64,000 nucleotides of DNA. Source: Flavobacterium swingsii (GTDB taxonomy: Bacteria > Bacteroidota > Bacteroidia > Flavobacteriales > Flavobacteriaceae). The DNA lies in NCBI RefSeq assembly GCF_900111965.1, contig NZ_FOJT01000002.1, positions 62,001-126,000 on the forward strand, written 5' to 3'. Under the pieces are notes generated by a model that searched no databases, had not been told where the DNA came from, and saw nothing but the letters and a program-made list of their open reading frames with translations. Both the position numbers and the translations under genes were made by a program. This document shows, in pieces, positions 1 through 64,000 of the stretch; position 1 is the stretch's first letter; every line of letters begins with the position of its first letter.

Positions 1-1066
1 AATTTTCTACATTCAAAACAGCCATTTTATAATCTATATAATCTAGTTTTTTCTCACTTTCGTGTATCAAAATATAAGAAGTTCCCGAAGCTAACATTCT
101 CGCAGTTCGTCCGTTTCTATGCGTAAATTCGTCTTCTTTAGATGGTAAATGATAATGAATTACATGCTTCATTTCTGGAATATCTAATCCACGAGCAGCC
201 AAATCGGTGGTGATTAAATAACTCACACTTCCGTTTCTAAATTGGATTAATGCGCGTTCGCGCTCGTCTTGATCCATTCCGCCATGATAATATGTGGCAT
301 AAATTCCTTTTTCGTTCAATGTATCACTAATTCTTTCAGCTGCATCACGATGGTTGCAAAAAATAATTGCCGATTCCGATTTTAAAGAACAAATTAAATT
401 AAATAAACTTCCAATCTTATCTTTGTCTTTAGAAACTACCATTTTCATCGAAAGATTTGTTTTTTCTTCTTCTGAAGGAATAAAATCTAAAACAGTTGGA
501 TTGATAACTCTTGTGTATTTCGGGATTTCAATATCAGAAGTGGCAGAAACCAAAATACGTTTGTTTAACTTTGGTAATCTATTAATTATAAATGACATTT
601 GCTCGTGAAAACCCAATTGTAAGGATTTATCAAATTCATCTAAAATTAAAGTTTGAATAGCATCTACACTAAAAGTTCCTCTGTCTATATGATCGGCGAT
701 TCTACCTGGTGTTCCTATAAGAACAGCGGGCGGATTGCTTAAATTTTTAATTTCGGTGTCAATAGAATGACCTCCATAACAAACATTTACTTTATAATTG
801 GTTCCCATTTTTTTCCAAACTTGTTCAATTTGCAAACCCAATTCTCGTGATGGAACTAAAATTAAACATTGAACGGAAGTAATATTTTCTTGCAGCATTT
901 CGAAAATTGGCAACAAAAAAGCTAATGTTTTTCCGGAACCTGTAGGAGAAAGTAATAAAACATTGTTGTCGTTCAAAATAGTGTCTTGAGCAACTTCTTG
1001 CATTTCGTTTAGGTTTTCGATACCTAAATTGAGCAATATATTATTGGAATGGTGGTTGTTATTCAT
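1..1066 (-). CDS. DEAD-box family RNA helicase (3' part outside window)
   Basis: Reads on the minus strand from an ATG at 1066 and leaves the window in frame, so about 355 residues are visible. Both RecA lobes of a superfamily 2 RNA helicase can be read: Walker A PTGSGKT near residue 43, GTPGRIADH, motif II spelled DEFD rather than DEAD, SAT, and in lobe two FCNHRDAAERIS, TTDLAARGLDIP and HRNGRTAR. The family uses ATP to remodel RNA duplexes, often in ribosome assembly. The missing C-terminus would decide whether it is DbpA-like. A TATCTTTG box ends four bases before the ATG, which suggests a leaderless or nearly leaderless mRNA and supports this start. Confidence 0.93.
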   Translation of the reverse strand, partial: MNNNHHSNNILLNLGIENLNEMQEVAQDTILNDNNVLLLSPTGSGKTLAFLLPIFEMLQENITSVQCLILVPSRELGLQIEQVWKKMGTNYKVNVCYGGHSIDTEIKNLSNPPAVLIGTPGRIADHIDRGTFSVDAIQTLILDEFDKSLQLGFHEQMSFIINRLPKLNKRILVSATSDIEIPKYTRVINPTVLDFIPSEEEKTNLSMKMVVSKDKDKIGSLFNLICSLKSESAIIFCNHRDAAERISDTLNEKGIYATYYHGGMDQDERERALIQFRNGSVSYLITTDLAARGLDIPEMKHVIHYHLPSKEDEFTHRNGRTARMLASGTSYILIHESEKKLDYIDYKMAVLNVEN

Positions 1067-1070
1067 TTTG

Positions 1071-1078
1071 CAAAGATA
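1071..1078 (-). promoter_or_regulatory. -7 box of helicase promoter
   Basis: Read on the minus strand this is TATCTTTG, an exact match to the Bacteroidota -7 consensus TAnnTTTG. Only four bases separate it from the ATG at 1066, so transcription would begin at or very near the start codon. The region where a -33 TTTG would lie is filled by the heptamer array at 1085-1112. Confidence 0.55.
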
Positions 1079-1084
1079 GACTTT

Positions 1085-1112
1085 GAATTATGAATTACGA
1101 ATTACGAATTAC
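1085..1112. repeat. four tandem heptamers GAATTA(T/C)
   Basis: Four consecutive 7-bp units: GAATTAT once and GAATTAC three times. Read toward the helicase they are TAATTC-type units ending six bases before its -7 box. A second four-copy array of the same heptamer family, in the same relation to a -7 box, lies at 25337-25364 before rplS. Confidence 0.85.
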
Positions 1113-1137
1113 GATTTTTTTGAAACCTAAAAAAGTC

Positions 1138-1186
1138 AACACGAATTTCACGAATTTACACAAATTAATTCGTGATAATTCGTGTT
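1138..1186. repeat. imperfect palindrome, possible terminator
   Basis: The left arm 1138-1156 (two CACGAATT units) pairs with the right arm 1167-1186 (two AATTCGTG units) with one bulged base. It lies 10 bp past the nudix gene stop and upstream of the helicase promoter, so it could end nudix transcription. Its AT-rich tandem-unit build resembles the palindrome at 10115-10160. Confidence 0.6.
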
Positions 1187-1195
1187 TTTAATTTC

Positions 1196-1795
1196 CTAAA
1201 TAACTTTTTCTTCTACAAACAATAATTTAATGTTTTCGTACGAGTTTTTTAATGCTTCTTTTATTTCATCAGGATTTAGCCAAGCAACTTTTTCGATTCC
1301 TTCTTCAATTTGACCTGTTGGCGTTCCTTCAAAATCGGTTTTCATTTCAAACCAATGTGTGATTTTTAATTTATAACGACCATTACGTTTGAAGACATGA
1401 TAGGTTTTTTGCAGTTTTCCAGTAATGGTAAGACCAGTTACACCAGTTTCTTCTTCTACTTCACGGATAGCGGTATCTTCTATAAGTTCGCCTTTTTCTA
1501 TTCCGCCTTTTGGTAAATCCCATTTTCCATTTCTAAAAATAAAAAGAACGGCACCATTTTTGTTAAATACTAATCCGCCACCGGCTTTATTAACGGGAAT
1601 TTTTGCCTTTAAGGTTTTTATAATCTCTTTTTCGTCAGGATGATACAGATAAGCTTTCTGTAATTTGTTCTGAAAAAAATTGATGATAATCTGATTAATA
1701 TCGGCGCTTTCTAACAAGAAAAATTTAAAATCAGTTTCTTTTTTGATTTCATTTGTTAGAAAAAGTGGCTTGTCGTTCACAAAAACTTTATACAT
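1196..1795 (-). CDS. NUDIX hydrolase
   Basis: 199-residue protein with a full Nudix box in its middle: GGIEKGELIEDTAIREVEEE followed by TG, which fits Gx5Ex7REUxEExGU and coordinates the catalytic Mg2+. The family hydrolyses nucleoside diphosphates linked to another group; the substrate cannot be told from sequence. The N-terminal ~65 residues before the Nudix fold are family-specific. I chose MYKVFVNDK at 1795, not the in-frame ATG at 1831, because the longer form runs into pyrE and adds unrelated residues. The start codon faces the pyrE start with only seven bases between, and the same neighbour order is familiar in flavobacteria. Confidence 0.92.
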   Translation of the reverse strand: MYKVFVNDKPLFLTNEIKKETDFKFFLLESADINQIIINFFQNKLQKAYLYHPDEKEIIKTLKAKIPVNKAGGGLVFNKNGAVLFIFRNGKWDLPKGGIEKGELIEDTAIREVEEETGVTGLTITGKLQKTYHVFKRNGRYKLKITHWFEMKTDFEGTPTGQIEEGIEKVAWLNPDEIKEALKNSYENIKLLFVEEKVI

Positions 1796-1798
1796 TTG
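1791..1798 (+). promoter_or_regulatory. -7 box of pyrE promoter
   Basis: TACATTTG is an exact TAnnTTTG match ending four bases before the pyrE ATG at 1803, with a weak CTTG 18 bp upstream in place of the -33 TTTG. The box overlaps the first codon of the divergent nudix gene. The pyrE mRNA would be leaderless or nearly so. Confidence 0.5.
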
Positions 1799-1802
1799 TA
1801 CT

Positions 1803-2450
1803 ATGATTTTTAATAAAGATACTGCTAGCAAAACTGCTGAATTGCTTTTACAAATAAATGCAATTAAATTGAATTCTGAAAATCCTTTTACATGGGCTTC
1901 AGGATGGAAATCTCCTATTTATTGTGATAATAGGGTAATTCTCTCGTTTCCAGCGATAAGAAATTATATTCGCGACGAATTTTCTAAAAATATCGAAAAA
2001 CAATTTGGTAAACCAGATGTTATTGCAGGTGTTGCCACTGGCGCAATAGGTATTGGGATTTTGGTTGCTCAGGAACTGGGTGTGCCTTTTGTATATGTGC
2101 GTCCCGAAGCAAAAAAACACGGACGATTAAACCAAGTAGAAGGTTTTTTGCAAAAAGGTCAGAATGTAATTGTGGTCGAAGACTTAATTAGTACAGGAAA
2201 TAGTAGTTTACTTGCCGTAGAAGCTTTGCGTAACGAAGGTGCCAATGTAAAAGGAATGGCGGCCGTTTTTTCTTACGGATTTCAAGTGGCGAACGATAAT
2301 TTTGCCAATGCAAAAGTCGATTTATACACTTTAAGTAATTACGAAAGTTTATTAGAACTGGCTGTTGCTAAAGAATATATTACAAAAAATGAACAATATT
2401 TACTGCAAGAATGGCGAAAAAGCCCGTCTGAATGGAATATTGAAGTTTAA
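1803..2450 (+). CDS. pyrE: orotate phosphoribosyltransferase
   Basis: 215 residues, normal for PyrE, which joins orotate to PRPP to give OMP in the fifth step of pyrimidine synthesis in the cytoplasm. Visible signatures are NPFTWASGWKSPIYCDNR near the N-terminus, YVRPEAKKHG in the flexible catalytic loop, and the PRPP-binding motif VIVVEDLISTGNSS. The start is ATG at 1803; the longer in-frame reading from 1743 would overlap the divergent nudix gene. A -7 box lies directly before the ATG. Downstream an AATAACC-octamer palindrome separates it from the SRPBCC gene. Confidence 0.97.
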   Translation: MIFNKDTASKTAELLLQINAIKLNSENPFTWASGWKSPIYCDNRVILSFPAIRNYIRDEFSKNIEKQFGKPDVIAGVATGAIGIGILVAQELGVPFVYVRPEAKKHGRLNQVEGFLQKGQNVIVVEDLISTGNSSLLAVEALRNEGANVKGMAAVFSYGFQVANDNFANAKVDLYTLSNYESLLELAVAKEYITKNEQYLLQEWRKSPSEWNIEV

Positions 2451-2463
2451 ACTTTTTGTTGAT

Positions 2464-2535
2464 TCGTTTATTCGGTTATTCGAAATCAGCAAATCAACAA
2501 ATAACCGAATAAACGATTAACCTAATAACCTAATA
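2464..2535. repeat. 17-bp palindrome with AATAACC octamers
   Basis: The arm 2464-2480 is a perfect inverted repeat of 2500-2516, with a 19-base spacer. The right arm runs into four degenerate octamers (2500-2531: AATAACCG, AATAAACG, ATTAACCT, AATAACCT) that end four bases before the ATG at 2536. Related octamers sit before valS (38849-38880) and before the gene at 57587. Confidence 0.75.
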
Positions 2536-2928
2536 ATGAATTTAGAAAGTCAAAAAGTTACTGTTCAAAAAAATGCGGAATATATTTTTAATGAATTAAG
2601 CCAAGTTAAAAATTTCGAAAAATTAATGCCAGACAATATCGCAAAATTTGAAGTATTAGATGAAAATGCTTTTATTTTTGGATTAAAAGGTATGCCGGAA
2701 ATAAAACTTAAAATGAAAGAGAAAAATGCTAATTCTCAAGTTATTTTAGGAGCTGCAAGTGATAAATTACCGTTTACATTGACCGCAAATATTAATGAAG
2801 TTTCTTCAGAATCGACTGAAATACAATTGCTTTTTGATGGCGATTTTAATGCTATGATGGCCATGATGATAAAAGGACCAATAAGCAAGTTTATTGAAAC
2901 TTTGAGTGAGAATATGATAAAGTTGTAG
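2536..2928 (+). CDS. SRPBCC/START-fold protein, unknown ligand
   Basis: 130 residues with the look of a small helix-grip (SRPBCC) protein: an N-terminal strand, the helix and phrase NELSQVKNFEKLMPDN, then alternating strands and a C-terminal amphipathic helix GPISKFIETLSENMIKL. Such folds bind hydrophobic ligands or lipids; nothing here fixes which. No signal peptide, so cytoplasmic. It follows pyrE in the same direction, an order also known from other flavobacteria, but the palindrome between them makes separate control possible. The assignment rests on fold-level resemblance, not catalytic residues. Confidence 0.8.
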   Translation: MNLESQKVTVQKNAEYIFNELSQVKNFEKLMPDNIAKFEVLDENAFIFGLKGMPEIKLKMKEKNANSQVILGAASDKLPFTLTANINEVSSESTEIQLLFDGDFNAMMAMMIKGPISKFIETLSENMIKL

Positions 2929-2953
2929 TTCTTTATAACCACAAACTTTATAA

Positions 2954-3006
2954 CCACAAAAGGCACAAAAGAAAATCGTAATTTTTTTCTTTTGTGTCTT
3001 TTGCGG
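2954..3006. terminator. bidirectional terminator hairpin
   Basis: The arm 2954-2975 pairs with 2985-3006, with two mismatches, around a short AT loop. It sits between the convergent SRPBCC gene and birA and ends 7 bp before the birA stop. It would stop transcription from both sides. Confidence 0.65.
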
Positions 3007-3012
3007 TAAAAA

Positions 3013-3744
3013 CTAATAAATCATCATAATTTCTTTTACCTCAAAAAAATTAACGCTATCATCTTCTAACAAAACTTCCAGTTGTCCGTTGCGGTTTACA
3101 CCGTTTATAATACCCATAAACCGTTGCTGGTTTGCATCTTCAAAAAGAGTTGGTTTTCCTTTTTTAAATAAATAATTTTCGTATTCATTCCAAAAAGAAT
3201 CAATTTCATTATTTTTTAGTTTTTCGATGTTGTTTTCAATTTTAATAACAATATTTTCTAGAAGTGTATCAATATCAAAATCTTGATGCATTACATTCTT
3301 TAATGAAGACGCTTTGGGTAAATTATCGAAGTTGGTTTGGTTTACATTCAATCCAATTCCTACGATAGATTCTATTTTTCCGTTTTCTTTAATGCTATTT
3401 TCTATAAGTATGCCAGCTATTTTTTTATTTTCTGCCATAATGTCGTTTGGCCATTTTATATTTAAATTAGTAATTTTCAGGTCATTTAATACCTGAACGA
3501 TACTTACAGCAACAACAATATTTAAATTAAAAATTTCATTAATGTTAATAATAGTATTTTTTATTAAAATACTGGTTATTAGGTTTTTATTATCTTCTGA
3601 AGCCCAATTAGAACCCATTTGTCCTTTGCCTTTTGTTTGAGATTTTGTGGTCACAACCGTATAATTTTCTAAATTTTCTTTTTGTGATAACCCTTTTAGG
3701 AAATCATTAGTAGAATCTATGGCATCGAGTTTGATTAACTTCAT
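3013..3744 (-). CDS. birA: biotin--[acetyl-CoA-carboxylase] ligase
   Basis: 243-residue BirA catalytic domain without the N-terminal winged helix of E. coli BirA, so a monofunctional ligase that biotinylates the carboxylase carrier protein via biotinyl-AMP. Motifs: IDSTNDF, the biotin/ATP loop KGKGQMGSNW, and KWPNDIMAENKKIAGILIE, followed by a C-terminal SH3-like cap. I start at MKLIKLDAIDSTN (3744); the longer reading from 3777 adds eleven residues not expected in the family. It diverges from rsfS with the rsfS promoter in the gap. Confidence 0.95.
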   Translation of the reverse strand: MKLIKLDAIDSTNDFLKGLSQKENLENYTVVTTKSQTKGKGQMGSNWASEDNKNLITSILIKNTIININEIFNLNIVVAVSIVQVLNDLKITNLNIKWPNDIMAENKKIAGILIENSIKENGKIESIVGIGLNVNQTNFDNLPKASSLKNVMHQDFDIDTLLENIVIKIENNIEKLKNNEIDSFWNEYENYLFKKGKPTLFEDANQQRFMGIINGVNRNGQLEVLLEDDSVNFFEVKEIMMIY

Positions 3745-3809
3745 GGGTGGGTTTTTGTAAGTATTTACAATTAACATTTATTTACCACCAAAATAAGCAC
3801 AAAAATGAA

Positions 3810-3817
3810 TAACTTTG
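3810..3817 (+). promoter_or_regulatory. -7 box of rsfS-ftsH promoter
   Basis: TAACTTTG matches TAnnTTTG and ends 21 bases before the rsfS ATG. No clear TTTG is seen at the expected -33 spacing. Confidence 0.45.
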
Positions 3818-3838
3818 CAAAAATATTTTAAAAATTAG

Positions 3839-4210
3839 ATGGCTAAAAAAGAAATTAATAATGATGTTTTGTTAGCAAACATTATCAAGGGAATAGAAGA
3901 AGTAAAAGGTAACGACATAACAATTCTTGATTTAAGAGCATTAGAAAATACAGTTTGTGATTATTTTGTGATTTGTAACGGAAATTCGAATACACAAGTA
4001 AACGCAATTGTAAATTCTATTCAGAAAGTAGTTTCGAAAGAACTAAAAGACAAACCTTGGCATGTAGAAGGAGCTGATGTTGCGGATTGGATTTTGATGG
4101 ATTATGTACACATTGTAGTACACGTTTTCCAAAAACATATCCGTGAATATTATAACATTGAAAGTCTTTGGGGTGATGCAAAAATCACAACTATTGAAAA
4201 CAAATATTAA
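3839..4210 (+). CDS. rsfS: ribosome silencing factor RsfS
   Basis: 123 residues matching the RsfS/Iojap (DUF143) family, which binds uL14 on the 50S subunit and blocks 30S joining when nutrients are short. Recognisable stretches are ENTVCDYFVICNGNSNTQV, KPWHVEGADVADWILMDY and the closing VHVFQKHIREYYNIESLWGDA. It begins a unit with ftsH 11 bp downstream; the pairing of ribosome silencing with a membrane quality-control protease is common in Bacteroidota. A TAACTTTG box lies upstream. Confidence 0.96.
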   Translation: MAKKEINNDVLLANIIKGIEEVKGNDITILDLRALENTVCDYFVICNGNSNTQVNAIVNSIQKVVSKELKDKPWHVEGADVADWILMDYVHIVVHVFQKHIREYYNIESLWGDAKITTIENKY

Positions 4211-4221
4211 ATAAAGTATTT

Positions 4222-6156
4222 ATGTCTAAAGAGGTAAAAAAGAATAGTTTCAAGTTTAATCCGTGGTGGATTTATGCCGTTATTACAGCTATTTTTATAA
4301 CAATGTGGTTTTCTGGTCAATCTCGTTGGGTTGAACCTACGAAGACTTCAGTTTCTAAATTCTATGAGTATTTGAATGCAAATCAAGTAGAAAAAGTAGA
4401 AATTATAAACGACAAAACAGTCGAAGTTTATCTGAAAAAAGATGCTTTAGCTGCAAAAGCACATGTTAAAATTCCTAAATTAGATTTGTTGCAAAAACCA
4501 AATCTTGGACCACATTATACTTTTCAAATCGCTAATAATTCTGAAAATTTTCAAGCAAAATTAGACGAAGCTCAAAAAGCACATAAGTTAAACTCATTTG
4601 AATTTAAAACATCAAGCGAATGGACGGATTTAGTAGGGTTTCTGCCTATTATTCTACTTATTGGTTTCTGGATTTACATGATGCGACGTATGTCGGGCGG
4701 TGGTTCTGGTGGCGGTGGAACACAAATTTTTAGTATCGGAAAATCTAAAGCAAAACTTTTTGATGAGAAAACAGATATTAAAACAACTTTCAAAGACGTA
4801 GCTGGATTAGAAGGTGCAAAAGAAGAGATACAAGAAATTGTAGAGTTTCTTAAAAACCCAACAAAATATACCGATTTAGGAGGTAAAATTCCAAAAGGAG
4901 CTTTACTTGTAGGGCCTCCGGGAACAGGAAAAACATTATTAGCTAAAGCGGTTGCAGGAGAAGCTCAAGTTCCGTTTTTCTCATTATCAGGATCCGATTT
5001 TGTCGAAATGTTTGTTGGAGTAGGAGCTTCACGTGTTCGTGATTTGTTCAAACAAGCCAAAGAAAAATCGCCAGCAATTATTTTTATAGATGAGATTGAT
5101 GCAGTTGGTCGTGCTCGTGGAAAAGGAAATATGTCTGGTGGAAATGATGAACGTGAAAATACGCTAAACCAATTATTAACAGAAATGGATGGTTTCGGAA
5201 CAAATACAAATGTAATTGTAATCGCAGCAACAAATAGAGCCGATGTTTTAGATAAAGCCTTAATGCGTGCTGGTCGTTTTGATCGTCAGATTTATGTTGA
5301 TTTACCAGATGTTCGTGAACGTGCCGAAATTTTTGAGGTACATCTTGCACCACTTAAAAAAGTAGAAGGTCTTGATTTAGATTTTCTAGCCAAACAAACT
5401 CCAGGTTTCTCGGGAGCTGATATTGCAAATGTTTGTAATGAAGCAGCACTTATTGCAGCACGTTACAACAAAACAGCAGTAGACAAACAAGATTTCCTTG
5501 ATGCTGTTGATAGGATTGTAGGAGGATTAGAAAAGAAAAATAAAATTATAACACCAGAAGAAAAGAAAGCAATTGCAATTCACGAAGCTGGTCACGCCAC
5601 TGTAAGTTGGATGCTAGAACACGCAGCGCCGCTTATTAAAGTAACTATTGTGCCTCGTGGACAAAGTTTAGGTGCCGCATGGTATTTGCCTGAAGAAAGA
5701 CAAATTGTGCGTCCTAACCAAATGTTAGACGAAATGTGTGCAACTATGGGTGGAAGAGCTGCCGAGAAAGTTATTTTTAATAATATTTCGACAGGAGCAT
5801 TAAGCGATTTAGAAAAAGTTACTAAACAAGCCAGAGCAATGGTTACGATTTACGGACTAAATGAAAAACTAGGAAACATCACTTATTACGATTCGTCAGG
5901 ACAATCAGATTATAATTTTTCTAAGCCATATTCTGAAGAAACAGCGATAACTATCGATAAAGAAATATCGTTAATGATTGAAGAACAGTACCAAAGAGCC
6001 ATTGCGCTTCTTGAATTACACAAAGACAAACTGAATCAATTGGCTGATATTCTTATCGAAAAAGAAGTTATTTTTAAAGACGATTTAGAAACTATTTTCG
6101 GAAAAAGACCATTCGACAAAGAGGTTCATTCCGAAGTTGCTCCTGAAATTGTTTAA
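4222..6156 (+). CDS. ftsH: ATP-dependent zinc metalloprotease FtsH
   Basis: 644 residues, typical for FtsH, a hexameric inner-membrane AAA+ protease that extracts and degrades membrane and soluble proteins. Order: TM1 about residues 14-32, periplasmic domain, TM2 about 137-155, a glycine-rich linker, AAA+ domain with Walker A GPPGTGKT at 231-238, Walker [12 protein letters not shown], the second region of homology [18 protein letters not shown], then the M41 peptidase zinc motif HEAGH at 454-458. The C-terminus is short after the peptidase domain. It is followed by a strong terminator, so rsfS-ftsH form a closed unit. Confidence 0.98.
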
Positions 6157-6177
6157 AACTTAGTTAATAACATACTT

Positions 6178-6219
6178 AAAAATCTCAATCTAATTGCTTA
6201 ATTGGATTGAGATTTTTTT
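6178..6219 (+). terminator. ftsH terminator
   Basis: Arms 6181-6194 and 6201-6214 form a 14-bp stem with one G-U pair and a six-base loop, followed by a T tract. It lies 22 bp after the ftsH stop. Confidence 0.85.
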
Positions 6220-6226
6220 ATCTTTG
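6219..6226 (+). promoter_or_regulatory. -7 box for LUD-cdsA-psd operon
   Basis: TATCTTTG directly abuts the ftsH terminator T tract, 40 bases before the LUD gene ATG. No -33 TTTG is seen because that space is the terminator stem. Confidence 0.5.
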
Positions 6227-6266
6227 GTAGCAATTAAGCAATAATTCCCACGTATTTCAAGTATAT

Positions 6267-6872
6267 ATGAGTATTTTTAGAAAAATATTTGGTTCTAGTA
6301 GCGAAACATCAAACGATACTAACGAAAATGATTTTAATCCGTTTCAGGATATTCATTCTCAACTTCCTGTCGACGAACAATTTACTCATAATTTCAAAAA
6401 AAATGGAGGTAAGTTTTTGTATTGCGAAAACACAGCCGAATTAAATGAACAATTTGAAAATATTCTGGAAGAAAATGATTGGTTCGAATCTGAAGCGATG
6501 TGTTTAGAGCCAAGATTGTTTAAAATGCTTGAGGACAATAAAATTTCTTTCAATAAGCCACAAAACCCTAAGTTTTTCTTGGCCAGTTGCGAGAATCTAA
6601 TTGCCGATGAAGGTTCGATATTATTTTCATCAAATCAAATTAAACAAAACAAACCAAATGATTTGCCAGATAATATTATTTTAGTGGCAACTACAAGCCA
6701 AATTATATTAAATAAAAGTGACGGTTTGAGAGAAATAAAAAAACGTTACACTACCGATTATCCTACGAATATTACCACTTTTAAATATTTTGAAAAAGTA
6801 AAAGAAGAAGACTTCTTACATTACGGAAGTTCTCCAAAACATTTATATTTATTGCTTTTAGAAGATTTGTAA
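6267..6872 (+). CDS. LUD domain protein
   Basis: 201 residues resembling the LUD (LutB/LutC, DUF162) domain: C-terminal half with the nucleotide-sugar-isomerase-like phrases SCENLIADEGSILFSSNQIK, LPDNIILVATTSQIILN and HLYLLLLEDL. LutC-type proteins act in lactate oxidation, but here there are no lutA or lutB neighbours; instead it heads a phospholipid operon one base before cdsA. A metabolic role with lactate is therefore not supported by context. No signal peptide; N-terminal ~60 residues are polar and variable. Confidence 0.85.
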   Translation: MSIFRKIFGSSSETSNDTNENDFNPFQDIHSQLPVDEQFTHNFKKNGGKFLYCENTAELNEQFENILEENDWFESEAMCLEPRLFKMLEDNKISFNKPQNPKFFLASCENLIADEGSILFSSNQIKQNKPNDLPDNIILVATTSQIILNKSDGLREIKKRYTTDYPTNITTFKYFEKVKEEDFLHYGSSPKHLYLLLLEDL

Positions 6873-6873
6873 A

Positions 6874-7680
6874 ATGAATGAAAACGTAACACGTTCATTG
6901 TCAGGATTGGTATATATACTAGTGCTAGTCTTCGCAACACTTTTTTCTAGAGAGTCTTTTTTGGTGCTTTTTGGGTTGTTTATGTTGCAAACTGTACGTG
7001 AATTTTGTAATTTGATATTTTTACCAAAAACGCCAGCATTATTAGTTGCAGGATTGTTATATTTTATCTTTGGGTGTTTCTTGCCAGAAAATAAATTAAC
7101 CGATTTTGGATTAATTGCTGCTTCCTTATTTGTTTCTATCAGATTACTGTTTTGGCTATTTAAAGAAAAAAAATCTGCTATTGATGTTCAAGGAAAATGG
7201 GTAAATTTAATTGGATATATTATTTTGCCTTTTATCTTTATTGCGAAAATTTCAAATTTAGAGGGAACCTTTCAACCAAAACTAATAATTGCTATCTTTA
7301 TACTTATTTGGACAAATGATACTTTTGCTTATATTGTGGGAAAATCTATTGGAAAAAATAAATTATTCGAATCTATTTCTCCTAAAAAAACGATAGAAGG
7401 ATTTGTAGGAGGTGTAGTTTTTGCAATAATTGCGAGTATTATAATTTCTAAATATTATTTGCAAATGCCAGTTTATGTTTGGATAATAACTGCATTAATA
7501 ATTAGTTTTTTTGGTACAATTGGTGATTTGGTCGAATCTAAATTCAAACGAATAGCCAACGTAAAAGACAGCGGAAATATAATGCCAGGACACGGCGGTA
7601 TGCTAGATCGATTAGATAGTATTATATTTGTAGCTCCATTTTTATTTTTATTTTATAAAATTATAGTATATGTTTCATAA
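6874..7680 (+). CDS. cdsA: phosphatidate cytidylyltransferase
   Basis: 268-residue multi-pass membrane protein with about seven to eight hydrophobic helices. It carries the CdsA signature near the C-terminus: SKFKRIANVKDSGNIMPGHG followed by GMLDRLDS, with the metal-binding aspartates. The enzyme makes CDP-diacylglycerol from phosphatidate and CTP, the branch point to phosphatidylserine and acidic phospholipids. It starts one base after the LUD stop and overlaps psd by 11 bp, so the three are translated together; PS decarboxylase two steps downstream fits phosphatidylethanolamine synthesis. Confidence 0.97.
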   Translation: MNENVTRSLSGLVYILVLVFATLFSRESFLVLFGLFMLQTVREFCNLIFLPKTPALLVAGLLYFIFGCFLPENKLTDFGLIAASLFVSIRLLFWLFKEKKSAIDVQGKWVNLIGYIILPFIFIAKISNLEGTFQPKLIIAIFILIWTNDTFAYIVGKSIGKNKLFESISPKKTIEGFVGGVVFAIIASIIISKYYLQMPVYVWIITALIISFFGTIGDLVESKFKRIANVKDSGNIMPGHGGMLDRLDSIIFVAPFLFLFYKIIVYVS

Positions 7681-8320
7681 AGAAGGTTCAAAAATTATTT
7701 TAGTTGCAACATTATTGTTTGTTGTAACAATTGTTTTAGCAGGAGAATTTATCGGTTTAACTTGGCTTAGAATGGGAATTCAGCTTGTTGCTTTGGTTTT
7801 CTATATCATAATTTTGCAATTTTTTAGAAATCCAAACCGAAGTATTGTTGCTAATGACAATCAGATTGTAGCGCCAGTAGACGGAAAAGTAGTCGTTATA
7901 GAAGAGGTTTTCGAACCAGAATATTTCAAAGACAAACGTTTACAGGTTTCTATATTTATGTCACCTATAAATGTGCATGTTACACGTTATGCCATTTCTG
8001 GATTGATAAAATATAGCAAATACCATCCAGGGAAATTCCTTGTGGCTTGGCATCCAAAAGCCAGTACCGAAAATGAACGTACCACAGTAGTTATTGAAAG
8101 CAAAGTTTTTGGCGAAATATTGTACCGTCAAATTGCTGGAGCACTTGCCAAAAGAATTGTAAATTATGCCGAAGAAGGTACACAAGTAGTTCAGGGAACG
8201 GATGCTGGATTTATAAAATTTGGCTCACGAGTAGATTTATTTTTGCCATTAGGAACAAAAGTAAATGTGAAGCTAAACGAAGTGGCAATAGGAAACAAAA
8301 CGATTATAGCTTTAGGTTAA
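7670..8320 (+). CDS. psd: phosphatidylserine decarboxylase
   Basis: 216 residues, the short class of Psd. Two N-terminal hydrophobic helices anchor it in the membrane (about residues 8-45); the catalytic domain includes IVAPVDGKVVVIEEVFEP, FMSPINVHVTRYAISG and the self-cleavage site FIKFGSRVDL, where Ser of GS becomes the pyruvoyl group. It converts phosphatidylserine to phosphatidylethanolamine, the main Bacteroidota phospholipid. It overlaps cdsA by 11 bp and the next ATG follows its stop codon without a gap. Confidence 0.97.
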   Translation: MFHKEGSKIILVATLLFVVTIVLAGEFIGLTWLRMGIQLVALVFYIIILQFFRNPNRSIVANDNQIVAPVDGKVVVIEEVFEPEYFKDKRLQVSIFMSPINVHVTRYAISGLIKYSKYHPGKFLVAWHPKASTENERTTVVIESKVFGEILYRQIAGALAKRIVNYAEEGTQVVQGTDAGFIKFGSRVDLFLPLGTKVNVKLNEVAIGNKTIIALG

Positions 8321-8596
8321 ATGTCTGAAAAAGATTTAGATACACGATTTCAAGAAGCCATACAACTTGCGCTAACGATTCCTCAAGCTTCGTTGCCACA
8401 AGATGTTCAGTTAAGATGTTATGCCTATTATAAGCAAGCAACTTTTGGTTCTTTAGGAAGTGTAAATTACTCAAATCTAGATGTTAGAGATGCTTTCAAG
8501 AATAATGCTTGGCTGCAAATAAGTCATATTTCTGCCGAAGAAGCAAAAGAATGTTATATTGATATTATCAATCAAATTTCAAACAATAAGCTATGA
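8321..8596 (+). CDS. acyl-CoA-binding protein
   Basis: 91 residues, the standard size of the four-helix acyl-CoA-binding protein (ACBP) fold. The signature YAYYKQATFGS matches the eukaryotic YGLYKQATVGD region, and LDVRDAFKNNAWLQISHIS carries the lysine and Trp of the ligand pocket. It binds long-chain acyl-CoA in the cytoplasm and may feed acyl groups to phospholipid synthesis. The ATG follows the psd stop directly and the stop overlaps the next start (ATGA), showing tight translational coupling. Confidence 0.93.
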   Translation: MSEKDLDTRFQEAIQLALTIPQASLPQDVQLRCYAYYKQATFGSLGSVNYSNLDVRDAFKNNAWLQISHISAEEAKECYIDIINQISNNKL

Positions 8597-9453
8597 AAAC
8601 CCATCAGTTATTCGTTATTACATTGGCATTAACAACTGTAGTTTCATGTAAAAAAGACACATTGGTCGAGCAAGTAGATGTACCCGCAACACCTATTGAA
8701 GTTGTAAAAGTAAAAGGTGGAAGTAGTAATGCAACTGATGTAAAAGCTACTGAAGGCGCTTTTGAAATGTATCAATTACCTTATAATTACAAAGCACTCG
8801 AACCCAATTTTGATGCTACAACTACCGAAATTCATTATTCAAAACACCATTTGGGTTATGTTAATAATCTGAATAAAGCGGTAATTGGGACAAAATACGA
8901 AACACTTGCCTTAAACGATATATTTAAAAACCTGAATTTATCCGATACCGAAATTCGAAATAACGCAGGCGGTTTTTACAATCATAACTTTTTTTGGGGA
9001 AATATGGCAGCCAATGCTGGAGGCGAACCAGAAGGAGATTTAATGGAAGCTATCATTAGAGATTTTGGCTCTTTTGATGGTTTTAGATCACAATTTACAG
9101 AAGCTTCACTTAAAGTATTTGGATCAGGTTGGACTTGGTTGGTTTCTGATAAAACAGGAAAATTACGAATCGTAACGACTCCAAATAATGACAATCCGTT
9201 GATGAAAAATCTAGGTTTTTCAGGAATTCCTCTTTTAAATTTAGATATGTGGGAACATGCTTATTATTTGAAATTTCAGAATAAAAAGAGAGAATACGTA
9301 AATACTTTTTTTAGTGTTATAAACTGGGCAGAAGTTCTTAAAAAATACGATGCTTTCCCTAAAGTTGCAGTTTCAATTGTACCAACTAGTACAACAACCG
9401 AAACTACCATTCCTGCCGAAACACCAACAGCAGTTCCTGATGAGTTTAAATAG
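8593..9453 (+). CDS. Fe/Mn superoxide dismutase, predicted lipoprotein
   Basis: 286 residues. An N-terminal signal ends in the lipobox TVVSC (Cys19), so the mature enzyme should be lipid-anchored outside the cytoplasm, after a ~40-residue linker. The SOD fold starts at YQLPYNYKALEPNF; metal ligands are H81, H131, D218 and H222. AGG before the second His region is the Mn-type pattern. The second-sphere Gln usual in NQD is Asn here (TTPNNDNP). A Thr/Pro-rich tail of ~30 residues follows the fold. It overlaps the ACBP gene by four bases and closes the operon. Metal specificity cannot be fixed from sequence. Confidence 0.95.
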   Translation: MKTHQLFVITLALTTVVSCKKDTLVEQVDVPATPIEVVKVKGGSSNATDVKATEGAFEMYQLPYNYKALEPNFDATTTEIHYSKHHLGYVNNLNKAVIGTKYETLALNDIFKNLNLSDTEIRNNAGGFYNHNFFWGNMAANAGGEPEGDLMEAIIRDFGSFDGFRSQFTEASLKVFGSGWTWLVSDKTGKLRIVTTPNNDNPLMKNLGFSGIPLLNLDMWEHAYYLKFQNKKREYVNTFFSVINWAEVLKKYDAFPKVAVSIVPTSTTTETTIPAETPTAVPDEFK

Positions 9454-9589
9454 TTTTTAGGATAATAATTCCTTTTTTCTCATGGAGTTATATTGTTTAT
9501 AAATTAGTTTAATTTGTAAGTTACCTGCAAGTTTTCCTTAAAATTCCGCATAAAATAAAATTGAAAAACAGAAAACTGAATTAACGAAA

Positions 9590-10075
9590 ATGAAAAACTA
9601 TAGATTATATTTTATTACTTTTTTTGCAATCTGTTTTTCTGTTTTTGTTTCAATCCCATATTTAAAAAGCAACTTATCTGATTACGATAAAAAGACAAAA
9701 ATTTATAACAGTTTTGAAATTGATACTTTAGTTAGAAATAGATTATTTAGAACAAGTTACGATAGAACATTAATTCTAAAAATGTCTGATGGAACGAAAT
9801 GGAGTGTTAGTAAAGTATTTTCAAAATATTTTGATGAATTAAAAGACAGTAAAAATATTGGCAAAAAATACACTTTGTATGTTTCAAGTGAAACTGATGA
9901 ATCTCCATCACAAATTGAAATCGAAAACAAAATAGTTTATAGCATAAAGAGTGTAAGTTATTATAATTACTTCATAATAATAGCAACATTAATTTTAGTG
10001 TATTTTTCATATCAAGAAATGAAAAATACTAGAAAAATGAAAACTGAAAAAAGCAAAGACAAAACCAGGAGGTAA
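9590..10075 (+). CDS. hypothetical two-helix membrane protein
   Basis: 161 residues not recognised as a named family. There is one hydrophobic helix at about residues 7-25 and another at about 126-144, flanking a ~100-residue polar domain rich in strands (for example RTLILKMSDGTKWSVSKVF), and a highly basic tail ending KDKTRR that should be cytoplasmic. The middle domain would be outside the membrane. It stands alone, 136 bp after the SOD gene, and converges on lgt with a palindrome between them. AT content is higher than in its neighbours, as often in accessory genes. Confidence 0.75.
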   Translation: MKNYRLYFITFFAICFSVFVSIPYLKSNLSDYDKKTKIYNSFEIDTLVRNRLFRTSYDRTLILKMSDGTKWSVSKVFSKYFDELKDSKNIGKKYTLYVSSETDESPSQIEIENKIVYSIKSVSYYNYFIIIATLILVYFSYQEMKNTRKMKTEKSKDKTRR

Positions 10076-10114
10076 CAATGACTTGTTGTATTTAGCTTTC
10101 TACTTCTAAAAAAA

Positions 10115-10160
10115 TACCGCAGATTCACAGATTTTTTTAATAATCTGTGAATCTGCGGTA
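10115..10160. terminator. 19-bp perfect palindrome, bidirectional terminator
   Basis: Arms 10115-10133 and 10142-10160 are perfect inverted repeats with an eight-base T-rich loop. It lies between the convergent genes ending at 10075 and 10193. The arm contains two CAGATT units, so it is built like the palindrome at 1138-1186. Confidence 0.75.
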
Positions 10161-10192
10161 AAAAATATGTTTTAATCTGTAAAAATAAATTC

Positions 10193-11158
10193 TTAAATCA
10201 CTTCCTTTTTCGCTCTAAAAACAAAAAACAAACCAGCTAATACAAAAGGAATACTTAGCCATTGTCCTGTAGATAATAATCCTAAAACAGATTCGAAACC
10301 ACCTTGACTTTCTTTTACAAATTCAACTAGAATTCTTACTGAAAATAGCGTGATTAAGAACATTCCGAAAAGGAAACCTTGTTTTTGGCGCGCATCAGTT
10401 TTCCAATATAAAAAGAATAAAATGGCAAAAACAAATACATAACCAAAAGCTTCATATAATTGCGAAGGATGTCTAAACGGAATAGCGTTTAGCGTTTGTG
10501 CAAAAGCAGAATCAGTTTCTATAAGTTTATAAGCTTTGCTTAAATCGTTTGTTTGTGTAATTTGACGTATGTTTTTATCCATCCAAAACTCATCTTCACG
10601 AATAAATTTAACACCATAAAAAGGTTTCCCAGAAACAATTGGACCATAAATTTCAGAATTGAAAAAGTTACCCAATCGTACAAATATCGCTCCACTAGCA
10701 ACAGGAATTACCACTCTGTCGAGAATCCATAAAATAGATCTTTTAAGCACTTTGGTAGTATAAAAATACATCGTAATAATAACCGCAATAGCTGCACCAT
10801 GACTTGCTAATCCTCTAAATCCAGTAAATTCCCAACCTTTTATAAAATAAAATAAAGTAGCGTTTGGGTTTTCTCGTATTGGCAGAAAAATTTCAAGTAA
10901 ATGGTCTGGATAATAACTACTCCAATTGTAAAATATAACATCTCCCAATCGTGCGCCAATTAAGATGGCAAGTACCATATATATAAGTAAACTATCTAAT
11001 TTTTCGATAGGTTCGTTTTCTCTTTTAAAAATTGGTTTCATAATAAACCAACCCAAAATAAAGGCTACAACGAACATTAAACTGTAAAAATGAAGTGTAA
11101 ACGAGCCTATGTTTATTCCTTCTGAAGGATTCCAAACGATCTGTAAAAAGTGTGTCAT
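10193..11158 (-). CDS. lgt: prolipoprotein diacylglyceryl transferase
   Basis: 321-residue polytopic membrane enzyme that transfers diacylglycerol from phosphatidylglycerol to the lipobox cysteine of prolipoproteins. The Lgt signature RLGNFFNSEIYG is present, with GFRGLASHGAAI and RHPSQLYEAFGY around the catalytic region. It contains an insertion of roughly 40 residues after the signature (about 190-225) compared with E. coli Lgt, as seen in Bacteroidota. It is the last gene of the minus-strand run folE-cysS-yidD-lgt, 74 bp after yidD. Many predicted lipoproteins in this window would be its substrates. Confidence 0.97.
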   Translation of the reverse strand: MTHFLQIVWNPSEGINIGSFTLHFYSLMFVVAFILGWFIMKPIFKRENEPIEKLDSLLIYMVLAILIGARLGDVIFYNWSSYYPDHLLEIFLPIRENPNATLFYFIKGWEFTGFRGLASHGAAIAVIITMYFYTTKVLKRSILWILDRVVIPVASGAIFVRLGNFFNSEIYGPIVSGKPFYGVKFIREDEFWMDKNIRQITQTNDLSKAYKLIETDSAFAQTLNAIPFRHPSQLYEAFGYVFVFAILFFLYWKTDARQKQGFLFGMFLITLFSVRILVEFVKESQGGFESVLGLLSTGQWLSIPFVLAGLFFVFRAKKEVI

Positions 11159-11232
11159 GTTTTTGTTTTCTGGTATTTGGTTTTATTCAAAAATACTCTT
11201 TTAATTTTAATTAATTATTTTTTAATTCAATT

Positions 11233-11460
11233 CTATGGAACAGGATCGTAACCGCTTCGTCCCCAAGGATGACAACTCAAAATTCTTTTGGCACCAAGAT
11301 ATCCTCCTTTAAATAAGCCATGTTTTTGCAAAGCTTCGGCTGTATAATGAGAGCAGGTAGGAGTGAACCTACAGGTTGCAGGGGTTAGTGGCGAAATTAC
11401 GATTTGGTAAAACCGAACCACAAATAGAAATGGGAATATCAGAATTTTTTTTAAACTCAA
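11233..11460 (-). CDS. yidD: membrane protein insertion efficiency factor YidD
   Basis: 75 residues, the normal YidD size. The signature [19 protein letters not shown] and the ending [17 protein letters not shown] are clear, after an amphipathic N-terminal helix that lies on the membrane. YidD aids YidC-dependent insertion. It starts four bases after the cysS stop and is likely co-transcribed with it; it is here apart from yidC and rnpA, unlike in many other phyla. Confidence 0.96.
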
Positions 11461-11464
11461 AATA

Positions 11465-12952
<1,488 letters not shown>

Positions 12953-12965
12953 TTTGTTTATTTTT

Positions 12966-13076
12966 TTAGGAGCTATTTCCTGCTTTACGTTGCAATCTGT
13001 CATTGCGAGGAACGAAGCAATCTCATTCGGGATTAAAATTCGCAATTACAGGATTTCCACTGCAATCAGGGCTAGG
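12966..13076 (-). repeat. variable-stem repeat, copy 1 (with nested repeat)
   Basis: On the minus strand it opens TAGCCCTGAT and closes GCAGGAAATAGCTCC, the flanks shared with copies at 22116, 38904 and 60463. The central hairpin arms read CTGTAATTGCGA and TCGCAATGACAG on the minus strand, with one mismatch. The enlarged apical part holds a GTCATTGCGAGGAACGAAGC unit related to the palindrome at 61846-61919. It lies between folE and cysS. Confidence 0.85.
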
Positions 13077-13102
13077 ACATTTCGTTATTAATGAACTTTA
13101 TT

Positions 13103-13774
13103 TTAGAATTTAGTATCTAATTTAATATAATCTAAAAACTCTCTTCTTGTTTCTAAATTTTTAAATTTCCCACCAAACTCAGAAGTAACAGTGCTGCTTT
13201 CTATGTCTTTTATTCCGCGTGAGTTTACGCAAAGATGTTTGGCATCAATAACACAAGCCACATCATCAGTACCTAAAGCAATTTGTAATTCTTGTACAAT
13301 TTGCATCGTTAGTCTTTCCTGAACTTGTGGTCTTTTCGAATAATATTCGACAATTCGATTCATTTTAGATAAACCAATCACAGTTCCGTTCGATATATAC
13401 GCCACATGTGCACGACCTATAATTGGCAACAAGTGATGTTCGCAAGTAGAGTAAACGACAATGTTTTTCTCGACAAGCATTTCGCCGTATTTGTAATTAT
13501 TATCAAAAGTAGAAGGTTTTGGTTTTTTGTTAGGATTTAGTCCACCAAAAATTTCTTTTACAAACATTTTTGCCACACGATTGGGTGTTCCTGAGAGGCT
13601 ATCGTCAGTAAGATCCATACCAAGGGTTTGCAAAATATTTTCTACGTCTTTTTTTATAGATTCTATTTTCTGATCATCGGTCAGAACAAATGCATCTTTT
13701 CTTACAGGATTTTTTGCGCTTGTAGCAATATGATTGTTTCCAATTTCGTCTTGAAAATCGTCGTTATGAGCCAT
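13103..13774 (-). CDS. folE: GTP cyclohydrolase I
   Basis: 223 residues. FolE converts GTP to 7,8-dihydroneopterin triphosphate, the entry to folate and, where present, tetrahydrobiopterin. The signatures are YSTCEHHLLPIIGRAHVAYI with zinc Cys and the catalytic His pair, SKMNRIVEYYSKRPQVQERL and the C-terminal zinc Cys in DAKHLCVNSRGIKD. An N-terminal extension of ~30 polar residues precedes the fold. It is the first gene of the minus run; a TATATTTG box on the minus strand lies at 13814-13821. Confidence 0.97.
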   Translation of the reverse strand: MAHNDDFQDEIGNNHIATSAKNPVRKDAFVLTDDQKIESIKKDVENILQTLGMDLTDDSLSGTPNRVAKMFVKEIFGGLNPNKKPKPSTFDNNYKYGEMLVEKNIVVYSTCEHHLLPIIGRAHVAYISNGTVIGLSKMNRIVEYYSKRPQVQERLTMQIVQELQIALGTDDVACVIDAKHLCVNSRGIKDIESSTVTSEFGGKFKNLETRREFLDYIKLDTKF

Positions 13775-13813
13775 TAAATATAAGGTTTAAACAATTAAAA
13801 AGTTTATTAATTG

Positions 13814-13821
13814 CAAATATA
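13814..13821 (-). promoter_or_regulatory. -7 box of folE promoter
   Basis: Minus-strand TATATTTG, exact to TAnnTTTG, about 40 bases before the folE ATG. No TTTG at the ideal -33 distance. Confidence 0.4.
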
Positions 13822-13936
13822 TGTAATATATTCAAATTTATTAATTGATTTTAACTATTAAAAAGTACAACCAAATATTAATTATTATTTAAATATTTCT
13901 TAAATTTCGAACGAATTTAACTAAACCAACTAAGAG

Positions 13937-14377
13937 ATGAAATTTATTACCCTTAAGATTATCTTTGTTTTTATGATTTCACAATTTATTTATTCGCAAG
14001 AAAACATAGATTGTAATGCGAATTATAAGGCTGAGATTATAGAATGCCCAAAAGAAACTATAAATGCTGAAAAATACGCTATTGTAAATTGGGATTTTTC
14101 AGAAGTGAAAGATGCTACAATTAAAATTGAAATAGTTCCAATTTTAGATTGTTTCAATAAAGACAAAGCTGTTGCTTATAAAGATACCATTTTGTTAAAC
14201 ATTGGTAATGCTGAAAACGGAATTATTGGTTCGAAAAAATTAATTCATATTGAAATGATGAGTAAATGTTTCAAATGGAGAGTAATGGTTACCAAAACAA
14301 ATTGCGAAAAAATCTCCGATTGGCAATACTATTATTTTATTCCTGTGACAGATTATAAAAAAATTATAAAAAATTAA
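13937..14377 (+). CDS. small secreted protein upstream of giant adhesin
   Basis: 146 residues with a signal peptide (about 1-20, ending FIYSQ). The mature part has five to six Cys and an all-beta look, with a single Ig- or Fn3-like domain possible: YAIVNWDFSEVKDATIKIEI and the closing CFKWRVMVTKTNCEKISDW. No sorting domain is visible, so it may stay in the periplasm or be an accessory of the next gene. It ends one base before the ATG of the 1623-residue protein, so the two are almost surely co-transcribed. I do not recognise a named family. Confidence 0.82.
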   Translation: MKFITLKIIFVFMISQFIYSQENIDCNANYKAEIIECPKETINAEKYAIVNWDFSEVKDATIKIEIVPILDCFNKDKAVAYKDTILLNIGNAENGIIGSKKLIHIEMMSKCFKWRVMVTKTNCEKISDWQYYYFIPVTDYKKIIKN

Positions 14378-14378
14378 G

Positions 14379-17300
14379 ATGAAAAAAATAATACTATTTT
14401 TAGTTTTTAGTTTAATTACTATAAATCTTTATTCACAAGCTACTTGCGCAACGGCAGAGGCTTTTTGCGGTTCAGACCCTACAATTCCGTCCTTGATATA
14501 TCCAAATTCAGTAGGTGGGTCAGGTGGATCAAATGCTTGTTTGGGATCTACACCTAATCCTAAATGGTTTTATTTTAAAGTAGATCAATCTGGGACTTTA
14601 ATTTTTGATATTATTCAAAATACTGCTTTCAATGCTGGTGGTTTTCCTACAGGAACTGCTCTTGATGTTGATTTTGCAGTTTGGGGACCCTTTGCTTCGG
14701 CAACCGGCAACTGTGGAAGTATGGTTAATAACTGTCCTTGTCCTAATAATACAACCTCACCAGGAAGCTACCCTAGGCCAGCTCCAGGGAATTTAGTAGA
14801 TTGTAGTTATGATGGCTCTCCAGTAGAGCATCTTACAATTGCAGGCGCTGCTGCGGGACAATATTATCTTGCTGTGGTTACTAATTTTAGTGGACAACCC
14901 GGATTTATAAAACTAGAACAAAGAGCTCCTATTTTACCAACTTATGGTTCTACCGATTGTGATTTAGTATGTGGTGTTTCTCTAGGCCCAGATCGTAATG
15001 AGTGTGCTGGGACTTCTATAAATATTACAACATCTTTTTCTTCTCCGTTTTCTACCGGCACAGCACCTTTTCAGTGGTTGCTAGGAGGTGTTCCGCAACC
15101 TGCTTACGATAATATGCAAACGATATCTGTAAATACACCAGGAATTTGGTCAGTAAAAACCACTAGACCTGGCGGATGTTATCAAGTTACAGATAGTATG
15201 GTGCTATCATATTATGCTCCAATACCAGTAACACAACCTACGGATATTATTCTTTGCACAAGTTCGGCTGCACCTTATATATTTCCTTCAATAAATAAAA
15301 ATGCTCAAATTTTAGGAACTCTTTCGGCTTCAGATTATACTATTACATATCATACAACCCAATTAGCTGCAGATAACGGTGCACCAAGTATTCCTTTTGC
15401 AAGTTTGACTAATTATTCTATCTCAACTTCACCAACTAGAATTTATGTTAGAGTTGAAGATAACTCAACAGGCTGTTATGCAACAAGATTTTTCGATTTA
15501 ATTGTAGCTGCCGCACCAGCTGGTACATTTTCTTATGCTAGCCCATCATATTGTACAAGTGTTACAACACCACAATCTATAGTACCTGCAGGTTTAACTC
15601 CTAGCGGAAGCTTTACAACAAATCCATTAACTGGATTAACAATAAATTCAACTACTGGTGAAATTATCCCTAGTACAAGTACACCAGGACCTTATACAGT
15701 AAATTACGATATTGCAGCAACGGCTTCTTGTCCAGCATTTAATACCAGTACAACAGTTACAATTAACCAAGTACTAACTCCAACAATAAATTGTGGTACA
15801 TCTACAACTACTTCGGTAATATTTGATTGGGCTGCAGTTACAGGAGCAACAGGTTATAATGTGTCTTATCAAATAAATGCTAATCCAATAGTAAATGTTG
15901 GAGCAATTGGTAACGTATTAACTTATTCAGTATCAAGTTTAAGTCCAGGAGATACTGTTGTAATTACATTAACACCAACCGGACCAGCAGGTAGTTGTTT
16001 TTCACCAAATACTCAAAGTTGTATAGCAAATAATTGTACACCACCTACTGTCGCTATATCTTATAGTTCACCTAGTGCACCTAACACATCATTTTGTGAA
16101 TCAGATACAGTACCCAAATTAGTTTACATATCGGGAACTGGGCTTTTTACGCCAGGTACTTATGCTGCAAGTCCAAATACTCTAATTATTAATCCAATTA
16201 CAGGAGAAATTACTCCAAACGGAAGTCCTGCAACAGTTTATACAGTAACCTATTCAGTTACAACAACTCCTCCGGGTTGTTCACCTGTAACAGCTACAAC
16301 ATTAGTAACGATTAATGCATTACCAACAATTTCAGGAACTTTAAATGCTTGTATTGGATTGACCACACAACTTACAGGTTCTGGCACAGCCAATGCAACG
16401 ACACCTTGGGTTTCTTCAAATACTGGAGTAGCCACTGTAAGCAATACAGGATTGGTAACAGGAGTTTCGTTAGGAACAGCGATTATTACTTATACCAATA
16501 GTAATGGTTGTGTGATTACCGCAACGGTAACGGTTAATGCATTACCAACAATTTCAGGAACTCTAGTAGCATGTGTTGGATTAACAACACAACTTACAGG
16601 TTCTGGAACTGCCAATGCAACAACACCTTGGATTTCTTCAAATACTGGAGTAGCCACGGTAAGTAATACAGGATTGGTAACAGGAGTTGCGGCAGGAACT
16701 ACGATTATTACTTATACGAATAGTAACAGTTGTGTAATTACCGCAACGGTAACTATTAATGCATTACCAACAATTAGTGGAACTTTAAATGCTTGTATTG
16801 GATTGACCACACAACTTACAGGTTCTGCTACGGCAAATGTAACAACACCTTGGATTTCTTCAAATACTGGAGTAGCTACGGTGAGTAATACAGGATTGAT
16901 AACGGGAGTTGCCACAGGGACTACAATTATTACTTATACAAATAGTAATGGTTGTGTAATTACCGCAACGGTAACCATCAACGCTTTACCAACAATTTCG
17001 GGAACTTTAAATACTTGTATTGGGTCAACGACACAACTTACAGGTTCTGGAACTGCAAATGCAACTAATCCATGGATTTCTTCAAATACAGGAGTAGCCA
17101 CTGTGAGTAATACAGGATTAGTCACAGGAGTTACAGCAGGAAGTACCATTATTACTTATACAAACGATAATGGTTGTGTAATTACCGCAACGGTAACTAT
17201 TAATGCATTACCAACAATTACTGGAACTTTAAATGCATGTGTTGGATTAACCACACAACTTACAGGTTCCGCTACGGCAAATGCAACGACGCCTTGGGCT

Positions 17301-19250
17301 TCTTCAAATACTGGAGTAGCCACTGTGAGTAATACAGGATTGGTAACGGGAGTTGCGGCAGGAACTACGATTATTACTTATACCAACAGCAATGGCTGTG
17401 TGATTACAGCAACGGTAACGATTAATGCATTACCAACAATTAGTGGAACTTTAAATGTTTGTATTGGATTAACAACACAACTTACAGGTTCTGCAACAGC
17501 TAATGCAACGACACCTTGGGTTTCTTCAAATACAGGAGTAGCCACTGTAAGTAATGCAGGATTGGTAACAGGAGTTTCGTTAGGAACAGCGATTATTACT
17601 TATACCAATAGTAATGGTTGTGTGATTACCGCAACGGTAACGGTTAATGCATTACCAACAATTATTGGAACTTTAAATGCTTGTATTGGAGCAACAACCC
17701 AACTTACGGGTTCTGGTACAGCCAATGCAACGACACCTTGGATTTCTTCAAATACAGGAGTAGCTACGGTAAGTAATGCAGGATTGGTAACAGGAGTTGC
17801 ATCAGGAACTACAATTATTACTTATACCAATAATAATGGTTGTGTGATTACGGCAACCGTAACGATTAATGCATTACCAGCAATTAGTGGTACTTTAAAT
17901 GCTTGTATTGGATTAACAACGCAACTTACAGGTTCTGCTACAGCCAATGTAACGGCGCCTTGGGTTTCTTCAAATACTGGAGTAGCTACAGTAAGTAATA
18001 CAGGATTAGTCACAGGAGTTTCAGCAGGAACCACGATTATTACTTATAAAAACAGTAATGGCTGTGTTATTACGGCAACAGTAACTATCAATGCATTACC
18101 AACAATTACTGGAACCTTATCGGCTTGTGTTGGATTGACCACACAACTTACAGGTTCTGCTACAGCTAATGCAACGACACCTTGGGTTTCTTCAAATACA
18201 GCAGTAGCTACAGTAAGTAATACAGGATTAGTAACAGGAGTTTCAGCAGGAACAGCAATTATTACTTATACCAATAGTAATGGTTGTGTGATTACTGCAA
18301 CAGTAACAGTTAATGGATCACCAACAATTTCGGGAACTTTAAATGCTTGTATTGGATTAACAACACAACTTACAGGTTCTGGAATTCCAAATGCAACAAC
18401 TCCATGGATTTCTTCAAATACTTTAGTAGCCACTGTAAGTAATACAGGATTGGTAACAGGAGTTTCAGGAGGAACTGCAGTTATTACTTATACAACAGAT
18501 AGTAATGGTTGTACTGCTACAGCAACGGTAACTGTAAATAACCCATCAGCACCAACAGTTACAACGCCAATAGCATATTGTATAAATGATCAGGCAAATC
18601 CGCTTAGTGCAATTGGAACTAATTTGTTATGGTACACAACAGCAACTGGAGGTACAGGTTCAGCTACTGCACCAACACCTTTGACAACTGCGGTTGGAAG
18701 TGCAAATTATTATGTAAGTCAAACTGTAGGTACTTGTGAGAGTCCAAGAGCAGTAATAACAGTTAATATTTCTGAGCCGCCAGCAACTGTTGTTGCAACA
18801 CCATCAGAATTTTTTGCAGATTTGCATACCATAACTGTTACTGTTACTCCAACAGGAATATATGAATATCAAATAGATAATGGTGTTTTTCAAAGCAGTA
18901 ATGTATTTACAAATGTAGGTGCTGGCCCACATGACATAATAGTAAGAAATGAATGTGATTCATTACCGGCAACGGCTTATATTGTTGATTATCCAAGATA
19001 TTTTACACCAAATAGTGATGGTTATCATGATACTTGGAATATTCCTGAACTGAAAGGTCAAGCAAATTCTAAAGTTTTAATTTTTGATAGATTTGGAAAA
19101 TTAATAAAAGAAATTAGACCTTCTGGAAGTGGTTGGAATGGAACTTTTAATGGAAAAGAATTACCATCGACTGATTACTGGTTTATTGTTACTTACGAAG
19201 AAAAAGGAATTACAAAAGAACATAAAGCACATTTTTCGATGAAACGATAA
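14379..19250 (+). CDS. giant repeat adhesin with T9SS type B sorting domain
   Basis: 1623 residues. Order: signal peptide 1-19; PPC-like domain about 20-185 (WFYFKVDQSGTLIFDI); Ig-like domain about 190-275; two related cysteine-containing beta domains with an Fn3-like domain between them (about 380-645); ten tandem bacterial Ig-like (Big_2 type) repeats of 74 residues, 647-1387, each with WxSSNTGVATVSNTGLVTGV and a Cys pair; one more Ig-like domain; and a C-terminal type B sorting domain (FTPNSDGYHDTWNIPE, then FDRFGKLIKEI). Such proteins are exported by T9SS and held on the cell surface, often in gliding and adhesion. Function is inferred; the ligand is unknown. Confidence 0.95.
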   Translation: MKKIILFLVFSLITINLYSQATCATAEAFCGSDPTIPSLIYPNSVGGSGGSNACLGSTPNPKWFYFKVDQSGTLIFDIIQNTAFNAGGFPTGTALDVDFAVWGPFASATGNCGSMVNNCPCPNNTTSPGSYPRPAPGNLVDCSYDGSPVEHLTIAGAAAGQYYLAVVTNFSGQPGFIKLEQRAPILPTYGSTDCDLVCGVSLGPDRNECAGTSINITTSFSSPFSTGTAPFQWLLGGVPQPAYDNMQTISVNTPGIWSVKTTRPGGCYQVTDSMVLSYYAPIPVTQPTDIILCTSSAAPYIFPSINKNAQILGTLSASDYTITYHTTQLAADNGAPSIPFASLTNYSISTSPTRIYVRVEDNSTGCYATRFFDLIVAAAPAGTFSYASPSYCTSVTTPQSIVPAGLTPSGSFTTNPLTGLTINSTTGEIIPSTSTPGPYTVNYDIAATASCPAFNTSTTVTINQVLTPTINCGTSTTTSVIFDWAAVTGATGYNVSYQINANPIVNVGAIGNVLTYSVSSLSPGDTVVITLTPTGPAGSCFSPNTQSCIANNCTPPTVAISYSSPSAPNTSFCESDTVPKLVYISGTGLFTPGTYAASPNTLIINPITGEITPNGSPATVYTVTYSVTTTPPGCSPVTATTLVTINALPTISGTLNACIGLTTQLTGSGTANATTPWVSSNTGVATVSNTGLVTGVSLGTAIITYTNSNGCVITATVTVNALPTISGTLVACVGLTTQLTGSGTANATTPWISSNTGVATVSNTGLVTGVAAGTTIITYTNSNSCVITATVTINALPTISGTLNACIGLTTQLTGSATANVTTPWISSNTGVATVSNTGLITGVATGTTIITYTNSNGCVITATVTINALPTISGTLNTCIGSTTQLTGSGTANATNPWISSNTGVATVSNTGLVTGVTAGSTIITYTNDNGCVITATVTINALPTITGTLNACVGLTTQLTGSATANATTPWASSNTGVATVSNTGLVTGVAAGTTIITYTNSNGCVITATVTINALPTISGTLNVCIGLTTQLTGSATANATTPWVSSNTGVATVSNAGLVTGVSLGTAIITYTNSNGCVITATVTVNALPTIIGTLNACIGATTQLTGSGTANATTPWISSNTGVATVSNAGLVTGVASGTTIITYTNNNGCVITATVTINALPAISGTLNACIGLTTQLTGSATANVTAPWVSSNTGVATVSNTGLVTGVSAGTTIITYKNSNGCVITATVTINALPTITGTLSACVGLTTQLTGSATANATTPWVSSNTAVATVSNTGLVTGVSAGTAIITYTNSNGCVITATVTVNGSPTISGTLNACIGLTTQLTGSGIPNATTPWISSNTLVATVSNTGLVTGVSGGTAVITYTTDSNGCTATATVTVNNPSAPTVTTPIAYCINDQANPLSAIGTNLLWYTTATGGTGSATAPTPLTTAVGSANYYVSQTVGTCESPRAVITVNISEPPATVVATPSEFFADLHTITVTVTPTGIYEYQIDNGVFQSSNVFTNVGAGPHDIIVRNECDSLPATAYIVDYPRYFTPNSDGYHDTWNIPELKGQANSKVLIFDRFGKLIKEIRPSGSGWNGTFNGKELPSTDYWFIVTYEEKGITKEHKAHFSMKR
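16317..18539 (+). repeat. ten tandem 222-bp coding repeats
   Basis: Ten in-frame units of 222 bp (the last 225) encode the 74-residue Ig-like repeats. Identity is high at nucleotide level; the 107-bp stretch 16447-16553 in unit 1 recurs without change at 17557-17663 in unit 6, exactly five units away. This points to recent recombination or conversion between units. Confidence 0.97.
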
Positions 19251-19271
19251 TTATTAACTATTTGTTTATAA

Positions 19272-19306
19272 AAAAGGCTTCTCAATTTGAGGAGCCTTTT
19301 TTGTTT
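19272..19306 (+). terminator. terminator after the adhesin gene
   Basis: Arms 19272-19283 and 19289-19300 form a 12-bp stem with one mismatch and a five-base loop, followed by T residues, 21 bp after the stop. Confidence 0.85.
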
Positions 19307-19353
19307 TATCATCTATCAGTAAAAAAATATTGTAAAAGCAGTTTTTCTTAATA

Positions 19354-19386
19354 AAAAAATCCCAACAGTTTCGTGTTGGGATTTTT
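19354..19386 (-). terminator. terminator of the isomerase gene
   Basis: ATCCCAACA at 19359-19367 pairs perfectly with 19374-19382, with A and T tracts on either side; lies 22 bp past the minus-strand isomerase stop. Confidence 0.85.
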
Positions 19387-19407
19387 AAATTTATTTTAAT
19401 GATAATA

Positions 19408-20340
19408 TTATTTCACATCCATCAATTCTACATCAAAAATAAGAGTAGCGTTTGGAGGAATAGCACCACCAGCACCACGAGAACCGTAAGCCAAGTGTGA
19501 TGGAATAACAAAACGTGCTTTGTCCCCAACTTGAAGCAAAGCAATTCCTTCGTCCCAACCTTCAATCACTTGCCCTTGACCCAATCTAAAATCAATTGGT
19601 TTTTTGCGAGGATAAGAAGAATCAAAAACTTTTCCAGACTCTAATGAACCTTCGTAATGAACCGAAACGGTTTTGCCATTTTCTGCTTTTTTACCAGAAC
19701 CTTTCTGAATCATTTTGTAACGTAAACCGCTTTCTGTTTTATCAAAACCAGCAGCCAATTGTTCCATTTTTGCTTCTCCTTCTGCTTTTTCTGCCGCTTC
19801 ACGTTTTGCACGAGAACCTTCAAAAGTTCTAAAAGCTTCTACCGCATTCCATTTTTCAGCTTCTTCACCAACTCTAACTATTTCTAAAGTTTTTAGAATA
19901 TCATTTCCTTCCACTGCATCAACAACATCTTGACCTTCTACAACATGACCAAAAACAGTATGCTTACCATCTAACCAAGTAGTTGGTACGTGTGTGATAT
20001 AAAATTGAGAACCATTTGTTCCTGGTCCAGAATTTGCCATAGCCAAAACTCCTGGTTTGTCATGTTTCAAACTTGGGTGAAACTCATCGTCAAATTTATA
20101 ACCTGGCGCTCCAGTTCCTGTTCCTTGTGGGCAACCACCTTGTATCATAAAATCTGGTATAACACGGTGAAAAGTTAGTCCGTCATAATAAGGTGTTCCT
20201 TGTGGTTTTACTTTATTTTCAAGATTTCCTTCAGCAAGTGCAACAAAGTTACCAACCGTTCCTGGAGTTAAATCATGTGTAAGTTTTACTAAAATCGAGC
20301 CTTTAGTAGTATTAAATTTTGCGTAAATTCCGTCTTGCAT
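19408..20340 (-). CDS. cyclophilin-FKBP fusion peptidyl-prolyl isomerase
   Basis: 310 residues joining two unrelated prolyl isomerases. The cyclophilin domain spans about 1-160 ([47 protein letters not shown]). A charged helical linker rich in Glu, Ala and Lys covers about 165-200. The FKBP domain follows ([55 protein letters not shown]). No signal peptide, so cytoplasmic. Such dual-family immunophilins are known from flavobacteria. Single gene with its own terminator. Confidence 0.96.
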
Positions 20341-20401
20341 GGTTTATTTATTTAAATTTGAACTGCAAAATTACAAATATTAAATAGAAAGTCCCGCCGA
20401 A

Positions 20402-20860
20402 ATGGATATTAAAATTATCTCTTACAATCCTAAATACAAATCCTATTTTATCGATTTAAACAAAGCTTGGCTCGAAGAATATTTTTTTGTTGAAAAACAC
20501 GACATTGATGTTTTTGAAAACATAGAAGAAGTTATTTTGAAACCTGGTGGCGAAATTTTCTTTTGTTTGATTAATGATGAAGTTGCGGGAACTGTCGCAA
20601 TGCAAAAAGTAAACGATACTAAATATGAATTGGCTAAATTAGCAGTTGATAAAAAATTTCAAGGACAAAAATTAAGCAATTTGTTGATGGATGCTTGTAT
20701 TGATTTCGCAAAAGAAAAAAAAGCGACCACAATTATGCTCATGTCAAGTACCAAATTAGATACTGCTTTGAATTTGTATCGAAAGTATCATTTTGTTGAA
20801 GTTCCGTTAAGTGAAACTGATTATAGTCGTGCTGATATTCAAATGGAATTATATTTATAA
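20402..20860 (+). CDS. GNAT family N-acetyltransferase
   Basis: 152 residues with the GNAT fold. The acetyl-CoA loop of motif A is LAVDKKFQGQKLSNLLMD, preceded by the strand EVAGTVAMQKV and followed by YRKYHFVEVPL near the C-terminus. The substrate cannot be told. It starts 61 bp from the divergent isomerase gene and leads a three-gene unit: the methyltransferase ATG is three bases beyond its stop. Confidence 0.9.
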   Translation: MDIKIISYNPKYKSYFIDLNKAWLEEYFFVEKHDIDVFENIEEVILKPGGEIFFCLINDEVAGTVAMQKVNDTKYELAKLAVDKKFQGQKLSNLLMDACIDFAKEKKATTIMLMSSTKLDTALNLYRKYHFVEVPLSETDYSRADIQMELYL

Positions 20861-20863
20861 AAG

Positions 20864-21664
20864 ATGAAAATCCCTGAAAACTACATAGAAACCAATAAAC
20901 AAACTTGGAACAACAAAACGGATATCCATATTGCTTCCGATTTTTATAATAATGAAGCGTTCTTAAGCGGAAAATCTTCATTAATGGATATCGAATTGAA
21001 TCTTTTGGGAGATATTTCAGGGAAGAAGATATTGCATTTACAATGCCATTTCGGACAAGATACATTATCCTTAGCCCGTTTAGGAGCAAAAGTAACAGGT
21101 GTCGATTTATCTGATAATGCCATCAATAAAGGAAAGGAACTGAATCAAAAAATTGGTCTTGATGCCGAATTTATCTGTTGTAATGTTTATGATTTAGAAA
21201 ATCATCTTGATGAAAAATTTGATATTGTTTTTACCAGTTACGGGACAATTGGTTGGTTGCCAGATTTAGACAAATGGGCTAAAGTAGTATCTAATTTCTT
21301 AAAACCTGGCGGCCAATTTATTTTTGCCGAATTTCATCCCGTAGTTTGGATGTATGACGATAATTTCAAGAATGTTTTTTATAGTTATTTTAATATTAAG
21401 CCTATCATTGAATATGAAGAAGGAACATATGCAAACAGAGATGCTGATGTTAAAACCAGCTCTGTTTGCTGGAATCATTCTACTAGTGAAGTGTTGAATT
21501 CCTTAATTAAATCAGGATTAGAAATCAATTCTTTCGATGAATACGATTATTCTCCTTATAATTGCTTTAATGAAACCGAAGAATTCGAAAAAGGTAAATT
21601 CAGAATCAAACATTTAGAAAATAAAATTCCAATGGTTTTTTCATTGGTTGCAACCAAAAAATAA
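20864..21664 (+). CDS. class I SAM-dependent methyltransferase
   Basis: 266 residues with a Rossmann-like methyltransferase core: motif I KILHLQCHFGQDTLSLARLG, GVDLSD at the end of strand two, then FDIVFTSYGTIGWLPDLDKW and FLKPGGQFIFAEFHPV. The cytosolic enzyme resembles small-molecule or UbiE-like methyltransferases; its substrate is unknown. It sits tightly between the acetyltransferase (three-base gap) and the DUF1569 gene (four-base gap), which suggests one operon. Confidence 0.92.
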   Translation: MKIPENYIETNKQTWNNKTDIHIASDFYNNEAFLSGKSSLMDIELNLLGDISGKKILHLQCHFGQDTLSLARLGAKVTGVDLSDNAINKGKELNQKIGLDAEFICCNVYDLENHLDEKFDIVFTSYGTIGWLPDLDKWAKVVSNFLKPGGQFIFAEFHPVVWMYDDNFKNVFYSYFNIKPIIEYEEGTYANRDADVKTSSVCWNHSTSEVLNSLIKSGLEINSFDEYDYSPYNCFNETEEFEKGKFRIKHLENKIPMVFSLVATKK

Positions 21665-21668
21665 ATTT

Positions 21669-22118
21669 ATGCCAAGTATTTACAACACATTCGACAATCA
21701 AAACTTAATTGAAAGAATCGAAAAACTAACCGCAGATGCACAACCAAATTGGGGGAAAATGAGTGTCGACCAAATGTTGTCGCATTGTCAAGCTCCTATT
21801 GATGTTGCTTTTGGAGATTTGAAACTCAAATCTAATTTTCTTTTTTTGCTTTTAGGCAAAATGATTAAAGGTAAAATGCTAAAAGCCAAATATTTTGGAA
21901 AAAACAGTCCAACGGCTAAGGATTTTATCAGAACGGGACACTATGATTTTGAACAAACCAAAGCTGATTTAATTAAAAAAGTAAAAACTTTTGCTGCTGA
22001 AGGAACAAATTCCATCAAAGTGCACAAACATCCTTTTTTCGGAAATATGACTACCGAAGAATGGGATAATTTACAATGGAAACACTTAAATCACCATTTG
22101 TATCAATTTGGGGTTTAG
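21669..22118 (+). CDS. DUF1569 (DinB-like) protein
   Basis: 149 residues resembling DUF1569, a four-helix DinB-like family: WGKMSVDQMLSHCQAPIDVA with a candidate metal-binding His, and EEWDNLQWKHLNHHLYQFGV with further His at the C-terminus. I start at MPSIYNTFD (21669), four bases after the upstream stop, rather than at 21648 inside the previous gene. The stop TAG (22116-22118) is itself the first bases of repeat copy 2. Function unknown; DinB relatives are metal-dependent thiol enzymes. Confidence 0.88.
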   Translation: MPSIYNTFDNQNLIERIEKLTADAQPNWGKMSVDQMLSHCQAPIDVAFGDLKLKSNFLFLLLGKMIKGKMLKAKYFGKNSPTAKDFIRTGHYDFEQTKADLIKKVKTFAAEGTNSIKVHKHPFFGNMTTEEWDNLQWKHLNHHLYQFGV

Positions 22119-22196
22119 CCCTGATGGAAGCGGCATCCTTTTTCTTGCTTCTTTAGCAAGGAAAAGATATAGCGGACAGCAGGAATAGCTCCTAAA
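22116..22196 (+). repeat. variable-stem repeat, copy 2
   Basis: Begins TAGCCCTGATGGAAG, overlapping the DUF1569 stop, and ends GACAGCAGGAATAGCTCC. The central 11-bp stem pairs TTTTTCTTGCT with AGCAAGGAAAA (one G-U). Same flanks as the copies at 12966, 38904 and 60463, with an unrelated stem sequence. Confidence 0.88.
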
Positions 22197-22225
22197 AACA
22201 TATAAGTTATTCCTAAAAACCTTTG

Positions 22226-22233
22226 TACCTTTG
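22226..22233 (+). promoter_or_regulatory. -7 box of trmD promoter
   Basis: TACCTTTG, an exact TAnnTTTG match, 32 bases before the trmD ATG. The same octamer precedes the CvfB-like gene at 55073. Confidence 0.5.
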
Positions 22234-22265
22234 CCGTTTAGAACCTCAGAACCTTTTTTAAGAAT

Positions 22266-22943
22266 ATGCGAATAGATATTATTACCGTTTTGCCAGAATT
22301 ATTGCGAAGTCCTTTTGAAGCCTCGATTATGAAACGCGCTATCGATAAAGGTTTGGTAGAAGTTCATTTTCATAATTTACGAGATTATACGACAAACAAA
22401 CAAAAATCAGTTGATGATTATCCGTTTGGCGGCGGCGCAGGAATGGTGATGAATGTACAACCTATTGATGATTGTATCTCACATTTGAAATCCGAAAGAA
22501 CTTACGACGAAGTAATTTATATGACGCCTGATGGGGAAACTTTGAACCAAAAAATGGCCAATACGATGTCGTTATTAGGTAATATTATTATTTTGTGTGG
22601 TCATTATAAAGGTGTCGATCAGCGTGTTCGTGATCATTTTATTACTAGAGAAATTTCGGTAGGAGATTATGTTTTATCAGGTGGCGAGTTAGGTGCTTTG
22701 GTTTTATGTGACGCTTTAATCCGATTAATTCCAGGTGTTTTAAGTGATGAAACTTCAGCTTTGACAGATAGTTTTCAGGATAATTTACTCTCTCCACCCA
22801 TTTATACACGCCCAGCGGATTATAAAGGTTGGAAAGTTCCCGAAGTTTTAACTAGCGGACATTTTGCGAAAATTGACAAATGGCGTGAAGATATGGCATA
22901 TGAACATACTAAAAATAGAAGACCCGATTTGTTGGAAGAGTAA
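22266..22943 (+). CDS. trmD: tRNA (guanine-N1)-methyltransferase
   Basis: 225 residues, the usual TrmD size. This trefoil-knot SPOUT enzyme methylates G37 of tRNAs and prevents frameshifting. Signatures: [37 protein letters not shown], and the knot regions [12 protein letters not shown] and [17 protein letters not shown]. In many bacteria it sits beside rplS; here rplS is 2.5 kb downstream with a regulator and a secreted deiminase between. Its own TACCTTTG box lies upstream. Confidence 0.98.
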
Positions 22944-22963
22944 TATTCTGAAATCTAAAAAAA

Positions 22964-23788
22964 ATGAGTGAGTTTTATTTGAAACGTATTTACGACACTC
23001 AAAATTATATTGAGAAAAATTATAACAAGTTAATTGCTGTAAGCGAACTTGAAGCTATTTCTTGTTATTCTTATAGAAACTTGCAACGCATTTTCTTTTC
23101 ACTATTTAACGAAACAATTGGGAGTTATCAAACTCGATTGAAAGTCGAAAACGGCTATAAAATATTACTCTATTCGAAAAAACAAATCTCAGATATTGCT
23201 ATTGAAGTTGGTTTTTCGGATTTACAATCTTTTTCTAAAACATTCAAAAAATATTTTGGCATTTCCCCGTCTTTGGCTAGAAATAACAAAGAATTGCTTT
23301 TTAGAGATAATAATTTCATTCAATCTATTGTTTATAACCTTGATCCAGAAATTGTTTTTATACCCAAAAAACTAGTTAATTACTCAAGTTGTAGAACGAA
23401 TTATATAAACCCTGAAATAGAATCGCTTTGGGGTAATTTTCTTAAAAATAATTTTGATACTACAAACTCACAATATTTTGGTGTGATTTCCGACGATGTG
23501 ATTATTACAAACAAAGCAAAATGCAATTATGACGCTTGTATTTTTACTAAAACTTTAAATACAAAATTGCCCATAAAGGAAATTTTTGGTGGTAAATATG
23601 CTAAATTTATTCATCATGGCAGTTACGATAGTATCGAAAAAACCTACGCTCAAATTTATGGTGGCTGGATATTAGATAATCAGTTAGAATTTTCTCATTT
23701 ACCAATTATAGAAAATTATATAAAACACGATTCTAATACAAGTTCTGAATCAGATTTTATAACCGAAATATTAATTCCTATTTTATAA
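22964..23788 (+). CDS. AraC-family regulator with GyrI-like domain
   Basis: 274 residues. The AraC DNA-binding domain is N-terminal (about 5-105) with two helix-turn-helices, LIAVSELEAISCYSYRNLQR and ISDIAIEVGFSDLQSFSKTF, ending YFGISPSLAR. The C-terminal ~150 residues resemble a GyrI/Rob-type effector-binding domain, with FGGKYAKFIHHGSYDSIEKT and a closing EILIPI. Rob/SoxS-like proteins with this architecture sense small amphipathic compounds. It starts 20 bp after trmD and 75 bp before the secreted deiminase gene, which may be its target; that is inference from position only. Confidence 0.9.
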   Translation: MSEFYLKRIYDTQNYIEKNYNKLIAVSELEAISCYSYRNLQRIFFSLFNETIGSYQTRLKVENGYKILLYSKKQISDIAIEVGFSDLQSFSKTFKKYFGISPSLARNNKELLFRDNNFIQSIVYNLDPEIVFIPKKLVNYSSCRTNYINPEIESLWGNFLKNNFDTTNSQYFGVISDDVIITNKAKCNYDACIFTKTLNTKLPIKEIFGGKYAKFIHHGSYDSIEKTYAQIYGGWILDNQLEFSHLPIIENYIKHDSNTSSESDFITEILIPIL

Positions 23789-23863
23789 ATTGTCCGTTTT
23801 GGACAACTTACCAATTTTATAAAAATATAGTTTTGTCTTGTCTAACTACATAAAAACAAAACA

Positions 23864-25282
23864 ATGAAATTTACTTTTACAAAAATCCTATTGGTAATAT
23901 TCCTTTTTTCTATGAATAATAGTAACGCTCAAACCTATACTTTTCCAGACGAATCCGAACCACACGAAGGAACTTGGTTGGCTTGGCCACATAGTTTCGA
24001 ATACGGAAATGCTTATCGGAACGAGAATGATGCTACTTGGGTTGCTATGACAAACGCATTGCAAGCCAATGAAAAAGTGCATATTATTGCTTATAACACC
24101 ACAGAGAGAACTAGAATAACAAACCTACTAACCGCAGCAAGTGTACCATTAACAAACGTAAACTTTATTATAAAAACCACAAACGATGTTTGGATGAGAG
24201 ATACAGGAGCTGTTTTTGTGCGTAACTCGGCTGGTGTATTAGTTATGCAAGATTGGGGTTTTAATGGTTGGGGAGGCGATTATTCTTTCGACAAAGACAA
24301 TACCGTTCCTACTGCCATGGGAACAGCGACAGGACTTACACCATTAAACTTAAATAGTATATTAACTATTGAAGGTGGTTCATGGGAGTTAGATGGTGCA
24401 GGAACTTTTTTAGCTACAAAATCGGCAATTACAGCACAAACTAATCCTACAACACCTACGGGAATTAAAGCCCTTAGAAATGTAGGAAAAACACAAGCAC
24501 AAGTAGAAGCAATACTTACTCAATACATAGGAGCCACAAAATTTATCTGGTTAGATGGTTGGTTTAGTCAAGATGACATTACCGATGCTCATATTGATGG
24601 ATTTGCAAAATTTGCTCCAGGAAATAAACTGGTTACTATGAGCCAAGCCGATTTGTTATATTGGGGAGCACCACAATCTGATATAGATAAATTATATGCC
24701 GCTTCAAACGTAAATAATGTGGTTTATACGAAAGTTATTATTCCGCTTACTGCAAATAATGTACAACCGACAAGTGGTGCAGCACTAACTTATAAAGGAA
24801 GTTACGCTAATTACTACGTGGCAAACAACCGTGTTTTAGTTCCAAATTATAACGACCCGAATGATGCTGTGGCTAATGCTATTATTGCAGGATTATATCC
24901 AGGAAGAACCGTTGTAGGTATCGACTGTAGGAACTTATATAAAAGCGGCGGAATGGTACATTGTGTTACACAACAACAACCAACTACGACATTAGGTACT
25001 GTAAATCATACATTAGAAAATTCAATCGATTTAGGAATATATCCAAATCCGACTAATGGAAATGCTTCTATTCGTTTTTCATTAACAGAAACTAAATCTA
25101 TAAAAGTTGAAATTTATAATATCATTGGTACAAAAGTTATCGACATTAAAGAATCAAATTATAACTTTGGAGAGAGTACAATTCCTTTAAATTTAAATAG
25201 CTTAAGCAACGGTATTTATATCTGTAAAATTACTTCCGAAGGAAAGCAAATAGCTAGTCAAAAATTAGTTATTTCTAAATAA
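23864..25282 (+). CDS. secreted agmatine/peptidylarginine deiminase-family enzyme
   Basis: 472 residues. Signal peptide about 1-22 (ending SNAQ), deiminase fold about 24-370, and a C-terminal T9SS type A sorting domain about 388-472 (LGIYPNPTNGNASIRF ... KLVISK). The guanidine-modifying active site can be read: WMRDTG with D113, HIDGF with H243 and D245, and the nucleophile C367 in GGMVHCVTQQQP. Cytosolic agmatine deiminases share this core, but signal peptide plus T9SS tag is the architecture of secreted bacterial peptidylarginine deiminase. Whether it acts on agmatine, free arginine or protein arginine is open. Confidence 0.93.
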   Translation: MKFTFTKILLVIFLFSMNNSNAQTYTFPDESEPHEGTWLAWPHSFEYGNAYRNENDATWVAMTNALQANEKVHIIAYNTTERTRITNLLTAASVPLTNVNFIIKTTNDVWMRDTGAVFVRNSAGVLVMQDWGFNGWGGDYSFDKDNTVPTAMGTATGLTPLNLNSILTIEGGSWELDGAGTFLATKSAITAQTNPTTPTGIKALRNVGKTQAQVEAILTQYIGATKFIWLDGWFSQDDITDAHIDGFAKFAPGNKLVTMSQADLLYWGAPQSDIDKLYAASNVNNVVYTKVIIPLTANNVQPTSGAALTYKGSYANYYVANNRVLVPNYNDPNDAVANAIIAGLYPGRTVVGIDCRNLYKSGGMVHCVTQQQPTTTLGTVNHTLENSIDLGIYPNPTNGNASIRFSLTETKSIKVEIYNIIGTKVIDIKESNYNFGESTIPLNLNSLSNGIYICKITSEGKQIASQKLVISK

Positions 25283-25336
25283 AATCAAACATTAATAAAG
25301 CAATTATGAAAAAAGAATATAGTTCTAGAAAAAAAT

Positions 25337-25364
25337 CATAATTCATAATTCATAATTCATAATT
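25337..25364. repeat. four tandem heptamers CATAATT
   Basis: Four exact 7-bp units, ending six bases before the rplS -7 box. Same heptamer family, copy number and orientation relative to transcription as 1085-1112 before the helicase. Confidence 0.9.
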
Positions 25365-25370
25365 ATTTAT

Positions 25371-25378
25371 TAATTTTG
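25371..25378 (+). promoter_or_regulatory. -7 box of rplS promoter
   Basis: TAATTTTG matches TAnnTTTG; it lies 74 bases before the ATG. The position of the -33 element is taken up by the heptamers 25337-25364. Confidence 0.55.
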
Positions 25379-25382
25379 CACC

Positions 25383-25452
25383 CACTTAGACCAACCTCTG
25401 GCGAAATCCGTGAATGTTGCTCTGATTTAAAACCATAATTAAAAAAATTATC
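25383..25452 (+). promoter_or_regulatory. candidate rplS 5' leader RNA
   Basis: About 70 bases of leader lie between the predicted transcription start and the ATG, longer than for most genes here and richer in G and C at 25388-25428. Short complementary segments CAAC and GTTG, with an inner GG and CC, could form a stem. As far as I recall, an L19 leader motif has been reported for flavobacteria; autogenous control by L19 would fit, but the fold is not proven here. Confidence 0.4.
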
Positions 25453-25803
25453 ATGGCAGATTTAATGAAATTCGTTCAAGACGAATTTGTAACAAGAAAA
25501 GATTTCCCTGTATTCGGAGCTGGAGACACAATCACAGTTTACTACGAAATTAAAGAGGGTGAAAAAACAAGAACTCAGTTTTTTAAAGGAGTTGTTATTC
25601 AAAGAAGAGGTTCAGGTAATACTGAAACTTTTACAATCCGTAAAATGTCAGGTGCAGTTGGAGTAGAGCGTATCTTCCCAGTAAACTTGCCAGCTTTACA
25701 AAAAGTTGAAATCAACAAAAAAGGTGCAGTTCGTAGAGCTAGAATTTTCTACTTCAGAGAACTTACTGGTAAGAAAGCAAAAATTAGAGATAAAAGAAGA
25801 TAG
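25453..25803 (+). CDS. rplS: 50S ribosomal protein L19
   Basis: 116 residues, normal for bL19, located at the 30S-50S interface. Clear family stretches: FPVFGAGDTITVYYEIKEG, FKGVVIQRRGSGNTETFTI, RKMSGAVGVERIFPVNLP and the basic C-terminus RRARIFYFRELTGKKAKIRD. It is a single-gene unit: own promoter with heptamers, a leader, and a strong terminator 22 bp after the stop. Confidence 0.99.
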   Translation: MADLMKFVQDEFVTRKDFPVFGAGDTITVYYEIKEGEKTRTQFFKGVVIQRRGSGNTETFTIRKMSGAVGVERIFPVNLPALQKVEINKKGAVRRARIFYFRELTGKKAKIRDKRR

Positions 25804-25825
25804 TCAAATATCTTTTTATATTATA

Positions 25826-25857
25826 AAAGCTCCAAAGAAATTTGGAGCTTTTTTTAT
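25826..25857. terminator. rplS terminator
   Basis: Perfect 11-bp stem, 25826-25836 with 25841-25851, GAAA loop, then a T tract. Also lies beyond the stop of the convergent gene at 25886. Confidence 0.92.
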
Positions 25858-25885
25858 TAAACAATTTACGAAATTTATATCTTTA

Positions 25886-26377
25886 TTATTCTTTAATTTT
25901 TTTTGATACTTCCTTGTAAAGCCTTACAAAATCTATCCCGTTTTCAATACTTCCATCGTAAACATATCTGTTTTTTGGTGAAGATTGCGCGTCATCAAAA
26001 TATTTACCATCAACAATTTTTTGAGAGTTAAATTGTGGTTTTGTATCCATAGTAATGACAACTTCTTCTAACTGCTCGATTTTTTGTACTAATGATATGG
26101 TAAAACCGATATTTCCAATATTTTTTTGATCTAAAAACACTTTTTTAGGTTCATAATTTTTAGAAATAAAAACAAGTACATCTTTTGGATTTCCTGTAAT
26201 GCTAAAACGCCCTTCTTTGTTAGTAATTGTACTGTTCTTAGTACTTAAGTTAATGACTTCAATACCATTTATGGGCTTTTCATTATTTACAACTTTACCA
26301 TAAACGAGCCTTCCAGTTTGTGAGAAAACAGTCTGAATTAGAAATAAGAAAAACACTATGAGGAGTTTACGTTTCAT
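25886..26377 (-). CDS. secreted carboxypeptidase-regulatory-like domain protein
   Basis: 163 residues with a signal peptide (about 1-20, ending VFSQ) and one CarboxypepD_reg-like beta-sandwich: LVYGKVVNNEKPINGIEVIN, TNKEGRFSITGNPKDVLVFI. The end of the domain, KIEQLEEVVITMD, resembles the junction that leads to the plug of TonB receptors, but no plug or barrel follows. The remaining ~50 residues are polar. Probably periplasmic; function unknown. Single gene, convergent with rplS. Confidence 0.85.
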   Translation of the reverse strand: MKRKLLIVFFLFLIQTVFSQTGRLVYGKVVNNEKPINGIEVINLSTKNSTITNKEGRFSITGNPKDVLVFISKNYEPKKVFLDQKNIGNIGFTISLVQKIEQLEEVVITMDTKPQFNSQKIVDGKYFDDAQSSPKNRYVYDGSIENGIDFVRLYKEVSKKIKE

Positions 26378-26464
26378 ATTTCATTTGAATGAGTAGTAAA
26401 GTTAGTTAATTTTTTCTATAAAATTTCGGTATAAGCTTAAATTATTTTGTTAATTTTTATTTCT

Positions 26465-26472
26465 TATATTTG
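26465..26472 (+). promoter_or_regulatory. -7 box of icd promoter
   Basis: TATATTTG, exact to consensus, 40 bases before the icd ATG. A TTTG lies at 26446-26449, but with a 15-bp spacer rather than about 19. Confidence 0.5.
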
Positions 26473-26512
26473 CTATCGGATTTTTAAATACAATAAACTA
26501 ACATACATTATA

Positions 26513-27739
26513 ATGGCAAAAATTAAAGTAGCCAATCCAGTTGTAGAATTGGATGGCGATGAAATGACAAGAATTATTTGGGCATTTATCAAAGACAAAT
26601 TAATACTTCCTTATCTTGAATTAGATATAAAATATTACGATTTAGGAATAGAAAGCCGTGAAGCTACAAAGGATCAAATCACCATCGATTCGGCCGAAGC
26701 CATCAAAAAATACAATGTCGGTATCAAATGTGCCACCATTACGCCAGATGAAGAGAGAGTTAAAGAATTTAACCTTTCTAAAATGTGGAAATCTCCAAAC
26801 GGAACTATTCGTAATATTGTTGGCGGAACCGTTTTTCGTGAGCCAATTATTATGAGCAATGTTCCTCGTTATGTACAAGGCTGGACAAAACCAATCGTAA
26901 TTGGTCGTCACGCTTTTGGAGACCAATACAAAGCAACAGATACAGTTATTAAAGGAAAAGGAAAACTAACCATGACTTTTGTTCCAGAAAACGGAGGAGA
27001 AACTCAAAACTGGGAAGTATATAATTTTGAAGGAGACGGAGTTGCTATGTCTATGTATAATACGGACGAAAGTATTTACGGATTTGCACATTCATCATTC
27101 CAAATGGCATTAACAAAAAAATGGCCATTATATTTATCTACAAAAAACACAATATTAAAAGCTTACGACGGGCGTTTTAAAGACATTTTTGAAGAAGTGT
27201 ACCAAAGTGATTATAAATCTAAATTTGAAGCACTAAAAATCACTTACGAACACAGATTAATCGATGACATGGTTGCTTCAGCAATGAAATGGAGTGGAGG
27301 ATTTGTTTGGGCTTGTAAAAACTACGATGGAGACGTTCAGTCGGATACTGTAGCACAAGGATTTGGTTCATTAGGATTAATGACTTCTGTATTAGTAACT
27401 CCTGACGGAAAAACTGTCGAAGCAGAAGCAGCGCACGGAACAGTAACACGTCATTACCGTATGCACCAACAAGGAAAAGCAACGTCTACCAACCCAATCG
27501 CTTCTATTTTTGCTTGGACAAGAGGATTAGAGCACAGAGGGAAATTAGACAATAATCAACCCTTAATCGATTTCTGTTTAAAATTAGAGCAAGTTTGTGT
27601 AGAAACTGTAGAAAGCGGAAAAATGACTAAAGATTTAGCAACATTAGTGAAGCCAGAAGGTTTAACTGATGCTGATTATCTAACTACCGAAGATTTCTTA
27701 GCAGCAATCAAAGAAAATTTAGATAAGAAATTAGCTTAA
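26513..27739 (+). CDS. icd: NADP-dependent isocitrate dehydrogenase, eukaryote-like type
   Basis: 408 residues, the size and sequence style of the homodimeric eukaryotic-type NADP-IDH rather than E. coli Icd. It oxidises isocitrate to 2-oxoglutarate in the TCA cycle. Signatures: [40 protein letters not shown] (isocitrate-binding Ser and Arg), [31 protein letters not shown] (metal Asp) and [12 protein letters not shown] (NADP-binding). I start at [10 protein letters not shown] (26513); the frame is open to 26447 but that part holds the promoter box. A perfect terminator follows. Confidence 0.97.
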
Positions 27740-27760
27740 TCTCTTTTATAAATAATCTCC

Positions 27761-27794
27761 AAAAAGACAATCAGAAGTGATTGTCTTTTTTTTT
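27761..27794 (+). terminator. icd terminator
   Basis: Perfect 13-bp stem, 27761-27773 with 27778-27790, loop GAAG, followed by T residues. Confidence 0.92.
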
Positions 27795-27878
27795 AACCAT
27801 AGATTAACAATTGATATGTAACAAAAATCGTATTAATTCGTCAAATTTGTAACTCTTGAAATTGAAAAAATAAAAGTT

Positions 27879-30251
27879 ATGATTACAAAAAAAATAGCCA
27901 CTCTATTCGTTTTTATATTCGTTTTTACAACAAGTTTTGCACAAGATAAATTTACAGTTTCAGGAATAATTTCTGATGCAAAAAATAATGAAACCCTTAT
28001 TGGTGTAAACATTTCTTCAAAAAACACAAAAGCTTTTGCAGTCACAAACGAATACGGCTTTTATTCTCTCACTTTACCAAAAGGAGATTATGAAATCACC
28101 ATTAGTTATGTAGGTTTTCAAACTATTGAAGAAACAATTTCGCTTACCGAAAACACAAAACGAAATTACAGTTTATCAGATTCTGGGCAACAATTAGAAG
28201 AAGTTGTTATTACCGAAAAAATAAAATCTAACATTCGCAAACCAGAAATGAGTGTCAATAAATTATCTATTGCAACCATTAAACAAATGCCTGTTGTTTT
28301 AGGAGAAGTTGATGTTCTAAAAGCTATTTTATTTCTTCCCGGAGTTACAAATGCTGGCGAAGGACAATCAGGTTTTAATGTTCGTGGTGGTGGTGCAGAT
28401 CAAAATTTAATTCTATTAGACGAAGCAACCATTTTTAATTCTTCTCATGTTTTTGGCTTTTTTTCAGTTTTTAATCCTGATGCAATAAAAGATTTAAAAT
28501 TATACAAAGGCGGAATACCAGCACGTTTTGGTGGTCGTGCCTCATCGGTTTTAGATATTTATCAGAAAGATGGAAACAGTAAAAATTTTCATGTAAATGG
28601 CGGAATTGGATTAATTTCTAGTCGCCTTCTTGCTGAAGGTCCAATTGTAAAAGATAAAGGTTCTTTTCTTGTAGGTGGTCGTGCTTCGTATGCGCATTTA
28701 TTTCTGAAATTAACAGATAATAAAAATGTCGCTTACTTTTATGATTTAAATGCAAAATTAAATTACAAACTAAATAAGAATAACAGTTTATATGTTTCGG
28801 GTTATTTTGGACGTGATGTCTTTTCGTTAAATAAAACTTTTACAAATACTTACGGAAATTCGACTTTAAACTTACGCTGGAATCATTTATATTCGGATAA
28901 ATTATTTTCAAATTTATCGCTGATTTATAGTGATTATTATTATGGACTAACATTAGATTTTGTAGGATTTAATTGGAATTCAGGAATTAAAAATTATAAT
29001 CTTAAATATGATTTTAAATATTATTTGTCCGATAAAATAAAATTAAATTATGGTGCTAATGGTATTTATTACAACTTCAATCCTGGAACCATCGAACCGA
29101 TAAATTCCGAATCAGGTATAAACTACAAACAATTAGAAAAAAAGTATGCTTTCGAGCCAGCATTGTATATAGATGCCGAACAAAAAATCACAGATAAGTT
29201 AGCGGTAAATTATGGTTTGCGTTATAGTATGTTTTATCGTCTGGGAAATTCAACAGTTAATCTTTATGAAAATAACCAACCCGTTTTTTATGATTCAGAT
29301 TTAAAAATTTATGAAAAAGCAAAACCTATTGGGACTGAATATTTTGGAAAAAACAAAACCATTTCTAGTTTTAATAATCTCGAACCTCGTTTTTCTATAG
29401 CTTATGAATTAAATAATAATCAATCCGTAAAAGCAAGTTACAATCGAATGGTACAATATTTACAGCTCATTTCGAATACAGCTTCACCAACTCCTCTAGA
29501 TGTTTGGACACCTAGTGACAATTATATAAAACCTCAAATTGCAGACCAAGTTGCAGTTGGTTATTTTAATAATTTTAGTGATGATAAATATTCTGTTGAA
29601 ATTGAAAGTTTTTACAAAAAAATACAAAACAGAATGGATTATATAGATGGTGCGGATTTAATTGCAAATGAAGCCATCGAACAAGTAATTCTAAATGGTA
29701 GAATGCGTTCCTATGGTTTAGAATTTCTGATTCGAAAAAACACAGGAAAACTAAATGGTTGGATTGCTTATACAATTTCAAAATCACAACAACAAACTCC
29801 GGGAAGGACTCCAACTGAGGTTGGTGTAAATAATGGTGATTGGTATCGTTCTGCTTATGACAAACTACATAATCTTGCAGTTACAAGCACTTATAATTTG
29901 AATAAAAAATGGACTTTTGGAGCCAATTTTACGCTACAAACTGGTCAGCCAGTAACTTATCCTAACGGACAATATGTGTTTCAAGGAATAACTATTCCTA
30001 GTTACGGATTAAGAAACAAAAACAGCTTACCAACTTACCATCATTTAGATATCTCGGCGACTTATGTTCCCAAACCTGACAAAAAGAAAGGAAGACAAGG
30101 CGAATGGGTTTTTAGTGTTTACAACTTGTATGGTCGAAAAAATGCAGCTTCCATAAGTTTTCGTCAAAATGCTGATAATGGAAATAACGAAGCTATTAAG
30201 CTATCAATCTTCGGAATTGTTCCATCGGTTTCTTATAATTTTAAATTCTAG
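27879..30251 (+). CDS. TonB-dependent outer-membrane receptor
   Basis: 790 residues: signal peptide about 1-22 (TTSFAQ), CarboxypepD_reg-like domain about 25-110 (YGFYSLTLPKGDYEITISYV), linker QQLEEVVITEK, plug about 125-235 (FNVRGGGADQNLILLDEATI) and a 22-strand barrel ending with the outer-membrane signature phrase FGIVPSVSYNFKF. It is shorter than SusC proteins and is followed four bases later by a DUF4249 lipoprotein, a pairing common in Bacteroidota. It should import an energised ligand through TonB; the ligand is unknown. No metal-uptake genes lie nearby. Confidence 0.95.
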   Translation: MITKKIATLFVFIFVFTTSFAQDKFTVSGIISDAKNNETLIGVNISSKNTKAFAVTNEYGFYSLTLPKGDYEITISYVGFQTIEETISLTENTKRNYSLSDSGQQLEEVVITEKIKSNIRKPEMSVNKLSIATIKQMPVVLGEVDVLKAILFLPGVTNAGEGQSGFNVRGGGADQNLILLDEATIFNSSHVFGFFSVFNPDAIKDLKLYKGGIPARFGGRASSVLDIYQKDGNSKNFHVNGGIGLISSRLLAEGPIVKDKGSFLVGGRASYAHLFLKLTDNKNVAYFYDLNAKLNYKLNKNNSLYVSGYFGRDVFSLNKTFTNTYGNSTLNLRWNHLYSDKLFSNLSLIYSDYYYGLTLDFVGFNWNSGIKNYNLKYDFKYYLSDKIKLNYGANGIYYNFNPGTIEPINSESGINYKQLEKKYAFEPALYIDAEQKITDKLAVNYGLRYSMFYRLGNSTVNLYENNQPVFYDSDLKIYEKAKPIGTEYFGKNKTISSFNNLEPRFSIAYELNNNQSVKASYNRMVQYLQLISNTASPTPLDVWTPSDNYIKPQIADQVAVGYFNNFSDDKYSVEIESFYKKIQNRMDYIDGADLIANEAIEQVILNGRMRSYGLEFLIRKNTGKLNGWIAYTISKSQQQTPGRTPTEVGVNNGDWYRSAYDKLHNLAVTSTYNLNKKWTFGANFTLQTGQPVTYPNGQYVFQGITIPSYGLRNKNSLPTYHHLDISATYVPKPDKKKGRQGEWVFSVYNLYGRKNAASISFRQNADNGNNEAIKLSIFGIVPSVSYNFKF

Positions 30252-30255
30252 AAAA

Positions 30256-31083
30256 ATGAAAAATCTAATCAAAAATTTAACCCTAATAACAATACTACTT
30301 TTCTTAACAAGTTGCGAAGATAATGTAGATATTGCTCTAGACACAGCACAGCCTAAACTTGTTATAGATGCAGTTATAAAATGGCAAAAAGGAACTTTAG
30401 GAAACGAACAAAAAATAAAGCTTACTACAACAACTGATTATTATACTAATACAATTCCAGTAGTTTCTGGTGCAACAGTTTATATTACAAACAGCACAAA
30501 TACAGTTTTCAATTTTATAGAAACTCCAAATACTGGTGAGTACGTTTGTATGAGTTTCATCCCTGTTATAAATGAAAATTACACATTAACAGTAATAAAT
30601 AATGGGCAAACATATAAAGCAACCGATAAATTATTAGCAACACCTGATATTGATAATATTAGCCAAATATCGGTTCCAGGCGTTGGAGGAACGGACTTAA
30701 TTCAAGTGAAATTTTTCTATCAAGATAATGGGCTAGAAAATAATTTTTATTTAATAGGTTTCAAAAACAATACGAAAGCATTTACGGAATTTGGTGTCAT
30801 CAGAGACCGTTTTTTTCAAGGAAATCAAATGTTTGGTTTCTATACAGATGATAAATTAAAAACAGGAGATCAACTAGATATTTATCTACAAGGTATATCC
30901 GAACGTTATAATAATTACATGGAAAAACTACTTAATATTGCTGCTACCGATGGTGGAAACCCGTTTGCAACACCACCAGCAAGCTTAAGAGGAAATATTA
31001 TAAACCAAACAAATGAAGAAAATTTCCCATTGGGGTATTTTAGTTTAGGAGAGATTGATACTGATATTTATATTGTACAGTAG
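30256..31083 (+). CDS. DUF4249 domain lipoprotein
   Basis: 275 residues with a lipoprotein signal ending LTSC (Cys near residue 18). The rest is a DUF4249-type beta-rich protein: KLVIDAVIKWQKGTLGNEQKI, VSGATVYITNSTNTVFNF, and NQTNEENFPLGYFSLGEID at the C-terminus. I start at MKNLIKNLT (30256), four bases after the receptor stop; the longer frame overlaps the receptor. By analogy with SusC-SusD it may be the surface partner of the receptor, but DUF4249 has no established structure-function that I can cite. Confidence 0.9.
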   Translation: MKNLIKNLTLITILLFLTSCEDNVDIALDTAQPKLVIDAVIKWQKGTLGNEQKIKLTTTTDYYTNTIPVVSGATVYITNSTNTVFNFIETPNTGEYVCMSFIPVINENYTLTVINNGQTYKATDKLLATPDIDNISQISVPGVGGTDLIQVKFFYQDNGLENNFYLIGFKNNTKAFTEFGVIRDRFFQGNQMFGFYTDDKLKTGDQLDIYLQGISERYNNYMEKLLNIAATDGGNPFATPPASLRGNIINQTNEENFPLGYFSLGEIDTDIYIVQ

Positions 31084-31155
31084 TAATTTAGTTTTTATTT
31101 TAAAAACCGAAAAAAAATATTTTTCTTATTATTAAAATACAACAGCAGTCTTTTT

Positions 31156-31163
31156 TATCTTTG
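31156..31163 (+). promoter_or_regulatory. -7 box of miniprotein promoter
   Basis: TATCTTTG, exact match, ten bases before the ATG at 31174, giving a leader of only a few bases. No -33 TTTG. Confidence 0.5.
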
Positions 31164-31173
31164 AAAAAAAAAC

Positions 31174-31317
31174 ATGTATAAAATAATAGCTCAAATAAAC
31201 AAAATTCTCTTACCGAGTTTTACCAAACAACGATTAGATTTAGCCAAAGCTAAAAAATGGCAAATGGCAATCATTGGTTGGAGATATTACGTAACTACCA
31301 AAGCGCTAGGTAATTAA
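31174..31317 (+). CDS. 47-residue conserved basic miniprotein
   Basis: An ATG-to-TAA frame of 47 codons that starts MYKIIAQINKILLPSFTKQR and ends AIIGWRYYVTTKALGN. It is strongly basic with an amphipathic start and a hydrophobic, Trp/Tyr-rich end. I recall near-identical short proteins in other Flavobacteriaceae, sometimes carried under the name SsrA-binding protein without good reason; true SmpB is about three times longer. The TATCTTTG box directly upstream and the lack of any other gene in the 350-bp gap support it as real. Function unknown. Confidence 0.7.
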   Translation: MYKIIAQINKILLPSFTKQRLDLAKAKKWQMAIIGWRYYVTTKALGN

Positions 31318-31357
31318 TTTGTAGTTAAAAATTTAATTGTTTATTTTTAATTTCTTA

Positions 31358-31388
31358 TTTGCATTTTAATCAAATATAGCTATATTTG
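31358..31388 (+). promoter_or_regulatory. tRNA-Arg promoter
   Basis: TTTG at 31358-31361, a 19-bp spacer, and TATATTTG at 31381-31388: the best full match in the window to the Bacteroidota promoter TTTG-N19-TAnnTTTG. The tRNA begins about 45 bases after it. Confidence 0.7.
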
Positions 31389-31432
31389 CACCCGCATTAA
31401 GCAAGATAATTCTTGTGTTTTGTAAAACAAAA

Positions 31433-31506
31433 GGCCTCGTGGCGCAACTGAATAGCGCACTTGATTACGGCTCAAGAGGTTACTGGTTTGAATCCAGTCG
31501 AGGTCA
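31433..31506 (+). tRNA. tRNA-Arg (anticodon ACG)
   Basis: 74 bases fold as a full cloverleaf: acceptor GGCCTCG with CGAGGTC (one G-U), D-arm GCGC/GCGC, anticodon stem CTTGA/TCAAG with loop TTACGGC giving anticodon ACG (A34 presumably edited to inosine), and T-arm ACTGG/CCAGT with loop TTTGAAT. The CCA end is not encoded. It reads CGN arginine codons. Strong promoter and terminator surround it as a single unit. Confidence 0.97.
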
Positions 31507-31510
31507 CAAA

Positions 31511-31536
31511 AAGCCCACCAATTGGTGGGCTTTTTT
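31511..31536 (+). terminator. tRNA-Arg terminator
   Basis: AAGCCCACC (31511-31519) pairs with 31524-31532 around AATT, then T residues; five bases after the tRNA. Confidence 0.93.
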
Positions 31537-31583
31537 ATTTTAATCTCTTTTTAAACCAACTCTCTAGTTGTCTGATTTTTAGC

Positions 31584-31591
31584 TATATTTG
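31584..31591 (+). promoter_or_regulatory. -7 box of histidine kinase promoter
   Basis: TATATTTG, 18 bases before the GTG start of the kinase. Confidence 0.45.
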
Positions 31592-31609
31592 TAGACTAAA
31601 AACATTTTT

Positions 31610-33991
31610 GTGAGTATCGAAAAGAAAATAGCGGCTCTAATCAGTTGGTTCTTATCACGTCCTAAGACTTCAGGTCTTATTGTTTTTATATGCCTTTTTT
31701 CTTTCTTTAGCATCATTTTCTTTTTTAAATACCAAGCTTTAAAACAAAATGAGCAACACGAAATGGAAAGTATTTTAGCTGTTGTTAAAAAAAATATTGA
31801 GCAAAACTTAAAAAGCAATTATGCAGCAACCATTACTTTAGCGTTATCTATTGACGATAACGGGAATCCTAAAGATTTTGAACAAGTTGCCAAACAAATT
31901 ATTAGCAGTAACAATTATATAGATGCTGTACAATTAGTTCCCAACGGGGTTATAAAATATACATATCCATTAAAGGGTAATGAATCAGCAACAAATTTTG
32001 ATATACTTCACAGTCCTTTACATCGGCAAGCTGCTTTAAGAGCTATTAAAACAAAATCAATTTATTTTTCAGGTCCTGTAGAGCTAAAACAAGGAGGTTT
32101 AGGCGTTGTTGGTCGTTTGCCTATATTTAAAAAAGGTGAATTTTGGGGGTTTTCTGCCGTAATAGTTAAATTTAAAACCCTTATAAAATCAACTGGAATC
32201 GAGTCTTTTAAAAGTAATAAATACTATTTCCAACTTTCAAAAATAAACCCAATAACAAATACTGAAGAGTTTTTTCTTGAAAACAAATCTCCAATATCCC
32301 ACAAAACGTTTAAAAAAGTAGAAATTCCAGAGGGAGATTGGGTTCTCTATATCATTTCTAAAGAACAAAATTATTTATTAGTTTTTTTTCCGGTTATTAT
32401 AATTGCTTTTTTATTGAGTTTGCTTTGTGGATTTTTTGCTACAACCTTGCTTAAAAAACCTTCGGAGTTACAACAATTAGTTAATCTGCAAACAAAAAAA
32501 ATAATTCAAAGTGAATTTTTATTCAAATCCATTTTTGAACATGCTGGTTTAGGAATTGTACATACCAATTCTATCGATGGTACTTTTATCGATGCAAATG
32601 ATAAATTCTGCGAGCTTATTGGTTATAGCCAAGAGGAAATAAAGAAAATGAATTTCATGATGATTACACATCCCGAGGATTTAGATGAAGATTTAATGAA
32701 TATGCAAAAACTGAGAAGTGGCGAAATTAGCCAGTACTCTATGGAAAAAAGATATTTTCACAAAAACGGAAAAACAATTTGGATAAACATAACGATTTCT
32801 TCATTATGGGAAAAAGATGAAAGACCAAACAATCATATTGCCATTATTGAAGATATTTCAGGCAGAAAAGAATCTGAAAGGCAAATATTAGAGTCACAAC
32901 AAAAAATTAAAGATTTAGTTGATAGTATTGATGGTATAGTTTGGGAAGGGAATTCGAAAGAACCAGGAATTACTTATATTAGTAAAAAATCGGAGGAAAT
33001 TTTAGGATATACTCCTGAAGAATGGATTGCAGATGACTATTTTTGGAGAAAAATAATTCATCCCGAAGATAGGGATTGGGTTATTGAACACAGTACTAAA
33101 CATGCACATGAAAAAAAACCATTTGATCACGAATATCGCATGATTGCTAAAAATGGTAGTATTGTTTGGGTTCGTGATATTGTAAGTATTTATCATGAAA
33201 GTGAAAATATAATTAAATTTAGAGGAATTTTAATTGACATCACAAAGTCCAAGCAATTTGAAATAGATTTGAATAATTCACTGAAATTAGTCACTGAACA
33301 AAACAAAAGATTATTAAATTTTTCGCATATTGTTTCGCATAATTTACGAGCTCACACCAGCAACATTCAATCCTTGATTAGTCTAATCGAAATGAGTGAA
33401 GACCAAGAAGAACAAAATGAATTATTAGTTTTATTAAAATCGGTTTCCGAAACATTAAACCAAACCATGAACAACCTAAACGAAGTTGTTTCTATACAAA
33501 CGGATATAAATCCTATTATTGAAAAATTAAATCTAAATAAATACGTTAATAAAACAATAGAAGTTTTACGAAATCAAATTATTAAAAACGAAGTAGTTAT
33601 AATAAATACAATTCCAAATGACGTAACAGTAAGCTTTAACCCAGCTTATCTAGAAAGTGTTTTACTCAATTTTATATCAAATGCTATTCGATATAAACAT
33701 CCTGATCGAAAGCCCGAAATTGAGCTTAAAACATATACAGAAGACAATTATCAAATACTTGAAATCAAAGACAATGGTATAGGAATAGATTTAAAGAAAA
33801 ACGGGAAAAAATTATTTGGTTTATATAAAACATTTACTAATAACCCAGAATCAAGAGGAATTGGGCTTTTTATTACAAAAAATCAAATTGACACTTTGAA
33901 AGGCAAAATAGAAGTAGAAAGTAAAATAAACATAGGTACAACTTTTAAAACATATTTTAATAATGCTCCAAAAGAGAATTTGCATCATTGA
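31610..33991 (+). CDS. CHASE-PAS-PAS sensor histidine kinase
   Basis: 793 residues from a GTG; no nearer ATG keeps the first membrane helix. Order: TM1 about 22-41; extracytoplasmic CHASE domain about 55-235 (LVPNGVIKYTYPLKGNE, SGPVELKQGGLGVVGRLPIF); TM2 about 256-277; PAS about 303-420 and PAS with PAC about 430-550; dimerisation helix with the likely phosphoacceptor H577 in FSHIVSHNLRAH; and an ATPase domain (N box LLNFISNAIRYKHP, DNGIGIDLK, SRGIGLFITK). CHASE domains sense small extracellular molecules, for example cytokinin-type ligands in plants. The receiver gene overlaps it by 29 bp. Confidence 0.95.
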   Translation: MSIEKKIAALISWFLSRPKTSGLIVFICLFSFFSIIFFFKYQALKQNEQHEMESILAVVKKNIEQNLKSNYAATITLALSIDDNGNPKDFEQVAKQIISSNNYIDAVQLVPNGVIKYTYPLKGNESATNFDILHSPLHRQAALRAIKTKSIYFSGPVELKQGGLGVVGRLPIFKKGEFWGFSAVIVKFKTLIKSTGIESFKSNKYYFQLSKINPITNTEEFFLENKSPISHKTFKKVEIPEGDWVLYIISKEQNYLLVFFPVIIIAFLLSLLCGFFATTLLKKPSELQQLVNLQTKKIIQSEFLFKSIFEHAGLGIVHTNSIDGTFIDANDKFCELIGYSQEEIKKMNFMMITHPEDLDEDLMNMQKLRSGEISQYSMEKRYFHKNGKTIWINITISSLWEKDERPNNHIAIIEDISGRKESERQILESQQKIKDLVDSIDGIVWEGNSKEPGITYISKKSEEILGYTPEEWIADDYFWRKIIHPEDRDWVIEHSTKHAHEKKPFDHEYRMIAKNGSIVWVRDIVSIYHESENIIKFRGILIDITKSKQFEIDLNNSLKLVTEQNKRLLNFSHIVSHNLRAHTSNIQSLISLIEMSEDQEEQNELLVLLKSVSETLNQTMNNLNEVVSIQTDINPIIEKLNLNKYVNKTIEVLRNQIIKNEVVIINTIPNDVTVSFNPAYLESVLLNFISNAIRYKHPDRKPEIELKTYTEDNYQILEIKDNGIGIDLKKNGKKLFGLYKTFTNNPESRGIGLFITKNQIDTLKGKIEVESKINIGTTFKTYFNNAPKENLHH

Positions 33992-34346
33992 TGATGATCC
34001 GATATACAAATTAATTACTAAAAAGTTGATTCAAAAAACCAAACTTTATAGTGAAACCATAGAATTCAATAACGGAAATGAGGCCATAATTTATTTTGAA
34101 GCCACTTCCGATTTACCTGATATTCTCCTTCTTGACATAGAAATGCCCGAAATGGATGGTTGGGAATTTCTTGATGAATTTTGTAAATTAGAGAAAAGAA
34201 TTAATAAAGAAAGTACAGTTTATATCGCCAGTTCTTCTATTGCAATCGAAGATAAATTGAAAGCCAAAGAATACAAATGTGTTAAAGAGTTTTTGAGCAA
34301 ACCAATCAATTTAGACAAATTGCAAAAAATAGCTGAACAAAATTAA
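33963..34346 (+). CDS. single-domain response regulator
   Basis: 127 residues, only a receiver domain: acidic pair IIDDD at the N-terminus, phosphoacceptor Asp in ILLLDIEMPEMDGWEFLD, the conserved Thr/Ser in YIASSS and Lys in LSKPIN. With no output domain it must act by protein contact or in a phosphorelay. The ATG lies inside the kinase gene (29-bp overlap, other frame), so the two are translationally coupled and form a clear kinase-receiver pair. What lies downstream of it is not visible. Confidence 0.95.
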   Translation: MLQKRICIIDDDPIYKLITKKLIQKTKLYSETIEFNNGNEAIIYFEATSDLPDILLLDIEMPEMDGWEFLDEFCKLEKRINKESTVYIASSSIAIEDKLKAKEYKCVKEFLSKPINLDKLQKIAEQN

Positions 34347-34373
34347 ACGATATTTGCCTTCAAATTAAAAACA

Positions 34374-34946
34374 ATGAGTACCGATTATATTTACGACAAA
34401 GAATACAACAAGATTATATTTTCTCAATACGAAATCGCACAAAAAGAATACGAGAATTGTATTTTTAATCATTGTGACTTAACAGCTTGTAACTTTACAG
34501 GAGTACATTTTGTAGATTGTACTTTCAATTTTTGTAATTTTGCAGCAGCAAAAATTGGACATGTAGGTTTGCGAAATGTTATGTTTAACGATTGTGATTT
34601 TACATCGGTAAATTTTGCGATGACAGAACAAATTATTTACGAATTCAATTTCAAAAATTGCAAATTAGATTATGTTCAGTTTTATGATTTGAAACTACGA
34701 GGAATGTCATTTACAGATTGTAGTATGGTCGCTGTCGATTTTATGCAATCGGATCTTACCGAAGCGTTATTCGATAATTGTAACTTACATTTAGCCGTTT
34801 TTAGCGATGCAATTGCCAATAAAACCGATTTTTATTCCAGTTATTTCTTTTCTATCGATCCTGAAAAAACGAAATTAAAAAAAGCCGTTTTTTCACAAGA
34901 AAACATAAAAGGTTTGTTAGATAAATATGAGATTGTGATTAAATAA
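34374..34946 (+). CDS. pentapeptide-repeat protein
   Basis: 190 residues made of A(D/N)LxF-type pentapeptides, in which a central Phe or Leu recurs every five residues: CIFNHCDLTACNFTGVHF, CTFNFCNFAAAKI, MFNDCDFTSVNF, SFTDCSMVAVDF and so on, with many Cys. These form right-handed quadrilateral beta-helices. Some relatives (Qnr, McbG, AlbG) protect DNA gyrase, others have unknown roles. Nothing here shows gyrase binding. Lies 27 bp after the receiver and four bases before the dioxygenase gene, so perhaps one transcript. Confidence 0.93.
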   Translation: MSTDYIYDKEYNKIIFSQYEIAQKEYENCIFNHCDLTACNFTGVHFVDCTFNFCNFAAAKIGHVGLRNVMFNDCDFTSVNFAMTEQIIYEFNFKNCKLDYVQFYDLKLRGMSFTDCSMVAVDFMQSDLTEALFDNCNLHLAVFSDAIANKTDFYSSYFFSIDPEKTKLKKAVFSQENIKGLLDKYEIVIK

Positions 34947-34950
34947 ATTT

Positions 34951-35778
34951 ATGAATTTAAACGATTTACATACTGTTTCTAGTCAGTTTTCATTAACCGA
35001 AAAAATGCCAGTTTTATTTTTAGGCCATGGGAATCCTATGAATGCTATCGAAGAAAATCAGTTTGTTAGTGGTTTTAGAAACATTGCCAAAACATTACCC
35101 AAACCCAACGCTATTTTGTGTGTTTCGGCACATTGGTTTACTAATGGTACAAAAGTTACTGCGATGGAATTTCCACAAACCATTCATGATTTTGGTGGTT
35201 TTCCAGAGGAATTATTCGCTGTGCAATATCCTGCAAAAGGAAGTCCAGAATTAGCAAAAGAAACCCAACAATTACTAAGTCCAACTCTTGTCGAATTAGA
35301 CGAGAAATGGGGTTTAGATCATGGTGCGTGGAGTGTTATTAAGCATTTATATCCAGAAGCTAATATTCCTGTTATTCAGTTAAGCATCGATTATACAAAA
35401 CCCACGAATTATCATTTTGAATTGGCTCAGAAATTGCAGTCGTTACGTCACAGAGGAATTCTGATTATTGGTAGCGGAAATATTATTCACAATTTGCGAT
35501 TGGTCGATTTTAATAATTTTAATAAAGTTGATTATGGCTTCGATTGGGCTATTGAAGCACATGAAAGTATCAACAATTGGCTTCTCGATGGCAATTACCA
35601 ACCTATCATTGATTACGATAAACAAAGCAAAGCGATTCAACTCGCAATCCCAACTCCAGACCATTACTTGCCTTTAATTTATTCATTAGGATTACAAGAT
35701 AAAACCGATAACCTTACGTTGTTTAATGACAATTTATTAGCTGGATCATTGAGTATGACATCAGTAAAAATTGAATAA
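34951..35778 (+). CDS. ygiD: extradiol aromatic ring-opening dioxygenase, YgiD type
   Basis: 275 residues of the LigB/DODA superfamily. Metal-ligand regions: LFLGHGNPMNAI near the N-terminus, VSAHWFTNGT, DHGAWSVIKHLYP and GSGNIIHNLRLV, all typical of YgiD, the 4,5-DOPA extradiol dioxygenase. It would open catechol rings using a non-haem metal and O2. The physiological substrate in flavobacteria is unknown, and no aromatic-degradation genes are near. Cytoplasmic. Follows the pentapeptide gene by four bases. Confidence 0.93.
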   Translation: MNLNDLHTVSSQFSLTEKMPVLFLGHGNPMNAIEENQFVSGFRNIAKTLPKPNAILCVSAHWFTNGTKVTAMEFPQTIHDFGGFPEELFAVQYPAKGSPELAKETQQLLSPTLVELDEKWGLDHGAWSVIKHLYPEANIPVIQLSIDYTKPTNYHFELAQKLQSLRHRGILIIGSGNIIHNLRLVDFNNFNKVDYGFDWAIEAHESINNWLLDGNYQPIIDYDKQSKAIQLAIPTPDHYLPLIYSLGLQDKTDNLTLFNDNLLAGSLSMTSVKIE

Positions 35779-35872
35779 ATAAAGTATTATTTTTTTGATA
35801 CCATTTTAAATAGTTTTTGTAAATTTATAGTTGATTACCAACGCTTTACAATATTAATTAAAAAATAGTATC

Positions 35873-36145
35873 ATGCCAAAATATGTTATTGAAAGAGAAA
35901 TTCCCGGTGCGGGTGATTTAAACAGCGAACAATTAAAAGGGATTGCACAAACCTCTTGTAATGTTTTGAATAGTATGGGGCCAGAAATTCAGTGGGAACA
36001 CAGTTATGTTACGGGCAATAAAATTTATTGTGTGTACAATGCTACTAACGAAGAAATGGTGCGAGAGCATGCCCAAAAAGGCGGATTTCCAGCTAATTCT
36101 GTGAATGAAGTCTTCAATATTATTAATCCAGCTACGGCAGAATAA
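35873..36145 (+). CDS. DUF4242 protein
   Basis: 90 residues of the DUF4242 family (ferredoxin-like fold): MPKYVIEREIPGAGDLNSEQ, QWEHSYVTGNKIYCVYNA, and EEMVREHAQKGGFPANSVNE. Actinobacterial relatives bind nickel through His residues; the two His here (in EHSYV and REHAQ) could serve similarly, but that is an analogy only. A single gene 94 bp after the dioxygenase and convergent with valS. Confidence 0.9.
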   Translation: MPKYVIEREIPGAGDLNSEQLKGIAQTSCNVLNSMGPEIQWEHSYVTGNKIYCVYNATNEEMVREHAQKGGFPANSVNEVFNIINPATAE

Positions 36146-36156
36146 TTTTAAAATAA

Positions 36157-36192
36157 AAAAAATCCCATTCAATTAAGAATGGGATTTTTTTT
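36157..36192. terminator. bidirectional terminator, DUF4242/valS
   Basis: ATCCCATTC (36162-36170) pairs perfectly with 36177-36185, six-base loop, A tract and T tract on the two sides; serves both convergent genes. Confidence 0.9.
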
Positions 36193-36206
36193 ATTGTGAA
36201 TTCATT

Positions 36207-38840
36207 TTACTTCAATCCGGCCAAACTTTGCTCAATTGTAGCAATTTTTGACAAAGCATCGGCTTCTTTTTTGCGTTCCATTTCTAATACTTTTTCTGGA
36301 GCACCAGCAACGAATTTCTCGTTAGATAGTTTTCCTTGTACCGATTTTAAGAAACCTTTCGTATAATTTAACTCTTCCGTTAATTTTAATATTTCAGCTT
36401 CTAAATCGATATTTCCTGTAATTGGAATAAAATATTCGTTCGATTTTACTCGGTACGATAAAGCACCATCGACCTTTTCAGAAACATATTCTAATGAAGT
36501 GATATTCCCTAATTTAGTTACCACCGAATCAAAATAAGTAGAAGCTTTATCATTGTTTACAATTCTAAGTTCAATCGTATCTTTAAACGGAATATTTTTG
36601 TCTTTTCTGATGGTTCTAATACCAGAAATTACTTCGATTGTATTATCAAAATCAGAAATTAAACTTTCGTTAAAAGATTTCATTTCTGGCCAAGTCGAAA
36701 CTATTAATGCTTCTTCTGGTGTTCTTTCTGCAATGGTTTGCCAAATTTCTTCTGTTAAGAATGGCATAAACGGATGCAATAATTTCAAATTATTTTCTAG
36801 CATTTCAATCGCTTTTGCGAAAGTTACGCTGTCAATAGGTTGTTGGTATGCTGGTTTTATCATTTCTAGAAACCAAGAACAAAAATCGTCCCAAACCAAT
36901 TTGTAAATCGCCATTAATGCATCGGAAATTCTGTATTTTTCGAAATCATCTTCAATAGCCAATAAAGTTTGTTGCAATTTAGCTTCATACCATTCTATCG
37001 CCACTTTACTTGATTCTGGTTGTGGAATAGTTTCAGAAACTTCCCAGCCTTTTATTAGTTTGAAAGCATTCCAGATTTTGTTTGTAAATCCTTTTCCTTG
37101 ATTGCACAATTCCTCATCGAACATGATATCGTTTCCTGCCGAAGCACTCAAAAGCAATCCTACACGAACTCCATCGGCACCAAATTTTTTGATTAATTCT
37201 AACGGTTCTGGTGAGTTTCCTAGTGATTTAGACATCTTACGACGTTGACTGTCACGAACCAATCCTGTAAAATACACATTAGTAAACGGTTTTTCGCCTG
37301 TATATTCGTAACCTGCAATAATCATTCTGGCAACCCAGAAAAATAAAATATCTGGACCGGTAACTAAATCATTCGTTGGATAATAATATTTGAAATCTTC
37401 GTTTTCAGGATCCATAATTCCTCCAAAAACAGCCATTGGCCATAACCATGAAGAAAACCAAGTATCTAAAGCGTCAGCATCTTGACGTAAGTCAGAAGCT
37501 TGAAGATTTGAGTTTGAAGTTCTTTGTTGTGCCAATTTAACAGCGTCATCTATATTTTCGGCAACTACGAAATCTTCTTTTCCGTCACCGTAGAAATAAG
37601 CAGGAATTTGTTGTCCCCACCATAATTGACGAGAAATATTCCAATCGCGAATATTTTCTAACCAATGGCGATAAGTATTGTTAAAACGGGAAGGATATAA
37701 TTTTACTTCTTCAGTTTCTAAAACGGCTTTGATGGCTGGTTTTACTAAATCTTCCATACGTAAAAACCATTGGTCAGACAAACGAGGTTCGATAACCGCT
37801 TTTGTTCTTTCAGATGTTCCTACGTTATTGATGTGTGTTTCTATTTTAGAAATTGCTCCTAAAGTTTCTAATTCTTTCGATATTTCTTCACGAACTACAA
37901 AACGATCTTTTCCTTGATAATGTAATCCAAAACTATTTAAAGAAGCATCTTCGTTGAAAATATCAATAATTTCTAAGTTATGTTTTTCTCCTAATGTTTT
38001 GTCATTCATATCGTGAGCTGGCGTCACTTTTAGGCAACCAGTTCCGAATTCTAAATCGACATATTCGTCTTCAATAATAGGAATTATTCTTCCAGAAATT
38101 GGAATAATAGCGCTTTTACCTTTTAGATTTGTATGACGTTCGTCGTTTGGATTAATACAAATGGCAGTATCTCCAAAAATCGTTTCAGGACGTGTTGTAG
38201 CAACGGTTAAGTAATCTTCACTTCCTTCGATTCTGTATTTAATATAGTATAATTTCCCTTGACGTTCTTCGAAAATTACTTCTTCGTCAGATAGTGTTGT
38301 TTTTGCTTCAGGATCCCAGTTTACCATACGGTTACCACGATATATTTGTCCTTTGTTATATAAATCTACAAAGGAACGAATTACAGAAGCTGACATGTCA
38401 GGATCCATAGTAAACTTGGTTCTGTCCCAATCACATGAGCAACCTAGTTGTTTGAGTTGTTCAAGGATTGTTCCTCCATATTTGTCGGTCCATTCCCATG
38501 CGTGTTTTAGGAATTCTTCACGAGTTAAATCGTTTTTGTTGATTCCTTCCGCTTTTAGTTTAGCCACAACTTTTGCTTCTGTAGCGATAGAAGCATGGTC
38601 TGTTCCAGGAACCCAACAAGCATTGAATCCTTTTAGTCTGGCACGACGAATGAGTACATCTTGTAACGTATTGTTTAGCATGTGTCCCATATGGAGAACT
38701 CCTGTCACGTTTGGTGGAGGAATTACTATGGTATATGGCGTACGATGGTCTGGTTTAGAATGAAAATAATTATTTTTCATCCAATAGTCGTACCATTTTT
38801 GTTCGGTTTCTTTGGCGTTGAATTGTGCTGGAATTGTCAT
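36207..38840 (-). CDS. valS: valyl-tRNA synthetase
   Basis: 877 residues, class I synthetase for tRNA-Val. The HIGH motif appears as HMGHM in PPNVTGVLHMGHML, followed by an editing (CP1) domain (TTRPETIFGDTAI, GTGCLKVTPAHDMND) that removes Thr-tRNA, the KMSKS motif in RRKMSKSLGNSPEP, and a C-terminal coiled coil (about 810-877) ending ATIEQSLAGLK. The start is ATG at 38840. Directly before it on the minus strand are four degenerate AATAACC octamers (38849-38880), and further upstream repeat copy 3. Confidence 0.98.
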   Translation of the reverse strand: MTIPAQFNAKETEQKWYDYWMKNNYFHSKPDHRTPYTIVIPPPNVTGVLHMGHMLNNTLQDVLIRRARLKGFNACWVPGTDHASIATEAKVVAKLKAEGINKNDLTREEFLKHAWEWTDKYGGTILEQLKQLGCSCDWDRTKFTMDPDMSASVIRSFVDLYNKGQIYRGNRMVNWDPEAKTTLSDEEVIFEERQGKLYYIKYRIEGSEDYLTVATTRPETIFGDTAICINPNDERHTNLKGKSAIIPISGRIIPIIEDEYVDLEFGTGCLKVTPAHDMNDKTLGEKHNLEIIDIFNEDASLNSFGLHYQGKDRFVVREEISKELETLGAISKIETHINNVGTSERTKAVIEPRLSDQWFLRMEDLVKPAIKAVLETEEVKLYPSRFNNTYRHWLENIRDWNISRQLWWGQQIPAYFYGDGKEDFVVAENIDDAVKLAQQRTSNSNLQASDLRQDADALDTWFSSWLWPMAVFGGIMDPENEDFKYYYPTNDLVTGPDILFFWVARMIIAGYEYTGEKPFTNVYFTGLVRDSQRRKMSKSLGNSPEPLELIKKFGADGVRVGLLLSASAGNDIMFDEELCNQGKGFTNKIWNAFKLIKGWEVSETIPQPESSKVAIEWYEAKLQQTLLAIEDDFEKYRISDALMAIYKLVWDDFCSWFLEMIKPAYQQPIDSVTFAKAIEMLENNLKLLHPFMPFLTEEIWQTIAERTPEEALIVSTWPEMKSFNESLISDFDNTIEVISGIRTIRKDKNIPFKDTIELRIVNNDKASTYFDSVVTKLGNITSLEYVSEKVDGALSYRVKSNEYFIPITGNIDLEAEILKLTEELNYTKGFLKSVQGKLSNEKFVAGAPEKVLEMERKKEADALSKIATIEQSLAGLK

Positions 38841-38848
38841 ACTTGTTG

Positions 38849-38880
38849 ATTCGGTTATTCGTTTATCTGGTTAATCGGTT
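38849..38880. repeat. four degenerate octamers before valS
   Basis: ATTCGGTT, ATTCGTTT, ATCTGGTT, AATCGGTT on the plus strand; on the minus strand they read AACCGATT to AACCGAAT, ending eight bases before the valS ATG. Related to 2500-2531 and 57559-57574. Confidence 0.75.
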
Positions 38881-38903
38881 GTTTAGAACGACTAACTTGT
38901 GTT

Positions 38904-38976
38904 TAGCCCTGATGGAAGAGGAAATCCTTGTTTCGTTTTTTAACGAGACAAGATTGCAACGTACAGCAGGAATAAT
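38904..38976 (+). repeat. variable-stem repeat, copy 3
   Basis: Opens TAGCCCTGATGGAAGAGGAA and keeps CAGCAGGAATA near its end, but lacks the final GCTCC seen in the other copies. The central 11-bp stem pairs CTTGTTTCGTT with AACGAGACAAG (one G-U). Lies in the valS/DUF1573 spacer on the strand opposite to valS. Confidence 0.85.
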
Positions 38977-39144
38977 GTTGGTTAAAAAAGTGAATGTTCT
39001 GCTCCTGAAAAAAGAAAAAGAACTTTGGTACACTTTTTGTAATTATATGCAAAAGTAGGTAAACTGATTAAATATAAAAAGAGTGTTAAAACATTTGTAT
39101 GTTTACCGAAACAAATCTATTTTTACTAATAAATTGAAATTGAA

Positions 39145-39579
39145 ATGAAAAAATTTTTTACTCTTATAGCAATTGCTGCTTTTGGTTTTGCATCTCAGGC
39201 ACAAAGCGGTGCTAAAATTGAGTTTTCGGCCAAGGATAATACTATTGATTATGGTACTGTGTCTAAAAATAGTGATAGTGGGCTTAGAACTTTTGAGTTT
39301 ACAAATACTGGTAACGAGCCACTAATTATTAAAGATGTGAAATCGTCTTGTGGCTGTACGGTTCCTACAAAACCTACTGAGCCAATTTTGCCAGGAAAAA
39401 CAGGAAAAATTGATGTAAAATATAACATGAATCCTGGTCCTATTAGAAAAACTATTACTGTAGAATCGAACGCGATAAACTATGAAGGGGGTATGGTTCC
39501 GCTGAAAATAAAAGGAACGGTAATTGTTCCAGAAGAAGTAAATATGATGGAAAAGAAAAAATCGTTACCTAGTAATTAA
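39145..39579 (+). CDS. DUF1573 secreted protein
   Basis: 144 residues: signal peptide about 1-19 (FASQAQ), then a DUF1573 Ig-like (ASPM/MSP-type) domain: FEFTNTGNEPLIIKDVKSSC, GCTVPTKPTEPILPGKTGKI, and TITVESNAINYEGGMVPLKI. These occur in many Bacteroidota as small periplasmic proteins of unknown role. The Cys-Gly-Cys in SSCGCT is a family mark. Single gene with a strong terminator shared with the convergent protease gene. Confidence 0.93.
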   Translation: MKKFFTLIAIAAFGFASQAQSGAKIEFSAKDNTIDYGTVSKNSDSGLRTFEFTNTGNEPLIIKDVKSSCGCTVPTKPTEPILPGKTGKIDVKYNMNPGPIRKTITVESNAINYEGGMVPLKIKGTVIVPEEVNMMEKKKSLPSN

Positions 39580-39580
39580 A

Positions 39581-39611
39581 AAAAAAGCCTCGATAATTCG
39601 AGGCTTTTTTT
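39581..39611. terminator. bidirectional terminator
   Basis: Perfect 12-bp stem, 39581-39592 with 39599-39610, loop ATAATT. Its end overlaps the stop codon of the minus-strand protease gene at 39610. Confidence 0.92.
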
Positions 39612-40926
39612 ATAGTATTTTTTTGAGTTGAAATTTGAGTTTTAGAATTACTCCTTTTCTTTCTACTTCCATAGTAATGATTCTTCCTTCCTCGGATTGT
39701 AGTAGTTCTGTTATGTCTTTTAGTTTGTATTTGAAAGCCCAATTTCCGTTTATTTTTCCAATAATATCTCCTTTTCTAATTCCGGCTATTGCTCCTGGAG
39801 AATCTTCACGAACATTTGTAACTTCATAGATTGGTTTTAGTAAAAAATTATATTTAACGCTTTTTTCTTGCTGATCTATTACCGACATTTCGGAGTTTAC
39901 AAATTTAGTTTTTAGTTCTAATTCTTCTTTTATCCATTGCAATCCGTTGTGCTGAATTTCGATTCCGCTCATATTATAATTGAATGCTTCATCAAAATTT
40001 GAATTTTTTTTGAGATACATTTTTTTGTTTTGGTAATCAAAAAGTACATCAAATCTTTTTAGTATTTCGCCTCCAATAGAACCATTTCTACCTTCGACCA
40101 TGTTTGCATTTTGTATCGATAATGAATCTGGAAAAGAAATTGTAGGATAAAGGATTTCCTGTTTACCAATTTGAAGTTTTTCAATTCGTGACCGTTTGCC
40201 ATATATACTTCCGCTAAAGCCGTGACCTAAAAAATCATTGAAATAAATTTGTGGAGATTGAATGTTTTTTTTGTTTTCAAATAACCACATGGCATCACTT
40301 CCGCCAGAGTCTACAAGTAATTTCGTTTTTACTTCTTTATCATTTAAGCTTGTAAAGGTTTCTATATATGGTTTTTGCAGTTCTAAAGAAATGGAAATTT
40401 CATCGTATTGTTTTAATTTATTGATAGAAAAATCTTGATTATTTTTATAAATGTTTAATCTTTTTCTACTGTAGTTTATTTCTATAAAATGATTTTTAAA
40501 AAATTCATAGCCAATAATACCATGCACTGGAATTCCTAATTGCGAAGAAAAATTAATTTCCTGATCTAAAACTATATATATTTCATGATTATTATCTTCA
40601 AAATCGTTTAGTGAAATTTTATTTTTTTTAGAATGCAAGGCATCAATGGTAGTTCCGCTACCCAAACCACGAATTTTTATTTTTTCGATATGATTAAATT
40701 GTAGTGAATCTGCGTCGTCTAAACTAAAAAGAATTGTGTTTTCGACACCTGTATCTAATAAAAAATTGAGATTTACTCCATTTACTTGTACCGGAATAAT
40801 GATTAAATTATTAATTAATTGAAACGGAACTTTTATCTTTTTTTTGTTGGTTGTAAATTGAAATCCTTCCTGAGAAAAAGATAATACCGTAAAAAATATA
40901 AATAAAAGCAAATATAATTTCTTCAT
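39610..40926 (-). CDS. retropepsin-like aspartyl protease with PDZ domain
   Basis: 438 residues: signal peptide about 1-18 (VLSFSQ), two aspartyl-protease half-domains each with its active-site triad, LNFLLDTGVENT and KLLVDSGGSDAM, and a C-terminal PDZ domain (VREDSPGAIAGIRKGDIIGK) of about 90 residues. Having both D(T/S)G motifs in one chain makes an internal pseudo-dimer possible. It would work in the periplasm or outer membrane; substrates unknown. Related aspartyl protease/PDZ proteins are common in Bacteroidota. Single gene. Confidence 0.92.
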   Translation of the reverse strand: MKKLYLLLFIFFTVLSFSQEGFQFTTNKKKIKVPFQLINNLIIIPVQVNGVNLNFLLDTGVENTILFSLDDADSLQFNHIEKIKIRGLGSGTTIDALHSKKNKISLNDFEDNNHEIYIVLDQEINFSSQLGIPVHGIIGYEFFKNHFIEINYSRKRLNIYKNNQDFSINKLKQYDEISISLELQKPYIETFTSLNDKEVKTKLLVDSGGSDAMWLFENKKNIQSPQIYFNDFLGHGFSGSIYGKRSRIEKLQIGKQEILYPTISFPDSLSIQNANMVEGRNGSIGGEILKRFDVLFDYQNKKMYLKKNSNFDEAFNYNMSGIEIQHNGLQWIKEELELKTKFVNSEMSVIDQQEKSVKYNFLLKPIYEVTNVREDSPGAIAGIRKGDIIGKINGNWAFKYKLKDITELLQSEEGRIITMEVERKGVILKLKFQLKKIL

Positions 40927-41053
40927 TGGGGATTGATGTTTCTATAAAGTTACTAATAATTTTGTAAGAAAAAACAGAATTAACAATTTTGAAACACTTT
41001 TGAGGGAAATATTTAATAAAAAATCGCAAATTTGCATCTCAAAATATATCATC

Positions 41054-42244
41054 ATGCCAAAAATATCAAACAAAGGACATCAAATGCCAGAATCTCCAAT
41101 AAGAAAACTGGTTCCTTATTCGGAAATTGCTAAGAAAAACGGCAATAAAGTATATCATTTAAATATAGGTCAACCTGATATTAAAACTCCAGAGGTAGCT
41201 CTAAATGCAGTAAAAAATGCAGATATTAAAATATTAGAATACAGTCATTCTGCGGGTTTTGATAGTTACAGAACAAAATTAGCCTTAAGCTATCAAAAAA
41301 TTGGATTACCAATAAATAAAGAAGATATTATCATTACAACTGGTGGGTCTGAAGCGTTATTATTTGCTATGGGAAGCACTATTGATGCTGGTGAAGAAAT
41401 TATTATTCCAGAACCTTTTTATGCAAATTACAACGGATTTGCAACTGCATCAGGTGTAAAAGTGGTCCCTGTAATTTCGACGATAGACACGGGTTTTGCA
41501 TTACCTCCAATTTCTGATTTTGAAAAATTAATTACACCGAAAACTAAAGCCATTCTTATATGTAATCCTGGAAATCCTACAGGTTACTTATATTCTGAAG
41601 AAGAAATTCAGCAATTAGCTGCTTTAGTTAAAAAGCATGATTTATTTTTGATTGCCGACGAAGTTTACCGTGAGTTTACTTACGACGGATATAAGCATTA
41701 TTCTATCATGGATATTGCAGGAATCGAAGAAAATGCCATTATGATCGATTCTGTATCAAAACGTTACAGCATGTGTGGTGCTCGTATTGGTTGTATTGTT
41801 TCTAAAAATACTGAAGTTATGTCAACCGCGATGAAATTTGCGCAAGCACGTTTAAGTCCGCCAACATACGAACAAATTGCCAGCGAAGCCGCTCTAGATA
41901 CACCACAAAGTTATTTTGACGAAGTAATTACCGAATACAAAGAACGCCGCGATACACTTATTGCCGAACTAAATAAAATTCCAGGTGTAAAAGTAGCTAC
42001 ACCAAAAGGAGCATTTTATTGTATCGCACAGCTTCCTGTAACCGATGCCGATCATTTTGCGCAATGGCTTCTAGAAAGTTACGATTATAACAAAGAAACT
42101 GTTATGGTTGCTCCAGCTGCAGGATTTTATTCCTCACCAAATGTTGGAAAAAATGAAGTTAGAATCGCTTATGTACTCAAAAAAGAAGATTTAATTAAGT
42201 CGGTTCAAATTCTTGGTGAAGCTTTGAAAGTGTATAAAAACTAG
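41054..42244 (+). CDS. PLP-dependent aminotransferase (aspartate-aminotransferase type)
   Basis: 396 residues, fold-type I aminotransferase class I/II. Key places: YHLNIGQPDIKTPE near the N-terminus, TTGGSEALLFAMG (phosphate-binding), LICNPGNPTGYLYSEEEI, LIADEVYREFTYDG with the PLP-pyridine Asp, and the Schiff-base Lys in IDSVSKRYSMCGARIG. It resembles aspartate/aromatic transaminases; exact amino acid specificity is open. The start is MPKISNKGHQ (41054), not the upstream in-frame ATG at 41000, which lies in the promoter region. Confidence 0.94.
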   Translation: MPKISNKGHQMPESPIRKLVPYSEIAKKNGNKVYHLNIGQPDIKTPEVALNAVKNADIKILEYSHSAGFDSYRTKLALSYQKIGLPINKEDIIITTGGSEALLFAMGSTIDAGEEIIIPEPFYANYNGFATASGVKVVPVISTIDTGFALPPISDFEKLITPKTKAILICNPGNPTGYLYSEEEIQQLAALVKKHDLFLIADEVYREFTYDGYKHYSIMDIAGIEENAIMIDSVSKRYSMCGARIGCIVSKNTEVMSTAMKFAQARLSPPTYEQIASEAALDTPQSYFDEVITEYKERRDTLIAELNKIPGVKVATPKGAFYCIAQLPVTDADHFAQWLLESYDYNKETVMVAPAAGFYSSPNVGKNEVRIAYVLKKEDLIKSVQILGEALKVYKN

Positions 42245-42269
42245 TTGATTTAAAACTGTTATTTTTTTA

Positions 42270-42277
42270 TATATTTA
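42270..42277 (+). promoter_or_regulatory. -7-like box of cytochrome gene
   Basis: TATATTTA, one base from TAnnTTTG, 21 bases before the ATG at 42299. Confidence 0.35.
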
Positions 42278-42298
42278 CAATTCAAAAAAATAAAAACT

Positions 42299-42586
42299 AT
42301 GAAAACAAGAATTATTGCAGTGGCCATTTTAGGAATATTCATATATTCTTGTTCGCCAAAAGTTGTTGCACCAGTTACTGAAGCTCCAAAAGTAGAACTT
42401 ACACCAGAATTAGCTGCTGGAAGAACACTTTATGAAAACAATTGTGCAAAATGTCATAAATTATTTGAAGTAACTAAACATACAAAAGAAGATTGGAAAC
42501 CAGTTTTGGTTCGTATGCAAAAGAAAGCAAAGCTTGATGATGCACAAATGGCCGAAATTTCTAATTATATATTCTCTCAGTTGTAA
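42299..42586 (+). CDS. cytochrome c lipoprotein
   Basis: 95 residues: lipoprotein signal ending YSC (Cys 18), a short Pro/Val/Ala linker, and a minimal c-type haem domain with the attachment motif CAKCH in GRTLYENNCAKCHKLFEV and a candidate axial Met in LVRMQKKAKLD. The closing helix AQMAEISNYIFSQL is typical of small mono-haem cytochromes. It is membrane-anchored by lipid outside the cytoplasm and could shuttle electrons, but no oxidase or reductase gene is adjacent. Confidence 0.93.
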   Translation: MKTRIIAVAILGIFIYSCSPKVVAPVTEAPKVELTPELAAGRTLYENNCAKCHKLFEVTKHTKEDWKPVLVRMQKKAKLDDAQMAEISNYIFSQL

Positions 42587-42610
42587 TATCCGCTGATTTA
42601 TAAAAACAAA

Positions 42611-42652
42611 AAATCGTAAATTAAATATATTTTAATTTGCGATTTTTTTTTA
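42611..42652. terminator. bidirectional terminator, cytochrome/YitT
   Basis: 15-bp stem 42611-42625 with 42631-42645 (one T-G), loop TATAT, followed by T residues; lies between convergent genes. Confidence 0.88.
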
Positions 42653-42666
42653 ATTTCATTTGAATG

Positions 42667-43644
42667 TTAGTGTTCTAATGGACGTTTTTTAATCATACCA
42701 CCTTTAGTGTCTTTTACGCTATTCATCACTACAAAAGCTGTTGGTTCAATTTTCTCGATCTCGGTATTTAGTTTATTAAGTTCGAGTCTGGTAATAACAG
42801 TATATATAATTTCTACATCTTTGGTTTCTCCACGTTTTCCGTAACCTTTTTTTCCGCTGTAAACAGTTACGCCACGCCCCATTTTGTGTATAATCATTTG
42901 TCGGATATCTTCACTATGTGACGAAACAATGGTAACGCCAATATATTCTTCGATACCTTCTACGATAAAATCTAATGTTTTAGAAGCCGCTAAATAGGTT
43001 ATCATCGAATATAGAGCAATTTCTACACCTAAAAAATAGGCTGCTGCTGCAAAAATAAATACATTAATAACTATTATGATGTCACCAATTGTTGTACCAA
43101 ATTTACGACTTAAGTAAATAGCCAATACTTCGGTTCCATCAATAACTGCACCGCCACGAATGGCAAAACCAATGCCGGCTCCAAGGAAAAAACCACCAAA
43201 AATAGCTACTAATAAATTGTCGTTTGTAACATTAGGAAAAGTAACAGTTGCTAACACTATTGATAGTCCTGTTATAGCGATAGCAGTTTTGATGGCAAAT
43301 ACTTTTCCTAAGATGTTGTAAGCAAGCAGAATAAAAGGAATATTCACACAAATAATAAGTATATAAAGGGGTGTTTTTGTTAATGCCGAAATAAGCAAGG
43401 AAATCCCTGTTGCACCACCATCGATAAAGTGATTGGTGAGCAAAAAGCCTTTAAATCCAAATGAGGCCGAGAAAATTCCAATAGTAATTAGAATAAAGTC
43501 TTTGAAAAGACGCCTAATATTAATTAAAAATTCTCTATAACCTTTAGCAAGCACAAAGTTTGAATACTCGTTATTGTCTACAGATTTTTTATTCTTATAT
43601 TTAAGAATAGTTTGAATAATAATTTGTTTCCAAAATGAATTCAT
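42667..43644 (-). CDS. YitT family membrane protein (DUF161/DUF2179)
   Basis: 325 residues: about five to six membrane helices in the YitT domain (about 55-225; LTNHFIDGGATGISLLIS, GAGIGFAIRGGAVIDGTEVL) followed by a cytoplasmic DUF2179 domain (VTVYSGKKGYGKRGETKDV, IIYTVITRLELNKL, AFVVMNSVKDTKGG). Function is not established; transport of small solutes has been suggested for the family. I start at MNSFWKQII (43644); the longer frame to 43692 overlaps the end of the upstream lipoprotein gene. Confidence 0.92.
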   Translation of the reverse strand: MNSFWKQIIIQTILKYKNKKSVDNNEYSNFVLAKGYREFLINIRRLFKDFILITIGIFSASFGFKGFLLTNHFIDGGATGISLLISALTKTPLYILIICVNIPFILLAYNILGKVFAIKTAIAITGLSIVLATVTFPNVTNDNLLVAIFGGFFLGAGIGFAIRGGAVIDGTEVLAIYLSRKFGTTIGDIIIVINVFIFAAAAYFLGVEIALYSMITYLAASKTLDFIVEGIEEYIGVTIVSSHSEDIRQMIIHKMGRGVTVYSGKKGYGKRGETKDVEIIYTVITRLELNKLNTEIEKIEPTAFVVMNSVKDTKGGMIKKRPLEH

Positions 43645-43669
43645 ATTTCTTATTTTGGTTTTATTAAAA

Positions 43670-44122
43670 TTATTTCCTAGCTGATAAACCAATAGGAATT
43701 AATAATTCTCCTTTTTCAAATTTGTTAATGTAAAGTAAAACAGGCTTGGTTTGTCCTTTCCAAGTTATTTCGAAAGTATCTATTGTTCCTGCTCCAGTAT
43801 CGGCTCTTTTCGTTGGAAATGGGCAACAAGCCTCTTTTTGCACATATTTAATTCTTTCTCCTTTTGGTCCAGCCAAAGCATTTAGAAATCGGATTTGATT
43901 ATTCATTCCGTCTTCTACCGAAGTGAAATTTACATTTACAGGATAATCTTGATTATAACCATATTTTTTTGAAGTTGCATTTTTCGTAATGATAAAACTG
44001 CCAAAACCTTCATTTAATCCCGGTCCAATAACTGAATCGTCTATGTTTTGTATAGTTAGTTTTGTACTAATGCAAGACGACATTAATAACGCTATAAAAG
44101 AACTAATAACAATTTTTTTCAT
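43670..44122 (-). CDS. lipoprotein of unknown function
   Basis: 150 residues with a lipoprotein signal ending LMSSC (Cys 17). The mature part includes TKNATSKKYGYNQDYPVNVN, a double Cys in QKEACCPFPTKRADTGAG, and IDTFEITWKGQTKPVLLYIN. I recall similar flavobacterial lipoproteins carried under the name 2-dehydro-3-deoxyphosphooctonate aldolase, which the sequence does not support: there is no TIM-barrel and it is too short. Lies 25 bp upstream of YitT, same strand, likely co-transcribed. True role unknown. Confidence 0.82.
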   Translation of the reverse strand: MKKIVISSFIALLMSSCISTKLTIQNIDDSVIGPGLNEGFGSFIITKNATSKKYGYNQDYPVNVNFTSVEDGMNNQIRFLNALAGPKGERIKYVQKEACCPFPTKRADTGAGTIDTFEITWKGQTKPVLLYINKFEKGELLIPIGLSARK

Positions 44123-44168
44123 TTTCTTAAATCTTTGTGTAATTGTAACAAATATAGGAAGATTCTAC

Positions 44169-44176
44169 TATTTTTG
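44169..44176 (+). promoter_or_regulatory. -7 box of YeeE pair promoter
   Basis: TATTTTTG, exact to TAnnTTTG, 15 bases before the ATG at 44192. Confidence 0.45.
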
Positions 44177-44191
44177 TAAAAAAAAGATTCG

Positions 44192-44749
44192 ATGGAATAT
44201 ATCACACATACCTGGCATTGGTCAATTTCCGGTTTTTTAATCGGAATTATAATGCTTTTGTTAATTTATTTTGGTAAACATTTCGGAATGTCGTCTAATC
44301 TTAGAAGTTTATGTTCTATGACTGGAGTAGGAAAACACGTTTCGTTTTTCGATTGGGATTGGAAATCACAACGTTGGAATCTAATCGTGGTTCTTGGAGC
44401 TATGATTGGTGGTTTTGTAGCGGTTCATTTTTTGTCAGATGCTTCAAATGTGGCTATAAATCCTGAAACGATTGCTCAGTTATCTAAATTTGGTATCGAA
44501 GCGCCAAATGGAAAAATCGCACCCAATACTATGTTTGGACTTGAAGTTTTTCAATCTCCAAAAATGATTTTTATTTTATTAATAGGTGGAATTCTAATAG
44601 GTTTTGGTTCTCGTTATGCTGGTGGTTGTACTTCTGGTCACGCAATTTCGGGACTTAGTAATTTGCAATTACCATCGTTAAAAGCGGTTATTGGGTTTTT
44701 TATAGGCGGCTTGGTTATGGCTCATTTTATTTTTCCACTTTTATTTTAA
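44192..44749 (+). CDS. YeeE/YedE sulfur transport family protein, first half
   Basis: 185 residues, about four membrane helices. The signature GSRYAGGCTSGHAISGLSNL carries the conserved Cys of the YeeE/YedE (thiosulfate) transport family. It is half the size of fused YeeE; the second half is the next gene, four bases downstream. Together they should make one channel-like transporter for thiosulfate or related sulfur species. There is no rhodanese or sulfurtransferase gene adjacent. Divergent from the lipoprotein-YitT unit, with the promoter between. Confidence 0.94.
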   Translation: MEYITHTWHWSISGFLIGIIMLLLIYFGKHFGMSSNLRSLCSMTGVGKHVSFFDWDWKSQRWNLIVVLGAMIGGFVAVHFLSDASNVAINPETIAQLSKFGIEAPNGKIAPNTMFGLEVFQSPKMIFILLIGGILIGFGSRYAGGCTSGHAISGLSNLQLPSLKAVIGFFIGGLVMAHFIFPLLF

Positions 44750-44753
44750 GACA

Positions 44754-45167
44754 ATGAATTTACTTAAATACTTAGCAGTTGGTTTTATTTTTGGATTGGT
44801 TTTAACCAAATCTGAAGCGGTTTCTTGGTACAGAATATACGAAATGTTTATGTTTCAATCGTTTCACATGTACGGAATTATTGGGGTTGCCATAACTACA
44901 GGAATTATCGGGATTCAAATTATTAAAAGAAATAAACTCAAAGATATTGATGGACTTACCATCGAAATTATTGACAAAGAAAAAGGTTCGTTCCGTTATT
45001 GGATTGGTGGTTTACTCTTTGGATTGGGTTGGGCATTAGTGGGCTCCTGTCCAGGGCCTATTTTTATACTTATTGGTGCAGGATTTATGAGTGTTGGCAT
45101 CATATTAGTTGGCGCGCTTCTAGGAACTTTCCTTTATGGCGTTATAAAAGATAAATTACCTCATTAA
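44754..45167 (+). CDS. YeeE/YedE family protein, second half (DUF6691)
   Basis: 137 residues, four membrane helices. GWALVGSCPGPIFILIGAGF holds the second family Cys. It forms a pair with the preceding gene (four-base gap) and completes the two-repeat YeeE fold. The stop codon TAA at 45165-45167 overlaps, on the opposite strand, the stop of the lysoplasmalogenase-like gene, so the two transcripts share no spacer and no terminator is visible between them. Confidence 0.94.
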   Translation: MNLLKYLAVGFIFGLVLTKSEAVSWYRIYEMFMFQSFHMYGIIGVAITTGIIGIQIIKRNKLKDIDGLTIEIIDKEKGSFRYWIGGLLFGLGWALVGSCPGPIFILIGAGFMSVGIILVGALLGTFLYGVIKDKLPH

Positions 45168-45829
45168 TTTTTCTGATTCAGTTTCAAAATCCCCGATACA
45201 ATGCAGTATTGTGCTACAATATAAGTAAACATAATAATGAAATTGGCACTTAAAATAGGATTATAAAATTTATTAATAGCCAGAAAACTATCTGAAATCA
45301 CAAAAAATAAGGCGCCAATTAAGATTAATATATTCATGGGTTTTTGCCAAGAAAAATAACCTTTTATAGCCATAACAAGCATCAACGAAATGGTAAATGC
45401 ATAAACCGAAACAGGAATTTTTAAATCTCCTAGTTTTGGAAATAGTAAAGACAACATACTTCCTAAATAAACTAAAACGGCTACAAAACCAAACCAAAAC
45501 TGCCAGTTTTTAGCATAATTCCCTTCCGATTTTTGTTTGATAAAAAGCACGATAAACAAAATATGAGCAACTAAAAACGAAACCAATCCGAAAATAAAAT
45601 ACAATTCTCCTTTGTCTGCAAACATTAATATTACATCACCAATCCAAGAAAAGATTAAGGCAAGTAGTAACCATTTTTTTGTAGAAAAAACTTCGGATTT
45701 ATAAGCTGCCAAAATTAAAAAAGGCAATAAAAATGGTTTGAAATACCAAGCAATATTATCCTGGCCAAAAATGATTAATAATAGATAAAAAGCACTTACT
45801 ACTAGAAAATAATTTAATAATTTACTCAT
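45164..45829 (-). CDS. lysoplasmalogenase-like (YhhN/TMEM86) membrane protein
   Basis: 221 residues, about seven to eight membrane helices of the YhhN family. YhhN/TMEM86 proteins hydrolyse the vinyl-ether bond of lysoplasmalogens in animals and some bacteria. Helices such as WLLLALIFSWIGDVILMFAD and LVSFLVAHILFIVLFI hold the family Asp and His. I start at MSKLLNYFLV (45829), two bases after the stop of the upstream hydroxylase; the longer frame up to 46021 lies inside that gene. Tail-to-tail overlap of three bases with the YeeE gene. Confidence 0.9.
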   Translation of the reverse strand: MSKLLNYFLVVSAFYLLLIIFGQDNIAWYFKPFLLPFLILAAYKSEVFSTKKWLLLALIFSWIGDVILMFADKGELYFIFGLVSFLVAHILFIVLFIKQKSEGNYAKNWQFWFGFVAVLVYLGSMLSLLFPKLGDLKIPVSVYAFTISLMLVMAIKGYFSWQKPMNILILIGALFFVISDSFLAINKFYNPILSANFIIMFTYIVAQYCIVSGILKLNQKN

Positions 45830-45831
45830 TT

Positions 45832-47103
45832 TTAGGTATTTAAAATTGCTTTGGTTTCTAATTTGAAATCGATGGTTATAAAGTAAATATTTATTAATAA
45901 TGAAACAGATAAATAACCCAAAACCAAGTAATTTCCTATTGCTATTACCGAGTTTAACCCAAACCAATCGCCATAATAACGAATAATTCCTAAAGCGAAA
46001 ATGAATCGGATACTTTCCCAAATAACTGAATATTTATTTTTGTCCATCAAATCAGTATAACTATATATTGTGATGAATATAAAAGCACCATAAACAAAAA
46101 TATTAGTTAATCCAATTTTTGCAATATTATCAAACAAGTAACTTACAAAAAGTAGCGTGATTAACATTTGTGCCACCGACCAATAAATTAGTTTGTTTGA
46201 GTTTTCAGTGCCATACTTATCAAAATTAAATACATCATTTATTTTATGAATTGGGTATTTTTCATCAAAACCTTCAGGTCTCCAACCTGTTGGCATAAAC
46301 CAAATTCTAAATTTGTCTTTCCAATTCTCGGCATACCAAGCATCTTTAATTAAAATCCATAAATGTTGAAAATTTATTTTAAAAGGATTCCAAGTTTCTG
46401 CAGGACGCGTAATTCCAAAAACAGCTGGAACTTCAGGTAATTCTTCTTGGAAAGTACCAAACCATTTGTCCCAAAAAATAAATATTTGTGAATGATTTTT
46501 ATCCATATATTCAGGATTAATAGCGTGATGAACTCTGTGGTGAGATGGTGTGACCAATATTTTTTCTAGGAATCCCATTTTACCAATATATCTTGTATGA
46601 TACCAAAATTGCAAAAACAACTGAATAGGAAGCGTGATGGCAATAACTTGAGCAGGAACACCTAAAATTGCAGCAGGAATAAGTAAAAAGGTAAATAAAT
46701 TTACAAAACTCGAAACGGTTTGTCGTAATGCACAAGCCAAATTAAATTCTTCCGAACTGTGGTGAATGGCGTGTTTGTTCCAAAAAAAGTTAATCTGGTG
46801 CGCCCAACGATGTGTCCAATAACCATAAAAATCGATAATAAAAAAACCAATAATATAAGTTAGGATATTCGCTTCTAAACTAAAAATTGCTAGTTTAGAA
46901 ACTAACCATTCGTAACTTAATAACGAAATACTGAGTCCCAAGACATCTTTTACAGAATTTGTAATACCAGAACTTATACTCGAAACACTATCCATCAAAG
47001 GAGCATGATCAATGCCTTTGTAGTAGCCATATATTTTTTCTATTACTATCAATAGTAAAAAAATGGGCATAGCAATAATTAGTATTTTTCCGTATTGTTC
47101 CAT
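45832..47103 (-). CDS. alkylglycerol monooxygenase-like fatty acid hydroxylase
   Basis: 423 residues of the membrane di-iron fatty acid hydroxylase superfamily. The eight-His pattern is complete: HRWAH, then HAIHHSSEEFNLACALRQ, and TPSHHRVHHA. The surrounding phrases (ALRQ after the second cluster, ILVTPSHHRVHHA, DKNHSQIFIFWDKWFGTF) match animal alkylglycerol monooxygenase (TMEM195/AGMO) more closely than sterol desaturases. About seven membrane helices; C-terminal ~140 residues form extra helices. AGMO cleaves ether lipids with tetrahydrobiopterin. The lysoplasmalogenase-like gene follows by two bases. Confidence 0.9.
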   Translation of the reverse strand: MEQYGKILIIAMPIFLLLIVIEKIYGYYKGIDHAPLMDSVSSISSGITNSVKDVLGLSISLLSYEWLVSKLAIFSLEANILTYIIGFFIIDFYGYWTHRWAHQINFFWNKHAIHHSSEEFNLACALRQTVSSFVNLFTFLLIPAAILGVPAQVIAITLPIQLFLQFWYHTRYIGKMGFLEKILVTPSHHRVHHAINPEYMDKNHSQIFIFWDKWFGTFQEELPEVPAVFGITRPAETWNPFKINFQHLWILIKDAWYAENWKDKFRIWFMPTGWRPEGFDEKYPIHKINDVFNFDKYGTENSNKLIYWSVAQMLITLLFVSYLFDNIAKIGLTNIFVYGAFIFITIYSYTDLMDKNKYSVIWESIRFIFALGIIRYYGDWFGLNSVIAIGNYLVLGYLSVSLLINIYFITIDFKLETKAILNT

Positions 47104-47316
47104 GATTTAATAATTTTTTACTAAAGTATGAAAATCAAAACAAATAATTCAATTTTTTAGCTTTCTATATCAGAAATTTCTTTAGCACATTCTAACTTAA
47201 TTAGGGTATTTTGGAGTAAAAATAAGCAGAAAATTTTATTTTATAATTCATTTGTATTTATATTAACTATCTTTAATTCATATTGTTACACTAATTTTTA
47301 ATTAAAATTTTAAGTC

Positions 47317-47958
47317 ATGAAAAAAATAATTACGTTACCAATATGTATATTGTATTTAATGGTATTGGTTTCATGTACAACGGATTCTTCAGCAGATTCT
47401 CAGGTTCCAGCAAATTATAGTGAAAACACTGCGAGTATGGGGTATATAGGTGTAGGAGGTACTGGGAGCACGGGTGGTGGTAGCAATACTGGAAGTCCAA
47501 GTATTATTACAAATCCATATTTTGGATTTTTAGATGGTGATGGAAATTATGATTTTTTTATTGATATGCCTATAGAAAGTTCTCCTTCAAATTTAATAAT
47601 AGGAAGATGGGAAATTACAAAATTAGGAATAGATGAAAACAATGATGGAAATATAATGTATTATAATTATGCGGATTATAATCATCGTGTATGCGGGAAA
47701 AACATTTTGCAATTCAATAACAATGGAACAGTTTTCGAGAATTCATATTATAATAACAATGGGATTTGCAGCATTCATTCCGAAAAAGATGATTTTGAGT
47801 TTCTTGAAAATGACAGACTTAAAATTTATGTTTATGACAATATATATATTGTTAAAGTAACTCAAACAGAATTAGTTTTAAAATATGACTGGGATTTTGA
47901 CGGTTCACTTTATGGACCAATGCAAGCCTATTATTATTTTGATAGAATTGTTCGATAG
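47317..47958 (+). CDS. lipoprotein with lipocalin-like domain
   Basis: 213 residues: signal ending VLVSC (Cys 20), a Gly/Ser/Thr-rich linker, then a ~120-residue beta domain that begins LIIGRWEITKLGIDENNDG and has HRVCGKNILQFNNNGTVFEN and YIVKVTQTELVLKYDWDFDG. This pattern (GxW...L.F..(D/N)GT) is that of lipocalin-like domains found in many Bacteroidota lipoproteins. Outer-membrane location is likely, ligand unknown. Single gene in its own unit; very low G+C. Confidence 0.85.
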   Translation: MKKIITLPICILYLMVLVSCTTDSSADSQVPANYSENTASMGYIGVGGTGSTGGGSNTGSPSIITNPYFGFLDGDGNYDFFIDMPIESSPSNLIIGRWEITKLGIDENNDGNIMYYNYADYNHRVCGKNILQFNNNGTVFENSYYNNNGICSIHSEKDDFEFLENDRLKIYVYDNIYIVKVTQTELVLKYDWDFDGSLYGPMQAYYYFDRIVR

Positions 47959-47968
47959 AATTAATAAT

Positions 47969-48027
47969 AAAAGTGATTAAAACTCTAAGTTATCAAGATG
48001 ATAGTATAAGGTTTTAATCACTTTTTT
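47969..48027. terminator. terminator hairpin
   Basis: Perfect 15-bp arms, 47969-47983 and 48011-48025, with a 27-base spacer that can itself pair, then T residues. Between the convergent lipoprotein gene and clpS. Confidence 0.82.
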
Positions 48028-48042
48028 AAGCATTGATTTTAT

Positions 48043-48318
48043 TTATATTATCTCTGCGCTCAAACCAGCTTCTAATAAGGAAGAACATTGTGGTTTTAGC
48101 TCATCAAAAGTTCCAGTTTTTACAACACATTTACCTTTGTAATGTACCAGTAATGCACATTGTTCGGCTTGTAATTCGTCGTGATTGCAAACTCTAATTA
48201 ATGTGTCAATAACATGATCGAAAGTATTCACATCGTCATTGAATAATACAATTTCGTTATTAATACCAACTGATTCTAGAACATCAGTTTCTACTTGTAT
48301 TTTTTCTATTGTTGCCAT
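48043..48318 (-). CDS. clpS: ATP-dependent Clp protease adaptor ClpS
   Basis: 91 residues, full ClpS: NEIVLFNDDVNTFDHVIDTL with the N-degron-binding Asn-Asp, the conserved His in HYKGKCVV, and TFDELKPQCSSLLEAGLSAE. ClpS hands N-degron substrates to ClpAP. It lies 81 bp after prmA on the same strand; the spacer contains short TTAGATTT-type repetition without a clear promoter. Confidence 0.96.
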   Translation of the reverse strand: MATIEKIQVETDVLESVGINNEIVLFNDDVNTFDHVIDTLIRVCNHDELQAEQCALLVHYKGKCVVKTGTFDELKPQCSSLLEAGLSAEII

Positions 48319-48399
48319 TTACTTTAGATTTTTAAACTTCTTAGATTTTAGATTTCTTAGACTTTTGGCTATTGCCTTTTGCCATGTGGCTTTCTAATA

Positions 48400-49233
48400 C
48401 TAATTTACATATTTTAATGATACCCAATTGTTTCGTTCCAGTTTTTTAACAAAAGTTAAACCTTTTTCGGTACAAGAAGCATCTATAAACGGGATATCTT
48501 CGGTGTAAAAACCGCTAAAAAGAATGGTTCCTTTTGGGTTCAGACAATCTACATAGGCTTGCATATCATTTAATAAAATATTGCGGTTAATGTTGGCAAT
48601 TATTAAATCATATTTCTTGTCTTTTAGCAAAGCAGCATCACCTTCGTAAACTGTAATATGTTTGCAATTATTGCGTTCTGCATTTTCGATAGAATTCAGG
48701 TAACACCAATTGTCAATATCTATAGCATCTATTGGCTGAGCGCCTTTCATTTCGGCAAGAATGGCAAGAATTGCTGTACCGCAACCCATGTCTAAAGTTT
48801 TCATTCCAGTAACATCGATCTCTAATAAATGCTGAATCATCATGTGTGTCGTTTCGTGATGACCAGTTCCGAAACTCATTTTTGGTTCGATAACAATATC
48901 AAATTCGGCATTGGTTTTTGGGTGAAAAGGAGCACGAACGTGACAATTTCCGTCTACATCTATCGCTTCAAAGTTTTTTTCCCATTCTTCGTTCCAATTT
49001 ACTTGCTCTATTTCTTCAAAAGTGTAAGAAATCTTGAATTCTGGATTGTCTAAAATATAAATATCTTCCAGGATATCTTCCGTCCAAAGTGATTTTTGTA
49101 CAAAAGCCGAAAAACCAGTTTCGGTTTCTATAAAACTTTCAAAAGCTTTTTCGCCTAATTCGGCGATAAGTATTTCTGAACCTAATTCTTTTGGCTCGAC
49201 CGAGAAGTGATAACCTAAATATATATTTGACAT
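48400..49233 (-). CDS. prmA: ribosomal protein L11 methyltransferase
   Basis: 277 residues. A PrmA N-terminal substrate domain is followed by a SAM domain with MSFGTGHHETTHMMIQHLLE, TLDMGCGTAILAILAEMKGA (motif I), DIDNWCYLNSIENA and the catalytic-site phrase DLIIANINRNILL (NPPY equivalent). It trimethylates L11 lysines. Adjacent to clpS in the same direction, an order also seen in other flavobacteria. Confidence 0.97.
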   Translation of the reverse strand: MSNIYLGYHFSVEPKELGSEILIAELGEKAFESFIETETGFSAFVQKSLWTEDILEDIYILDNPEFKISYTFEEIEQVNWNEEWEKNFEAIDVDGNCHVRAPFHPKTNAEFDIVIEPKMSFGTGHHETTHMMIQHLLEIDVTGMKTLDMGCGTAILAILAEMKGAQPIDAIDIDNWCYLNSIENAERNNCKHITVYEGDAALLKDKKYDLIIANINRNILLNDMQAYVDCLNPKGTILFSGFYTEDIPFIDASCTEKGLTFVKKLERNNWVSLKYVN

Positions 49234-49310
49234 GGTAATTTTTATTTTTGCAAAGGTAATATATCTTAAACTATTCGTTATAATTTTTTTGATAAATGAG
49301 ATTAAAAGTA

Positions 49311-49347
49311 AAAAAGCCAGAAAGGAAACTCCAATCTGGCTTTTTTT
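49311..49347 (-). terminator. terminator of choice-of-anchor gene
   Basis: Perfect 11-bp arms, 49311-49321 and 49335-49345, 13-base loop, with A/T tracts on each side; 17 bp past the minus-strand stop at 49364. Confidence 0.85.
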
Positions 49348-49363
49348 AATTGAAGATAATAAG

Positions 49364-51526
49364 TTATTTGATTACTAATTTCTTTACAATTCCTTCAGAA
49401 GTTTTTACCAAATAAATTCCAGCAGAAAGGTGAGATGTGTTTATTGTTAATGCATTTTTTTCTTGTTGAATTAATTTTCCGCTAAAATCATATAATTCAA
49501 AATCGGCAATACGATTAAAATATACAATTCCGTTTTCCGATGGATTTGGAAAAATCACAAATGTTTTTGGTTCAAGAGAAAATCCTTCTGTTGATAAATT
49601 AGTTGTATTGACTTCAAATAATGAAATGGTTCCACTTATTTCATTAGCTACAGCCGCATAATTTTTACCTGTTGTAGTGTTTTCAGCTTTGATAAATGTT
49701 ACGCCTTCAGGACCATTGTCGCCTGTGTAAGCAGAAACATTACGACTGTTTTTATAATCTACAAATTTCACATTATTAGGATTTGTAACATCGTAAACCA
49801 TAATGCCGCCAACTCTTTCTAAAGTAATAAATGCGAAAGTTTGTCCGTTTAATTCAGCTAGAGTAACTCCTTCTGGTTCAGGACCTTTAGCGCGACTTCT
49901 TCCTTTTTTGACATTATCACTATGATCTGAATTAAAAATGGTACTGATTGAAGGAGTTAAAGCAGTATATTTTTCAAAATCATCACCACTATCATACACA
50001 ATTGATTTTGTATCGGCATTAAAAATAGAAAACGAACGACTTCCTAATGAATATATTTGTTCGAATGCGGCATCGGCATCGGTATTTCCATTAAGATTGG
50101 TTACTCTCATTCTTCCGGCGTTATTACTGTTTTTTAAAACAGCACTTTGAGGGTAATTAGTGGCATCTAGAGCATATCCACCAGCACCAATAGTTGTTCT
50201 TTCATTCAAACCTGTATATTCTTTTTCGTCTCCTTCATTTGCAGTTACTAAATATGTTGTTCCAGCTACACTATAATTAGCAACTCCATCAGGAATATAA
50301 TAGGATTTGATAGGCCAGTTTGCAATTAAAACCTGACTGTTATTATCAGAAATATCCATTCCGTTTCCGGGTAAACTAACATCTTTTGTGCCTAAAGCCC
50401 AAATATCGGTATAAGAATTGGTTGTCAGATTAATTTCTGCAATGGCATTGCTTTCTTGAATAGTAACCCAAGCTTTTTGCGAATTTTCGCTAATTGTAAT
50501 GTATTCTGGTTCGAAATCCTGAGATAAAGTGCTTGACGCTTTCGTTTTACGAATTCCAGAAGCCAATAAAGTAGTTTCTTGCGAATTATAACCCGTAAAC
50601 AATAAAGTTGTAACATTAGATTGTGATAAACCTGCAATTCCGCCTGCAATGTCTATGACAGAAACCGAGCCTTCCGGATCATTTGAATAGGAATCATTAG
50701 GTTGTCCCTCATTAGCAGTCATCACTTTATTTCCGTCGGGCGTAAACACAATCATATCAGGTAAAGCTCCCACAGTAACTTGTTTTAAGAATGTTCCATT
50801 GGTATTAAAAAATACAACACTTCCGTTCAATTGTTCATTAATATTTGGAGAAGCCACAGCAACAATTCCGTTTTTAACAGCAACGCTAGTAATTCCGCCG
50901 TAAGGAGTCATATCAATAGAACTTACTACACTTAAACTTGTAGGGTTTGAAAAATTAATAATATCTAATTTTTTAGCCACTGCACTTATTGTGAATAATC
51001 TTTGTGAAACAGGATCGTGAACTACAATTTCGCAGGTGCTTGTGCTAGCTCCTGAAGGATCAAAACTTCCCACATAATCTAGTTGAATATCTAGGTTTGG
51101 AGTTGGAGTCAATAAATCATTATCCTTTATATATATAGTAGTTAATGCATTTCCAGAAACAGAAAGATTTGAAGGATTTTCTAAACTCAATACAAAATAT
51201 TCAGAATGTTGTTCATTAGCAGAATCATCAATAATTGGAATAGCAATTGTTTGTGTTGTTGAGCTACCTGAAGTGAAGTTTAAAGTTTGAGTTGTTAAAG
51301 TAAAATCGTTTGTGTCAGCTGTACTAAAAGGTGCCGTTTTGACAACCAAATTTACTGAAGAAGTGGTTGGACTTGTTAAAGTTAAATTAACGTTTAAAAT
51401 ACCTTGATTTTCATTAGTCACAATAAAATTGGAAGTAAATGTAACAGTTTGACTCCAAGAATAAGTTGTTGCAATTAAAAAAAGTAGTGTTAAGAATTTT
51501 TTTGTGGTTTTGTAAATTTCTGACAT
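49364..51526 (-). CDS. choice-of-anchor I secreted beta-propeller protein
   Basis: 720 residues: signal peptide about 5-25 (TTYSWSQ), a Calx-beta-like domain about 27-135 (YFVLSLENPSNLSVSGNALT), a long choice-of-anchor I region built as a beta-propeller (about 150-620: VFTPDGNKVMTANEGQPNDS, YLVTANEGDEKEY, GPEPEGVTLAELNGQTFAFI), and a T9SS type A sorting domain at the end (FVIFPNPSENGIVYFN ... KKLVIK). Some relatives are noted as alkaline-phosphatase-like, but no active site is apparent. Exported and probably surface bound. The initial MSEIYKTTKK lengthens the n-region. Confidence 0.93.
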   Translation of the reverse strand: MSEIYKTTKKFLTLLFLIATTYSWSQTVTFTSNFIVTNENQGILNVNLTLTSPTTSSVNLVVKTAPFSTADTNDFTLTTQTLNFTSGSSTTQTIAIPIIDDSANEQHSEYFVLSLENPSNLSVSGNALTTIYIKDNDLLTPTPNLDIQLDYVGSFDPSGASTSTCEIVVHDPVSQRLFTISAVAKKLDIINFSNPTSLSVVSSIDMTPYGGITSVAVKNGIVAVASPNINEQLNGSVVFFNTNGTFLKQVTVGALPDMIVFTPDGNKVMTANEGQPNDSYSNDPEGSVSVIDIAGGIAGLSQSNVTTLLFTGYNSQETTLLASGIRKTKASSTLSQDFEPEYITISENSQKAWVTIQESNAIAEINLTTNSYTDIWALGTKDVSLPGNGMDISDNNSQVLIANWPIKSYYIPDGVANYSVAGTTYLVTANEGDEKEYTGLNERTTIGAGGYALDATNYPQSAVLKNSNNAGRMRVTNLNGNTDADAAFEQIYSLGSRSFSIFNADTKSIVYDSGDDFEKYTALTPSISTIFNSDHSDNVKKGRSRAKGPEPEGVTLAELNGQTFAFITLERVGGIMVYDVTNPNNVKFVDYKNSRNVSAYTGDNGPEGVTFIKAENTTTGKNYAAVANEISGTISLFEVNTTNLSTEGFSLEPKTFVIFPNPSENGIVYFNRIADFELYDFSGKLIQQEKNALTINTSHLSAGIYLVKTSEGIVKKLVIK

Positions 51527-51649
51527 AATTGTGGTTGTTTATATTTCCCACAAATGTCAAAACTGAGAATTAAGTTATCTTTAATTTAAAAACATTTTAC
51601 AATTAGCAAAAGTTTATCTTTAAGTTAACAGCGTAAATTTTAGGTTGAT

Positions 51650-52147
51650 TTATTCTAAAATCAATTGCATAAAAACCGAATCTAACCATCGGTTAAATTT
51701 GAAACCTGTTTCTTTAATTATTCCAACGGTTTTGAAACCAAATTTTTCATGAAAAGTAATACTGCTTTGGTTTTCGGAATCAATCACGCCAATTATTGTG
51801 TGTAGTTTTTGAGCTTTTGCCAAAGAAATTAATTCTAGTAATAACAATTTGCCTATACCATTTCCATGAAAATCTTTATGCACATATACCGAATGTTCGA
51901 CCGTAAATCGGTAACCAACTTTAAATCGGAAAGCACCATAAGTTGCAAAACCAACAATTTTGTTTTCTTTTTCGGCCACAATAAAAGGAAAATGATGTTC
52001 GTTTTTCTCTTTTAAAATAGTAATTTGTTGTTCTAATGTTCTAGTATCATAATCCCAAATGGAAGTTGAATGTAAAATTTCATGATTTACAATTTCTAAT
52101 ACTGAAGACATATCTTCGATAGTTGCAATGCGGATTGTTACTGACAT
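51650..52147 (-). CDS. GNAT family N-acetyltransferase
   Basis: 165 residues resembling phosphinothricin-type acetyltransferases: MSVTIRIATIEDMSSVLEIV, IVGFATYGAFRF, motif A HKDFHGNGIGKLLLLELISL, and SITFHEKFGFKTVGIIKETG. These acetylate an amino group of small molecules such as amino acid analogues; the true substrate is unknown. It diverges from the membrane protein gene at 52223 across a spacer that is almost filled by a 20-bp perfect palindrome. Confidence 0.92.
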   Translation of the reverse strand: MSVTIRIATIEDMSSVLEIVNHEILHSTSIWDYDTRTLEQQITILKEKNEHHFPFIVAEKENKIVGFATYGAFRFKVGYRFTVEHSVYVHKDFHGNGIGKLLLLELISLAKAQKLHTIIGVIDSENQSSITFHEKFGFKTVGIIKETGFKFNRWLDSVFMQLILE

Positions 52148-52170
52148 CTTTTTGTACTGTTGTGTGTTTA

Positions 52171-52216
52171 AAATTTACTGTTTTTATTTTTTATTGAAAA
52201 TAAAAACAGTAAATTT
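52171..52216. repeat. 20-bp perfect palindrome in divergent spacer
   Basis: Arms 52171-52190 and 52197-52216 are exact inverted repeats with a six-base loop, AT-only except two G-C steps. It occupies 46 of the 75 bp between divergent start codons, ending six bases before the ATG at 52223. It could be an operator or a leader hairpin; no T tract in terminator position for either gene. Confidence 0.85.
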
Positions 52217-52222
52217 AGGGTT

Positions 52223-52897
52223 ATGAAATTAACCAACCTACCTAAAATATTAATAATTTTATACTTTATAAATCTTTTTTTGTATAGTATTTCTTCTTTA
52301 ATAGGAATAGAGGAAGTAAAGATATTTTCTTGGGCCATAAGAATTCCTATTTTAGTTGTTTTATATTTGGTAACTTCAAAAAAGAGACAAATACTTTATA
52401 TTGCCGCCTTGTTATTATATCAATTAGCTTCGGTTTATTTTTATTTTGATACACCATCAGGCTTCATTTTTGGAACATTTTGTTCTGCTTCTTTCAAAAT
52501 TTGTTTAGTCATCTTAATTCTAGATTTGGTAACCAAAAACAACAGATTCGCTTTTGCGATTGCTTCGATTCCTTTTTTTGTTTTTTATTTATATATCATC
52601 GAAATTGTAATTTCATCATTAGGAGAGTTTTATTTTGTATGGATTATAAATGCATTTTTAACCTCATTTATAGGAGGCGTTGGAATCATTAATTATATTA
52701 ATAATTCAGACAAAAAAAGCTTTTGGCTTCTTATAAGTGGCATTTTGTTTGTAATTCAAATAGGAGCCTTTTTTATCAATAAATTTTATCTTAAAACCGA
52801 ATCAATATACCAAATTGTGATATTATCATATGCAATTTCACATTTCACTTTTTATAAATTCTTAATTTTAAAAGAGGAAGAAAAATATGTTAATTAG
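52223..52897 (+). CDS. polytopic membrane protein, possibly YhhN-like
   Basis: 224 residues with seven or eight hydrophobic helices and few loops (ILIILYFINLFLYSISSLIG, ILYIAALLLYQLASVYFYFD, FFVFYLYIIEIVISSLGEFY). Size, helix number and the position of polar residues are like the YhhN/lysoplasmalogenase family, but no key residue secures it; I leave function open. It ends 39 bp before menD and could share its transcript. The palindrome just before its ATG may affect its expression. Confidence 0.8.
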   Translation: MKLTNLPKILIILYFINLFLYSISSLIGIEEVKIFSWAIRIPILVVLYLVTSKKRQILYIAALLLYQLASVYFYFDTPSGFIFGTFCSASFKICLVILILDLVTKNNRFAFAIASIPFFVFYLYIIEIVISSLGEFYFVWIINAFLTSFIGGVGIINYINNSDKKSFWLLISGILFVIQIGAFFINKFYLKTESIYQIVILSYAISHFTFYKFLILKEEEKYVN

Positions 52898-52936
52898 GTT
52901 TCATATTTGTAACTTTGGTACTTTGAAACTAAAAAA

Positions 52937-54589
52937 ATGATTTACCCAAAAATACCTTTAGCACAAAGTATTATCGAAATTTGTAAAGCTAAAGGACTAC
53001 ACCATATTGTAATTTCTCCAGGTTCACGCAATGCGCCGCTCACTATTGGTTTTACAAACAATACGAAATTTACTTGTTATAGCATTGCTGATGAGCGTTG
53101 TGCAGCATTTTTTGCACTAGGAATGGCACAACAATTACAAAAACCAGTGGCTGTAGTTTGTACCTCAGGATCTGCATTGCTTAATTATTATCCTGCAGTT
53201 GCAGAAGCTTTTTATAGTCAGATTCCGCTAGTAGTAATTTCTGCCGACAGACCACAAAATAAGATAGATATTGGCGACGGACAAACGATTCGCCAAGAGA
53301 ATGTGTTTGCCAATCACAGTTTGTACAATGCTAATTTAGTCGAAAATGCATCGAAAGAAAACGATGCTAAAATTCAGGAAGCAATACATTTGGCAGCGAT
53401 TAAAAAAGGACCAGTACATATTAATGTTCCGTTTGAAGAACCTTTGTATGAAACCGTTGATGCTATTTCTGTTAATATAAAAATGATAGATTTTGATATA
53501 GAAAACAAAGAATTAGAAAATCTAGATGTTTTTGCAAACCAATGGAATCAAGCCAAAAAGAAGCTAATACTTATAGGTGGTTGCAATCCAGATTTTATCC
53601 AGCAATCTATTGTAAATGTTCTGGCAAACAATAATTCGGTGGTGGTAATGACCGAAGTAACATCGAACGTGCATCACGCTAATTTTATTACTAATATTGA
53701 TACGATTATCACACCGTTTACCGATGAGGATTTTAGTAATTTTCAACCAGAAATATTAGTCACAATTGGCGGAATGATAGTGTCTAAAAGGATTAAAGCA
53801 TTTCTTAGAAAATACAAACCACAACAACATTGGCATATAGATGAATTACGTGCTTATGATACTTTTGACTGTTTGACAAAACATTTTGAAGTTTCACCAA
53901 ATGTATTTTTTAATGAATTTATACCTAAAATCATTACTATAGAAAGTGATTATCTACCAAAAGTATTAGAAATAAAAAAGATAAGAGCCCAAAAAACGGA
54001 AACCTATTTGGCAACAATTCCTTTTTCAGATTTTAAAGCTTTCGAGATTATATTACCAAAATTATCATTGAATAGCCAGTTGCAAATAAGTAATAGTTCG
54101 GCGATTCGGTATGCACAATTATTTCCTATAGATTCTAGCATAGAAGTTTTTTGTAATCGTGGAACTAGTGGAATTGATGGAAGTACATCGACAGCAATAG
54201 GAGCGGCATTAGCATCGGAAAAAAAAACGATTCTTATTACTGGCGATATTAGTTTTTTGTATGATAGTAATGCCTTGTGGAACAATTACATTCCTGAAAA
54301 CTTCAAAATAATTTTACTTAACAACGGTGGTGGTGGTATTTTTAGAATATTACCAGGACACGAAGAAAATGAAACTTTCAATACTTATTTTGAAACCTCA
54401 CATCAATTAACGGCAGAACATCTCGCCAAGATGTATGATTTTGAATATGAAAAAGCTGTCGATGAAAAATCATTAAAAGAAAACCTAAAAATAGCATTAA
54501 ATACTAAAAAATCAATAATTTTAGAAGTCTTTACACCCACAAAAGTTAATGATTCGATATTATTGAATTATTTTAAGAATTTGACCTAA
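52937..54589 (+). CDS. menD: SEPHCHC synthase
   Basis: 550 residues. MenD is a thiamine-diphosphate enzyme that joins isochorismate and 2-oxoglutarate in menaquinone synthesis. Signatures: HHIVISPGSRNAPLTIGF, DERCAAFFALGMAQ with the catalytic Glu region, CTSGSALLNYYPAVAEAFYS, RGTSGIDGSTSTAIG, and the ThDP-binding GDISFLYDSNALWN ... LLNNGGGGIFRILPG. menB, menA and menC follow 2-9 kb downstream, interspersed with other genes. Confidence 0.97.
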   Translation: MIYPKIPLAQSIIEICKAKGLHHIVISPGSRNAPLTIGFTNNTKFTCYSIADERCAAFFALGMAQQLQKPVAVVCTSGSALLNYYPAVAEAFYSQIPLVVISADRPQNKIDIGDGQTIRQENVFANHSLYNANLVENASKENDAKIQEAIHLAAIKKGPVHINVPFEEPLYETVDAISVNIKMIDFDIENKELENLDVFANQWNQAKKKLILIGGCNPDFIQQSIVNVLANNNSVVVMTEVTSNVHHANFITNIDTIITPFTDEDFSNFQPEILVTIGGMIVSKRIKAFLRKYKPQQHWHIDELRAYDTFDCLTKHFEVSPNVFFNEFIPKIITIESDYLPKVLEIKKIRAQKTETYLATIPFSDFKAFEIILPKLSLNSQLQISNSSAIRYAQLFPIDSSIEVFCNRGTSGIDGSTSTAIGAALASEKKTILITGDISFLYDSNALWNNYIPENFKIILLNNGGGGIFRILPGHEENETFNTYFETSHQLTAEHLAKMYDFEYEKAVDEKSLKENLKIALNTKKSIILEVFTPTKVNDSILLNYFKNLT

Positions 54590-54619
54590 TATTTTTTATA
54601 AATTATAATAAAAATCTAT

Positions 54620-54627
54620 TATATTTG
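54620..54627 (+). promoter_or_regulatory. -7 box of DUF2853 gene
   Basis: TATATTTG, exact match, 28 bases before the ATG at 54656; a T-run lies at the -33 position. Confidence 0.45.
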
Positions 54628-54655
54628 AATTTAAATAACATCAACAAACTATATT

Positions 54656-55000
54656 ATGAGTAAAAGAGACGAACTTATCGCTGTATACGCAGCAGACCTG
54701 AAAGAAAAATGTGGACATACTGCCGATATGGCTTTGTTAACAAAAGTAACTGTTGGTTGCGGGCCATCTATTTACAATAAAGATGCAGCAACAGTGGCAG
54801 GGACCCAACAATCTGAATTAGATACAGTAAAAAATAATTTCTTAATCAAGAAATTAGGATTAAAAGACGGAGCTGATTTAGATAAAGGTATCGAAGCTGT
54901 TATGGAAAAGTATGGTAAGTCTAATAAGAACAAATACAGAGCAGTAGTATATTATTTACTAGCTGTTCATTTCAAAAAAGAAAGTGTTTACAACAAATAG
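54656..55000 (+). CDS. DUF2853 protein
   Basis: 114 residues of the helical DUF2853 family: MSKRDELIAVYAADLKEKCG, TKVTVGCGPSIYNKDAATVA, FLIKKLGLKDGADLDKGIEA, KNKYRAVVYYLLAVHFKKES. Structure of the family is an all-helix bundle; the role is unknown. Cytoplasmic, own promoter and terminator. It interrupts the menD-menB stretch. Confidence 0.92.
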   Translation: MSKRDELIAVYAADLKEKCGHTADMALLTKVTVGCGPSIYNKDAATVAGTQQSELDTVKNNFLIKKLGLKDGADLDKGIEAVMEKYGKSNKNKYRAVVYYLLAVHFKKESVYNK

Positions 55001-55021
55001 TAAATAGTTTTATAAAATAGT

Positions 55022-55050
55022 AAGCGTTTCAGAAATGAAGCGCTTTTTTA
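55022..55050 (+). terminator. DUF2853 terminator
   Basis: Ten-bp stem 55022-55031 with 55036-55045 (one G-U), GAAA loop, T tract; 21 bp after the stop. Confidence 0.88.
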
Positions 55051-55080
55051 TTGGAACAACTTCTAAACTTTGTACCTTTG
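55050..55080 (+). promoter_or_regulatory. promoter of CvfB-like gene
   Basis: ATTG at 55050-55053, a 19-bp spacer, then TACCTTTG at 55073-55080; one base from a full TTTG-N19-TAnnTTTG promoter, 22 bases before the ATG. Confidence 0.55.
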
Positions 55081-55102
55081 CCACATTAAGAAATAGAATA
55101 AA

Positions 55103-55954
55103 ATGATTGAAATAGGAAAATACAACACGCTAACGATACTTAGAGAAACTAAAGTTGGGTTATATTTAGGTTTGCCCGAGGAAAATAAAGATCCAAGTAA
55201 AGACATATTATTGCCTATAAAATATATCCCGAACGAATTCGAAATAGGTGAGGAGCTTATCGTTTTTGTATATCTAGACCATGAAGAGCGCCCTGTGGCA
55301 ACAACGCTCGAGCCTTATATTTTGTTGAACGAATTTGCGCTTTTGCGTGTAAATTATGTAAACCAAGTAGGCGCATTTATGGATTGGGGAATGGAAAAAG
55401 ACATTCTTGTTCCGTTTAAAGAGCAAGCCAGACCGATGGAAAAAGGAAAACGTTATTTAGTTTACCTTTATATGGACGAAAAAACAAACCGATTGGTAGC
55501 GTCTAGCAAAACCAATCAGTTTCTGAATAATGAGAATATCACGGTCGAGAATGGAGAAGAAGTAGATTTAATCGTTTCTCATATTACCGAAGTAGGTATT
55601 AATGTGATTATCAACGAAAAGCACAAAGGATTACTGTACAAAAACGAAGTTTATGATGATTTGCGAACTGGAGACAGGATTGTAGGTTACATAAAAAATA
55701 TTCGTCCCGACGGAAAAATAGATGTATCGGCAACAAAATTGGGTTTCGAAAAAGTAGAACCAAGTGCGCAAATTATTCTCGACGAACTAAAAGCAAGTCG
55801 TGGTTTCCTTCGTCTAAACGATGATTCTCACCCAGAAGACATAAAAACAGTCTTGAAAATGAGCAAAAAAACCTTCAAAAAAGCCATTGGAACTTTGTAT
55901 AAAGAAAAACTGATTGAGATAAAAGAAGACGGAATATATTTAGTGAAAGAGTAA
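55103..55954 (+). CDS. S1-domain RNA-binding protein, CvfB/YitL type
   Basis: 283 residues with three S1-like beta-barrels and a C-terminal winged helix, the layout of CvfB (YitL): GLYLGLPEENKDPSKDILLP, VNQVGAFMDWGMEKDILVPF, ITEVGINVIINEKHKGLLYK, and the end LKMSKKTFKKAIGTLYKEKL. CvfB binds RNA and affects virulence-gene expression in staphylococci; in flavobacteria its role is undefined. Has its own promoter. Confidence 0.93.
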   Translation: MIEIGKYNTLTILRETKVGLYLGLPEENKDPSKDILLPIKYIPNEFEIGEELIVFVYLDHEERPVATTLEPYILLNEFALLRVNYVNQVGAFMDWGMEKDILVPFKEQARPMEKGKRYLVYLYMDEKTNRLVASSKTNQFLNNENITVENGEEVDLIVSHITEVGINVIINEKHKGLLYKNEVYDDLRTGDRIVGYIKNIRPDGKIDVSATKLGFEKVEPSAQIILDELKASRGFLRLNDDSHPEDIKTVLKMSKKTFKKAIGTLYKEKLIEIKEDGIYLVKE

Positions 55955-56263
55955 TAAATTGTCATTCCCGCGTAATGTGGGAACAAAAAATGCCAACTTT
56001 AATAATCAAGGCTGGCATTTTTCTGTCTATTTCTTTTCAAAAATAGACGATAACATACGTAAAGTGATAATAACATGCTTTACTAAAATCAAAAAATTAA
56101 ATAAACTTAACTAGAATAATTTCTTTCAATGTAGAGCAAACTCTATTCTTATTCTAATTTTTTTGTACTCTGTCTTTTAAACAACTCTCTGGAGCTGCCA
56201 CAATATAAAACCAATATTCGCTTTATTACCTGTGGTTTAGTTATAAATATTAAAGATTGAAGC
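55955..56263. other. 309-bp spacer without a gene
   Basis: Begins with a GTCATTCCCGCGTAATGTGG segment that resembles one arm of the palindrome at 61846 and can form a short hairpin, then the terminator 55987-56023. The remaining ~240 bp hold nothing I recognise on either strand; frames are short and broken. Confidence 0.7.
55987..56023 (+). terminator. terminator of CvfB-like gene
   Basis: AAAATGCCA (55987-55995) pairs with 56013-56021; an inner CTT/AAG extends the stem. T residues follow. Confidence 0.8.
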
Positions 56264-56449
56264 TTATTTCTTGCTTATCGAATCTTTTGGTTCAACCATA
56301 GGGGCTACTGTATCAGTAACTATACTATCTGTAACTTCTGGAGTCATTTGCTCTGTGGTAATTTCCTCAGCTGGTGTTTCTATTCCTTTTTTACAACTTG
56401 CGAAAAAGATACCAAATGCTAGAGCGACAACTAAAACAATTTTTTTCAA
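56264..56449 (-). CDS. small lipoprotein
   Basis: 61 residues: signal with lipobox FFASC (Cys 19), then a ~42-residue acidic, Thr/Val/Pro-rich tail (TPAEEITTEQMTPEVTD). The mature part has no expected fold. Short lipoproteins with disordered acidic tails are frequent in flavobacteria; the role is unknown. The clear signal peptide and start MKKIVLVV support it as real despite the size. Confidence 0.75.
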   Translation of the reverse strand: MKKIVLVVALAFGIFFASCKKGIETPAEEITTEQMTPEVTDSIVTDTVAPMVEPKDSISKK

Positions 56450-56678
56450 ATAAATCTTTTTTTAAGTTAATAAATCCGTGTGTGAATTAATAATTTTAAA
56501 TCAATGTAAAAAATTGATTTTCAATACATTAAAAGTAAATAAAAATTAAATATAAAACACAAACGGAAGTCATTTTATTTTAAAATTTAACATTTGAAAG
56601 CTAATTTGTAAGATTCTTTTTAGGAACTAATATGTTGTTTGGTACAAATGAATTATTTTTACATTAAAATAAATACAC

Positions 56679-57518
56679 ATGAATAAAATAGATTGGAAAA
56701 CCGTTCGAGAATTTGAAGATATAACCTACAAAAAATGCAATGGTGTAGCTCGAATAGCGTTTAATCGTCCTGATGTTCGCAATGCTTTTCGTCCTAAAAC
56801 TACTGCCGAATTATTACAAGCATTTCACGATGCACAAGAAGACACTACTATAGGTGTTGTTTTACTATCTGCCGAAGGACCGTCAAATAAAGATGGAGTG
56901 TATTCTTTTTGTAGCGGAGGCGACCAGAAAGCACGCGGGCAGCAAGGTTATGTAGGCGATGACGGTTACCACCGATTGAATATTCTCGATGTGCAACGAT
57001 TGATACGTTTTATGCCAAAAGCAGTAATTTGTGTTGTTCCAGGTTGGGCTGTAGGTGGCGGACATAGTCTACACGTTGTTTGCGATTTGACTTTAGCCAG
57101 TAAAGAACATGCTATTTTCAAACAAACTGATGCCGATGTGACTAGCTTCGATGGCGGTTATGGTTCGGCTTATTTAGCTAAAATGGTTGGTCAGAAAAAA
57201 GCTCGTGAAATTTTCTTTCTAGGAAGAAATTATTCAGCTCAAGAAGCTTTCGAAATGGGTATGGTAAATGCTGTAATTCCTCATGATGAGCTAGAAGATA
57301 CTGCTTACGAGTGGGCACAAGAAATTTTGGCTAAATCGCCAATGTCTATCAAAATGCTAAAATTTGCAATGAATCTTACCGATGATGGAATGGTCGGACA
57401 ACAAGTGTTTGCTGGAGAAGCCACTCGATTAGCTTATATGACTGATGAAGCAAAAGAAGGACGAGATGCCTTTTTAGAAAAAAGAAAGCCTAATTTTGAA
57501 AAGAAATGGTTGCCTTAA
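56679..57518 (+). CDS. menB: 1,4-dihydroxy-2-naphthoyl-CoA synthase
   Basis: 279 residues, crotonase fold. MenB closes the naphthoquinone ring in menaquinone synthesis. Marks: ITYKKCNGVARIAFNRPDVR, FCSGGDQKARGQQGYVGDDG (MenB-specific loop), PGWAVGGGHSLHVVCDLTLA with the oxyanion Gly, FKQTDADVTSFDGGYGSAYL and LEKRKPNFEKKWLP. menA is 1.3 kb downstream after a transglutaminase gene. Confidence 0.97.
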   Translation: MNKIDWKTVREFEDITYKKCNGVARIAFNRPDVRNAFRPKTTAELLQAFHDAQEDTTIGVVLLSAEGPSNKDGVYSFCSGGDQKARGQQGYVGDDGYHRLNILDVQRLIRFMPKAVICVVPGWAVGGGHSLHVVCDLTLASKEHAIFKQTDADVTSFDGGYGSAYLAKMVGQKKAREIFFLGRNYSAQEAFEMGMVNAVIPHDELEDTAYEWAQEILAKSPMSIKMLKFAMNLTDDGMVGQQVFAGEATRLAYMTDEAKEGRDAFLEKRKPNFEKKWLP

Positions 57519-57558
57519 AGTTTATTCGTTAATTCGGGTATTTGTTTAATCGAAAAAC

Positions 57559-57574
57559 AATAACCGATTAACCA
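57559..57574 (+). repeat. AATAACC octamers before transglutaminase gene
   Basis: AATAACCG and ATTAACCA lie 12 bases before the ATG at 57587. Upstream (57527-57552) are inverted, degenerate copies (TTATTCG, TTTAATCG). Related to 2500-2531 and 38849-38880. Confidence 0.6.
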
Positions 57575-57586
57575 AAACAAAAATAG

Positions 57587-58774
57587 ATGAAACAAATAAA
57601 ATTCATATTTTTTTTAATCCTAACAACTCAGATACTTTTTGCTCAGAAAACGGTAGTTAATGAATATTCAATCATTGATAAAAAAGTGTTACAAATTCCT
57701 GATTCGTTAACAAAAACGACAGGAGGTATTGCAAGTTATATCACTGAAAACTTTAAGACTGATAAGGACAAATCTCGTGCAATTTTTATTTGGATCGCTT
57801 CAAATATTCGATATGATATTGATAATATGTTTGCTATGAATTTTTATGAAAAAAAAGAAGATAAAATAGCAAAACCATTAAAGACAAGAAAGGGAATATG
57901 TGAAAATTATGCTTCATTATTCACAGACATTTGTTTAAAGTCAGGAATGAAATCATTTGTAATTGAAGGTTATACAAAGCAAAATGGTAAAGTAGATACT
58001 ATTCCTCACGCATGGTGTGCAGTTCTTCTTGATGGTTCTTGGTTTCTGTTCGACCCAACTTGGGGTTCTGGTTATGTAAATGAAGGTAAGTTTTTTAAGA
58101 AAATAAATAATCAGTACTATAAAGTAAATCCGTCATCACTTATAAAATCCCACATGCCGTTTGATTATTTATGGCAATTTCTTAATTATCCAGTAACAAA
58201 TCAAGAATTTTATCAGGGTAAAACACAACAAAATAAGACCAAAATATTCTTTGATTTTAAAGATTCGATTCAACTATATGAAAAACAAAATCATATTGAC
58301 CAATTAATATCATCTGCTTATCGTGTAGAAAAAAACGGAGTGAAAAATTCATTAGTTTTTGATAGACTTCAACATTTAAAATTAGAAATAGAAAACGAAA
58401 AACAAACTAAAACTGTAAATTTATATAATTTAGTAGTTATAGATTATAATGAAGGAATAATTAGATTTAATGATTTTATAAATTACAGAAACAAACAGTT
58501 TACACCAAATAAAACGGATTCTGAAATACAAACTATGATTGATATTTCGGATAATAAACTAAAAGAAGCAAAAAATAAATTAGGTCAAATTTCCAATGCT
58601 GATGCTAATACAACAAATATGATAATGCAAGTTGCAAAATCAATTGATGACGCAATAATTCATGTAAACGAGCAGGAAGATTGGTTGAAAGTATATTTTA
58701 GTAAAGGAAAATCAGGAAGGAAATCAATGTTTTATGAACGAAAATCAACATTATTTGGAATACCTTTGAATTAA
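57587..58774 (+). CDS. secreted transglutaminase-like protein
   Basis: 395 residues: signal peptide about 1-20 (ILFAQ), then a transglutaminase-like (cysteine protease fold) domain with the triad visible: Cys in TRKGICENYASLFTDIC, His in IPHAWCAVLLDGSWFLFD and Asp in FDPTWGSGYV. The ~180 C-terminal residues are helical and charged. Possible roles are peptide cleavage or crosslinking in the periplasm or outside; the substrate is unknown. Lies between menB and menA without obvious link to quinone synthesis. Confidence 0.9.
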   Translation: MKQIKFIFFLILTTQILFAQKTVVNEYSIIDKKVLQIPDSLTKTTGGIASYITENFKTDKDKSRAIFIWIASNIRYDIDNMFAMNFYEKKEDKIAKPLKTRKGICENYASLFTDICLKSGMKSFVIEGYTKQNGKVDTIPHAWCAVLLDGSWFLFDPTWGSGYVNEGKFFKKINNQYYKVNPSSLIKSHMPFDYLWQFLNYPVTNQEFYQGKTQQNKTKIFFDFKDSIQLYEKQNHIDQLISSAYRVEKNGVKNSLVFDRLQHLKLEIENEKQTKTVNLYNLVVIDYNEGIIRFNDFINYRNKQFTPNKTDSEIQTMIDISDNKLKEAKNKLGQISNADANTTNMIMQVAKSIDDAIIHVNEQEDWLKVYFSKGKSGRKSMFYERKSTLFGIPLN

Positions 58775-58829
58775 AGTTTGTAAAGAAAATTTGATTAAAA
58801 AACAAAACCTCATACTCAAAACTCAAAAA

Positions 58830-59759
58830 ATGAAACACTGGATACAAGCCGCACGATTACGAACCTTACCACTTTCCGTTTCGGGAATTATGGTAGGAAG
58901 TTTATATGCATTAGCCAACCCAACAAATAATATCCTCACGCCAACACAAGTATTTAGTTGGACAATCTTTGGTTTTGCGATGCTAACAACATTAGGATTA
59001 CAAATTCTTTCTAATTTTGCAAACGATTATGGAGACGGAATCAAAGGAACTGACAATGAAGACAGAATAGGGCCAAAACGCGCCATACAAAGTGGCGTCA
59101 TTACACCAGTTGCTATGAAACGAGCGATGGTAATAACAGCAATGTTAACTTTTATATCGGCAGTTTTGCTAATTTATGTTTCATTTCATGACAAACATTT
59201 GTGGTATTCTTTGTTTTTCTTACTGTTGGGAGGTTTAGCTATTGCTTCGGCGATACGATATACAGTTGGAAATTCGGCTTATGGTTACAAAGGTTTTGGA
59301 GATGTTTTTGTCTTTGTTTTCTTTGGTTTAGTAAGCACTTTAGGTGTCAACTTCTTGTATTCGAAACAATTCGATTGGCAATTAGTCCTTCCAGCAGCGG
59401 CAATAGGATTATTAAGTGTTGGCGTACTTAATTTAAACAATATGCGCGATGAGGTTTCTGATACAAAAGCAGGAAAGAACACATTAGTAGTTAAAATGGG
59501 CGGTGCAAAAGCTAAAATTTACCATTATTGTTTAATCATTATAGCAATGGTTTTGGTATTAATTTTTGCCATAATTTATAACGGAATAGGTTTCAGAATC
59601 GATCAATATGCTTTTTTAGTAGCGTATTTCCCATTATTAAGTCATCTAAAAACGGTTTATAATTGCCCTGAACCACGAGCGCTCGATCCGCAATTAAAAA
59701 AATTAGCCATCAGTACATTTTTATTATCGTTAATTCTGTCTATGGTTTTAATTTTTTAA
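58830..59759 (+). CDS. menA: 1,4-dihydroxy-2-naphthoate polyprenyltransferase
   Basis: 309 residues, UbiA-fold membrane enzyme, eight to nine helices. The Asp-rich motifs are NDYGDGIKGTDNEDRIGPKR and LNNMRDEVSDTKAGKNTLVV, which bind the Mg-prenyl diphosphate. It prenylates and decarboxylates DHNA to demethylmenaquinone. I start at MKHWIQAARLRTLPL (58830); 13 extra in-frame residues to 58791 are unlikely. The UPF0173 gene follows by 24 bp. Confidence 0.96.
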   Translation: MKHWIQAARLRTLPLSVSGIMVGSLYALANPTNNILTPTQVFSWTIFGFAMLTTLGLQILSNFANDYGDGIKGTDNEDRIGPKRAIQSGVITPVAMKRAMVITAMLTFISAVLLIYVSFHDKHLWYSLFFLLLGGLAIASAIRYTVGNSAYGYKGFGDVFVFVFFGLVSTLGVNFLYSKQFDWQLVLPAAAIGLLSVGVLNLNNMRDEVSDTKAGKNTLVVKMGGAKAKIYHYCLIIIAMVLVLIFAIIYNGIGFRIDQYAFLVAYFPLLSHLKTVYNCPEPRALDPQLKKLAISTFLLSLILSMVLIF

Positions 59760-59783
59760 ACTATTGCCTAAAAACTTAAAAAA

Positions 59784-60461
59784 ATGAAAATAACTTTCTA
59801 CGGACACGCATCAATAGGAATTGAAGTTGCAGGAAAACACATTTTGGTCGATCCATACATTTCCGCCAACCCGAAAGCCAGTCATATTGATATACATTCG
59901 CTCAAAGCCGATTATATTCTGCTTACGCACGCCCACAACGACCATATTCTCGATGTCGAAGCTATTGCCAAACGCACCAATGCAGTCATAGTTTCCAATC
60001 ACGAAATAGCAACACATTTTGGTAACAAAGGATTTCAATTTCACCCCATGAATCTCGGCGGAAGTTGGGATTTCAATTTTGGAAACGTAAAATATGTCAA
60101 TGCCATTCACACCAGTTCGTTTCCCGACGGCAGTTACGGCGGCAATCCAGGCGGATTTGTCATCGAAGGCGAACACAAAAACATATACATTGCTGGCGAT
60201 ACCGCACTCACGATGGATATGAAACTAATCCCAATGCGCACCAAACTTGACCTCGCGATTCTTCCCATAGGAGATAATTTCACGATGGATGTCGATGATG
60301 CCATTATCGCTTCCGACTTTGTAGATTGCGACAAAATTCTCGGCTACCATTACGATACCTTCGGATATATCGAAATAAACCACGACGAAGCCAAAAATAA
60401 ATTTTTCGACGCAGGAAAGGATCTCATGTTACTAGAAATAGGAGACAGTATCGACTTATAA
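59784..60461 (+). CDS. metal-dependent hydrolase, UPF0173 (MBL fold)
   Basis: 225 residues, the UPF0173 family of metallo-beta-lactamase-fold enzymes. Metal motif THAHNDH, further ligands in VNAIHTSSFPDGSY, IYIAGDTALTMDM, and the closing LGYHYDTFGYIEI. The substrate is not known; it is often beside men genes in flavobacteria. G+C is visibly higher than in its neighbours, especially from 59860 to 60380. It is followed by repeat copy 4. Confidence 0.94.
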   Translation: MKITFYGHASIGIEVAGKHILVDPYISANPKASHIDIHSLKADYILLTHAHNDHILDVEAIAKRTNAVIVSNHEIATHFGNKGFQFHPMNLGGSWDFNFGNVKYVNAIHTSSFPDGSYGGNPGGFVIEGEHKNIYIAGDTALTMDMKLIPMRTKLDLAILPIGDNFTMDVDDAIIASDFVDCDKILGYHYDTFGYIEINHDEAKNKFFDAGKDLMLLEIGDSIDL

Positions 60462-60462
60462 T

Positions 60463-60546
60463 TTAGGAGCTATTTCCTGCTATCCGTTACAATCTTTTGC
60501 TTTTTAAAGAAAAAAGCAAAAGGATTTCCACTACTATCAGGGCTAG
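60463..60546 (-). repeat. variable-stem repeat, copy 4
   Basis: On the minus strand opens CTAGCCCTGATAGTAG and closes GCAGGAAATAGCTCCTAAA. Its central stem, TTTTGCTTTTT with AAAAAGCAAAA, is a perfect 11 bp. It lies between two plus-strand genes, antisense to them, right after the UPF0173 stop. Confidence 0.88.
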
Positions 60547-60636
60547 GGAATTCCACTCAAAACCAACCTTTGTGAACTTCGTGAACTTTGTGGTTAAACT
60601 GGCACCTAAATTGCTACAACAAACAAAAGAAAAACA

Positions 60637-61830
60637 ATGAAAATAATAAAAATAGCATTTCTTTTCCTGACAACTATATCTTTTGCGCAAGACGGATATT
60701 GGGACAACCAACGAGTAACCAACAAAGAAATAAAACTTTCGGCAGGAGAGCGAATTCTAATCAAATCCGAAGATTTCCCCGACGGAACTACCGAATTTGT
60801 GTACCGAATCACCTTGCTCGACGAAAACCAAAAATTAGCTTCCGATTTATCATCATTACTCAAAGCTATTCCGGATCCTACAGGAATCACGCAAGGAACT
60901 GGAAGCGCCATTTCGTTAACTTCAAAAATATCGGGCGACGACAAATGTACTTATGCCATTTTTTCCGATAATAACAAAGCAACCGATTTTACAAAAACAG
61001 GAAACACAAAAAAATCCTGTTTGTATCAGAACAATCCCATAAACAAAGAAGTAAAAGTGATTTCTCTCGAAAAATCTACTTGTTTAGCAGACGATTCTAA
61101 AACAATTTGGTTTGGTTTCGAAAGCAAAAATTGGATTTTAGAACAAAAAATTATCCTCGAAATTGTTCCGTGGGTAGATGCAAAAGCAAGTAAAATTTGG
61201 AATCAAACCAACAAAAAAACTGTTCTTAATTTTATAAAAACAACCGAAATAGCATCTAAATTGCCAAATTCAGACGCTTTTTGCTTCAATATTATCGAAA
61301 AACTACAAAATGAATACAAGTTTTCAGTGTTTCAAAAATTGTCAAAAACGGAGAAACTGTCATTAATAAGTAAATTTGAAGACAAAGCATTAACAGAAAC
61401 AAATTCTGTCGAGATTTATAACAAAATTATCCGCCAAGAAGCTAAAACTTTAGCAAAAAAAGGAAAGTATGATGATGCAATTGCACTACTGAACGATAAA
61501 ATCATTAAGAAAAGCAAAGCATCGGTTTTAGACTACAATACTTTGGGTGAATTATACATTTACACCAAACAATTCGAAAAAGCGTTTAAAACGCTTAAAA
61601 TTGCCGAAAATTTAGATTCGAGCGAGCTTTTAGTGCAACTTAATTTAGCGCACACTTATATGTTTTTAGATAAAATGAGTGAATCTCGAGAAATTCATAA
61701 TAAGTACAAAGAGCAAAACGTATCTACAAATCAAACTTGGAAAAATAAAACCATCAACGATTTAGATAAATTCCAGAAAGCAAATTTACCAAATGATAAT
61801 TTCAAGAAAATTTTGAGATTAGCCGATTAA
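60637..61830 (+). CDS. secreted TPR-containing protein
   Basis: 397 residues: signal peptide about 1-18 (ISFAQ), an N-terminal beta region of unknown type (ILIKSEDFPDGTTEFVYRIT) with four Cys, and a helical half with tetratricopeptide-like repeats from about 255 (AKTLAKKGKYDDAIALLNDK, YNTLGELYIYTKQFEKAFKT, LNLAHTYMFLDKMSESREIH). A periplasmic scaffold role is plausible. No close named relative recognised. Starts about 90 bp after repeat copy 4. Confidence 0.85.
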   Translation: MKIIKIAFLFLTTISFAQDGYWDNQRVTNKEIKLSAGERILIKSEDFPDGTTEFVYRITLLDENQKLASDLSSLLKAIPDPTGITQGTGSAISLTSKISGDDKCTYAIFSDNNKATDFTKTGNTKKSCLYQNNPINKEVKVISLEKSTCLADDSKTIWFGFESKNWILEQKIILEIVPWVDAKASKIWNQTNKKTVLNFIKTTEIASKLPNSDAFCFNIIEKLQNEYKFSVFQKLSKTEKLSLISKFEDKALTETNSVEIYNKIIRQEAKTLAKKGKYDDAIALLNDKIIKKSKASVLDYNTLGELYIYTKQFEKAFKTLKIAENLDSSELLVQLNLAHTYMFLDKMSESREIHNKYKEQNVSTNQTWKNKTINDLDKFQKANLPNDNFKKILRLAD

Positions 61831-61845
61831 AAAAAGTTTTTTTTT

Positions 61846-61919
61846 GTCATTCCGACGAAGGAGGAATCTCATTATTTTTTAAGAATCAATTTATGAGATT
61901 CCTCCTTCGTCGGAATGAC
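61846..61919. repeat. 27-bp perfect palindrome (GTCATTCCGACGAAGG type)
   Basis: Arms 61846-61872 and 61893-61919 are exact inverted repeats with a 20-base AT-rich loop. The arm begins GTCATTCCGACGAAGGAGGA, related to the repeat inside copy 1 at 12966-13076. Lies 15 bp after the TPR gene stop, preceded by a T-run, and could act as terminator, but its sequence marks it as a dispersed element. Confidence 0.9.
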
Positions 61920-61967
61920 AAGCTAGCTAAAGATTATAAATTTAATAATCCAAAAATCTAAAATATT

Positions 61968-63017
61968 TTGAAAGCAACTTACCACAAATATATTCTCGAT
62001 TTCAAAAAACCATCAGGAACTTCACGAGGTGTTTTAACCCAAAAAGAAACTTGGCTTTTGGTCTTGCAAAACGACGAAAAAAAGGGAATAGGTGAGTGCG
62101 GAATTTTGCGTGGTTTGAGTTGCGATGATAGACCCGATTATGAAGAGAAATTGCAATGGGTTTGTACCAATATTCACTTAGGAGAAAAAGCACTTTGGGA
62201 AGCTTTAATCGAGTTTCCTTCCATTCAGTTTGGAGTAGAAATGGCGTTCCGATCATTAACTTCAGAAACTCCTTTTTTGTTGTTTCCTTCGGACTTTACT
62301 TTAGGCGAAAAAAGCATTCCAATTAATGGATTAATCTGGATGGGAGAGGCGCAAGATATGAAGCAACAAATCGAAGAAAAAATTGCGCAAGGTTTCAAAT
62401 GTATAAAGCTTAAAATTGGCGCAATAGATTTTGATAAAGAATTAGAATTATTACATTATATTCGTCAAAATTTCACTCCAGAACAAATAGAAATTAGGGT
62501 AGATGCTAACGGTGCTTTTAATGAAATTGAAGCTTTAGATAAATTAAATAAAATTACTGGTTATCAATTACATAGTATTGAACAACCAATACAAAAAAAT
62601 CATACTGACAGTATGTCAGAACTGTGTAAAAACAGTAAAATTGATATCGCACTCGATGAAGAACTTATAGGTATGTTTTCTTATCAAGAAAAAGAAGAAT
62701 TGTTACTTAAAATTAAGCCACAATACATCATTTTGAAACCTAGTTTTATAGGTGGTTTTCGAGGAACAAATGAGTGGATTTCGTTAGCCGAAAAACACAA
62801 TATTGGTTGGTGGATTACCTCAGCTTTAGAGTCAAATATTGGACTAAATGCCATTGCTCAATTTACCTTTTTGAAGCAAAATGTGATGCCTCAAGGTTTG
62901 GGTACTGGAGGTCTTTTTACGAATAATTTTGATTGTCCGTTGGAAGTAAAAAACGGACAATTGTTTTACAATCCAAACTTAAAATGGGCTGTAGGAATTG
63001 ATAATTTTTTGAAGTAA
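61968..63017 (+). CDS. menC: o-succinylbenzoate synthase
   Basis: 349 residues of the enolase superfamily, MenC branch. It dehydrates SHCHC to o-succinylbenzoate. Catalytic signs: KCIKLKIG (KxK), EIRVDANGAFNEIEALDKLN with the first metal Asp, HSIEQPIQ with Glu, DIALDEELIG with Asp, and YIILKPSFIGGF with the second Lys. The start is TTG at 61968 (KATYHKYILDFKKP); no ATG fits nearer, and family proteins begin at this point. Completes menD, menB, menA, menC in this window. Confidence 0.94.
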   Translation: MKATYHKYILDFKKPSGTSRGVLTQKETWLLVLQNDEKKGIGECGILRGLSCDDRPDYEEKLQWVCTNIHLGEKALWEALIEFPSIQFGVEMAFRSLTSETPFLLFPSDFTLGEKSIPINGLIWMGEAQDMKQQIEEKIAQGFKCIKLKIGAIDFDKELELLHYIRQNFTPEQIEIRVDANGAFNEIEALDKLNKITGYQLHSIEQPIQKNHTDSMSELCKNSKIDIALDEELIGMFSYQEKEELLLKIKPQYIILKPSFIGGFRGTNEWISLAEKHNIGWWITSALESNIGLNAIAQFTFLKQNVMPQGLGTGGLFTNNFDCPLEVKNGQLFYNPNLKWAVGIDNFLK

Positions 63018-63040
63018 AAAACAATCTTTTTTAACGGAAT

Positions 63041-63511
63041 TTAAGCGTGTTTATGAATATAACTTTGAAGTGATTTTTTGGCGTTTTGTTGTACTTTTTT
63101 CTGCATAAAATTAGTCCATCCTAACAAATAACCTTTCAGTCCAAGTGCTTGTTTTGTCCATTTGAAGAAGTCAAAATGATCGGTATGTTTGATGATTAAT
63201 CCGTCTTTAAATTCAAATTTTGCATCAATAATATTTACTACTTTTCTATTGGTTTGGCTAAAAATATAGGTCGCAATCCATCTTGCAGAACCTGATTTTC
63301 CATTGGTAACAACATCATAAAATTCGATTTTTAAGTTTCCTTTACTTCTTTCTAAAAGCATTTTCCACATCGATGTGACTTCTTTTTGGTTTAACTTTCC
63401 GAAAGCTGGATCTTCAAAAATGACATCTTTATGGTAACAACTTGCCATTTCTTCTCCATTAGAATTAGCAAAAGCAGTATAGAATTTTTGTATTAAAAGA
63501 GAATTTTCCAT
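63041..63511 (-). CDS. SnoaL/NTF2-like protein
   Basis: 156 residues of the NTF2-like superfamily: FYTAFANSNGEEMASCYHKD, VIFEDPAFGKLNQKEVTSMW, IDAKFEFKDGLIIKHTDHFD. These cone-shaped domains bind or isomerise small molecules; the function here is unknown. A ~30-residue basic helical tail (KKVQQNAKKSLQSYIHKHA) follows the fold. It lies six bases after the small membrane protein gene, on the same strand, and converges on menC. Confidence 0.9.
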   Translation of the reverse strand: MENSLLIQKFYTAFANSNGEEMASCYHKDVIFEDPAFGKLNQKEVTSMWKMLLERSKGNLKIEFYDVVTNGKSGSARWIATYIFSQTNRKVVNIIDAKFEFKDGLIIKHTDHFDFFKWTKQALGLKGYLLGWTNFMQKKVQQNAKKSLQSYIHKHA

Positions 63512-63517
63512 AGTTTT

Positions 63518-63754
63518 TTATTTTTTTAAACTTTTTATTAACCCTAAAAAGCTAACCATTGCCCACGTACCTTCGAGTATGACAAATGGTTTGTAATTGA
63601 TGAGCACCGATGCATAACAAGCGATAGAAGCGCCCAAAATGTTTAAGATAAAGAACAAAATGCCTTCTTTAGGAATTAGTCCAAATATATTGAGGAAATA
63701 GGCAACTAAAACAATTGAAACGCCTATTGTGCCAATGATGTCATTGTAAATCAT
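63518..63754 (-). CDS. CBU_0592-family small membrane protein
   Basis: 78 residues with three membrane helices (IIGTIGVSIVLVAYFLNIFG, ILFFILNILGASIACYASVL, FVILEGTWAMVSFLGLIKSL), matching the CBU_0592 family of unknown function. I start at MIYNDIIGTIG (63754); the 14 further residues in frame are translated promoter sequence, since a minus-strand TATCTTTG box lies at 63773-63780. Confidence 0.88.
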   Translation of the reverse strand: MIYNDIIGTIGVSIVLVAYFLNIFGLIPKEGILFFILNILGASIACYASVLINYKPFVILEGTWAMVSFLGLIKSLKK

Positions 63755-63772
63755 ATTGTATGTTATTAATTT

Positions 63773-63780
63773 CAAAGATA
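63773..63780 (-). promoter_or_regulatory. -7 box of CBU_0592/NTF2 operon
   Basis: Minus-strand TATCTTTG, exact match, 18 bases before the ATG at 63754. Confidence 0.5.
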
Positions 63781-64000
63781 AAAAACCATTCGTCAAGATA
63801 ATGGTTTGAATACTTTTTCTAATATTTGTATTATTTTTGCTATCAAGATTATTTTACTAGTCTTTTAATTTTTGTTAACGTTGTCTAACAATAAACCTAC
63901 ATGAACTTAAATTTTGCAAAAGGCAGCTAGATAGAATAGTTTCAAAACATCTAAAATTTAAAGGGTTTATTTGTATAGTTTGTATAATTTCTACTATTGC

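Follow-up and report, generated by a model that had tools for sequence, protein, structure and literature searches.

BOX elements of Streptococcus pneumoniae have a modular boxA-boxB-boxC structure, the middle part of which varies by repeat number. In Nostoc, small dispersed repeats and STRR sequences are palindromic modules of small size that nest within further repeats and also occur in RNase P RNA, where they occupy hairpins. REP, BIME and REPIN elements are short high-copy palindromes whose families share a foot and differ in stem and loop, with GT pairs being allowed, as described in the sections of PMC3733652 on their structure. The Flavo-1 motif (Rfam RF01705) was named in a table of PMC2864571 and is catalogued as a small RNA gene. 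In PMC9029176 Flavo-1 figures among the abundant families and has no function assigned, PMC12306157 does no more than tabulate two Flavobacterium genomes, and the passages of PMC9723704 on the motif give no consistent relation to transcripts.

Here we analysed Flavo-1 copies in a 64-kb stretch of Flavobacterium swingsii DNA (64,000 nucleotides, hereafter the window) and at orthologous sites of related genomes. Like BOX elements, the copies have constant ends and a variable middle, a likeness of layout, but the Flavo-1 middle varies by replacement. They share with the Nostoc repeats small palindromic modules in other repeats and RNase P RNA hairpins, whereas a single conserved platform carries most of the Flavo-1 modules, which vary between genomes at the same site. 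Flavo-1 resembles REP sequences in being a short high-copy palindrome with families that keep the foot and vary in stem or loop, and in allowing GT pairs; in contrast to them it has no conserved GTAG/CGTC tag, its host has no Y1/RAYT gene and its base is longer, with an internal-loop ladder. The copies match the catalogued motif, but what we describe behaves, unlike an sRNA gene, as a modular dispersed repeat: its tips are exchangeable, palindromes are nested within it, and alternative outer modules occur (GCGTTAGGG..CCC..TAACGC).

Flavo-1 copies in the window, the host genome and the genus

A sequence-only reading of the window had noted four dispersed copies of an element with constant flanks around a central inverted repeat, possibly overlapping Flavo-1. 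The flanks are present at all four loci, and the Rfam comparison assigned every copy to RF01705 (66.8–83.2 bits, gathering score 42) over the full model 1-76 (Table 1); a search of the 64-kb window with the Rfam model found no other Flavo-1 match at the gathering threshold. The central arms pair in three copies, CTTTTTCTTGC with GCAAGGAAAAG in copy 2 and CTTGTTTCGTT with AACGAGACAAG in copy 3 (one T-G included in each) and CTTTTGCTTTTT (60494-60505) with AAAAAGCAAAAG (60511-60522) in copy 4. The centre of copy 1 is longer, and a neighbouring ORF call runs into this copy; its word GTCATTGCGAG occurred once within Flavo-1 matches and was absent outside them in 527 kb of the host genome. That the centres 'differ entirely' was slightly overstated: most open on a T-tract, and families of recurring centres exist. 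No T-run directly follows the hairpin on either strand of the four copies, as it would in an intrinsic terminator, and none has the GTAG or CGTC tetranucleotide of the REP superfamily at its foot. The window also contains an L19-Flavobacteria ribosomal protein leader (RF03130, 44.2 bits) at 25392-25419 (+).

Table 1. Flavo-1 copies in the window and their parts
Feature	Position	Strand	Basis
Flavo-1 copy 1, enlarged centre	12972-13077	-	RF01705, 66.8 bits
Second, imperfect palindrome GTCATTGCGAGGAACGAAGCAATCTC inside the centre of copy 1	12999-13024		sequence
Flavo-1 copy 2; shares bases at its left end with the stop codon of ORF 21648-22118	22113-22190	+	RF01705, 78.3 bits
Flavo-1 copy 3; flanked by divergent ORFs 36207-38840 (-) and 39145-39579 (+)	38901-38977	+	RF01705, 74.5 bits
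Flavo-1 copy 4; 7 nt downstream of the stop of ORF 59784-60461 (+)	60469-60548	-	RF01705, 83.2 bits
Apical hairpin (tip module) of copy 4	60494-60522	-	sequence; RNA and DNA folds

The host genome (G000, 2.57 Mb) contained 113 Flavo-1 matches, 100 of them over the cut-off, with 64 on the minus and 49 on the plus strand of their contigs. The earlier suggestions of Flavo-1 and of a REP/MITE-like dispersed repeat, as opposed to a simple terminator, were upheld. Copy numbers in 24 other Flavobacterium genomes ranged from 0 to at least 88, high counts being lower bounds since 89 candidates per genome were scored. Outside the genus, Flavo-1 was found in representatives of 3 of the 15 other families sampled in the order. 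A strict-pattern scan of named genomes gave at least 119 matches; among the 80 listed, 69 were titled Flavobacterium and the remainder were from other Bacteroidota (for example, Soonwooa and Polaribacter) and from one record titled as a Bifidobacterium breve MAG (L389), which is probably mislabelled or a contaminated bin. Viral contigs gave no exact match to the strict pattern. The majority of the assemblies are drafts, with several copies close to contig ends; in the host, two identical Flavo-1-like copies at contig ends (C6:317119-317209 and C8:449485-449575) probably represent an assembly-breaking repeat.

Architecture and base pairing

The layout of all 113 host copies leads from outer pairs (CCYG or CCAG) through two 2-bp helices to an apical hairpin, with a mostly T-rich foot. 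The two helices are separated by symmetric GNA/GNA 3x3 internal loops, and a minority of copies have a different second loop of the GGC/AUA type. Pairs were counted in the 67 of 113 copies that a regular expression took in, which missed O2 and nested copies. One helix covaried between GT/AC (32 copies), AC/GT (12) and GC/GC (9), and the other was TA/TA (33), TG/CA (16), TT/AA (15) or CA/TG (3). At the left end, GCGTTAGGG can stand in place of TAGCCC, in which case the partner is CCC..TAACGC, and the right end has either a short form (GGAAATAGCTCC) or a long form bearing a small hairpin of its own. Read by eye, the element also contains extra palindromes, most of them apical or in an internal loop. 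In two close relatives of one another (G055 and G063), several loci (for example, L238:9778-9829) hold mini Flavo-1 forms of 51-53 nt with a very short apical stem. Four host copies (C10:435534-435677, C8:311719-311860, C7:165085-165215 and C7:378946-379081) have a long branched centre with a common inner motif, GAGCGAC..GAAGCTCC or GGAGCTCC, which could be a separate element.

Across 144 distinct elements, Watson-Crick pairing held for 96.4% of the five variable pairs of the base, compared with 58.5% when partners were shuffled (500 shuffles, maximum 63.1%); the corresponding values for the 67 parsed host copies were 93.7% and, with shuffled partners, 55.1% (maximum 61.5% of 500). Each variable position was occupied by two to four Watson-Crick pair types. 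Stem conservation also exceeded chance in further copies, the first 8 stem pairs being 91.5% Watson-Crick in 62 host copies compared with 65.5% when shuffled.

Several signs distinguish the two strands. GT exceeded AC at paired positions of the motif strand (13:2 in the core and 31:9 in unique centres), an excess whose significance is overstated because the modules share ancestry and recruitment by covariance model or motif pattern may favour GU. The purine GNA loops also belong to the motif strand. Minimum-energy RNA folding of this strand gave the ladder in copies 2 and 4 and not in copies 1 and 3. The opposite strand of copy 2 formed a ladder too, of lower stability (z -2.53 for the motif strand vs -0.95), and in copy 4 the z-scores were -1.82 and -1.81, respectively. 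DNA folding did not clearly separate the strands. With moderate strength, these data suggest that the folding strand is the Rfam motif strand, as RNA or single-stranded DNA.

Tip replacement at orthologous sites

A two-flank search with 315 elements resulted in 76 pairs of copies at 32 sites, of which 68 pairs could be parsed and 8 could not. The centre was replaced in 43 parsed pairs, similar in 18 and identical in 7, the pairs being non-independent (a single site supplies ten loci), and replacement was present at 18 of the 32 sites. At the ten-locus site there were six or seven different centres, depending on parsing. At least one pattern-scan locus, whose core is fixed by the pattern by design, was included in 52 of the 76 pairs; the 24 pairs without such loci comprised 10 replaced, 4 similar, 3 identical and 7 unparsed. 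Among the replaced pairs, 38 had centres of sufficient length; in these, pairing at stem positions 5-9 was 92% between own arms and 39% between crossed arms. A greedy-centre parse (46 replaced, 22 similar and 8 identical; 21 of 32 sites) was dropped as it mis-cut centres, with own-arm pairing of 0.39.

The close pair G055/G063 was compared over stretches holding 30 of 36 and 23 of 32 copies, respectively; alignments at 18 sites were read by eye, with 87-100% identity in the matched flank pieces. Flavo-1 was present in both genomes at 17 sites, at which the centre was replaced in 6, the apex inverted in 1 and the centre kept in 10, one of these last with a 24-nt insert in an outer arm; at the 18th site G063 has an unrelated long hairpin. 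In the first of these locus pairs (L228/L260), the 61 nt before and the 174 nt after the replaced part are identical. Tips were also replaced at two sites in a second clade (G006/G015), where the flanks are more diverged, and within G006 a tip swap was seen between segments 92% identical over 733 bp; at a site shared by G006 and G008 the tip was unchanged. The replaced unit is the apical hairpin, sometimes together with the base helices. The base of Flavo-1 is conserved while its hairpin tip is often replaced as one self-complementary unit at fixed sites. At the four sites of the window itself such swaps are not demonstrable, because the listed matches of a 7 kb window piece among 386 scored genus genomes are 70-82% identical.

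One tip, CTCGTT..AACGAG, occurred in 30 distinct 8+8 nt contexts with both strands counted, corresponding to roughly half as many places. A donor search found near-identical inner copies elsewhere over the full length for 3 of 14 alleles, all of them short (27-28 nt), and matches over at least 75% of the length for 3 more; in the part of those genomes' copies that was searched, a full-length donor was not found for 11 of the 14.

These replacements bear on how the covariation is read. Kept pairing in centres of different sequence had been taken as the mark of selection on structure. That view is only half correct: both arms were swapped together in 43 of the 68 parsed site pairs, so that the covariation of the arms is no independent evidence of stepwise compensation, but a folding strand does show in the GNA/GNA loops of one strand and in the 44 GT vs 11 AC at paired positions. 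The 'covarying stem' owes much to whole-tip exchange, stepwise compensation not being its sole source. The earlier observation of the element is confirmed, and its interpretation is supported in part. What is new here is the replacement of the tip as a unit at the same sites of related genomes; no report of tip exchange was found in the part of the literature on Flavo-1, flavobacterial palindromes and RNase P repeats that was covered, and novelty is to that extent unproven.

Tip sequences outside Flavo-1 and in RNase P RNA

Most of the tip words tested were largely confined to Flavo-1 in 527 kb of the host genome. Exceptions included the CCTGACAGG palindrome, with three occurrences, and the GTCTCGTT..AACGAGA hairpin, with two, of which one is inside RNase P RNA. 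We compared Flavo-1 inner sequences with 59 P3 and P19-like tips of RNase P RNA. These tips came from 31 of the 60 genomes of the genus in which RNase P RNA was matched. Stretches of at least 14 nt were common to 4 of the 59 tips (control mean 0.5, maximum 4 of 200), of at least 13 nt to 5 (control mean 0.86, maximum 4) and of at least 12 nt to 8 (control mean 2.06, maximum 6). These overlaps, modestly above control, suggest that RNase P RNA in this genus bears Flavo-1-like tips on its hairpins. At L078:9088-9423 (-), an RNase P RNA adjoins a Flavo-1 copy, and its P3 and 3'-terminal (P19-like) tips have GTCTCGT-type palindromes. G063 has two RNase P RNA matches (C158:749-1061 and C73:1897-2232) vs one in 59 others, which 3% contamination could explain.

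Gene context and alternative explanations

In the host, 103 of the 113 copies are situated between ORF calls; 8, window copy 1 among them, fall within such a call, and 2 are at the edge of a contig. Where the neighbouring genes are co-directional, the motif was antisense in 58 cases and sense in 12 (58:13 with the first ORF caller), and a further 21 copies lay between divergent and 12 between convergent genes. This antisense bias belongs to the host genome or to certain clades. It is the chief argument for a 3'-UTR element that acts on the stability or termination of the preceding gene's mRNA, like E. coli REP; another is that, in the host, 23 of 33 distances are at most 20 nt where the right end of O1-short copies faces a gene 3' end. 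We nevertheless consider such a role unlikely. The mRNA would bear the strand whose loops are pyrimidine (UNC/CNU) and which has A-C mismatches, the window copies have no terminator-like T-run, and the bias is not general in the genus: antisense:sense counts were 7:9 and 4:9 in two sets, yet 9:1, 4:0 and 4:0 in the overlapping G192, G055 and G063 sets, with 28 antisense and 19 sense in all across other genomes (overlapping loci). A general gene-orientation rule, strong in the host and not general in the other genomes sampled, was therefore rejected. An independently made sRNA (Rfam type 'Gene; sRNA') under stepwise compensatory selection would account for the covarying Watson-Crick pairs, for the excess of GT over AC on the motif strand and for the ladder with GNA loops into which that strand folds in copies 2 and 4. 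It would not lead one to expect wholesale replacement of centres at the same sites, a copy number ranging from 0 to at least 89 inside one genus, or the sense, antisense and, in many cases, extra-transcript positions of the matches in the pertinent passages of PMC9723704. The 'independent RNA' reading gained no support in this analysis and strikes us as highly improbable.

Movement by a single-strand transposase (Y1/RAYT or IS200/IS605-like), as for a REP or MITE, would fit a strand-specific hairpin, a conserved foot and dispersed intergenic copies in variable number. The check proposed from the sequence alone, a search for a REP-type TnpA gene, found none in the host: Y1_Tnp (PF01797) had 0 matches in this genome, rated 100% complete, while 5 of 14 controls matched. 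In two single-contig genomes, with the origin assumed at coordinate 0, one side held 27 of 46 and 26 of 59 copies, respectively, so that no bias with respect to replication was apparent. A conserved GTAG/CGTC tag is also lacking, both from the foot of the four window copies and from the first loop, which is GNA and reads GTA in just 20 of 67 parsed copies. Such a transposase thus seems an improbable agent. That the swaps are assembly chimeras, short reads having been joined via an ~80 nt repeat, is suggested by the draft-assembly copies at contig ends, but an element of this size with unique flank should fit within usual reads or read pairs. Moreover, G361 and G078 have the same tip at the same site (L184 and L185), and single-contig G361 differs from G015 in its tip at another site (L189 and L039), so that we regard chimerism as very improbable indeed.

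Possible mechanism and significance of tip exchange

We favour, with a probability of about 0.55, the reading that Flavo-1 is a REP-like dispersed intergenic hairpin repeat with exchangeable tips spread by hairpin-provoked repair, and not a dedicated sRNA gene. Extruded hairpins would stall or break at replication and might then be repaired from another copy or hairpin via short shared arms; such ectopic conversion or template switching would spread tips between copies. Ectopic repair between copies is the exchange mechanism that we favour with moderate confidence. Shared arms of ~10-20 nt are short for RecA-type recombination, which counts against this route. No clean empty site, as would display a target-site duplication, was present among the G055/G063 sites compared, and two candidates were confounded, one by an extra ORF and the other by a 3.4 kb indel with the element in the opposite orientation. 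One G063 region considered as an empty site was rejected owing to a continuous match across the element. The 3.4 kb indel adjoins an orthologous site (L240:6140-9700 vs L248:1030-1170) at which two close genomes have Flavo-1 in opposite orientations.

The hairpin nuclease SbcCD removes hairpins in E. coli, according to the relevant part of PMC3733652, and a weaker possibility is that hairpins persist in the genus partly for want of SbcD. SbcD (TIGR00619) had no match in the host genome at E 0.001, whereas 13 of 14 control genomes matched, 8 above the cut-off. In a set of 25 genus genomes, SbcD exceeded the cut-off in five, which held 0, 0, 1, 15 and 66 copies; the 20 remaining, 7 of which had weak sub-cut-off matches, held 4 to at least 89 (Mann-Whitney p 0.02, a statistic that ignores phylogeny). 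Outside the genus the relation was reversed: SbcD exceeded the cut-off for 2 of 3 carrier families and for 0 of 12 non-carriers. The link between SbcD absence and copy number is a lead only. A wider and more tentative reading, which we think possible without expecting it and which the reversed SbcD relation outside the genus makes slightly less likely, is that tips form a shared pool of self-complementary cassettes. These would move as hairpins among suitable stems (Flavo-1 bases, other repeats and P3/P19 of RNase P RNA) by a structure-directed process tolerated without the hairpin nuclease, and RNA covariation in such genomes could then come from cassette exchange and not from compensatory mutation.

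Flavo-1 has so far been an Rfam entry without function, which a transcriptome study could not place in its account of the motif (PMC9723704). Should tips be exchanged as units, the covariation that usually serves as proof of a functional RNA could arise in part from module exchange at the DNA level. If this is true, other orphan 'structured RNA' families in repeat-rich genomes would merit re-testing at orthologous sites, and Flavo-1 would be a natural system for the turnover of hairpin DNA in bacteria.
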